NCBI GenBank assembly: GCA_015486235.1 | Contig: WFSD01000023.1 | Span: 1-33,328 of the forward strand | Direction: 5' to 3' | Source of the DNA: Anaerolineae bacterium | Lineage (GTDB): Bacteria; Chloroflexota; Anaerolineae; S016-19 | Length of the DNA: 33,328 nt | Part shown: one piece after another, positions 1 through 33,328 of the stretch | Numbering within the stretch: the stretch's first letter is position 1 | Layout: each line of letters starts with the position of its first letter | Position numbers and translations under genes: made by a program | Notes under the pieces: generated by a model | Told to the model about the DNA's origin: nothing | Databases searched by the model: none | Seen by the model: only the letters and a program-made list of their open reading frames with translations

Positions 1-183
1 GTGCTGTACGGTGTGGAACGTCCGGCCCCTGGGCGCTGGAAGAAAGCGCCGGTGCTGCACGTTTTCGTCAAAGAGCGCAAGCCGGAAAAGCCGCCGGAAG
101 AAACGCTGGACGTGGGCCTGACCGATGCCGAGAGGCGGCGGGACGCGTTCGGGGAACCGATAATTCCGCCCTCGCTGGTATGA
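1..183 (+). CDS. Hypothetical protein, probably 5'-truncated by the window edge
   Basis: Open frame from base 1 to a TGA that overlaps the next ORF; no recognised motif. Confidence 0.4.
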   Translation: MLYGVERPAPGRWKKAPVLHVFVKERKPEKPPEETLDVGLTDAERRRDAFGEPIIPPSLV

Positions 184-194
184 GAGGTGGCAAA

Positions 195-575
195 ATGGCG
201 GAAAAGGTTACTACCAGGCAAAGAATAGCGATTCAAACATACCTTGAGACAGGAAGCGTTGCCTCTGCTGCGAAAGCGGCGGGGGTGACGCGCCAAACGT
301 TTCACAGGTGGCGGAAGCAGGAACGTTTCAAGTGGGCGCTTTCAGAGGCCGAGAAAGAAGCGCTAGAAAGCTTGAGCCGGGCGCTTGTCCGGTTAGGTGA
401 GAAAGCGACAGAGACGCTCGAAGACGCGATGGACGGGGCCGAGAAAGAGAGCACGAAGGTTCGGGCGGCTGATATCGTGCTTTCGAGGCTTTTGCAACTT
501 CGCGAGCTCGTGACGCTCGAAGAGCGGGTGGCCGAGCTTGAGAAGCGCCTGCAGGCGCGGAATCCAGAGGCGTAA
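195..575 (+). CDS. Phage-type HTH protein, terminase small subunit-like
   Basis: MAEKVTTRQRIAIQTYLETGSVASAAKAAGVTRQTFHRWRK: N-terminal HTH, then a helical/coiled-coil tail, as in phage HTH (phBC6A51-like)/terminase small subunit proteins. The ATG at 195 is preceded by a GAGAGGTGG-type SD. Confidence 0.55.
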   Translation: MAEKVTTRQRIAIQTYLETGSVASAAKAAGVTRQTFHRWRKQERFKWALSEAEKEALESLSRALVRLGEKATETLEDAMDGAEKESTKVRAADIVLSRLLQLRELVTLEERVAELEKRLQARNPEA

Positions 576-611
576 CGTCGGATAATAACGTCGTATAATA
601 ACGTCGCACAA
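573..611. repeat. Three tandem 13-bp units TAACGTCGNAYAA, with a fourth related unit at 687-699
   Basis: TAACGTCGGATAA / TAACGTCGTATAA / TAACGTCGCACAA read directly; TACGTCGTATAAA at 687-699. Confidence 0.85.
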
Positions 612-730
612 TGACCATTGGGCGACGTAAGAGGCCCGAAAACAGGCCCAAAACGGCCTTTTTGGGGGCCATTATCCGGCCTGAACTACGTCGTATAAAA
701 TTTCTACGAGCGAGAAAGAGGGGTAAAACG

Positions 731-955
731 ATGACAAAACTCAAACGCTATAGCACGCTTACTAAGCGTCTTGAAGTGCTCGAAGACGCACAGCGAGGCA
801 AGGATATTCTCGTTGTCTGGGCCGCCGGTGGGGTGGTGACGCTCCCCGGCGGGCGAGAGGTGCCGGAAGAAGAGTTTGACCGGCAATCCGAGCGGGACGG
901 CGTCAAGGTGGTGAAGCTGGCATGGGGTGAGGGATTTGACACAGAAGACTATTAG
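731..955 (+). CDS. Small hypothetical protein (74 aa), accessory/phage-like context
   Basis: ATG at 731 after a purine-rich GAGAAAGAGGGG SD; MTKLKRYSTLTKRLEVLEDAQRGKDILVVWAAGG... Confidence 0.5.
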   Translation: MTKLKRYSTLTKRLEVLEDAQRGKDILVVWAAGGVVTLPGGREVPEEEFDRQSERDGVKVVKLAWGEGFDTEDY

Positions 956-1072
956 GGGGTACAATAGCGCCGAAGACCAACTGACTCGGCAAAAACCGAG
1001 TCCGGGCAATTTACAGCGAGCTACTAGGGCTAGTAGCTGGTGATGCCAAAAATACTATATGTTGTGCTTTCT

Positions 1073-1146
1073 GCCGAGGTAGCTCAGCCTGGTAGAGCAC
1101 TTGACTGAAAATCAAGGTGTCCCCAGTTCAAATCTGGGCCTCGGCA
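1073..1146 (+). tRNA. tRNA-Phe (GAA)
   Basis: Acceptor GCCGAGG/CCTCGGC, D-arm AGCTCAGCCTGGTAGAGC, anticodon loop CTGAAAA, T-arm CCAGTTCAAATCTGG. Confidence 0.96.
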
Positions 1147-1155
1147 CTTCTCCGG

Positions 1156-1226
1156 TCGGGGATCGTCTAATGGCAGGACAAGGGACTTTGAATCCCTTTA
1201 TCCAGGTTCGAATCCTGGTCCCCGAG
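1156..1226 (+). tRNA. tRNA-Gln (TTG)
   Basis: Acceptor TCGGGGA/TCCCCGA, anticodon loop CTTTGAA, T-arm CCAGGTTCGAATCCTGG. Confidence 0.95.
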
Positions 1227-1263
1227 TCCGGGAGGAATGTTTGGAGAGTGAGGTTTTTTCTAT

Positions 1264-1337
1264 GGTGACCATAGCTCAATTGGCAGAGCATCTGGTTGTG
1301 GCCCAGAAGGTTGTGGGTTCAAGCCCCACTGGTCACC
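1264..1337 (+). tRNA. tRNA-His (GTG)
   Basis: Acceptor GTGACCA/TGGTCAC with G-1 and C73, anticodon loop TTGTGGC, T-arm GTGGGTTCAAGCCCCAC. Confidence 0.95.
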
Positions 1338-1403
1338 CTATTGCCTTCAGGCCTGGATTCCTTGCAAGGGGACGGGCTTCTTTCTTCATAGTGTGAGGGC
1401 CGT

Positions 1404-1913
1404 ATGAACAGCAGCGTCCTTCTCCTCAATGCAAGTTATGAGCCTCTGAGAGTGGTTTCTATCCGCAAAGCGGTTATCCTTCTCCTGAAAGAAAAGGCAG
1501 AAGTGGTGGAGGCTGCTGAGTCGGTCCTCCATTCTGGAAGCATGACTATACCACGCCCTCTCGTGATCAGGCTGGTTTACTACGTGCATATTCCTCATGG
1601 GCTGCACCTTCCTCTGACGAGGAGGACTGTACTGGCGCGCGATGGCTATACCTGCCAGTACTGTGGGGGACATTTCTCCAGAGAGGAATTAACCCTCGAC
1701 CATGTGATACCCAAGAGCCGCGGCGGTAAGACGGAGTGGACCAATGTGGTCACGGCGTGTAAGAAATGTAACCAGCGTAAGGGGAACAGAACGCCAAGAG
1801 AGGCCGGGATGACCCTTCTGAGAAAGCCTTTCGAACCAAAGTACATAGCTTTGGTGCTCCTGAGAGAAAGCAGGCCTCATCAGGTATGGGAGAAATACCT
1901 GAGGCATTGGTAG
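1404..1913 (+). CDS. HNH endonuclease family protein
   Basis: RDGYTCQYCGGHFSREELTLDHVIPKSRGGKTEWTNVVTACKKCNQRKGNRTPREAGM: classic HNH core with two CxxC pairs. Confidence 0.93.
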   Translation: MNSSVLLLNASYEPLRVVSIRKAVILLLKEKAEVVEAAESVLHSGSMTIPRPLVIRLVYYVHIPHGLHLPLTRRTVLARDGYTCQYCGGHFSREELTLDHVIPKSRGGKTEWTNVVTACKKCNQRKGNRTPREAGMTLLRKPFEPKYIALVLLRESRPHQVWEKYLRHW

Positions 1914-2028
1914 AAAGCTGATATAGTGCATTTCCGCAGGCCGGCTGTAAATTTGTGTTCCCGAAAGCACTCTCGGCGTTGAGATACGTGTATCCCGCGG
2001 GTGGTGGTTGCATTTTGGGGGTGTAGAG

Positions 2029-2868
2029 ATGTTCGAGCAGATTCTCGTTCCGGTTGATGGTTCGGATGATAGTTGGGCAGCACTGCAACAGGCTATTTGG
2101 GTAACCGGCCCCGATGCCGTGCTCCACGGTCTGTATGTGGTGGATGTCCGCTTGCTGGAGGGGCCGATAGCGCCTGCGCTGGCGTATGGCATAGGTCTGC
2201 CGTATGGAGATCCCAGCAGTATGCGCCTCACGATCGATCTTACAAAACGGCTGGAAGAGCGGGGACAGCAGGTACTGGATGAATTTTCTCGACGCTGTAA
2301 GGAGGCAGAACGCCATTGCAAGACGGAATTGGTGGAAGGTGTGATCAGCAAAAGCATTTGCGATGTGGCTGGCGACAAGGATTTGATCATAATGGGCAAG
2401 CGGGGCGAGGGCGCTCCCTGGGCTACAGTGCTCCTTGGTTCTACGTTCGAAGCGGTGATCAGGGCAGCGTCTGTGCCAGTGCTGGGTGTTCCGTCAATGC
2501 CTCGCGTGATCCGGCGGATCATGGTGGCCTACGACGGCAGCGATAAATCCAATGACGCTCTGACGATCGGCGGCGCATTCGCAGAAGCTTTGGGGGCCTC
2601 ACTCATGGTTATGACAGTGGCAGGGGGGGACGAAGCGCAGGAACGTCTCTCCGCGGCCCGCGATAAGCTGCCGGAAGGGGTCGAGGTTTCTTTCGTCAGC
2701 GCTGAGGGGCATACGGCAAGCGCCATCGTCGAGATGGCAGAAAGAGAGAAAATCGACTTGATCTCTATCGGCGCTTACAGCTATGGCAAGTTTCTGTCGT
2801 TTCTTTTCGGCAGCACCGTGGATCAGGTGGTGCGGAAAGCATCGTGCCCGGTGTTGGTCTGCCGATGA
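2029..2868 (+). CDS. Universal stress protein with two Usp domains
   Basis: MFEQILVPVDGSDDSW... and a second copy RRIMVAYDGSDKSNDAL...GSTVDQVVRKASCPVLVCR. Confidence 0.92.
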   Translation: MFEQILVPVDGSDDSWAALQQAIWVTGPDAVLHGLYVVDVRLLEGPIAPALAYGIGLPYGDPSSMRLTIDLTKRLEERGQQVLDEFSRRCKEAERHCKTELVEGVISKSICDVAGDKDLIIMGKRGEGAPWATVLLGSTFEAVIRAASVPVLGVPSMPRVIRRIMVAYDGSDKSNDALTIGGAFAEALGASLMVMTVAGGDEAQERLSAARDKLPEGVEVSFVSAEGHTASAIVEMAEREKIDLISIGAYSYGKFLSFLFGSTVDQVVRKASCPVLVCR

Positions 2869-3608
2869 TGGGCTTCCTGAAGCTATCGCTTGCAAAGTCT
2901 CTGTCGAAAAAATTTGTCTGGTTTCTGTTCTTGCTTCCGGCGTTAGCGTGCGGGCAACTTGTGCCAACCCCTACCCCGCCGCCACGCACGCCTACCCCGA
3001 CCCTACCTCCTACTCCTACGCTTCCGGCCGCTCCTATCTGGACGCCCACGGCAACGCCAGTACCACCTACACCAACGGCAGCGCCTACCCCAACCGCGTC
3101 TATTTGTGCAGGAAGCCAGGCCAGAGTGGCACTCTCTCAGATGCTTAACGTCAGAGAAAAGCCGGATGTAGACTCCCGCAGGATAGGGAAGCTGCCGCCC
3201 CGGGCTTGCGTCAAAGTCCTTGAAGGCCCCAGGGAGAGCAAAGGCTACACGTGGTGGAAAGTGGACGATCGCTTCGGACTTGTGGGATGGGTCGTGGAAG
3301 GAACCTCGGACGAGCGCTGGCTTATTCCTTGCGGCTTCCCAGGACCTACCCCGCGCCCCAGGACTGTCCGAGTCGGCCATTGGGCTGTCGTGGATACCAA
3401 AGGCGCCGAATGGCTCACCATGCGGTCCAGTCCAAGCAGAAAAGCGATGATCATGGCGAAACATCCGCCTGGGGACAGGCTCAGGATACTGGATGGGCCG
3501 ATCTGGCGTGAAGGCTACATCTGGTGGCTGAGTGAGGACAACCGTCATCGCGTCGGTTGGATCACATCGGGCGATGGCTCGGATACGTGGCTGTACGGCG
3601 AAGATTGA
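2865..3608 (+). CDS. Lipoprotein with a Pro/Thr-rich linker and two SH3-like repeats
   Basis: Lipobox LPALAC, TPTPPPRTPTPTLPPTPT linker, MLNVREKPDVDSRRIGKL...WWKVDDRFGLVGWV and LTMRSSPSRKAMIMAK...WWLSEDNRHRVGWI. ATGA overlap with the uspA-like gene. Confidence 0.8.
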   Translation: MMGFLKLSLAKSLSKKFVWFLFLLPALACGQLVPTPTPPPRTPTPTLPPTPTLPAAPIWTPTATPVPPTPTAAPTPTASICAGSQARVALSQMLNVREKPDVDSRRIGKLPPRACVKVLEGPRESKGYTWWKVDDRFGLVGWVVEGTSDERWLIPCGFPGPTPRPRTVRVGHWAVVDTKGAEWLTMRSSPSRKAMIMAKHPPGDRLRILDGPIWREGYIWWLSEDNRHRVGWITSGDGSDTWLYGED

Positions 3609-3699
3609 TGCAGGCGCTTTTGCATCTCTGAGGCTACCCCGAAGGAACCTCACCTCCTGAGCGCAATCTTGGACAATGCGTAGTTCTTCCTCTCCTCAA

Positions 3700-3728
3700 T
3701 TCTCAAAGAGGCAATTCTCTGGTATACT
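3700..3728 (+). promoter_or_regulatory. Putative sigma70-type promoter upstream of ccmE-nadK
   Basis: TTCTCA-N17-TATACT, followed at once by palindromes at 3730-3744 and 3761-3773. Confidence 0.4.
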
Positions 3729-3851
3729 TGCCTGGAATCCAGGCCTTGGCGGATCTGCGTGCACCTCAGGTGCGTGCTTTGTGGTGAAGTACCGATAATC
3801 CGTCGCCCTGTGGGGAGCCGGAATTTGGTAAAGATACAGGGGTAGATTTTT

Positions 3852-4313
3852 ATGGGAGATCGAGCACACGGTGATGCCTTCACGATACCAGAAATAAAAG
3901 AAGAGGGCGGCTCACGCCGGTGGAAATTTCTCATCGGCGGCCTGATGATCGTCGCTCTTGCAGTGTTCTTGGTGGTGAATGCTTTGGGGTCGTCAGGATC
4001 GTATTACCTGACGGTGAGCGAGCTGAAAAGCAGGGCTCCCACGCTCCAGCACCGTAACGTGCGTGTGGCTGGCAAAGTCATAGGCAACACTATCCGGTGG
4101 GATGCAGCTGACCTGGACCTGAGTTTTACCATCCAGGATGCTACAGGGAAACTCCTGGTACGCTACCATGGGCCTCGTCCGGATAATCTCAAAGATGGCG
4201 CCGATGCTGTGGTCGAGGGAAGGCTTGGCGACGACGGCATTTTCGTGGCAAATAACCTGTTGCTGAAATGTCCTTCTCGGTACGAATCGGAGTTGCAAAA
4301 ACAGAATGAGTGA
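3852..4313 (+). CDS. ccmE: CcmE-like cytochrome c maturation protein, CXXXY variant
   Basis: N-terminal TM helix, then YYLTVSELKSRAPTLQHRNVRVAGKVIGNTIRW...FTIQDATGKLLVRYHGPRPDNLKDGADAVVEGRLGDDGIFVANNLLLKCPSRYESE (CcmE OB-fold pattern). Confidence 0.87.
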   Translation: MGDRAHGDAFTIPEIKEEGGSRRWKFLIGGLMIVALAVFLVVNALGSSGSYYLTVSELKSRAPTLQHRNVRVAGKVIGNTIRWDAADLDLSFTIQDATGKLLVRYHGPRPDNLKDGADAVVEGRLGDDGIFVANNLLLKCPSRYESELQKQNE

Positions 4314-5157
4314 GAAACAGCGGATGCATCACGTGGGTATACTACACCATCCGCGGAAGCCTGAGTCGTTGCGTCTTGCGGCCGATATAGCGGCATTTCT
4401 GGAGGAACGAGGGGTCAGAGCCTGGCTTGGATCCGCATGGGACGAACCCTCGGTGTTGGCGGAAATAGCTGAGCTCGACTTGCTCATCTCCCTGGGAGGG
4501 GATGGCACCATTCTGCGAGCTGCCAGGATGGCTGCTCCCCATGGGGTTCCCATCGTGGGTGTGCGTATGGGGCGCATAGGCTTCCTCGCGGAAATAGACC
4601 CTGCTGATTGGGAATCGCCTCTTAGGAAGCTTATGGTGGGCGATTACTGGATGGAAAGCCGGATGATGCTCCAGACATACTTTCTCCACGATGGGGAGCG
4701 GAGTGAGCACACCTACGAAGCGCTGAATGACGTGGTGGTGAGCCGGGGAAGCCTGGCGCGCATAGTCCGGATACATGCTTACCTGGACGACGCCTACCTG
4801 ACCACCTATGCCGCCGACGGCCTGATCGTATCCACGGCAACCGGTTCCACAGGGTACTCCCTCGCGGTCGGCGGGCCGATACTGCCGCCGGAGCTCAAGA
4901 ATATTCTGCTCGTCCCGATCGCCGCTCATCTGAGCCTCAATCGGGCTGTCGTGCTCTCTCAGGGAACCCTGGTAAGGATGCAGGTGTTCAGCGACCACCA
5001 GATAATCCTGACCGTGGACGGACAGTTCGAGGTAGAGCTCCGTAGCGGTGATGAGGTGGTTGTAGGGGTTAGCCCCAACACGGCTAAGTTCCTGCGGGTG
5101 CAGAGACAGGATTATTTCTATCGGAACCTTATGGGGCGCCTGCGCTGGCAGGTGTGA
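4306..5157 (+). CDS. nadK: NAD kinase
   Basis: LLISLGGDGTILRAAR and DGLIVSTATGSTGYSLAVGGPI motifs. Confidence 0.95.
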   Translation: MSEKQRMHHVGILHHPRKPESLRLAADIAAFLEERGVRAWLGSAWDEPSVLAEIAELDLLISLGGDGTILRAARMAAPHGVPIVGVRMGRIGFLAEIDPADWESPLRKLMVGDYWMESRMMLQTYFLHDGERSEHTYEALNDVVVSRGSLARIVRIHAYLDDAYLTTYAADGLIVSTATGSTGYSLAVGGPILPPELKNILLVPIAAHLSLNRAVVLSQGTLVRMQVFSDHQIILTVDGQFEVELRSGDEVVVGVSPNTAKFLRVQRQDYFYRNLMGRLRWQV

Positions 5158-5348
5158 AATCAGAAAGTGATGTCCTGTCCTTCCATGACACAGCACCAGT
5201 CATCCCGAGTGCTGGCGGAATTGGCAAACCAGCGGGGCGTCACGCTTTCTATGAAAGCTCTTCTCGGCGGGATGGCGTTCGGATTGTAGCGGTTCGTCTG
5301 ACGGCTTCTACGCCTTGGAGTGCGAAATCTGTAGTATATCTTTAATGG

Positions 5349-5893
5349 GTAGGGAGATGTTACAGGTCGTTCTGTACATATTGCTGATTGTGGCGGCGGA
5401 CGTAGCAGCCGCCCGCTGGATAGTGCCGCTCCCGCTTGGATTGGCGGTGCCTGCGGGCGTGTTTTTCTTCTCGCCAATCTTCACACTGAGGGATAGCCTG
5501 CACGACCAGTATGGATGGAAGCGGGTTACGGGTTTTGTGTTCCTGAGTGCTGGGGTCTCGGCAACTATTGCTGTGCTCTCCGGAAACTCGCTTTTGGGAA
5601 GGGTTACGGCCGCCGGACTTGTGGCATACCTGGTGAGTGAGAACAGCGACACGCTGATCTATCAATTACTCCACAGGCACAGCTTCATGCGGAAGGTTCT
5701 GGCGAGCAATGCTGTGTCGACCCTTCTGGACAGCGGGATATTCATCACCATGGCATTCGGCCCGCTGTGGACGCTTATATTGGGGCAGTACATTGTCAAG
5801 ATGATACTTGCATGGTTGACGGGAGTGTATCTAAATGCAAGAAGAGAAAGAATCGATAGAAGGCTTGACCCTGCTGGGGCAGGGGGCAACTGA
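5349..5893 (+). CDS. VUT/YhhQ-like queuosine-precursor (preQ0) transporter
   Basis: Multi-TM protein with AADVAAARWIVPLPLGLAVPAGVFFFSPIFTLRDSLHDQYGWKR, upstream of and overlapping queF. Confidence 0.75.
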
Positions 5894-6281
5894 GCCAAAA
5901 CCTTACCTCGAAGCGTTCCCGAACCGTTACCCTGGGCGTCCGTACCTGGTAGTTCTGCACACTGACGAGTTCACGGCTGTTTGTCCCGTGACAGGGCAGC
6001 CAGACTTTGCAAAGATCACAATTCGCTACATCCCCGCGGAGAAAGTGGTGGAGAGCAAGTCTCTGAAGCTTTACCTCTGGTCTTTTCGGGACAAAGGTAT
6101 TTTCCACGAGCACGCGGTCAACCAGGTACTGGATGAGCTCTGGAGGGTGTGCGAACCCCTGTGGGCACAGGTAATCGGGCGGTTCAATGTAAGAGGTGGC
6201 ATAGGTATCGTGGTCACGGCGGAGAAAGGTGATCACGGGCTGGCAAAGCGGTTGTTGGAGACTTTTCCAGAATCGGAGTAG
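5835..6281 (+). CDS. queF: NADPH-dependent 7-cyano-7-deazaguanine reductase QueF
   Basis: EFTAVCPVTGQPDFAKITIRYIPAEKVVESKSLKLYLWSFRDKGIFHEHAVNQV. Confidence 0.93.
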   Translation: MQEEKESIEGLTLLGQGATEPKPYLEAFPNRYPGRPYLVVLHTDEFTAVCPVTGQPDFAKITIRYIPAEKVVESKSLKLYLWSFRDKGIFHEHAVNQVLDELWRVCEPLWAQVIGRFNVRGGIGIVVTAEKGDHGLAKRLLETFPESE

Positions 6282-6293
6282 TGGGGGAGATTC

Positions 6294-7553
6294 TTGGAAC
6301 ACCGGACGGAGATCGAACGTGTCTGGGACCTGGTGACCGGGGATTCGTTTCTGGCCGGCGCTTTGGCGACCTGGGGAGCTATGTGGCTCCTGTTCTCTCG
6401 ACTGAATGCTCTGGCACCCGGGGGATGGCCCTGGCGCCTGGCGCTGGCATGGGTGGTGCTATCCCTGAGCCTTCGCCTCGTGGACGAATCGGAACGCTCT
6501 TGGGCGCTCTGGCGCAGGCCAGAGTCTTTGCCGCCGTACCACCCATTTTCGAATTCTGAGCGTGCCACCCTTGCGACGTCCGGATCTCTGGAAAGCGCCT
6601 CTGGTCACGTCCTCGAGCGCCTGCTGCAGCATTTCTCGAGGGTCCGGCGGAGCGACCGGCAGGATGGTGTGGGTTTTTACGCCGATAGGTCATGGGTGGG
6701 CGTCATCGGCTGCCCGCTAATGTGCCTGGGCGCACTGGTGATCGTCCTGGGGAGCGTGATCGGCGCACGCTTCGATGTGGTCCCGACAATGGTGGAACTG
6801 ACACCTGCGCAGTCGGCTCGGGTGCCGGGACTGCCGATGACCGTGGTGCTGGATAACCTGAGTGGGGATCTCACGGCCGATGGCGTTCTCTCCGGTGCTG
6901 TGGCTACCGTTCACGTGAAGGCAAATGGCAGCGAAAGAGGTCGCTATCTCCTGAAAGCAGGGCATCCGGCGTTCCTTGGGCTGGATTGGGTGCATTTGGT
7001 CGGCGGCGGCGCTGCCATCGCCATCAGTGCCATAGGGACGGACGGGAGGCCAGTGCCGATCCAGGTTCCGGCGACCAGCAAGACGTCCGAAAGGGCCGTC
7101 GTTTTATTCCATAGCCCGCAGGAAGAGCACGATCTGGTGCTTCCGGATGCCCAGATCGCCCTCAGACTCGTGCTGTCTTCCCCCAGGGGGCCGATTGGCA
7201 AAGAGGGGTTCTTGGTCCAGGCATTTCGGCCCACGGCGCAGACCCCCATGCTCAGCGAGTATGTGAGCGAGGAGACGGATGTAAAAGTTGAAAGGGTGAA
7301 GCTGCATCTCACGCCTACGGCTTTCGCACGCATCCAGGCCAGCAGGCGAGCGAGCCTGTGGGTGTACATGCTCGGAGCACTGCTACTCTTGGTGGGTACG
7401 ATATGGCAATCCGTTTTCTATCCGCACAGGGTATGGGTCCGTGTCAGAACCAGGAGAGGAGGCGTCGCTATGGATATAGCTGTGGAGAGGTCTCCATTTG
7501 TGGCGCATCCACTCGAAGACGCTGTTGATTCTTTGACCGGAGAGGAAGCATGA
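6294..7553 (+). CDS. ResB-like cytochrome c biogenesis protein
   Basis: Paired N-terminal TM helices, a third TM, a large extracytoplasmic domain and a C-terminal TM (LWVYMLGALLLLVGTIWQSVFYPHRVWVRV), as in ResB; followed by a CcsA-like gene. TTG start. Confidence 0.65.
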   Translation: MEHRTEIERVWDLVTGDSFLAGALATWGAMWLLFSRLNALAPGGWPWRLALAWVVLSLSLRLVDESERSWALWRRPESLPPYHPFSNSERATLATSGSLESASGHVLERLLQHFSRVRRSDRQDGVGFYADRSWVGVIGCPLMCLGALVIVLGSVIGARFDVVPTMVELTPAQSARVPGLPMTVVLDNLSGDLTADGVLSGAVATVHVKANGSERGRYLLKAGHPAFLGLDWVHLVGGGAAIAISAIGTDGRPVPIQVPATSKTSERAVVLFHSPQEEHDLVLPDAQIALRLVLSSPRGPIGKEGFLVQAFRPTAQTPMLSEYVSEETDVKVERVKLHLTPTAFARIQASRRASLWVYMLGALLLLVGTIWQSVFYPHRVWVRVRTRRGGVAMDIAVERSPFVAHPLEDAVDSLTGEEA

Positions 7554-8119
7554 GCAGGTACTGGATATGGCTGGCGCTGGTGTTCATGTTGGCAGGAAGC
7601 GTTGCAGGCAGGAAACTCCGGTCCAGGGTGGTGTGGCCCGATGGGGACTCGTTGCCGATAGAGTGGATGATCGGCCCAGTTGCCTCGTGGGCTGCCATGG
7701 GGCTGGTCTCTCCCTACAATGGCGACCACCTCCAGTGGTTTTCCCTGGGAGTGTGGGGAATGGTCATGTTGGGTGCCGGGGCTTTGGAGGTGGGAAGTGC
7801 GGTGGTCTGGGGGCGAGTGGTAAGAGCGCGCAAAGGACAGAGGGTTTTGCCTCTGCCACATACCGCTGTGGTCATGGCTTGGAGCGGCACGGTAGGCTTA
7901 GGACTGTTGTCAGCAAGCTGGTTCGGCATGTTCTTGTGGAACCAGATGCTCAGTGGACGTCCTGTGGTGTACGGCTGGCCCCAAGTGTGGCTTGGCGTTC
8001 TGACAATCATGGCATGGATGTGGTTGATGTTCATGCGCCGCCATTTCCGCTGGAGCAGGTGGGTTGGGATGGTGGTTGGGGTGTGGATTTTGTTTGCTCC
8101 AATCGTGTTTGCCATGTGA
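7550..8119 (+). CDS. Polytopic membrane protein, divergent CcsA/HemX-like
   Basis: About six TM segments; GTVGLGLLSASWFGMFLWNQMLSGRPVVYGWPQVWLGVLTIMAWMWLMFMRRHFRWSRW resembles the C-terminal half of CcsA. ATGA overlap with the ResB-like gene. Confidence 0.45.
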   Translation: MSRYWIWLALVFMLAGSVAGRKLRSRVVWPDGDSLPIEWMIGPVASWAAMGLVSPYNGDHLQWFSLGVWGMVMLGAGALEVGSAVVWGRVVRARKGQRVLPLPHTAVVMAWSGTVGLGLLSASWFGMFLWNQMLSGRPVVYGWPQVWLGVLTIMAWMWLMFMRRHFRWSRWVGMVVGVWILFAPIVFAM

Positions 8120-8134
8120 TGTGTGCCCCTGGGA

Positions 8135-8293
8135 GGGCTGTCGAAACTAATCGAAAGCACGAAATCGCTTCAGGGGCATTTCTCGACGCTTCTGAAGCGA
8201 TCCGTTACTTGCCGTTGGGGTTGATGTAGAGCGATAACGGTTCTGGGGATTCCTGGGGGCCCGTAGGGCCCCCAGGAATTGCTTCGCTCTCCC
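8135..8293. mobile_element. MITE-like element, copy A
   Basis: Imperfect termini GGGctgtCGAAaC.. / ..gCTTCGctctCCC; flanking exact direct repeat CCCCTGGGAGG at 8126-8136 and 8291-8301; homologous to copy B at 25822-25979. Confidence 0.75.
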
Positions 8294-8450
8294 CTGGGAG
8301 GTTGCTGGGCCAGACGCTCGACGCCACAAGAGAGTGTCTCGAGGGCGCCCTCGTTTCCATGGAGGTGGGCCAGGGATCATTACGTTTTCTCCGGCAAGTC
8401 ATAAGCTGCATTCAGGGGAGCGGCGGGCTTTGTCCGGAGCAAGGGAGTCG

Positions 8451-9086
8451 GTGTTGGAAGCACTGATACGTCAGGTCATCTACGACACAATCAGCTTGAT
8501 AACCATCGTCGATCCAATTGCAGGCGCTGCTACCATGCTCTCGTTGCTGCCCGCGGGCGTCTCGAATGAGGAAGTAGCCAGGATAGCACGGAGAGCGTCC
8601 GTCACAGTGTTGGTGGCGTCTGTGGTTACGGTGATCTTCGGGGATGCGATCTTCCGCATATTTGGCATCAATCTCATGTCAGTGCAGGCAATAGGCGGGG
8701 TGATCTTGCTTCTGCTTTCGATAGACATGGTCCAAGGGAGGATGGAGCCGAGCACCAGGCACTCGGAGGAAGAGACGGACGAAGCGATGAGCAAGGAGGA
8801 CATATCCATCATCCCGCTGGGCATCCCGATGCTCTTTGGCCCCGGAGTCATTACGACACTGGTCGTGTTCAAGGGCAGTTCCACCTCCCTGGAACAGCAA
8901 GGCGTATTGCTCCTCTCGATATTGATCTCCGTCCTTACTGTCTACCTGTCACTCCGTTTTGCCGACTTCGTCTCGAAGCTGCTAGGAGTCACCGGCCTGC
9001 GAGTCATCAACCGGGTTGTGGGACTGATTGTCGGCGCGATAGCAATACAGTTCATCGTTGTCGGCGTCAAAGGGCTGTGGATGTAA
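8451..9086 (+). CDS. MarC family integral membrane protein
   Basis: IVDPIAGAATMLSLLPAGVSNEEVARIARRAS...FGDAIFRIFGINLMSVQAIGGVILLLLSIDMVQG...IIPLGIPMLFGPGVITTLVV. GTG start after AAGGGAG. Confidence 0.88.
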   Translation: MLEALIRQVIYDTISLITIVDPIAGAATMLSLLPAGVSNEEVARIARRASVTVLVASVVTVIFGDAIFRIFGINLMSVQAIGGVILLLLSIDMVQGRMEPSTRHSEEETDEAMSKEDISIIPLGIPMLFGPGVITTLVVFKGSSTSLEQQGVLLLSILISVLTVYLSLRFADFVSKLLGVTGLRVINRVVGLIVGAIAIQFIVVGVKGLWM

Positions 9087-9090
9087 GGCA

Positions 9091-9522
9091 TCATGTGCCG
9101 GGTGGGGGAGGAGTGAACGGCTTGTCGGCCTCGCTCCACCGTTCCACCATGTGCCTCTGCACTACAAGCTCACCTTCCTCCGTCTCCAGCAGGAATGCCC
9201 CCAGGTCAAACCAACGCGCCACCCCTTCGAGAATCTCGCCTGTGGCCAGTTCGAAACGGGCTGGGAGTCCATCTGCCACGCGGTCCTGTAGGAAGAAAGT
9301 CAGCGCCCGCCGGGACCACCGGTGCCTCCAGATGAGCTCGTCCGCAGGTACGTCGTAGTAATCGGCCAACTTGTGCAGTGTCTCCTCGTCGCCGATGGGG
9401 CGGTATCGCTGTTCGATCTGTCGCAGGATCGGGATGGGGACCTTGCTTTTCGCGGAGACCTCCCTGAAGTCAGGCCCGCCCATAAGAGCGCGCAGGTATC
9501 GGATATAATCTCCGCTGCTCAT
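9091..9522 (-). CDS. HTH protein with a C-terminal Hfq/Sm-like domain (second gene of the pair)
   Basis: N-terminal HTH-like helices (SGDYIRYLRALMGGPDFREVSAKSKVPIPILRQIEQRYRPIGDEETLHKLADYYDVP), then FLQDRVADGLPARFELATGEILEGVARWFDLGAFLLETEEGELVVQRHMVERW. Start codon overlaps the upstream stop (ATGA). Confidence 0.7.
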   Translation of the reverse strand: MSSGDYIRYLRALMGGPDFREVSAKSKVPIPILRQIEQRYRPIGDEETLHKLADYYDVPADELIWRHRWSRRALTFFLQDRVADGLPARFELATGEILEGVARWFDLGAFLLETEEGELVVQRHMVERWSEADKPFTPPPPGT

Positions 9523-10286
9523 TTGACGCTGCCCCCTCTCCTGCTGTAGTAAGCTATCGCCAGCTTGTTCAGCGTGATCTCGTTCCCACCATCGTCCTCG
9601 ATGGTGAGGGTATAAGGGCTGAAGCCGATCAGAACCCCTTCTTGCACCGTTTCGTCGAACATGGAGATCCGAAGCCTGCACCTCTCATCCACGCACTTCT
9701 GCAGGTAGTTCATCTCGAACCTGTCCACTCCTTCGGGAAGATGCGCCCTTTTCATCCCTTGTTCTCGGGGGCCTTTCTTGCCCTTGTGCTTCTTGCACTG
9801 CTCTATGAGATCTTTGAGGATTCGGGCGGCTTCCAGCTGGTTCAGCTCCTCGAGCGGCTTCCCTACTTTGGCAACCAGGGCCTCCTTACCAGTGCCCAGG
9901 CACATCCCCAAGGAAAGCATTTGTTCGATCTGGGTTTCGCGCACCGGTGGGATGCTCTTGGGCTTCCGGGGCTTTTTTGCTGGTCTCCTGGAGCGCTTTT
10001 CCCGAGGCAGCTTCGCAGGAGGACGTTTTTCAGCGACGGGTTTCTTGGATTGTATCCTGGCCTCTGGGAACGGCCTGCTCTCGGGTTCTGGAGGCGGGTC
10101 TGATCTGTCTTTTATGTCCCACGGGTCCACGTAGAGTGCCCTGGCCAGCCTCTCCAGGTCTCTCGATAGAATAGTCCTGGTGCCGGATTCGTATTCCCTC
10201 AGCACATGTGCTGGTATGCCAGCCCTGGAAGCAAGCTGGCTCACAGACATCTTCCTCCGTTTTCGCAATTCCCACAGGTTGTACAT
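9519..10286 (-). CDS. XRE-family HTH, basic linker, helical domain and C-terminal Hfq/Sm-like domain fusion (first gene of the pair)
   Basis: MYNLWELRKRRKMSVSQLASRAGIPAHVLREYESGTRTILSRDLERLARALYV (HTH_3); KPLEELNQLEAARILKDL helical module; MNYLQKCVDERCRLRISMFDETVQEGVLIGFSPYTLTIEDDGGNEITLNKLAIAYYSR. SD GGAGGG upstream. Confidence 0.75.
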   Translation of the reverse strand: MYNLWELRKRRKMSVSQLASRAGIPAHVLREYESGTRTILSRDLERLARALYVDPWDIKDRSDPPPEPESRPFPEARIQSKKPVAEKRPPAKLPREKRSRRPAKKPRKPKSIPPVRETQIEQMLSLGMCLGTGKEALVAKVGKPLEELNQLEAARILKDLIEQCKKHKGKKGPREQGMKRAHLPEGVDRFEMNYLQKCVDERCRLRISMFDETVQEGVLIGFSPYTLTIEDDGGNEITLNKLAIAYYSRRGGSVK

Positions 10287-10334
10287 GACAAGCCCTCCGC
10301 AAGTTGTACTTATAAGGCATAGCCTGAGTGGCTA

Positions 10335-11711
10335 TCACGAACCCGAGAGGGATCGCTCCAGATAGCGTCCGCGCCCGGCATCGCCGACGAACTCCCCATC
10401 ACGGCAGACCGGTTTGCCTCTGGAGAGCACCACGCGAATCGTGCCTTGCACCCCCATCCCTTCGTAAGGCGTGTATCCACCTACGGTATGTAGTCTCCCG
10501 ACGCTGATTTGTCCCTTGTGGCGGGGATCGTACACCACCAAATCCGCATCACTCCCCGGGATGATTGTGCCTTTTCGTGGGAACATGCCGAAAATCCGGG
10601 CCGGGTTGGTGCTCATCACTTCCACCAGCCGTTCCAGGGAAATCCTGCCGGCTGCCACACCGTAGGTGTACATCAAAGGCAGGGACGTCTCCAGTCCAGG
10701 GATGCCGCCGGGAGTAGAGGGGAACTTCATCGTCGACACTTTCTGCTCCAGAGTGTAATCGCAGTGATCGGTCCCGACGGTGCTTATCTCCCCTGAGGCC
10801 AGCAGGCTCCAGAGTTTCGCCCCCTCTCTCCTGGGCCGGAGCGGCGGTTGGAGAATTACCCATTCCGGGTGCTCGCCCTCGTACAGGGAATCGTCCAGAA
10901 TCAGGTATTGGGGACATGTCTCGGATATCACGTTGATACCCTTGCGCCTGGCTTCTGCCAGGATCTCCGTGGTGCCTCCGGTGGAGTTGTGGACCACGTA
11001 CGCCCTGGCTCCTGCTTCCGCCGCCAGGAAAGCTACACGATGGGCGGCTTCCTGCTCCGCCAACATCGGCCGCGCCTGGGCGTGATATCGCAGGCTTGTC
11101 TTGCCCGCGGCTATCAGCCGTTCCGTCGCAGCACTCACCATGGCGTCGTTCTCTGCGTGGACCATGACCAGGATGCCGTGCTTCGCCGCAGCCTTGAACA
11201 CGCGGAGCAATCGGTCGTCGTCCATGTAGTAGTTCGGCCTGTAGGTGGTATATACCTTTGCCTCCGGAGCGCCCAGCCGGACGAGGGTCCTCAACTCATC
11301 CTCCTCGCCAGCGGGCAGGTCAGTTACCATGACATGGAGGCCGTAATCCACCGCCGCTTTGCCATCCACCTCGTTCCACCGGTTCTCCAGCGCTTGCTCC
11401 AACGTCTGGCCGGGGAACTGGGTGGCGAAATCGAGCACTGTAGTGACGCCGCCACAGGCCGCGGCTCTCGTTCCCACGCCCCAATCATCCTTGGTTTGGT
11501 AGATGCCGGTGTCGAGCTGGATGTGGACGTGGGGGTCCACCAGGCCAGGGAGCACCAGGCACCCGTCGGCGTCTATCACCTCGTCTACCTGGGACATTGG
11601 CAGCGCTTCGCCGATAGCCAGGATTTCCTCTCCATGGGTCATCACATCGCCGCGGAAGGTCCCCGCGGGTGTTACCACCAAACCGTTGCGAATCAATATT
11701 CTGTCGCTCAA
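10335..11711 (-). CDS. Dihydropyrimidinase/hydantoinase-family amidohydrolase
   Basis: VLPGLVDPHVHIQLDTG, AKVYTTYRPN (carbamylated Lys region), VMVHAEND, VVHNSTGGTTEIL, VGTDHCDY. Confidence 0.92.
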   Translation of the reverse strand: MSDRILIRNGLVVTPAGTFRGDVMTHGEEILAIGEALPMSQVDEVIDADGCLVLPGLVDPHVHIQLDTGIYQTKDDWGVGTRAAACGGVTTVLDFATQFPGQTLEQALENRWNEVDGKAAVDYGLHVMVTDLPAGEEDELRTLVRLGAPEAKVYTTYRPNYYMDDDRLLRVFKAAAKHGILVMVHAENDAMVSAATERLIAAGKTSLRYHAQARPMLAEQEAAHRVAFLAAEAGARAYVVHNSTGGTTEILAEARRKGINVISETCPQYLILDDSLYEGEHPEWVILQPPLRPRREGAKLWSLLASGEISTVGTDHCDYTLEQKVSTMKFPSTPGGIPGLETSLPLMYTYGVAAGRISLERLVEVMSTNPARIFGMFPRKGTIIPGSDADLVVYDPRHKGQISVGRLHTVGGYTPYEGMGVQGTIRVVLSRGKPVCRDGEFVGDAGRGRYLERSLSGS

Positions 11712-11912
11712 CTCGTCACCTCCTCACAGGGCTTTCGATCGAATTGGTGGCGCTCAAAAGCAATGAGATGAGTCCGCCCGGACGAAGGTTGCTTCTTGAC
11801 CTCACCCATCACCCTGGCCGCCTGCGGGCGAGGCTGGACCGTGGGAAAATCGCGCCGGGATGGCTCTCTTGAGCGGTTCCCATTGTCGCCAGCGCCACCA
11901 GCGGCAAATTTT

Positions 11913-11936
11913 GTAGAGCGGGCTGTTAGCCCGCTC
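11913..11936 (+). repeat. REP-like palindrome with GTAG head
   Basis: GTAG + GAGCGGGCT-GTT-AGCCCGCTC (9-bp stem). Confidence 0.7.
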
Positions 11937-12027
11937 AAGTCAAGCTCGAACAGGAAACGCGCTTGGGAGCGGTTTTTTCTCTCCATGCATTCGGACTTTT
12001 CTCTCGTGTTTCGTCATGCGATGTGAT

Positions 12028-12051
12028 GAGCGGACTGACAGTCCACTCTAC
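12028..12051 (-). repeat. REP-like palindrome with GTAG head, inverted orientation
   Basis: GAGCGGACT-GAC-AGTCCACTC-TAC; reverse complement carries the GTAG head. Confidence 0.7.
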
Positions 12052-12170
12052 AGGCTTACACAGTCCCTTTTCCGTTCGGAAAGCGTGAGCATTCGCAAGC
12101 GGGCGATAGCATCCCCCTCGATTGCTGCAAACCCGCCGCGAGCCCTTGCGCTGCTCGTGTGGAAATCCCC

Positions 12171-13106
12171 TCACGCTCCCCGTTCACCCCTCACGTACGG
12201 CTTGCCCAGAGCAGAGGGCGATCCGATCCTCTTCTTGAGCGATTCTTGTGACGCGAACATCAGCACCAGGATCGTGAACGCGTATGGCATCATCTGGAGG
12301 AAATAGATCGGGATCGTGACCCCTCTTGTTTGCAGTCCGAATTGGAGGGATTGGACACCTCCAAACAGATAGGAGCCAATGGCTGCCTGCAGTGGATCCC
12401 AGAAGGCGAAGATCACAAGGCCAACGGCGATCCAGCCGCGCCCGGCGGTCATTCCCTCTATCCAACCCGGCGTGTAGGCTAGGCTGATGGCGGCGCCGCC
12501 AAGCCCTGCCAGCATCCCACCGATGAAAGTGTACAGATACCGGACGCCGGCCACCTGTATCCCCATCACATCTGCGGTGATCGGATCCTCACCGACAGCC
12601 TTCAGGTGAAGCCCGGGCCTGGTCCGATTGATGAAGTACCACGCCACAGGAATGAGCAGGTAGGAGAGATACACGAGGATGTCGTGCTGGAACAGGACAG
12701 GGCCAAGAAACGGTATCTGTGAGAGAACAGGGATAGGCAACTTGGAGAATTTCACGCCTGGCACGCCAATGTACGGTTTCCCTATGAAAGAACTCAGCCC
12801 TGATCCGAGCAAGGTTAGTGCCAGGCCGCTCACCACCTGGTCCCCTCGCAGAGTGATGCTGACGAAAGCGTGGAGCAGGCTCATCAATCCCCCGGCGAGC
12901 ATCCCGGCCAGGACGCCCCACCATGGAGAGCCAGTTTTCAGACCGAAAATGAAGCCCGTGACGGCCCCCATCAGCATCATCCCTTCCACACCCAGGTTCA
13001 GGATCCCGGACCTCTCGGCGAATATCTCCCCGACAGTGGCGAATAGTATTGGAGTGCCCGCCCGTATCGAAGCTACGAGGGTAGCGATGACAAAAGCTGC
13101 GTTCAT
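12171..13106 (-). CDS. BMP-type nucleoside ABC transporter permease
   Basis: ATVGEIFAERSGILNLGVEGMMLMGAV...GLALTLLGSGLSSFIG; ATG at 13106 with GGAGGTGG SD. Confidence 0.92.
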   Translation of the reverse strand: MNAAFVIATLVASIRAGTPILFATVGEIFAERSGILNLGVEGMMLMGAVTGFIFGLKTGSPWWGVLAGMLAGGLMSLLHAFVSITLRGDQVVSGLALTLLGSGLSSFIGKPYIGVPGVKFSKLPIPVLSQIPFLGPVLFQHDILVYLSYLLIPVAWYFINRTRPGLHLKAVGEDPITADVMGIQVAGVRYLYTFIGGMLAGLGGAAISLAYTPGWIEGMTAGRGWIAVGLVIFAFWDPLQAAIGSYLFGGVQSLQFGLQTRGVTIPIYFLQMMPYAFTILVLMFASQESLKKRIGSPSALGKPYVRGERGA

Positions 13107-13117
13107 GGCCACCTCCT

Positions 13118-14233
13118 TTAATCGCTGGCGCTCAGGGTTATTCTGTACCGGACCAGTATGTCGCTGCTGACCACGAAGAAAAGGATTAGCGCCTGCAAGA
13201 TGAATGATATAGCCGACGGCAGTCCCATACTGATCTGTATCTGGTCGCCAGCGACCAGCAACCCGCCGAAGAGGAACGCAACCAGGAGTATCGCCCACGG
13301 GTCCAGCCGAGCCAACCATGCCACGATGATCGCCGTGTAGCCGTATCCAGGGCTGATCTGCCGCTGGAGCCGGTGGATGATCCCTGTCACCTCAGCCATG
13401 CCGGCTATCCCGGCCAGGCCTCCGCTCACCAGCAGGACCAGCAAAATGTTGCGAGCGACGTTCATGCCTGCGCTATGGGCTGCTTTTGGGCCCTGGCCGA
13501 TTGCTTTGATCTCGAACCCCCATTTCGTCCTGGTGATTATTATCCAGATGGCAAGGGCAGCCAGCAACCCAAACACCAGCCCCAAATGTACCCGGTGGTT
13601 CTTTGGCAGGAAGAAAAGGCCTGGCGTGCGCGGCAGGTCTGCCGCCTCCGGGAATTGTGGGGAGAAGGGGAACCCCAGGCTGTTCGGGTCCCGCCACGGG
13701 CTGTTGACCAGCCAGTCCACCCAGAAAATGGCGATGTAGTTCATCATCAGTGTGGTGATGATTTCGTTGACGTTGAGGTACGCTTTCAGGATGGCCGGGA
13801 TCATCGCCCAGAGGCCACCAGCGGCAAACCCCGCCAGGAGAGCCAGGATGATGTAGGCTGCCGGTCCGGGGTTCGCCCAGATCTTGCCCAGGTAGAGAGC
13901 AATTCCGGCGGCAGCGAAAGCCCCCATGTAGATTTGTCCCTCGGCGCCGATGTTCCACAGGCGCATCCGGAATGCCATCGAAACCCCCAGGCCAGACAGG
14001 GCCAGAGGGATCATCTTGACGAAAGTCTCTGCTATGCCGTAGCCGGAGCCGAAAGCGCCGTTGAACATGAAGATATAGGCAGAGATTGGATTTACCCCAT
14101 TCAGCGCAAAGATGACCATTCCTACCAGTAGCGCAAGTACCACGGCGACCACCGGTGAGAGGATGTTGGCCCATCGCGGCACTTCCAGTCTTTCTTCGAC
14201 GCGAATCTTCCACCGTGCTGCGTTTACACCCAT
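13118..14233 (-). CDS. BMP-type nucleoside ABC transporter permease
   Basis: IPLALSGLGVSMAFRMRLWNIGAEGQIYMGAFAAAGIAL...LNVNEIITTLMMNYIA. Confidence 0.92.
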   Translation of the reverse strand: MGVNAARWKIRVEERLEVPRWANILSPVVAVVLALLVGMVIFALNGVNPISAYIFMFNGAFGSGYGIAETFVKMIPLALSGLGVSMAFRMRLWNIGAEGQIYMGAFAAAGIALYLGKIWANPGPAAYIILALLAGFAAGGLWAMIPAILKAYLNVNEIITTLMMNYIAIFWVDWLVNSPWRDPNSLGFPFSPQFPEAADLPRTPGLFFLPKNHRVHLGLVFGLLAALAIWIIITRTKWGFEIKAIGQGPKAAHSAGMNVARNILLVLLVSGGLAGIAGMAEVTGIIHRLQRQISPGYGYTAIIVAWLARLDPWAILLVAFLFGGLLVAGDQIQISMGLPSAISFILQALILFFVVSSDILVRYRITLSASD

Positions 14234-14236
14234 AGG

Positions 14237-15745
14237 CTATGCCTCGACGCGGGTTCCGGCCATCATCAGGCCGATTTCGTTCCTGTCGGCACCCGCGGCA
14301 GGTATGATATTCATGATCTCGCCTTCGTAGATGACGGCAATGCGGTCGCTCAACTGCATCACCTCATCCAGGTCCTCGGATATCAGTAGCACCGCACACC
14401 CCCTTGCTCTCTGATCCAGCAGGCTGCGCCTGACGCTTTCGGTAGCCCCCACGTCCAGGCCCTGGGTCGGATGCACCGCCACCAGGATTGCCGGGTCTGC
14501 GGATATCTCTCTGGCGAGGATGAGTTTCTGCAGGTTGCCACCTGAGAGGACGCGGGCCAGGGTGTCCACAGCCGGAGCCTGCACATCGAATTCTTTCACC
14601 AACTTTTCAGCTCGCTTTCTGATCTTCTTGTAGTTCAAGAAGCCCCCGGGTTCTTCCCGGTAGCTCTTCAGTATCAGGTTGTCCATCAGGCTCAGACCGC
14701 CGATGGCCCCTTCTGCAGTCCTGTCCTCGGGGATGTGCCCCACGCCGGCCTTTATGAACGCCAGCGGGCCTTTGTTCGTCAGGTCCTCCCCCCGGACCAG
14801 CACCTTGCCGTCGGTGCAGCGGCGCATCCCGGTGACCACTTCGGCAAGTTCCCGCTGTCCATTCCCGGCGACGCCAGCTATGCCCAGGATTTCCCGCTCG
14901 TGCACCTCCAGGGTGACGCCTTTCAGCGCCGGGACCCCTTTGTCCCCCATGGCGTGGACATCCTGCACCTCCAGCACCGGCTTCCCCGGCTCAAGAGGGG
15001 GCTTCTCCAGATGGAACAGCACCTCCCTGCCCACCATCATCCTGGCCAGGTTTGCCTTGGTGGTCTCTTTCGGATCCACCTCGCCCACCACACGGCCTCT
15101 GCGCAGCACCGTGATGTGGTCGGCGATGGCCATCACCTCGCCCAGCTTGTGGGAGATGAAGATGATGGCGTGCCCCTGGGCTGCCATCTGGCGCAGGGTG
15201 ACGAAGAGTTCGTCCGTCTCCTGGGGTGTAAGCACTGCCGTTGGCTCGTCCAGTATGAGGATTTTCGCACCGCGATAGAGGATTTTCAGGATCTCGACCC
15301 TCTGCTGTTCCCCGACGCTTAGCTGCCATATCCTGGCCGAGGGGTCCACGTCGAGGCCGTAGCGCTTTGCCAGCTCTGCCACTTGCTCCTCGGATTGGCG
15401 TGTATTCAGGAAAAAACGGGGGACATCCAACCCGAGAATGACGTTCTCGGTAACCGTTTGGGTCTCGACCAACATGAAGTGCTGGTGGACCATGCCGACG
15501 CCGCGGGAGATGGCATCCCTGGGTGATTTGAGGTTGACACGCTCTCCAAAGAGGCGTATTTCGCCGGAGTCCGGCCTGTAGAGCCCGCTGAGGATGTTCA
15601 TCAGGGTGCTCTTGCCCGCGCCATTCTCGCCGAGAATAGCGTGGATTTTGCTGGGGTATGCGGCGAAATTCACGTGGTCGTTTGCCAGAACCCCGGGGAA
15701 CCGCTTCACGATGTTCCGCATTTCAACGACAGGTGTTCCTCCCAA
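14237..15745 (-). CDS. Sugar/nucleoside-type ABC transporter ATPase with two NBDs
   Basis: [52 protein letters not shown]; second NBD with [15 protein letters not shown]. Confidence 0.94.
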
Positions 15746-15824
15746 GCAATGCCCTCCTTTGTCTGTAAGTTTTCCGCAAAATCGGTAGCGCTTAAAGGCA
15801 GAGTGATGAGTACCAACGGGAATT

Positions 15825-15848
15825 GTAGGGCGAGCCGTCTGGCTCGCC
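15825..15848 (+). repeat. REP-like palindrome with GTAG head
   Basis: GTAG + GGCGAGCC-GTCT-GGCTCGCC. Confidence 0.65.
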
Positions 15849-15995
15849 GGGTCGAGCTAATTGCAAGTTTAACAAAATGCTTTGACAATGAATGCGTCTG
15901 GGTGAGAGCGAAGATTGCCTTTTGCCCACACCCATCACCTCAGCCGACTGCGGCGGCCTACCCCCGTACTTGTGCCGCCAGTGATGGCGAGTTTT

Positions 15996-16019
15996 GTAGA
16001 GCGGACTGTTAGTCCGCTC
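15996..16019 (+). repeat. REP-like palindrome with GTAG head
   Basis: GTAG + GAGCGGACT-GTT-AGTCCGCTC. Confidence 0.7.
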
Positions 16020-16524
16020 CGCCAGGACACCCTCAAAGCTTACTTATGCCAGTGAAAAGGCAAAACTCACTTGACCGGCCATCCGGCAGCCCCTCCCTCG
16101 CCCGCCGCAGTGGGAAAGGGAGAGGTTGGGGTAGGAGAGAGCAAAAAGCGACGCCTCCCACCAGTCTCGGGCGCCACCAACGAATCTGGCACCGACCAGA
16201 ACGTTGTTTGCGCGAAGGACGTTTTTTAACGTATGGGGGATCTGAGCAACACGACATCCCCTGGCGGGTTCTGTGGCGCTCTCCTTATCGTCAGAATAAT
16301 TGGTAGCGCTCAAAAGCAGTGTGATGAGTTCGTCTGGGCAAGGGCAAAGATCGCTTTATGCCCTCTCCTATCACCCCAGCCGCCTCCGGCGGCTTTCCCC
16401 TCTTCCCTCTCCCATTTGTCATGGGCGAGGGAAGAGGGGCGCGACGGGCACGGCTGCACCGTGGGAAAACGGCAAATCGCGTTGGAGTGGCTTTCTTGTC
16501 GCAAGCACCACCACCGGCGAATCT

Positions 16525-16550
16525 GTAGGTGCGGGGCTCGTCCTCGCCCC
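16525..16550 (+). repeat. REP-like imperfect palindrome with GTAG head
   Basis: GTAGGTGCGGGGCTCGTCCTCGCCCC: imperfect stem with one mismatch and one wobble. Confidence 0.5.
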
Positions 16551-16650
16551 CTTGTCAGCTCGCTCGGGCTAGCTCAGACAATCTGCTGCGAGCAAGTTTT
16601 CTCCATGCGCTCTGACCGTTCTCTGGTGCTTTGTCATGCAATGCCTGCGT

Positions 16651-16674
16651 GAGCGGACTGACAGTCCGCTCTAC
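16651..16674 (-). repeat. REP-like palindrome with GTAG head, inverted orientation
   Basis: GAGCGGACT-GAC-AGTCCGCTC-TAC. Confidence 0.7.
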
Positions 16675-16752
16675 AGGTTCACATGGCCCTTTCTCCGTTC
16701 GGAAAGTGCGAACACTTGCAAGTGACCGCTGCCGGCCCCTCCCTCGTCTTTT

Positions 16753-16777
16753 GTAGGGGCGAGGCTTGTCCTCGCCC
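16753..16777 (+). repeat. REP-like palindrome with GTAG head
   Basis: GTAG + GGGCGAGG-CTTGT-CCTCGCCC. Confidence 0.65.
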
Positions 16778-16985
16778 TGGGGTGAGTCATGACAAAAAGC
16801 GGCGCCATCCCACCGGTATTTAGCATTGCCAAACTCCACTGAAAGACCGCCCGTTTTCTTCGTAACGGTCGTCCAAGGCCCTTCGTCGCTACGCTCCTCA
16901 GGGTGACGGAAGGAGGGTAGCGAGTGAGAAAAGGACAAAGCCCCTGAGCCATGCCGCCTGATCCGACCTATGTAACGCAAGTTTC

Positions 16986-18365
16986 CTACCGTCCAGCGGG
17001 CTGCCATAGCAAAAAACGGCTGCCGACTTCCTCCTCCGGCTTCATCAGACCTATCACGGACTCCCGGTGCGTGCGCTGTTCGATTTGCGAGTTGTTTCTC
17101 TTCCCGAAGCTGGTGGGCATCATCCGACGATCCCTGTCCAGGCTCCTTTGGGCTATGCCTACCACGTCAAACCCTACAGACCTGGCTATCTCGGCGATTC
17201 CCGTATGAGTGTGGACATCCATCCCACGCATCACCGACGTCCCGACAACCATGACAGCGGGCTTGCCGGGTGAAAGAACCCGAAGCATCTCCCGCAACAC
17301 CTGCTCCATCTCGGTGAAATATTTCCAGAGGACTTTCGCTTTCTTGCGGTCCAGCTTCTGCAGCTCTGCCAGGACTTCTTCCACGGACTCAGGCATCTGG
17401 GCAGGGACGAAATCTTTCGTGCGCTCGGAGCCTATGTACGTGGCCCTGATCCGGCTCAGGTCGTCCACGGAGTGCCCAAACCACACCAGGGAGAACTTGT
17501 GTGCTCTCATGTAATCTATGGCGTTCGCGTAAGGCGGCGAGGTCACGATGAGGTCCACGGAACCATTTTTCAAAGGCAAGGCCCTGGCATCCCCCGTCAG
17601 TATCCATGCCTTCCCATCAGCGGGCAGTTCCGCTAGGCTCCTGATGTTCTTTTCGAGACGAATCCCGAACTGGCTTAGTGGGGATTTCGTTCTCTTGTTC
17701 AGGTCTCGGTGGGGCCTGGAATGCGATAAGTCCCTCGCGAGAGAGACACTGCCGGATTTGGCGATGATCGTGGCAGAGAAAGTGAGTTCGAAGAACCGCC
17801 TTTCCACCGGTTCCTCCACCTCCTCTATCGCCCTGGCGAGAGCCGCCAGTTCCTTTCGTGCACCGTCGGGGAACCAATATTCCACGAAACTCCTGGTCTT
17901 CTCGTCGAAATCGGACAGAGTGACGTGTTCCAGGAGCTGCCGCGCCCGGAAGAGGAGCTTCCTGCCAAGATATCGCAGCCTTCCCTCGTCTAGAGGACTG
18001 GTTTTGACGGAGGAAAGGCGCACTGCAAGGGGGTCGAGGTCTACGCCTATCCCTTTCCTGCCGAGCATTAAGGCTTCCACCACCGTCGTGCCTGAGCCAA
18101 CCATGGGGTCGAGAATCACGTCTCCGGCATCCGTTAGGGCCTGTATGAAAAGTCCTGGAAGCTGTGGGGGGAATTTGGCGGCAAAGGGGTGGAGCCTGTG
18201 GGACGCGTAGCCAGTCCGTGCTCCCTGGAAGTCCAGGTCTCTTTTCAGGAGCTCGACCAGAATGTCCCTGAGATTCGATTTCGCCGGGGAAGTCTTTCCG
18301 AGAAACCTCTTCTTCGTTTCAGGGAACAGTTTCAATTGTACCTGCGCCGCTCCGCTCACGCCCAC
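16986..18365 (-). CDS. DNA methyltransferase (TSPPY; N4-C or N6-A type), orphan in this window
   Basis: HPFAAKFPPQLPGLFI, DPMVGSGTTVVEALMLGRKGIGVDLDPLA (motif I), LIVTSPPYANAIDYMRAHKFSL (motif IV). Confidence 0.88.
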   Translation of the reverse strand: MGVSGAAQVQLKLFPETKKRFLGKTSPAKSNLRDILVELLKRDLDFQGARTGYASHRLHPFAAKFPPQLPGLFIQALTDAGDVILDPMVGSGTTVVEALMLGRKGIGVDLDPLAVRLSSVKTSPLDEGRLRYLGRKLLFRARQLLEHVTLSDFDEKTRSFVEYWFPDGARKELAALARAIEEVEEPVERRFFELTFSATIIAKSGSVSLARDLSHSRPHRDLNKRTKSPLSQFGIRLEKNIRSLAELPADGKAWILTGDARALPLKNGSVDLIVTSPPYANAIDYMRAHKFSLVWFGHSVDDLSRIRATYIGSERTKDFVPAQMPESVEEVLAELQKLDRKKAKVLWKYFTEMEQVLREMLRVLSPGKPAVMVVGTSVMRGMDVHTHTGIAEIARSVGFDVVGIAQRSLDRDRRMMPTSFGKRNNSQIEQRTHRESVIGLMKPEEEVGSRFLLWQPAGR

Positions 18366-18393
18366 GGACGGTCCTCCTGACGGTTTTTCTCAA

Positions 18394-18422
18394 GAAGGGC
18401 AGGGATGCACTCCCTGCCCTTC
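18394..18422 (-). terminator. Possible terminator hairpin between the BMP gene and the methyltransferase
   Basis: GAAGGGCAGGG-ATGCACT-CCCTGCCCTTC, perfect 11-bp stem just past the BMP stop; U-tract weak. Confidence 0.5.
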
Positions 18423-18445
18423 CGAAAACAGGACGAATGGCCTCG

Positions 18446-19621
18446 TTACTGTATCTTCGGTGGCTTTTCGGCACCGGGGATCTTACCTTCTACCCCCTGC
18501 ACGAACCATTTGATGTTCCAGATTTGTTTCCAGTTGAGCGCCTTGCCCTTTGGCACTACCAATGAGCCATCCTGGGCGTAAATCGGGCCGGCGGCTGGAT
18601 CGAACTTGCCGCTCAGGATTTCCGCTTTCTTGGCCTCGACGGCTTTCTTGATAGCGTCGTCGGCAGCAGGTCCGAACTTGAAGTTCACGATTCCGGTGGA
18701 AGCATCCCACCAGCTCCCGGGGAGACCCTTGGGCTTGAATGTGCCGTTCATAACCTCTTTGATGATCTTAACGTAGGCAACCCCCCAGTTCCAGTAGGGG
18801 ACGCCGATGCATCCCTTGCCGGCCAGCTCGCAGGCGTTGGGGCTATCGTAAGCCATGCCCCATTTTCCTTTCTCAGTGGCAGCTTGCACAGGCCCAGGCG
18901 TATCGGAGCCAGTGATGATCACGTCGGCACCAGCGGCGAGGAGCGATTCGGCAGCCTCTTTTTCCGTCGGCGGGTCGTACCAGGAGTTGATCCATACAAC
19001 CTTTACTTTTGCCTTCGGATTCACGGAGCGAGCACCCAGAGTGGCGAAATTGATGTGCCTTATGACCTCTGGGATTGGGTAGGGGGCCACGTAGCCGATG
19101 ACGCCGGTCTTGGATTTCATAGCGGCTGCCATGCCGGCCAGGTATTTCATCTTGTACATCGTGCCGAAGAGGTTGTCGAAGTTGGTGTCGTTGTTCTTGT
19201 ACCCGGATACGTGAATCCACACTATGTCGGGGTACTCTTTTGCCAGCTTTTCCATCGTGTCCATATAGCCGAAGCTGGTGCCAAAAATAATTTTGTATCC
19301 TTTCTCTGCGAAATCGCGGAACACACGTTCGGCGTCGGCACCTTCGGGCACAGACTCCGCGTATGCTGTCTCGACCTTGTCACCAAGCTCTTTCTCCACG
19401 TACTTACGACCGAGGTCGTGGGCGTAAGACCAACCGGCATCTCCCACAGGGCCTACGTAGACCCACGCGGCCTTGAGTTTCTTGGCAGGCGCTTTGGTTG
19501 GCGGGGCAGCGGTGGGAGCTTTGGTCGGCACCGGAGTAGGGGCCGGCTTGGCACAGCTCGAGATCACCATGGCGAGCACCATCAGCAAAGCTACGAACAG
19601 GAACAACTTCTTGCGGTACAT
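18446..19621 (-). CDS. BMP family (basic membrane protein) nucleoside-binding lipoprotein
   Basis: MYRKKLFLFVALLMVLAMVISSCAKPAPTPVPTKAP lipoprotein signal; KLKAAWVYVGPVGDAGWSYAHDLGRKYVEKEL...FGTSFGYMDTMEKLAKEYPDIVWIHVSGYK. SD GGAGGAGAAA before ATG 19621. Confidence 0.92.
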   Translation of the reverse strand: MYRKKLFLFVALLMVLAMVISSCAKPAPTPVPTKAPTAAPPTKAPAKKLKAAWVYVGPVGDAGWSYAHDLGRKYVEKELGDKVETAYAESVPEGADAERVFRDFAEKGYKIIFGTSFGYMDTMEKLAKEYPDIVWIHVSGYKNNDTNFDNLFGTMYKMKYLAGMAAAMKSKTGVIGYVAPYPIPEVIRHINFATLGARSVNPKAKVKVVWINSWYDPPTEKEAAESLLAAGADVIITGSDTPGPVQAATEKGKWGMAYDSPNACELAGKGCIGVPYWNWGVAYVKIIKEVMNGTFKPKGLPGSWWDASTGIVNFKFGPAADDAIKKAVEAKKAEILSGKFDPAAGPIYAQDGSLVVPKGKALNWKQIWNIKWFVQGVEGKIPGAEKPPKIQ

Positions 19622-20085
19622 TTTCTCCTCCATTTCGATATTTGATCGAACGAATGGCGTGGAACTCCGAAAGAACATTTTTCTAGAGAGAAAATCAAGC
19701 CCAAGCTCCCGAGTATCACCTCCTTTCTGACAGATTTAACAAAATTGGTCGCCATCGTTTCCGCAGGTTGATGCAGCAGGGAGAGATCTCGTGTCAAACT
19801 ACTATGGCGTCGGCAAAGAAGCGGAAGAGAAGACGTTCCGACGCACTGATTCGGCGAAATGGTACTACAAACGTCTGTGTTTGTCAACGCCCCAAGAGGG
19901 AAAAGATGACCTCGCTGGAAAATGCCTTCTCAGCGCAGAGCTCGCTTGAGCTCAATCAGCGAGTCAACGAATGAGCGAATCAGCGAAACAGGCTGCTTCG
20001 AGGAAAGCTTTATCGCCGATTCGCTGATTCTGGACTTTTGCGTTCTCGGCGGTGAAGCTTTTTCAGCACGGCCAAGGGCGCTAAC

Positions 20086-20541
20086 TCACCCGGAATCTTC
20101 TTCGTCCAGGCGGGCCAGCAGTGCCTCCAGCCCTAGCAGGTAGCTGCGCCAGCCAAAGCCGCTTATCTGCCCTGCGCAGACAGGCGCGGTCAAGGATGTG
20201 TGTCGGAAATCCTCCCTGGCGTGCACGTTGGAGAGGTGCACTTCCACCACGGGTAATCCCGATGCCGCTATTGCGTCCCGCAGAGCCACGCTGGTGTGGG
20301 TGTAAGCGGCAGGGTTGAAGATGATTCCATCGGCCCACGCCATGGCATCCTGGATGGCATCCACAAGGGTACCTTCGGAATTGGACTGGAGAGCGCGGAT
20401 CTCCACGTCCCTGGCGGACGCCGCTTCCATCAGCCTTCTATTTATCTCATCGAGTGTGATCCTTCCGTAAATCTCCGGCTCACGCGTGCCCAGCAGATTC
20501 AGGTTTGGCCCATGGAGTATCAGCACTTTGTAACGCGCCAT
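20086..20541 (-). CDS. aroQ: Type II 3-dehydroquinate dehydratase
   Basis: [21 protein letters not shown]...[17 protein letters not shown]...[31 protein letters not shown]. Confidence 0.96.
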
Positions 20542-20550
20542 CCAGGCACC

Positions 20551-21615
20551 TCACTTTCTTTGTAGGCCCTCGACCCTGGGCAGAAGCGCGTCCACGGTGC
20601 GTTTGACCAATGCCAGCGGTTCATGGCGATTGCCACAATTTCTGGCATCCGCTTCCACATCGATGTCGGAAGGGATCCCGGCGAAATTCGCTATCTGTAC
20701 GCCCCAGCCGAGCCCAAGCGTGGGGTGCACGAACCCTCCGCCACCCAGGAAGATCAGCTTCGTATGGGTACCACGGAGCAGTTCCGCCAGCACGCGGCTG
20801 GCGTGATCATAGCTCTTCAGGCTGTAGGAGAGATGGCTGACGATGCCGGAGCAGTGGCCATCCACACCCATCTGCAGAACCAGAACATCAGGCCTGTAAC
20901 TCTCCAAGAGCGCTGGCACCAACGCATCGAATGCGTAGATGAAATCGGCGTCCTTTGCGTCGGGTGGCATAGGTACGTTGAAATTGTAGCCTAGCCCATC
21001 CCCTTCGCCAGCCTCGTCCACGAACCCGCTGGCAAAAGGATACAAAGTTCGCGGATCCTGGTGGAAGGAAACTGTGAGTACATCGTTTCGGCGGTAGAAA
21101 GCACGCTGCGTGCCATCGCCGTGGTGAGCATCTATGTCCAACACCATCACTCGTCCCACACCTCGCTGCAGCATCAGGGTCACGATGATAGCGATGTCAT
21201 TGAAAATGCAAAACCCACGCCCTGTCTCGGCGAAGGCGTGGTGCCATCCGCCGCAGAGGTTCCCCGCCGCGGGGTAAGCGCCGTCCAGCACCAACTCCAT
21301 CGCTTTGATGCTCCCCCCGACGGAAATGGCTCCGGCCTCGTAGATACCTGGGAAGATCGGCGTGTCTGGCGTGATCGAGCCGCTGCCGATTTTGCTCAAG
21401 GCCTGTACCCGTTTCACATACTCCGTAGTGTGAAAGCTCGTAAGCTCCTCGAACGAGGCAGGCCTTGGGGACTCGATGGTGACTTTGCCCTCGCCCAGCA
21501 GGCCTTTCTCACGGAAAACTGCCATTGCGCGTTCGTATCTATCGCCGCGCATGGGGTGGCCCGGGCCGAAATCCAAGCGTCTGTACTCATCGGTGTACAC
21601 AAGAGCGAGCCCCAT
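20551..21615 (-). CDS. Histone deacetylase/acetoin utilisation superfamily protein with Tyr-to-Phe in the GGGGY motif
   Basis: GGWHHAF, VMVLDIDAHHGDGTQRAF, LQMGVDGH, FLGGGGF. Confidence 0.9.
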   Translation of the reverse strand: MGLALVYTDEYRRLDFGPGHPMRGDRYERAMAVFREKGLLGEGKVTIESPRPASFEELTSFHTTEYVKRVQALSKIGSGSITPDTPIFPGIYEAGAISVGGSIKAMELVLDGAYPAAGNLCGGWHHAFAETGRGFCIFNDIAIIVTLMLQRGVGRVMVLDIDAHHGDGTQRAFYRRNDVLTVSFHQDPRTLYPFASGFVDEAGEGDGLGYNFNVPMPPDAKDADFIYAFDALVPALLESYRPDVLVLQMGVDGHCSGIVSHLSYSLKSYDHASRVLAELLRGTHTKLIFLGGGGFVHPTLGLGWGVQIANFAGIPSDIDVEADARNCGNRHEPLALVKRTVDALLPRVEGLQRK

Positions 21616-21619
21616 CCCA

Positions 21620-22435
21620 TCACCTCCTCGGCAGTTCTTTGATGATATCCTCGGCGTCCATCTCCACCATTTCCTCGCTATCCTCGAGCCAGACCACGAG
21701 ACGACGTTTCAGGGTGTGGACGCGCTTCACTTTGCCCTTGCCCATGGTGGTCATCACCTTGGCATTCAATCTTGGCAGGTCTTTTTGTATGTCCGCGTAG
21801 ACCGGTGCTTCGAAAGCCAGGCAGCATAGGAGTTTTCCACATACCCCGGATATGCTATCCGGATCTAGAGGCAGGTCCTGCTGCTTCGCCAGCTTGATGG
21901 AGACCGGCGAGAACTCCCGCATCCAGGTGGAGCAACAAAGAGGCATCCCGCACCTGCCTATTCCGCCGATCATTTTTGCCTCGTCCCTCACGCCGATCTG
22001 GCGCATCAATATCCGCGTGTTCAGCGCGTGGGAAAGCTCACGCACCAGAGCACGGAAATCTACCCGCTTCTCGGCGGTGAAATACACGGTCAGGAGCGAG
22101 CCATCGAAATTGTATTTCACCTGGCTGAGTTTCATGTTGAGGCCGGCCCGGGCGATCTTCTCCTTGCAAATCCTGTAGGCCTCTGGCTCTTTTGCAGAGA
22201 ACTCCTCCCGCTTCATCATGTCCAGGGGGGTGGCGCGGCGCAGGACGGGTTTCAGAGGACCTTCCAATTCCTCGTCTGGCACCTCTCTGGGTTCGTAAAC
22301 CACAGTTCCTATTTCCAGCCCACGCGCAGTCTTCACTATCACATGATCGTCACGTTCCAGGTTCTCTATCCCCCCGGGGAAAAAATAGTAAATCCTGCTC
22401 ACATTCCTGAAAGCTATCCCAACCACTACCGGCAT
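21620..22435 (-). CDS. ricT: PSP1 domain protein, RicT/YaaT-like
   Basis: MIGGIGRCGMPLCCSTWMREFSPVSIKLAKQQDLPLDPDSISGVCGKLLCCLAFE; downstream of holB as in many bacteria. Confidence 0.9.
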   Translation of the reverse strand: MPVVVGIAFRNVSRIYYFFPGGIENLERDDHVIVKTARGLEIGTVVYEPREVPDEELEGPLKPVLRRATPLDMMKREEFSAKEPEAYRICKEKIARAGLNMKLSQVKYNFDGSLLTVYFTAEKRVDFRALVRELSHALNTRILMRQIGVRDEAKMIGGIGRCGMPLCCSTWMREFSPVSIKLAKQQDLPLDPDSISGVCGKLLCCLAFEAPVYADIQKDLPRLNAKVMTTMGKGKVKRVHTLKRRLVVWLEDSEEMVEMDAEDIIKELPRR

Positions 22436-22480
22436 ATCTCACCCCATCGAAAAAGGACGGCTCTGCCGACCTTGTCGCTT

Positions 22481-23473
22481 TCAATTTGCCTGCCACACCG
22501 GCAGGTGCAACAAAACGTCCTCCAGCAACAACCTGGTGTTCGCATTGCTCCTTAGCATCCGACGCACCCTCTGAAGCCTGCCCAAGAAGGCTCTGGCGGT
22601 TTCCGGCGCAATGGCCGAAGCCAGATGGCCGAGTTCCTCCCGCTTGTCCTCGTTGGTCACGCCCTCGTCGAATCCGGACTGCAGGAGCAACACATCCCTC
22701 CACCATCCGCTCCAAACATCAAGCCATTCTGCAATCAAGGTTTTGCTGTCTCGCATCTTCTCCGCATACGCCAGCCTGTCTGCGTAAACCGACGACATCA
22801 GCTCCAGCATATCCCTCCAGAACGATTCCCGGTGAATCAGGAAATCCGGGTTTTCCAAGGCGGTAACCGCCCACCCGATCCTGCCGCCGGAAAGCCGTGC
22901 CAGCAGATTCGCTCTGGATGCGTTGGCCCCCCATCTCTCTTGCAAGGCTTCCGATACCAACGCCGTTGGCAACGGGCGCAGCCGGATTATCTGGCACCTG
23001 GACACGATGGTGGGCAACAGGCTCTCGGCGCTCTCCGCTGTCAATACCAACAGCGTGTGGGACGGGGGTTCTTCCAATGTTTTGAGCAGAGCGTTGGCAG
23101 CAGGGATGTTCGCCTTGTCGAACTGCTCCAATATCCCGATTTTCCATCGCCCTTCCACCGGGGAAAGGGCGAGTTTCCGTTCCAGGTCTCGGATCTGTTC
23201 GATCTTTACCGATTCTTTCTCCGGCCGTACATGGATCACATCCGGGTGTCTGCCTGCCGCCTGCAGGCGGCAGGACCGGCACTCGCCGCACGGGCGATCC
23301 TTGGCCTTGGGTGCGAGACAGTTCACAGCCATGCTCCATGTCTGCGCCAGCAGCGTTTTCCCCACGCCCTCGGGCCCCACGAAGAGCAGTGCATGCGGTA
23401 GCTTGCCCGATTCGATAGCCTGCTGCAGCAGGCTGACCGCCCACTCGTGCCCCACGACCCCCCAATCGCTCAT
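22481..23473 (-). CDS. holB: DNA polymerase III delta' subunit
   Basis: PHALLFVGPEGVGKTLLAQTWSMAVNCL, CGECRSCRLQAAGRHPDVIHV, LKTLEEPPSHTLLVLTAESAESLLPTIVSRCQIIRLRPL. Confidence 0.94.
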   Translation of the reverse strand: MSDWGVVGHEWAVSLLQQAIESGKLPHALLFVGPEGVGKTLLAQTWSMAVNCLAPKAKDRPCGECRSCRLQAAGRHPDVIHVRPEKESVKIEQIRDLERKLALSPVEGRWKIGILEQFDKANIPAANALLKTLEEPPSHTLLVLTAESAESLLPTIVSRCQIIRLRPLPTALVSEALQERWGANASRANLLARLSGGRIGWAVTALENPDFLIHRESFWRDMLELMSSVYADRLAYAEKMRDSKTLIAEWLDVWSGWWRDVLLLQSGFDEGVTNEDKREELGHLASAIAPETARAFLGRLQRVRRMLRSNANTRLLLEDVLLHLPVWQAN

Positions 23474-25614
23474 CGCCAGCGAATCGTCTGCCCGCTAGAT
23501 GGTGCTCTGCCACGGCCCGGACAAGTCAGTCTCCCGATTGGCGTGCCATCTGTTCCAATTACTCCAACGGTGGGATATCTCTGTCTATCTGGCATGGAGT
23601 CGTAAATTGCCTCAATGGTGCCATCGCGCCGGAAGATCAGGCGAAAACTGGCTTCTTCGTTGCTCTGGAAGAAGGGCACGTCACGCCATTGGATCTCGAC
23701 AGTGTTTTCGCCCAGAAAGGCTGTTACCCTGCCCCCTGCGGAAGGGTCCAAATCATCTCCCAGAACATACACTGTGGCGGGCATGTGCTCTGCGCTCTCG
23801 CAGGATATTCGGTAGGGAGCCCTGGATGCCGCAGGTGGACGGAAAGTTACGAACCCGTTGGATGCTACCCATACCCTGGTGTATTTCTTCCTCTCGCCTG
23901 GCAGGTGCACGGGGAAAGGGAGATCGAGTTTCTGGTACTCGTCGTCGCCTAGGGCGATGTTTTGTTCATCGTAGACATTCAGCGGCGGCGAGGCGGGAAA
24001 GTACGGCATGTAGTATTGTTGTATTTCCGCTGAGGTATACTGGAGCGTCACTGAGATAGTATGTGGAAGCCCCTGGACATCGGAGTACGGAGATGAAATC
24101 GTCACCGTTCCGGAGTACACCCCAAAAGGCAGATCGTTACTTGTCATTGTGACAGTAAGCCCCTGGGATTCATCCGGTCCAATAGTCCTGGAGATTGGGA
24201 CTGTCAGTGCAAGCCAACCTGTGCCGCCGCGCACCGTTGCCTCCCATGGTATCGCGTAGATGTGACTTTCGTTTTTCAGCAGTACTCTTTTGTAGATTGG
24301 TTGGTTCGTATGGTTGGTCAGGAAATAGATACTGTCTGGCAAGTCGTCTACGCGGGGTGGGAGGAGCCTCCTTAGAGCTCTGCTCAGGTTTATGCGGCCG
24401 TAGCCCAGGTATTGGTTCCATCCGTTGGAGTCGTAAACATATAGCCCTACCTTGTCACAGGTTTCTTTCAGAATGTCCGCCACCTCGTCGTTGGTCAAGT
24501 CGGGGCGTAAGCTCATGAGCAAGGCGGCAGCTCCGGACACGTGGGGAGTGGCCATTGAGGTGCCCACAGCTCCGGAGTACAGTCCATTTGGCACGGTACT
24601 GATAATCGGCGTCCCATCACCACCAGGTGCTGCCAGATCCACCTCGTCGCCATAGTCGCTGTATGGAGCGCGATCGTCGTCGGCACCAGTAGCTGCCACA
24701 GCCAGCACTTCCGGGAATGCCGCAGGGTAGTAGACTCCGCGGCGGTCATCGTTCCCGACTGCTGCTACCAACAGTATTCCAGCGTCGTGAGCCTTCCGCA
24801 CTGCTTCTCGCACTATGTCCGAATCCTCGTTGCCTCCAAGACTGATGTTCAGCACCCTCACGCCGTCGTCGATAGCACCGTAAATAGCCGATGCCAGGTT
24901 GAAGTAGCTTCCCTCGCCGGTTTCGTCCAGGACTTTGTAGGCACGGATCCTCACGCCCCATGCCACGCCTGCCACACCTATGCCGTTATTCCCCATTGCG
25001 GCAAGTATCCCGGCAACGTGGGTGCCATGCCAGAAATCGTCGTATGGGTCGTTGTCATGGTTGACGTAATCGTACCCGGGCAGGATCCTGCCCTGGAACT
25101 CGGGATGCAAATCGTCTATTCCAGAATCTATGATGCCGACCACGATCTGAGGTGTTCCGGTGACTACGCTCCACGCTGTCGGTGCCTCGATCTTTCTCAT
25201 GTTCCACTGTTTGCTCCAGTAGGTGTCGTTGGGTACGGCAGGGCTCAGCGAGGGTTCCGCACAGGCGCGGATTATGTAGTTTGGTTCGGCGTATTTCACC
25301 AGGGGGTTGCTTTGGAGATCTCTGATAGCCTGTATCTCCTGCCCATCAGGCACTTTCAGCAATACCACCTGTGAGTTCTTGATCTCTCCAATGACCTTAT
25401 ACCCCTGTTCCGAGAGGAAGTCCCTGGCCTTGGCAAGGGACACCATTTCCTGGAACTGCACCATTACCTCTCCGGAGATAGCGTCGTCAGTGATGCTCTC
25501 GGCTGATGCCACATCTCTGTGGCCCAGGGCGATGATCAAGAGAAAGGCCGTGCCAAGCGCTACGGCTATGGCCACTGCAAAAGCTGTGCGCTCGACCAGT
25601 CGTCCTTTACGCAT
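23470..25614 (-). CDS. Secreted subtilisin-like (S8) serine protease with C-terminal beta-sandwich/nidogen-like region
   Basis: VGIIDSGIDDLHPEF, HGTHVAGILAAMGNN, VGTSMATPHVSGAAALL; signal-anchor MRKGRLVERTAFAVAIAVALGTAFLLI. ATG 25614 with GGAGGAATTC SD. Stop overlaps the holB start. Confidence 0.92.
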   Translation of the reverse strand: MRKGRLVERTAFAVAIAVALGTAFLLIIALGHRDVASAESITDDAISGEVMVQFQEMVSLAKARDFLSEQGYKVIGEIKNSQVVLLKVPDGQEIQAIRDLQSNPLVKYAEPNYIIRACAEPSLSPAVPNDTYWSKQWNMRKIEAPTAWSVVTGTPQIVVGIIDSGIDDLHPEFQGRILPGYDYVNHDNDPYDDFWHGTHVAGILAAMGNNGIGVAGVAWGVRIRAYKVLDETGEGSYFNLASAIYGAIDDGVRVLNISLGGNEDSDIVREAVRKAHDAGILLVAAVGNDDRRGVYYPAAFPEVLAVAATGADDDRAPYSDYGDEVDLAAPGGDGTPIISTVPNGLYSGAVGTSMATPHVSGAAALLMSLRPDLTNDEVADILKETCDKVGLYVYDSNGWNQYLGYGRINLSRALRRLLPPRVDDLPDSIYFLTNHTNQPIYKRVLLKNESHIYAIPWEATVRGGTGWLALTVPISRTIGPDESQGLTVTMTSNDLPFGVYSGTVTISSPYSDVQGLPHTISVTLQYTSAEIQQYYMPYFPASPPLNVYDEQNIALGDDEYQKLDLPFPVHLPGERKKYTRVWVASNGFVTFRPPAASRAPYRISCESAEHMPATVYVLGDDLDPSAGGRVTAFLGENTVEIQWRDVPFFQSNEEASFRLIFRRDGTIEAIYDSMPDRQRYPTVGVIGTDGTPIGRLTCPGRGRAPSSGQTIRWR

Positions 25615-25777
25615 GAATTCCTCCACGTCAGGCCCCTTTCGGTGGGATTCCACCGCGTTTAGGCTGGCGGTGTTTTCTTCAGGGTTTGAGCTATTGTTGT
25701 CAATCGGCGTCACTGCGCATGCCAGAACTTCCCGTAGCTGCCCGGTCGGTTGTGTTTCTGGCATCTCGATGGAAAAT

Positions 25778-25806
25778 ATTATAGCAGGATGAGCAGCATA
25801 AAGCAA
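25778..25806 (-). promoter_or_regulatory. Putative promoter of the subtilase-holB-ricT operon
   Basis: Minus strand TTGCTT-N17-TATAAT. Confidence 0.45.
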
Positions 25807-25821
25807 AGGAGTTTTGTCGGG

Positions 25822-25979
25822 GGGCTTTCGAAGCAAATCGGAAGCCCGAAGTCGTTTCAGAAACTTTCTCGGCGCTTCTGAAGCGATCCGCTACTTGCCG
25901 TTGGGGTTGATGTAGAGCCATAACGGTTCTGGGGATTCCTGGGGGCCCTACGGGCCCCCAGGAATTACTTCGTTTTCCC
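25822..25979. mobile_element. MITE-like element, copy B
   Basis: Termini GGGctttCGAAGcAAaT / AaTTaCTTCGttttCCC; flanking exact direct repeat GTCGGGGGG at 25816-25824 and 25980-25988; about 94 of 100 core bases match copy A by hand alignment. Confidence 0.78.
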
Positions 25980-26252
25980 GTCGGGGGGATCACCCACATC
26001 CCCCTCGACCGTGGTCGCTGTTTACACTTGGGTGCGTTCTCACCTTTGAATTAGCGGCGAGCAAGCGTATGGTAGGCTCTGGGCGACCTTACAAACCTTA
26101 AATCGCCGACAGAGGCCGGATTTTAAGCTTACTCTCCCGACACAACCTACATCTTGTACTCTTTGTTCCTCCGACCACTGGCAGTTGGCATCTGTCGCTT
26201 CCGTCAGGGCGATATCAATTCCGAAACCCGTTGTCCAAGCGCTTGGATCCCC

Positions 26253-26280
26253 TTGCCCTGCACCGACATCGTGCTATAAT
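26253..26280 (+). promoter_or_regulatory. Putative sigma70-type promoter upstream of dnaA
   Basis: TTGCCC-N16-TATAAT. Confidence 0.45.
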
Positions 26281-26666
26281 CTCCTGCAGTTATTCTGGCA
26301 CGGAGGCGCTTGGCAAGCCACTTCGGATGTCTCTGTGTCTTTCTTCAGGCAGTGTTTTTGATGCCCACATCGGGAACAATTTAACCGAAGCTGTAGGGCA
26401 CGGCAAACTTTCCGCCGAGGGAAGACCCCGTGCGGCATAGTCTTGTGCTTTCTAGAGTCGAGGGGCTTTTTCGAAACAACCACCGAGAGGATGCCAGCGC
26501 TTGTATGGTCGCGATTATTCAGGATGCGCTGGAAGCATCAGGGATTTTGATGAGGGCGGGGCGACGGTCATGCAAGCCGCCAGATGCTAGCCACGAGCCG
26601 CCGGCATTTTCTTTGGGCGTTCTTATCTGAAACAGACGGCTGACAACGAGGATACCAGAAGATATT

Positions 26667-28181
26667 ATGGAGAAACGCCAGAGCTGCAGGGACATCTGGG
26701 TACGAACGCTGGGTCGCTTGCAGATACAGCTTCCCAGGGAGACTTTCAACACATGGCTGAAAGACGCTCACCTCTTGAGTGAAGAAGATGGGCTGTTCGT
26801 AATCGGCGTGCCTGATGCCTACACGCAGAACTGGCTGGAAAAGCGCCTGCATAAGCAAATTCACCGTACTCTCCGTGAGGTGGCAAAACGGGAAGTGGAT
26901 ATCCGGTATGTGCTATCTACGCCGCAAGATCCTCCCTCTGAAGAATCGACAAAACCCATGCCATTGTGGTCGGAGGGAAATGTCCCCATTGCTGACGAAA
27001 ACACTTTTCACGACTCGTTCCGCGATATCATCATCGGAGAGTGTAACCGTCTGGCTTATGCTGTGTCCCTTTCCGTTACAGAGCACCTCCTCAAAAATCG
27101 TACTGCCAGCCCCTACAATCCTCTGGTACTCTATGGCGGTTCGGGGGTGGGAAAGACCCACCTGCTCCGGGCTATGTATCAGAGCGTATCTGCTCACGGG
27201 ATGCGTTCGCTCTACACTACCGTCGAGGAATTTACCAATCAGTTCATTTCCTCCATACGAGCTCAGACGACTGATAAGTTCAGGGAGAGATACAGGAGCC
27301 TGGACTTGCTCTTGATGGATGACATCCAATTTCTGACCGGCAAGGAGAACACTCTGGAAGAGTTCTTCCATACCATTGATACCCTGCAGTCAGCTGGGGC
27401 TCAGTTAGTCGTCGCTGGCGACAGACATCCCAACGAGATACCAGGGATTTCGGAGCGCCTGAGGTCTCGTCTGAACGGTGGACTTCCAGTAGAATTGCGT
27501 CCCCCGGATGCAAAAACTAAGAAAGAGTTGTTGATCAAAATGTCGGAGGAGAGAGGGGTTTATCTTCAGGAAGATGTGATTCACGCAATAGCGAGGAACA
27601 TCGTTGGAGGTGTCTGGGAGGTTCAGGGGGCGTTCAATCGTGTTGCTGCCTACGCGGAGTTCCTCCACAAGCCTATAACGGCGGGTGTGCTTGATCAAGT
27701 GCTCGCCCCGTTCCTCACGGCGGGCACTTCCGTCCGCCTTAGCCCTGATCGGGTGTTGGAGGCGGTGGCTTCGTTCTACGAAGTGCCAGAAAACGAGATG
27801 AAAGGTCAATCGAGAAAGCGATCGGTGGTGCAGGCGCGTCATGTGGCAATCTACCTTATGAGGGAAGATCTGGGGTTGAGCCTGGCGCAGATAGGAAAGA
27901 TCCTTGGCGGCAGGGATCACACGACTGTCAGATATGCCTACCGCAAGATCAAATCAACGGCAGAGACGAATCTGGCGCTGCGCAGGCACCTGAGCGACAT
28001 ACGTGATGCGCTGCGTGTTTCTGGCAAGCACAATGCCCCTACTTCCGGAGAGAGGGAGCGGACGGATGCCGTGGCTGAGGCGGAAGCGATAATGACGGTG
28101 GCAGGAGAAAGGAACGAGAGAACTACAGCCGTTGACGTCACTATGGCACCTCGCCTGGCTGTGAAGAGCAGGCTTGAGTAA
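26667..28181 (+). CDS. dnaA: Chromosomal replication initiator DnaA (or DnaA paralog)
   Basis: NPLVLYGGSGVGKTHLLRAM, LDLLLMDDIQFLTGKENTLEEFFHT, ERLRSRLNGGLPVELRPPD, LSLAQIGKILGGRDHTTVRYAYRKI. Confidence 0.93.
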   Translation: MEKRQSCRDIWVRTLGRLQIQLPRETFNTWLKDAHLLSEEDGLFVIGVPDAYTQNWLEKRLHKQIHRTLREVAKREVDIRYVLSTPQDPPSEESTKPMPLWSEGNVPIADENTFHDSFRDIIIGECNRLAYAVSLSVTEHLLKNRTASPYNPLVLYGGSGVGKTHLLRAMYQSVSAHGMRSLYTTVEEFTNQFISSIRAQTTDKFRERYRSLDLLLMDDIQFLTGKENTLEEFFHTIDTLQSAGAQLVVAGDRHPNEIPGISERLRSRLNGGLPVELRPPDAKTKKELLIKMSEERGVYLQEDVIHAIARNIVGGVWEVQGAFNRVAAYAEFLHKPITAGVLDQVLAPFLTAGTSVRLSPDRVLEAVASFYEVPENEMKGQSRKRSVVQARHVAIYLMREDLGLSLAQIGKILGGRDHTTVRYAYRKIKSTAETNLALRRHLSDIRDALRVSGKHNAPTSGERERTDAVAEAEAIMTVAGERNERTTAVDVTMAPRLAVKSRLE

Positions 28182-28495
28182 GGCGATCCTCGGATGTCGC
28201 CCCTGCCAGACCTGAATTCGCGTGGTGAATTACCGCTCGTGGCGACTGATCTCCTCTTGTCCTCATCCACCCCCAACTGTTGGAGTTGACGGACCAACGG
28301 ATAGGCGCATCAGAGGAATCCTGTGCGAGAGAACTTTCCGCCGCCCCGTTGTGCGGCATGCAACTGCTATTGGCGGCTACTCCGGTACAGGATTCGGCAT
28401 AAACTCCTACGCATAAAATCCCGTATCCGATGAGCATGGCTGGCGTCATCAAAAACGAAATCTTAAGAGTCGGCTACGGAAGGAGGTGTATTGCC

Positions 28496-29491
28496 ATGGT
28501 GAGCGTGAGACGTTGGAGGATGCCGATCCGTGTGCTAGCGGTGGTTTTGTTGCTGCTGGCCTCGATCTTCGCCCCATTGCAGGGTGTATCGTCTGTAGCT
28601 AATGCTTCCAGTTCGGTGCATGTCGTTAGATGGGGGGAAACCTTGACGAGCATAGCAGCCAGGTACGGGGTATCCGTCATGGCGCTGATGCAAGCCAATC
28701 ACCTCAGAAGCGCTAACTATGTTTACGTGGGGCAACGGCTCGTGATTCCGGGGGCGTCTGCGCCGTCCCAGGCCGGAGCGTATCACATCGTCCGGCGGGG
28801 CGACACCCTGTCATCCATTGGCGCGCGGTACGGGGTGAGCGTATCTGCTCTGATGTCCGCCAATGGTTTGCGAAGCCCTAATTTCATTTGGGTAGGCCAG
28901 TGGCTGAGGATACCCGGACGCAGCGGTTCGTCCCCTGCACATCAGCCTCGCCCGTCAGGTGGCTATTACACCGTCAGGCCGGGTGATACCCTTTCTTCTA
29001 TTGCCACCCGCTATGGGACGACTGTGTCGGCACTGATGAGAGTGAACGGAATCCGGTCGGCAAACCTGATCTACGTAGGCCAGAGGCTGAGTGTTTCTGG
29101 GAGTACCACTCCGCGGAATTCTTCTCCTCGTCCGTCTGGTAGCAAATGGATCAGCATAATTCTGCACCGGCAGATGCTGATTGCCTATCAGGGCAGCACT
29201 CCTGTTTTCGCAGCGACGGTAAGCACTGGCGTGGCAGCCCATCCTACAGTGACCGGCAGGTTCGCAATATACCTGAAAATCCCAATCCAGAGGATGGTTG
29301 GCCCCGGCTATAATCTGCCGAATGTGCCGTGGGATATGTATTTCTACACTAACTATGCCATCCATGGGGCGTACTGGCATAACAATTTTGGCCATCCCAT
29401 GAGCCATGGATGCGTGAACATGCGCATTCCGGAGGCAAAATGGTTGTATCGGTGGGCACCTATTGGCACGCCGGTGGTAGTCACTAACTGA
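28496..29491 (+). CDS. Secreted protein with three LysM repeats and an L,D-transpeptidase (YkuD) domain
   Basis: Three LysM units ([60 protein letters not shown]) and [30 protein letters not shown]. Confidence 0.94.
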
Positions 29492-29509
29492 GGTCGAGAG
29501 TTTGAGAAT

Positions 29510-29536
29510 CCCCTGCTCGACTTGACCGAGCGGGGG
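29510..29536. terminator. Bidirectional terminator-like hairpin between convergent genes
   Basis: CCCCTGCTCG-ACTTGAC-CGAGCGGGGG (10-bp stem with one G-T), no obvious U-tract. Confidence 0.45.
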
Positions 29537-29601
29537 GTGGTGTCGAGAAAGGCTGGTTCCTATTCTCGTGTCTTCTCGACGAAATAGGGTGAGAGGATGC
29601 G

Positions 29602-31092
29602 CTATCTCAATGCGGAGGGGGCGTCCTGCCCGAGGATCAAGATCAAGTCAGCCGGATTTTTCAGGTTGGCTCCCAGGCGGATGTTTTCCGGCTTTATTCC
29701 GAAGATGGTCTTGAGCTCCGAGATGGTGGCTTTTTTCCGATCGTAGACCAGCAGGACCGTGTGGCTGTAATCCGCTCTATCGGCGTTGCCGATCGCCGTA
29801 ACGTCGAGCCCCATCTTCCTGAGGCCCTTGGCAGTGCTGGCGGCAAGCCCTTCCCTCATAGTGCCGTTTAGCACCACGATGTGAGCATCTTCTAACCTCA
29901 GGCGCTCCTCAAGAGCCTGGGCAGCGCTTTTTTCCAGCGGTGATGCCGGTGCCTGTGTCGCGGGTGCCAGTGCCGGGACGACTGGACAATCTCCCATCAC
30001 GCTGTCCACCACCGGCCTGATTTTGTCCCGAAGTGGAAGCAAAACCCACGCCCCGCCTTGTGTCTTATATTCTTTTGTCTCCGTCTCGTCGATGACTGCC
30101 TGCTTGATCCGTAAGTTGGAATTGCTTAGTGACTGTGCCAGGGATATCATCTCAGAGAGAGGCAGGTCGGTGCTCATGGAATCGCCCAACGCTTGATATA
30201 TCTGCGGAGCCCTGCGTATGAGGGACGGGAGCATGCGCGATCGCAGGACTTTGTCCCGTATCGCCAATATGACCTGTTGCTGTCTGTGGGCTCTGCCGAT
30301 GTCGGAATCCTGGTGGCGCGTGCGGGCATATTTGAGTGCTAACTCTCCGTTCATGTGGATGTGCCCGGCAGGGATGTGGAGTGGGTCGTATCCGTAGTTG
30401 TCACTCGGGTACGTTGGATCGTCTATTGGTTTTGGTACATCCACATCTATCCCCCCGATCAGGTCGATCAGCCGTCGGAATCCATTGAAATTTATCATAA
30501 CGTGATAGTCGATCGGGTAGCCAATAACCCGTCGGACGGTCTCTTTGACCAGTGCAGGCCCTCCGCCGGGGTATTTTTTGATCTCCCCCAGCGGGTATGC
30601 CATATTTATCCGGTTTTCCCCATCGCCCGGGATCTGTACCCAGAGATCGCGTGGAATGGAGAGCATTCCAAGTGTATGGCTTTTGGGATTGTAATGGAGA
30701 ACTATCATCGTGTCAGTGCGGGCAGGATCTGTCTCGCCCGGACGTTTGTCGATGCCAAGAAGGAGGATATTTATCGGCTCCTGGAGATCATTCTTCTTAC
30801 CGGAGACGACTGCTCCGGAGATTTCTTTTCCAGCGGGCTCTTTTCCTCCTGAAGGAACAGGGCCGGAGGTATCTGCCGGTACTATGGGCTTTAGCACTGA
30901 GGGGAGCAAAGAGAGATCCGGTGTATCGCGCACCACAGAGCGCGCTGTGTTGTACATCTGGTAGGAAGCAAGCACAAACAGCAGTATCAGCAGGACTGCC
31001 AGCACCCGCCCTATCAGCTTACTATTGTAGGAACGTTTTGTTGGCCTTCTTGGGGAAGACCATGTGTAGTAATGCCTCTGTACCTGTTGCAT
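29602..31092 (-). CDS. LytR-CpsA-Psr (LCP) family protein with LytR_C domain
   Basis: NILLLGIDKRPGETDPARTDTMIVLHYNPKSHTLGMLSIPRDLWVQIPGDGENRINMAY; LALKYARTRHQDSDIGRAHRQQQVI; C-terminal VVLNGTMREGLAASTAKGL. Confidence 0.95.
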   Translation of the reverse strand: MQQVQRHYYTWSSPRRPTKRSYNSKLIGRVLAVLLILLFVLASYQMYNTARSVVRDTPDLSLLPSVLKPIVPADTSGPVPSGGKEPAGKEISGAVVSGKKNDLQEPINILLLGIDKRPGETDPARTDTMIVLHYNPKSHTLGMLSIPRDLWVQIPGDGENRINMAYPLGEIKKYPGGGPALVKETVRRVIGYPIDYHVMINFNGFRRLIDLIGGIDVDVPKPIDDPTYPSDNYGYDPLHIPAGHIHMNGELALKYARTRHQDSDIGRAHRQQQVILAIRDKVLRSRMLPSLIRRAPQIYQALGDSMSTDLPLSEMISLAQSLSNSNLRIKQAVIDETETKEYKTQGGAWVLLPLRDKIRPVVDSVMGDCPVVPALAPATQAPASPLEKSAAQALEERLRLEDAHIVVLNGTMREGLAASTAKGLRKMGLDVTAIGNADRADYSHTVLLVYDRKKATISELKTIFGIKPENIRLGANLKNPADLILILGQDAPSALR

Positions 31093-31258
31093 GGCGCAGC
31101 TATTCTAGCACAACCTGCTGGGGAGGTCAAAGTGGGTGCAGAGCAGAAGACCGTAGCAAATCCAAGAGGGCTAGAGAGGCCCGAGACAAAAATCCCCCTG
31201 CACCCCCTGTGTCATTCCTGGTTCTGACTGGTCCTGTGGCATGCCGCGCCCCGTGCTT

Positions 31259-31286
31259 TTGAGGGTTCCCCGCTGTATGGTAGAAT
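31259..31286 (+). promoter_or_regulatory. Putative promoter of the glgC operon
   Basis: TTGAGG-N16-TAGAAT. Confidence 0.4.
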
Positions 31287-31438
31287 GTAATTGTTCAGGT
31301 TATGTCTTGGTTGCATGTGGGTGGCGGCTAACCAGCCTGAAAAAAGCCACCAAATTTCCTGTGTTCGAATGGCCACGAGGTCCTCAGGCTGAGTAAGTAG
31401 TACGACAGAATGCGAGTATCCACAGATTGAGGGCGATT

Positions 31439-32722
31439 ATGAGAAACGTGCTGGCGGTGATAATGGCGGGAGGGCAGGGAACGCGCCTCAGCGTTCTTTC
31501 AGAGCACAGGGCAAAGCCATCGGTGCCTTTCGCAGCTAAGTACAGGATCATCGATTTCACCCTTTCCAATTGCGTGAATTCCGGCATTTACAATGTGGCA
31601 GTGCTGACCCAGTACAGGCCGCACTCACTCAATGATCACATCCGTATCGGCAGACCGTGGGATCTGGACAGGGCGCGGGGTGGGGTTCAGTTGCTGCAAC
31701 CTTACCAGACATTTGGTAGGGATATCTGGTATCGCGGGACGGCGGATGCCGTCTGGCAGAACTGGAATTTTATTGAGTCCCAAAGGCCAAACATGCTCCT
31801 CGTCCTCTCTGGAGATCATATTTACAAAATGGATTACCGCCCTATGCTGGAGTTCCATGAGAGGAACAACGCCGACCTGACCATCGCGGTGATGCGGGTG
31901 CCCATTGAGGAGGCGCACCGTTTTGGGATCATGGAGGTGGATGGCTCCTACATGGTTACCAGATTCTGGGAAAAGCCCAAAGAGCCGCCTGGTGACCTGG
32001 CATCGATGGGGATTTATGTCTTCAACTCCAGCATTCTGAAAGTGCGGATGGAAGAGGCTGGTCCTGACACCTCTCGGGAGGACTTTGGGAAGCATGTCAT
32101 ACCGAGCATGATAGGCCGGGACAGGGTTTTTGCTTACCTTTTCGAGGGTTATTGGGTAGATGTGGGAACGCTGCAATCTTACTGGGAGACCAGCCTGAGT
32201 CTTCTCTCTTCCGATCCGCCCCTCAACCTCTACGATCCCGATTGGGTCATACATACCAGGAGCCAGGAGAAGCCGCCAGTAAAGTTCACGCCTCAGGCGA
32301 TCGTCCGGCAAAGCTTGGTGGCCAACGGTGCTGTGATTCATGGGCAGGTATACCATTCGGTGATATCCCCCGGCGTCTACGTGGCGCCCGGTGCCGAGGT
32401 GCAGGACTCCGTGGTAATGAACGATACCTGGATCGGGCCGGGCGCCAAAGTGGATAAGGCTATCATAGACAAGGATGTCGTCATAGGCATCGGCACGAAG
32501 GTAGGCGTCGGGGAGGATATCGACACGCCTAACAGAGAGCAGCCGGACAGGGTCTATACCGGCATCACCGTAATAGGCAAGGGGGCCAGAGTCCCCAAAG
32601 GTTTTACTCTTGGGCGTAATGTTCTGGTACACTCCTTTGCAGAGGAGAAAGATTTCACGCATTTCGCCGACGGCATCGTCCCATCTGGAGAGTCAGTGGG
32701 AGGTGAGGAGGTGGGAACATGA
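31439..32722 (+). CDS. glgC: Glucose-1-phosphate adenylyltransferase
   Basis: [53 protein letters not shown]...[12 protein letters not shown]...[12 protein letters not shown]-terminal left-handed beta-helix repeats. Confidence 0.95.
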
Positions 32723-33328
32723 GCGGGAGTGTCCTGGCGATGATCATGGCAGGGGGGCCGGGGAAAGGCCTGAGTGTGTTGACGGCCCGCCGTGCAGCGG
32801 CCTCCGTCCCTTTCGGCGGAAAATACAGGGTGATAGATTTCACCCTGTCCAACTGTGTGAATTCGAACATCTACAATGTCGGGGTTCTGACCCAGTACTG
32901 GCCTCGGGGTCTGAACGATCACATTGGCGTCGGGAAACCATGGGATCTGGACAGGCTACACGGCGGCGTTCACCTGCTCCAGCCATACTTGGGTGTGGAG
33001 AACACCAGCTGGCAGAGAGGCACAGCCGACGCGGTGATCCAGAACCTGGATTTCATCCAGGAACAACACCCGGATTACGTGCTGTTGCTTGCAGGAGACC
33101 ACATCTACAAAATGGACTACCGCCCTCTGATACATTTTCACCTGGAGAAAAGCGCTGACGTGACCCTGGCTGTGCGCACCGTGCCCAAGTACGAGACGTA
33201 CCGCTTCGGGATAGTCCGGGTGGACCCCGACGGCGAGGTGGTGGAGTTCCAGGAGAAACCGCGGTGGGCATACAGCACTCTCGCCAGCATGGGAATCTAC
33301 GTTTTCAACACCGATTTCCTGATAGATA
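32719..33328 (+). CDS. GlgC paralog, GlgD-like, truncated by the window end
   Basis: ATGA overlap with glg[78 protein letters not shown]... open to the window end. Confidence 0.9.

Follow-up and report, generated by a model that had tools for sequence, protein, structure and literature searches.

A MITE family of Anaerolineae inserted at a fixed distance upstream of sigma-70 promoters, with full-length relatives that encode a sigma-like protein

A MITE family in the genome of an Anaerolineae bacterium inserts at a fixed distance upstream of sigma-70 promoters. Two of its copies, A and B, lie in the window, that is the whole stretch of 33,328 nucleotides that was analysed (contig WFSD01000023.1). 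We consider it probable (roughly 0.78) that copy A is a non-autonomous member of an Anaerolineae transposon family of DDE type, and that its fixed mode of insertion arises from a promoter-bound sigma complex, probably including a sigma-like protein of the element itself, which positions the transposome.

Results

Two MITE copies in the window

The 11-bp repeat CCCCTGGGAGG occurs exactly at positions 8126-8136 and 8291-8301, and a sequence-only reading of the window had taken it to bracket a MITE-like element of ~159 bp. Both the repeat and the element were confirmed (Table 1), and so was a homologous element starting at 25822 between a different direct repeat; copies A and B are 88-90% identical. 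The element edges (GGG...CCC) were set by alignment of 75 genomic copies. For the target-site duplication a length of 6-11 bp had been envisaged; it is 6 bp in both copies, and the upper value did not hold, as the family has duplications of 5-6 bp and rarely of 7-8 bp. The repeat around copy A extends to 11 bp because C/G bases beside the 6-bp duplication CTGGGA match by chance. In a same-genus genome (G001), the alignment obtained in looking for the empty site was confined to the downstream gene, and the window family is absent from this one same-genus genome searched.

Table 1. Coordinates of the MITE copies, their parts and the full-length elements
Feature	Sequence	Position	Strand	Remarks
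MITE copy A	window	8135-8293	+	159 bp; ends GGG...CCC
Left target-site duplication, copy A	window	8129-8134		CTGGGA
Right target-site duplication, copy A	window	8294-8299		CTGGGA
Left terminal inverted repeat, copy A	window	8135-8151	+	GGGCTGTCGAAACTAAT, degenerate form of GGGMTTTCGAAGCAAAT
Right terminal inverted repeat, copy A	window	8277-8293	-	AATTGCTTCGCTCTCCC
First internal stem, copy A	window	8164-8201	+	ATCGCTTCAG...CTGAAGCGAT
Central GGGGTTGAT motif, copy A	window	8217-8225	+	kept as GGGGTTGAY by divergent families in other genomes
31-bp palindrome, copy A	window	8249-8279	+	3-base loop, found in both orientations among copies
MITE copy B	window	25822-25979	+	158 bp
Left target-site duplication, copy B	window	25816-25821		GTCGGG
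Right target-site duplication, copy B	window	25980-25985		GTCGGG
Palindrome, copy B	window	25935-25965	+	loop TAC, opposite to GTA of copy A
-35-like TTGCTT beside copy B	window	25801-25806	-	weak, 3/6; 15 bp from left end (6-bp duplication + 9)
-10 box TATAAT beside copy B	window	25778-25783	-	17 bp after the -35-like box, reads away from copy B
Autonomous element, G397	L269	820-3563		2744 bp; duplication CGGCAA
Autonomous element, G396	L270	1035-3778		2744 bp; duplication GGCAG
Distant autonomous element, G161	L272	799-3550		~2752 bp; right tip is the contig end, so no duplication is readable

The MITE family in the source genome

The source assembly, an Anaerolineae bin of 3.1 Mb in 441 contigs, was searched for further copies, which proved abundant: the core pattern has ~84 matches, and termini number 200-300 (~212 right ends with at most two mismatches, ~308 left ends with at most three). 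From these we extracted 75 copies of 147-166 bp, of which 47 group with A and B and 19 have a different interior, the remainder being intermediate. Transposition with target-site duplication, as the sequence-only reading had proposed, is borne out by locus-specific exact duplications at 41 of the 75 copies (5 bp, n=21; 6 bp, n=15; 7 bp, n=3; 8 bp, n=2); for shuffled flanks, 0.4 (5-bp) and 0.2 (6-bp) exact repeats are expected as compared to the 21 and 15 seen. Homology running through the repeats would have spoken against this interpretation; instead it ends at the element, and the flanks of different copies are unrelated (no pair exceeds 60% identity over 45-100 bp). The terminal inverted repeats of the family are imperfect and 16-17 bp long (GGGMTTTCGAAGCAAAT / GGGARARCGAAGYAATT), and the copies contain no transposase gene, any frame being broken by length differences of one and two bases between copies. 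The repeat is a MITE, uniting terminal inverted repeats, target-site duplication and short length without a transposase gene.

Two other identities were discarded. An RNA gene finds no Rfam match, and the strong fold on both strands results from the palindromes; for an IS200/IS605 (PATE-type) element no target duplication is expected, and duplications are present in this family.

The loop of the palindrome was read in 64 copies genome-wide, including A and B, and its two orientations are roughly balanced, TAC (26) or TAT (9) versus GTA (20) or ATA (8). Its orientation differs between nearest-neighbour copies in 32/61 cases, which means that loop inversion outpaces mutation in the remainder of the element; the palindrome arms co-vary in 14 cells.

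A second repeat family has GGTRGCGCTCAAAA ends, which may recall ISL3-type elements, and is found in the window (11742-12116, 15780-16026 and 16298-16739) as well as in L003, L016, L024, L028 and L167. Several times these repeats sit in the AATT of MITE ends, and in L167 one lies within a MITE copy, with the 8-bp duplication AATTACTT. An old MITE copy also harbours an IS4-like element (L131 1176-2700, G000:C97) with a transposase of 449 aa and its own inverted repeats, TACAAGTTAAGG.... Elsewhere in the window, two tandem glucose-1-phosphate adenylyltransferase-like genes share 71% identity over 258 bp (31448-31705 versus 32731-32988).

Relatives in other genomes

A left-tip search across 396 genomes of the class revealed multi-copy carriers in other families, with at least 108 termini in G379, 44 in G354 and 23 in G293. 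Their elements mostly measure 156-160 bp, some 173-250 bp, with 5-bp duplications around 13 of the 18 full copies from G379 and 5-6 bp duplications around 7/15 copies from G354. Interiors diverge between genomes, the central GGGGTTGAY motif being kept. Exact-pattern scans of genome and viral contig collections yielded no further carrier of the core. G354 has a 250-bp MITE variant alongside the 157-160 bp form (L193, L201, L204, L205, L207), and in G293 (L103, L116, L123) CATTCCCGCGAAAGCGGGAATCC-type palindromes have been added to MITE interiors, so that one repeat lies inside another.

Insertion upstream of sigma-70 promoters

Flanks of the G379 copies carry near-perfect sigma-70 promoters at one distance, which was the trigger for scoring all flanks against TTGACA-(16-18)-TATAAT, out of 12. 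In the window's genome, an outward-reading promoter scoring at least 9/12 lies at an offset of 12-17 bp at 43 of 74 insertions, as compared to 0.59% expected (log10 p -75), with a peak at 14-15 bp from the element end. Outward hits at this threshold number 51 at offsets 12-17 and 13 at the 62 positions of offsets 18-79; inward-facing hits total nine across the 80 positions of offsets 0-79. With the looser threshold of 8/12, a promoter is present at 56/75 insertions versus 6% of random positions, and permuted consensus pairs gave a mean of 3.1 versus 41/72 with the true consensus. Where both an exact duplication and a promoter are present, the -35 offset exceeds the duplication length by exactly 9 in 16 of 21 copies. 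Thus, relative to the -35 box, the duplication is anchored at its promoter-side edge and varies at the opposite one.

The same peak is seen for the MITEs of other genomes (13/38 at 9/12 or higher). The autonomous elements described below likewise have a promoter at 14 or 15 on one flank (4/4; L269, L270, L271, L272), including TTGACA-17-TATAAT at 15 and TTGACA-17-TACAAT at 14. Copy B has TTGCTT-17-TATAAT (9/12) at the predicted 15 bp, its weak -35 box not being called by the stricter scan; the TATAAT is directed towards a subtilase-like gene (23470-25836, minus strand). For copy A, neither flank shows a clear promoter (best 6/12), and this copy belongs to the ~1/4 of copies in which none is recognisable at the expected place.

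Ten copies form tandem arrays in which another copy's left end follows past the duplication, and in nine of these the first copy has the promoter on its outer (left) flank, as repeated insertion at one promoter-defined site would predict.

Full-length elements with a sigma-like and a transposase gene

In G379, many contigs end within one of two identical sequences bearing the MITE tips, which is the mark of a longer repeated element. Searching relatives with both G379 ends led to intact elements (Table 1), and thus the full-length transposon with shared termini that had been looked for was found, in other Anaerolineae genomes. The elements in L269 and L270 are 89% identical and occupy different loci. 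All have tips as in the MITEs, with GGGNNTTCGNAGC ends, 5-6 bp duplications where testable and a copy of ATCAACCCC near each end, comparable to the central MITE motif. The tips and the 5-6 bp duplications common to both support membership of the window MITEs in this transposon family. At one locus of G396 (L267), a MITE adjoins an autonomous-element end. In L271 (G397:C111), an IS21/IS481-like transposase gene, possibly inserted, is located ~190 bp on from an autonomous-element end.

All three full-length elements carry a sigma-70-like gene followed by a transposase gene; the sigma gene of L272 has an N in its sequence and spans two reading frames. The sigma-like protein matches regions 2 and 4 (Sigma70_r2, 44 bits; Sigma70_r4, 41 bits), and in region 4.2 it is similar to housekeeping sigma factors, the best partial matches being RpoS/RpoD. 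In the proteins of L269, L272 and L273, region 2.3 shows no sign of its usual tryptophan pair, an absence that would fit promoter binding without opening. In G208, the same tips are followed by the sigma gene on one contig (L273) and by the transposase gene on a separate contig (L274), the latter leaving no room for a sigma gene between element end and transposase homologue.

The transposase has 534-567 aa and no match in Pfam, NCBIfam or PDB sequences; the L272 protein is 36% identical over 545 aa. Residues D220, D370 and E516 are invariant in the three transposase sequences, and their contexts, typical of DDE enzymes, suggest a DDE-type transposase. In order and context the conserved D, D and E are reminiscent of IS4/IS701/IS1380-type transposases (PF01609); however, profile comparison with a set of IS4-type transposases detected no similarity, and the transposase has no profile match to the IS4 superfamily. 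Relatives of the transposase were absent from plasmids, phages and viral contigs. Other candidate partners were discarded as well: none of the seven DDE_Tnp_1 matches in the MITEs' own genome, among them the one in L131, and none of the PF01609 transposases of five other genomes have these tips. Solitary left ends, considered as ends of a transposon, turned out in most cases to be MITEs that had decayed or diverged.

None of the loci read from the source genome contained an autonomous copy. Such a bin would easily lose a repeated element of 2.7 kb, because hardly any of the contigs inspected is shorter than 3 kb. Autonomous elements in G396 and G397, and the matching contig ends in G379 (same genus), occur together with MITEs. 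The MITE copies in the window's genome are probably moved in trans by the transposase of the full-length element.

Discussion

The position statistics show that the family targets promoters. We propose that a sigma complex bound at the promoter, probably with the element's sigma-like protein as a component, sets the transposome directly ahead of the -35 box. Of the two strands, one would be cut 9 bp upstream of this box and its partner another 5-6 bp out, such that the element would land beside the promoter and leave it unbroken. MITEs would be mobilised in trans by the transposase of the full-length element, and in tandem arrays the newcomer would land between the promoter and the older copy, repeating the same duplication. 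The presence of a sigma gene in the element suggests a role of its product in targeting, and we lean towards the view that the element's own sigma factor is the target selector, alone or with RNA polymerase, positioning the transposome 9 bp upstream of -35 for autonomous copies and MITEs throughout the class.

A serious alternative is that the targeting signal is the host's own polymerase, that is, the transposase docks on the sigma-70/RNA polymerase of the cell, and the only task of the element's sigma gene is transcription of the transposase. The match of the target promoters to the housekeeping consensus TTGACA-17-TATAAT would agree with this, as would L274, in which the transposase gene follows the element end without a sigma gene before it. 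However, that an element carrying sigma regions 2 and 4 inserts at sigma-70 promoters would then be a coincidence, and we regard docking on the host complex as rather unlikely, although sequence alone would not separate it from selection by the element's sigma factor. The transposase might also read the -35/-10 sequence itself, for which the fixed 9-bp spacing between duplication edge and -35 box could be cited. Yet both hexamers, at a spacing of 16-18 bp, are enriched and reach ~40-45 bp from the insertion edge, which is the footprint of a sigma-bound complex and makes direct recognition improbable.

Two further explanations dispense with promoter targeting. The size, termini and duplications of the repeat are usual for MITEs, and it could simply belong to a known IS family as a MITE without special targeting; but the transposase of its full-length relatives fits no known family, the ends of this genome's DDE_Tnp_1 transposases differ, and the targeting is strong, so that this explanation appears very unlikely. 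Least credible of all is random insertion with persistence of harmless promoter-adjacent copies only. Insertion upstream of a promoter does spare gene and promoter, but harmless sites 20-80 bp upstream should then be equally frequent, whereas the peak is 3-4 bp wide and the offset tracks the duplication length. We therefore favour positioning of the transposome by a promoter-bound sigma complex.

Tn7 (TnsD/TnsE) and CRISPR-associated transposons use a dedicated target selector, and the targeting proposed here would likewise depend on a second element-encoded protein. In contrast to these systems, a sigma factor is the candidate for the selector, any sigma-70 promoter can be the target, and the transposase matches no family model. 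Through TFIIIB/Pol III, the yeast retrotransposons Ty3/Ty1 integrate beside Pol III start sites. The family described here resembles them in its fixed promoter distance, a safe place, but is a bacterial DNA transposon with its own initiation factor and no reverse transcription. To our knowledge, base-pair-precise promoter-directed insertion has not been described for bacterial transposons, and a literature search covering few subscription journals retrieved neither a transposon-encoded sigma factor nor a promoter-targeted bacterial transposon. Bacterial MITEs such as ERIC, Chunjie and QMITE (reviewed in PMC10969869) are, like the present family, short, gene-free and high in copy number, with imperfect terminal inverted repeats and target duplications. 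Unlike them, this family sits at a fixed promoter distance, and its full-length relatives carry a sigma factor gene.

Insertion beside promoters explains how hundreds of copies can be carried with little harm. The position of each copy marks a promoter, and thus the family provides a natural promoter map for uncultured bacteria. The elements also suggest a natural system for inserting DNA ahead of promoters, and they would allow a direct test of the capacity of a sigma factor to serve as a targeting subunit in transposition. If true, target selection by the element's own sigma factor would be the bacterial counterpart of Ty3/TFIIIB targeting.

Follow-up and report, generated by a model that had tools for sequence, protein, structure and literature searches.

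Two adjacent, overlapping genes in the 33,328-nucleotide contig that we analysed (WFSD01000023.1, from an Anaerolineae bacterium; hereafter the window) each encode a helix-turn-helix (HTH) domain and a C-terminal domain predicted to adopt the Hfq/Sm fold. We consider that the two products are probably paralogous subunits of one hetero-oligomeric, multivalent DNA-binding regulator or nucleoid protein. The pair recurs in many Chloroflexota that have no ordinary Hfq, which points to a regulator not described so far, in which DNA binding may be linked to the binding of a further nucleic acid. In the usual picture, Hfq is a stand-alone homohexameric RNA chaperone; relative to the open-access literature, what is new here is the architecture and the pairing of the Hfq/Sm domain.

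Organization of the gene pair

Gene 1 (9519-10286, minus strand, 255 aa) encodes an HTH, a basic Pro/Lys/Arg-rich linker, a small helical module and an Hfq/Sm domain, and gene 2 (9091-9522, minus strand, 143 aa) encodes an HTH and an Hfq/Sm domain. The initial annotation described two minus-strand open reading frames sharing an ATGA overlap. This overlap (9519-9522, minus strand) is exact because the gene 1 stop codon TGA (9521-9519) and the gene 2 start codon ATG (9522-9520) interlock in the sequence. A mechanical ORF list opens the gene 2 frame further upstream at a GTG; the alignment identifies the ATG at 9522 as the conserved start. Elsewhere the four-base overlap is common, being retained in 14/17 and 19/23 pairs (two partly overlapping sets), and gene 1 and gene 2 were adjacent in every locus inspected. 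Exceptions to the overlap include L062/L075 (genome G027), where 1192 bases lie between the two genes, the only wide separation seen among the pairs inspected. The arrangement supports translational coupling of the genes, from which we infer matched synthesis of their products.

The N-terminus of gene 1 (residues 1-62; 10101-10286, minus strand) is an XRE/Cro-type HTH by Pfam and the AF2 model. It exceeds the Pfam cut-offs for HTH_26 (6.5e-08), HTH_31 (3.3e-07) and HTH_3 (6.1e-07) and is modelled as four helices with a pLDDT of about 98. Residues 63-112 (9951-10100, minus strand) form a disordered basic linker, as judged by low pLDDT and by composition across orthologues; in the window it is Pro-rich with a net charge of +11 over 50 residues, and it is basic in most gene 1 members. 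In place of the basic linker, the gene 1 proteins of L058, L059 and L073 carry low-complexity SRYGGEPGP or GEGRSSYGG repeats, and the f128 gene 2 protein (L130) has a Gly/Arg/Pro-rich tail with RPRPPGGG repeats. All three repeats resemble those of RNA-binding or condensate-forming proteins, and low-complexity tails of the RG/YG type often bind nucleic acid or favour condensates. Residues 113-168 (9783-9950, minus strand) are modelled by AF2 as a three-helix module (pLDDT about 95; helices 117-130, 134-141 and 150-169), for which we found no confident Pfam or PDB match and a weak DUF3072 resemblance in two orthologues. One gene 1 orthologue (L077, 5114-5998, plus strand) contains this module twice in tandem. 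The Hfq/Sm domain, comprising a helix (185-200) and five beta strands, was assigned to residues 184-250 (9537-9737, minus strand) from the AF2 model, Foldseek and alignment.

Gene 2 begins with a divergent XRE-type HTH bearing a conserved E(Q/L/V)RYR motif (residues 1-67; 9322-9522, minus strand), which was assigned from Pfam matches of orthologues and from the AF2 model, where the region has five helices. Its Pfam match is weak and below the cut-off in the window copy; HTH_31 is matched by 19/24 orthologues, with a best value of 2.6e-07. The Hfq/Sm domain follows at residues 71-131 (9130-9312, minus strand), as placed by the model, Foldseek, profile searches and alignment. Weak HTH_25 matches also occur among members of the pair, and HTH domains can make protein contacts as well, for example in RodZ.

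Both C-termini are predicted to adopt the Hfq/Sm fold

That each protein fuses an HTH to an Hfq/Sm domain was the central claim of the initial annotation, and it is borne out by Pfam HTH matches, by sub-threshold Hfq_1 matches at the segments originally quoted and by Hfq-fold models. With family alignments as input, AF2 gave models with a mean pLDDT of 86.0 for gene 1, in which the linker is disordered, and 91.7 for gene 2. Both models place an HTH before a helix plus five strands, and the HTH and Sm regions are confident. The best 50 listed Foldseek matches in the PDB were all Hfq for each protein, with TM-scores by target length of 0.70-0.92. Synechocystis Hfq (3hfo) was the top match for both, with an rmsd of 0.8 A over 60 columns for gene 1, and the gene 2 rmsd was as low as 1.4 A, against Caulobacter Hfq (6gwk). 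Structure prediction, which had been proposed as a check on the claim, returned an Sm fold for both C-termini and a non-Sm fold for neither.

Profile searches are in agreement. On sequence alone, the family profiles retrieved Hfq structures from the PDB, 6gwk for gene 2 (8.1e-05) and 3ahu for gene 1 (3.2e-04). At a loose limit of E 1, Hfq_1 (PF21979) matches 24/24 gene 2 relatives (best 1.1e-06) and Hfq matches 14/23 gene 1 relatives (best 1.5e-04). An NCBIfam model for cyanobacterial Hfq-related proteins matches gene 2 at E 7.3e-04. The gene 1 orthologues from family f96, outside the class, exceed the Pfam PF17209 cut-off, scoring 29.9, 29.7 and 27.2 against 27 bits. When E. coli Hfq was aligned, its YKHAIS motif fell at 'LNKLAIA' in gene 1 and 'VQRHMVE' in gene 2, exactly as first claimed. 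The two Sm domains are also homologous to each other (hhalign E 7.7e-08). Because of the AF2 and Foldseek results, the profile matches and the f96 orthologues over the Pfam Hfq cut-off, we accept the Hfq/Sm fold for both C-termini, a point that is settled as far as prediction allows.

The resemblance might instead be fortuitous, the C-termini being other small beta barrels (SH3, AbrB or WYL) or the ORFs spurious. The window copies alone do match Hfq models weakly (E 0.0013 and 0.043, below curated cut-offs), the sub-threshold Hfq_1 matches covering residues 194-247 of gene 1 and 79-125 of gene 2 (E 0.0013 for the latter). However, the conservation of both frames across many families rules against this explanation, as do the high-confidence models with their uniformly Hfq matches among the best 50 listed and the orthologues that pass the Pfam cut-off, and we regard it as extremely improbable.

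Distribution of the pair and of other Hfq proteins

The 18/100 sampled Anaerolineae genomes with gene 1 (E below 1e-20) are also the 18 with gene 2, and they include the host. The two genes are always paired, so a survey of the kind that the initial annotation proposed finds the pair conserved in related genomes. A gene 2 profile identified 42 strong carriers among 299 class genomes, a count that leaves out three further matches covering the HTH only. Outside the class, a phylum sample contained the pair in two families, with four f96 genomes and one f128 genome, gene 1 adjoining gene 2 each time. Gene 2 identity ranges from 38 to 61% across many families. The pair is patchily distributed, since the single sampled genome of the same genus is without it. 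In a GTDB-based contig scan that used one short peptide pattern, 23/23 relatives belonged to the Chloroflexota; these came from a scan seeded by the gene 2 alignment, an initial scan with gene 1 alone having given none. The pair had no match in phages or viral contigs that would indicate a mobile element. Assignment to a defence system was rejected, as PADLOC matches span the HTH only.

PF17209 has no match in the host genome (about 98% complete), where Hfq_1 matches gene 1 and gene 2 and nothing else. Likewise, every Hfq match in the 16 carriers checked falls inside the pair. Hfq exceeds the cut-off in 2/100 class genomes, neither of which has the pair. It could be argued from the lack of a separate Hfq in the host and in these carriers that the pair is a replacement sRNA chaperone in lineages that lost Hfq, in which case the HTH would be used for autoregulation or for protein contacts. 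Yet most class members lack both the pair and Hfq and so give no sign that a replacement is needed, and the rim arginine patch and distal residues of Hfq are lost from both proteins (see below). We consider this explanation quite unlikely; because Hfq and the pair are both uncommon in the class, their separate occurrence does not amount to evidence that one replaced the other.

Conservation of RNA-binding residues

We compared 23 gene 1 and 24 gene 2 proteins with E. coli Hfq by alignment, taking the roles of Hfq residues from published work (PMC11770335; PMC4337610). Gene 1 keeps F39 (22/23), F42 as Tyr (23/23), K56 (23/23) and A58 (23/23), and has Leu or Met at H57; the invariant Y225 and K241 of the window protein occupy the F42 and K56 positions. 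Gene 2 keeps D40, K56 as Arg and H57 (24/24 for each), with Gln at Y55 and Gly or Ala at F42; here the invariant residues are D106, at D40 of Hfq, and Q122-R123-H124, at Y55-K56-H57. In the f96 gene 2 the Arg is retained and the His is replaced by Ser. Neither protein keeps Q8, Q41 or Y55 of Hfq, and in the alignment the rim arginine patch (R16, R17 and R19) is conserved in neither and the distal-site residues Y25 and K31 are variable in both. The interface positions L12, I24, L26, V54 and I59 remain hydrophobic in both proteins. At V62, also a subunit-interface residue of Hfq, every gene 1 protein has Tyr and every gene 2 protein Trp. Net charge of the Sm domain is -1 to -8 in all gene 1 members but one (0) and near neutral in most gene 2 members.

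Among the RNA sites of Hfq, only the proximal pore keeps some of its residues, and these are divided between gene 1 and gene 2. Loss of the rim and distal residues and the net acidic gene 1 Sm domain weaken the case for RNA binding, which may on these grounds be weak or even absent; the invariant or nearly invariant proximal-pore residues keep the case alive. Given the residue pattern and the net negative charge of the gene 1 Sm domain, the pair is unlikely to be an ordinary sRNA chaperone with three RNA-binding faces. A pore ligand is possible for the predicted Sm domains, and a composite site in a mixed ring would be consistent with, though it is not proved by, the way the two partners share out the pocket residues. 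The RNA tethering and hetero-ring envisaged in the initial annotation are therefore best described as plausible but unproven.

Genomic context

Upstream of gene 1 in the window, at a distance of 48 bases, is the end of a gene (10335-11711) for an amidohydrolase of the dihydropyrimidinase type; next to gene 2 is a convergently oriented MarC-family gene. Of 43 loci, 13 from several families have scpB, which encodes an SMC condensin subunit, upstream of gene 1 in the same orientation and 5-172 bases away; in three more it is slightly further upstream. Two of the 43 are second copies of contigs already counted; neither is scpB-linked, and both were omitted from the gene 2 tree. In this tree the scpB-linked rows are confined to one half, to which the window also belongs, a pattern explicable by a single gain and several losses. 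The window pair itself has no linked scpB, and the host scpB is on another contig. About ten related loci, and L049 (7761-8345, minus strand), encode upstream of scpB a conserved membrane protein of ~190 aa without a Pfam match, which by eye resembles an AmaP-like anchor. Genes for tldD and/or pmbA flank the pair in six loci, on both sides in four; in L048, L067, L051 and L135 the pair is sandwiched by two TldD/PmbA-family metalloprotease genes.

The probable sharing of an operon with scpB, seen at 13 loci, raises the possibility of a purely architectural nucleoid protein, in which the Sm domains would only oligomerize and the HTHs and linkers would bridge DNA together with SMC-ScpAB and no RNA would be involved. 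Loss of the rim and distal RNA sites and the basic linker are in keeping with such a role. However, it leaves the invariant pore residues of both partners unexplained, the scpB linkage extends over part of the tree alone, and most of the class lacks the pair. We view this as a credible possibility, though not a probable one.

A perfect repeat, ATAGCC-N5-GGCTAT, lies at 10319-10335 and is unique in the genome without mismatch. It was rejected as an operator, as arms of equal length arose in 17/60 shuffles and most orthologues were no better than chance; inverted-repeat tests of the window and of orthologues identified no operator upstream of gene 1. In four related loci (L047, L066, L049 and L070), a palindrome-like CACGGTCKAACCGTG or CACGGTCGGATCGTG is found close to gene 1 or immediately upstream of it; these sequences are possible candidates for an operator or a hairpin.

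Other genes in the window were also recorded. The window contains dnaA (26667-28181, plus strand) and, after it, a 353-aa ORF (28430-29491) where dnaN is usually found, which places the window near the replication origin. We rejected origin proximity as a property of the pair: dnaA is ~16 kb away in the window but >1 Mb away in the long-contig carriers G031, G251 and G553. A histone-deacetylase-family protein (20551-21615, minus strand; PF00850, E 9.7e-76) is probably of the acetylpolyamine amidohydrolase or acetoin-utilisation type, and an ORF at 16986-18365 (minus strand) has a partial DNA N6/N4 methylase match (PF01555) of about 62 residues at the end of the profile.

A model for the pair

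The computed domains, folds, pairing, overlap, absence of other Hfq and residue pattern are the basis from which we infer DNA binding, hetero-assembly, ligand binding and a physiological role. In the model that we favour, translational coupling would supply the gene 1 and gene 2 proteins in matched amounts, and their Sm domains would assemble with each other into an alternating hetero-oligomer, perhaps a ring. The Sm scaffold would display several HTHs together with disordered basic linkers, and the resulting multivalent DNA-binding particle could act as a global transcription regulator or a nucleoid-associated protein. Through the residual proximal-pore residues, the particle might also bind single-stranded, probably U-rich, nucleic acid. 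In support of the model are the Hfq fold and sequence relationship of both proteins, their shared occurrence, the homology of the two Sm domains, the hydrophobic interface positions, the basic linkers, the RG/YG-type repeats of some members, the upstream scpB of 13 loci and the division of the pocket residues. Counting against it are the lost rim and distal sites and the acidic gene 1 Sm domain, the failure of inverted-repeat tests to identify an operator, an scpB linkage confined to half of the tree and not seen in the window, and the capacity of HTH domains for protein contacts.

A bolder version specifies an alternating gene 1/gene 2 hetero-Sm ring that would hold a U-rich strand in a composite pore, with stacking Tyr and Lys contributed by gene 1 and Arg and His by gene 2, and place about six HTHs on the chromosome as an RNA- or ssDNA-responsive chromatin regulator. 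We think it unlikely that all of these details apply. Were they to hold, a transcript or a damaged strand would be physically coupled to DNA sites by a complex whose genes, in some genomes, share an operon with that of the condensin subunit ScpB.

Comparison with known systems

Hfq is a small stand-alone homohexamer whose classic gene neighbours are miaA and hflX (PMC11607428). The pair shares with Hfq (classic and 'mobile'/cyanobacterial clades; PF17209, PF21979) the Sm fold, the Sm1/Sm2 pattern and the proximal Lys/Arg56 position. Unlike Hfq, it consists of two diverged paralogues with N-terminal HTH fusions, without the rim arginines or the distal residues, and has scpB and tldD/pmbA as neighbours. 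As far as consulted, a recent survey of Hfq built on profiles distinguishes classic from mobile clades, with no HTH fusion. The initial annotation knew of no described HTH-Hfq pair, and our search of the open-access literature likewise found no HTH-Hfq protein or pair. Gene 1 also resembles XRE/Cro-C1 regulators, its N-terminus passing family cut-offs (HTH_3, HTH_26 and HTH_31); it differs from them in carrying an Hfq/Sm domain beside the HTH and in being one member of a conserved pair with coupled genes.

By analogy, the nearest working parallel is PafBC, an HTH-WYL pair of actinobacteria. Conserved arginines in the beta4/beta5 loop of PafBC correspond to the Hfq proximal RNA site and are needed for function, this loop of the Sm fold serving a presumed nucleic-acid ligand (PMC6789036). 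The likeness, which is one of plan and not of family, lies in the paired HTH and Sm-fold proteins and in the basic beta4/beta5-loop residues. The pair might accordingly work as PafBC does, as a heterodimer without a ring that binds promoters only when the Sm domains sense an ssDNA or RNA ligand. PafB and PafC are likewise paired HTH proteins with an Hfq-like Sm fold (PMC6789036), and the beta4/beta5 loop is the most conserved Sm feature here (K in gene 1, QRH in gene 2). However, PafBC has WYL plus WCX, neither of which is among the Pfam families listed for members of the pair; these have an XRE-type HTH and an Hfq-type Sm domain, with both Sm domains matching Hfq. Membership of the WYL/PafBC family was rejected on the same absence of WYL, and the hydrophobic ring-interface positions suggest higher oligomers. 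A PafBC-like heterodimer therefore seems to us rather doubtful.

Under the favoured hetero-oligomeric model, diverged Hfq domains fixed to DNA-binding domains would constitute a bacterial hetero-Sm system, in genomes without an ordinary Hfq. The pair makes it testable whether bacterial Sm proteins form mixed complexes like the eukaryotic ones and whether a direct link between RNA and chromosome binding can exist. A precedent for Hfq acting on DNA and chromosome structure exists in E. coli, where Hfq has been described as nucleoid-associated (PMC6235962; PMC13234807). The C-terminal region of E. coli Hfq is discussed for DNA compaction, whereas DNA binding by the pair would use the HTHs and the basic linker.
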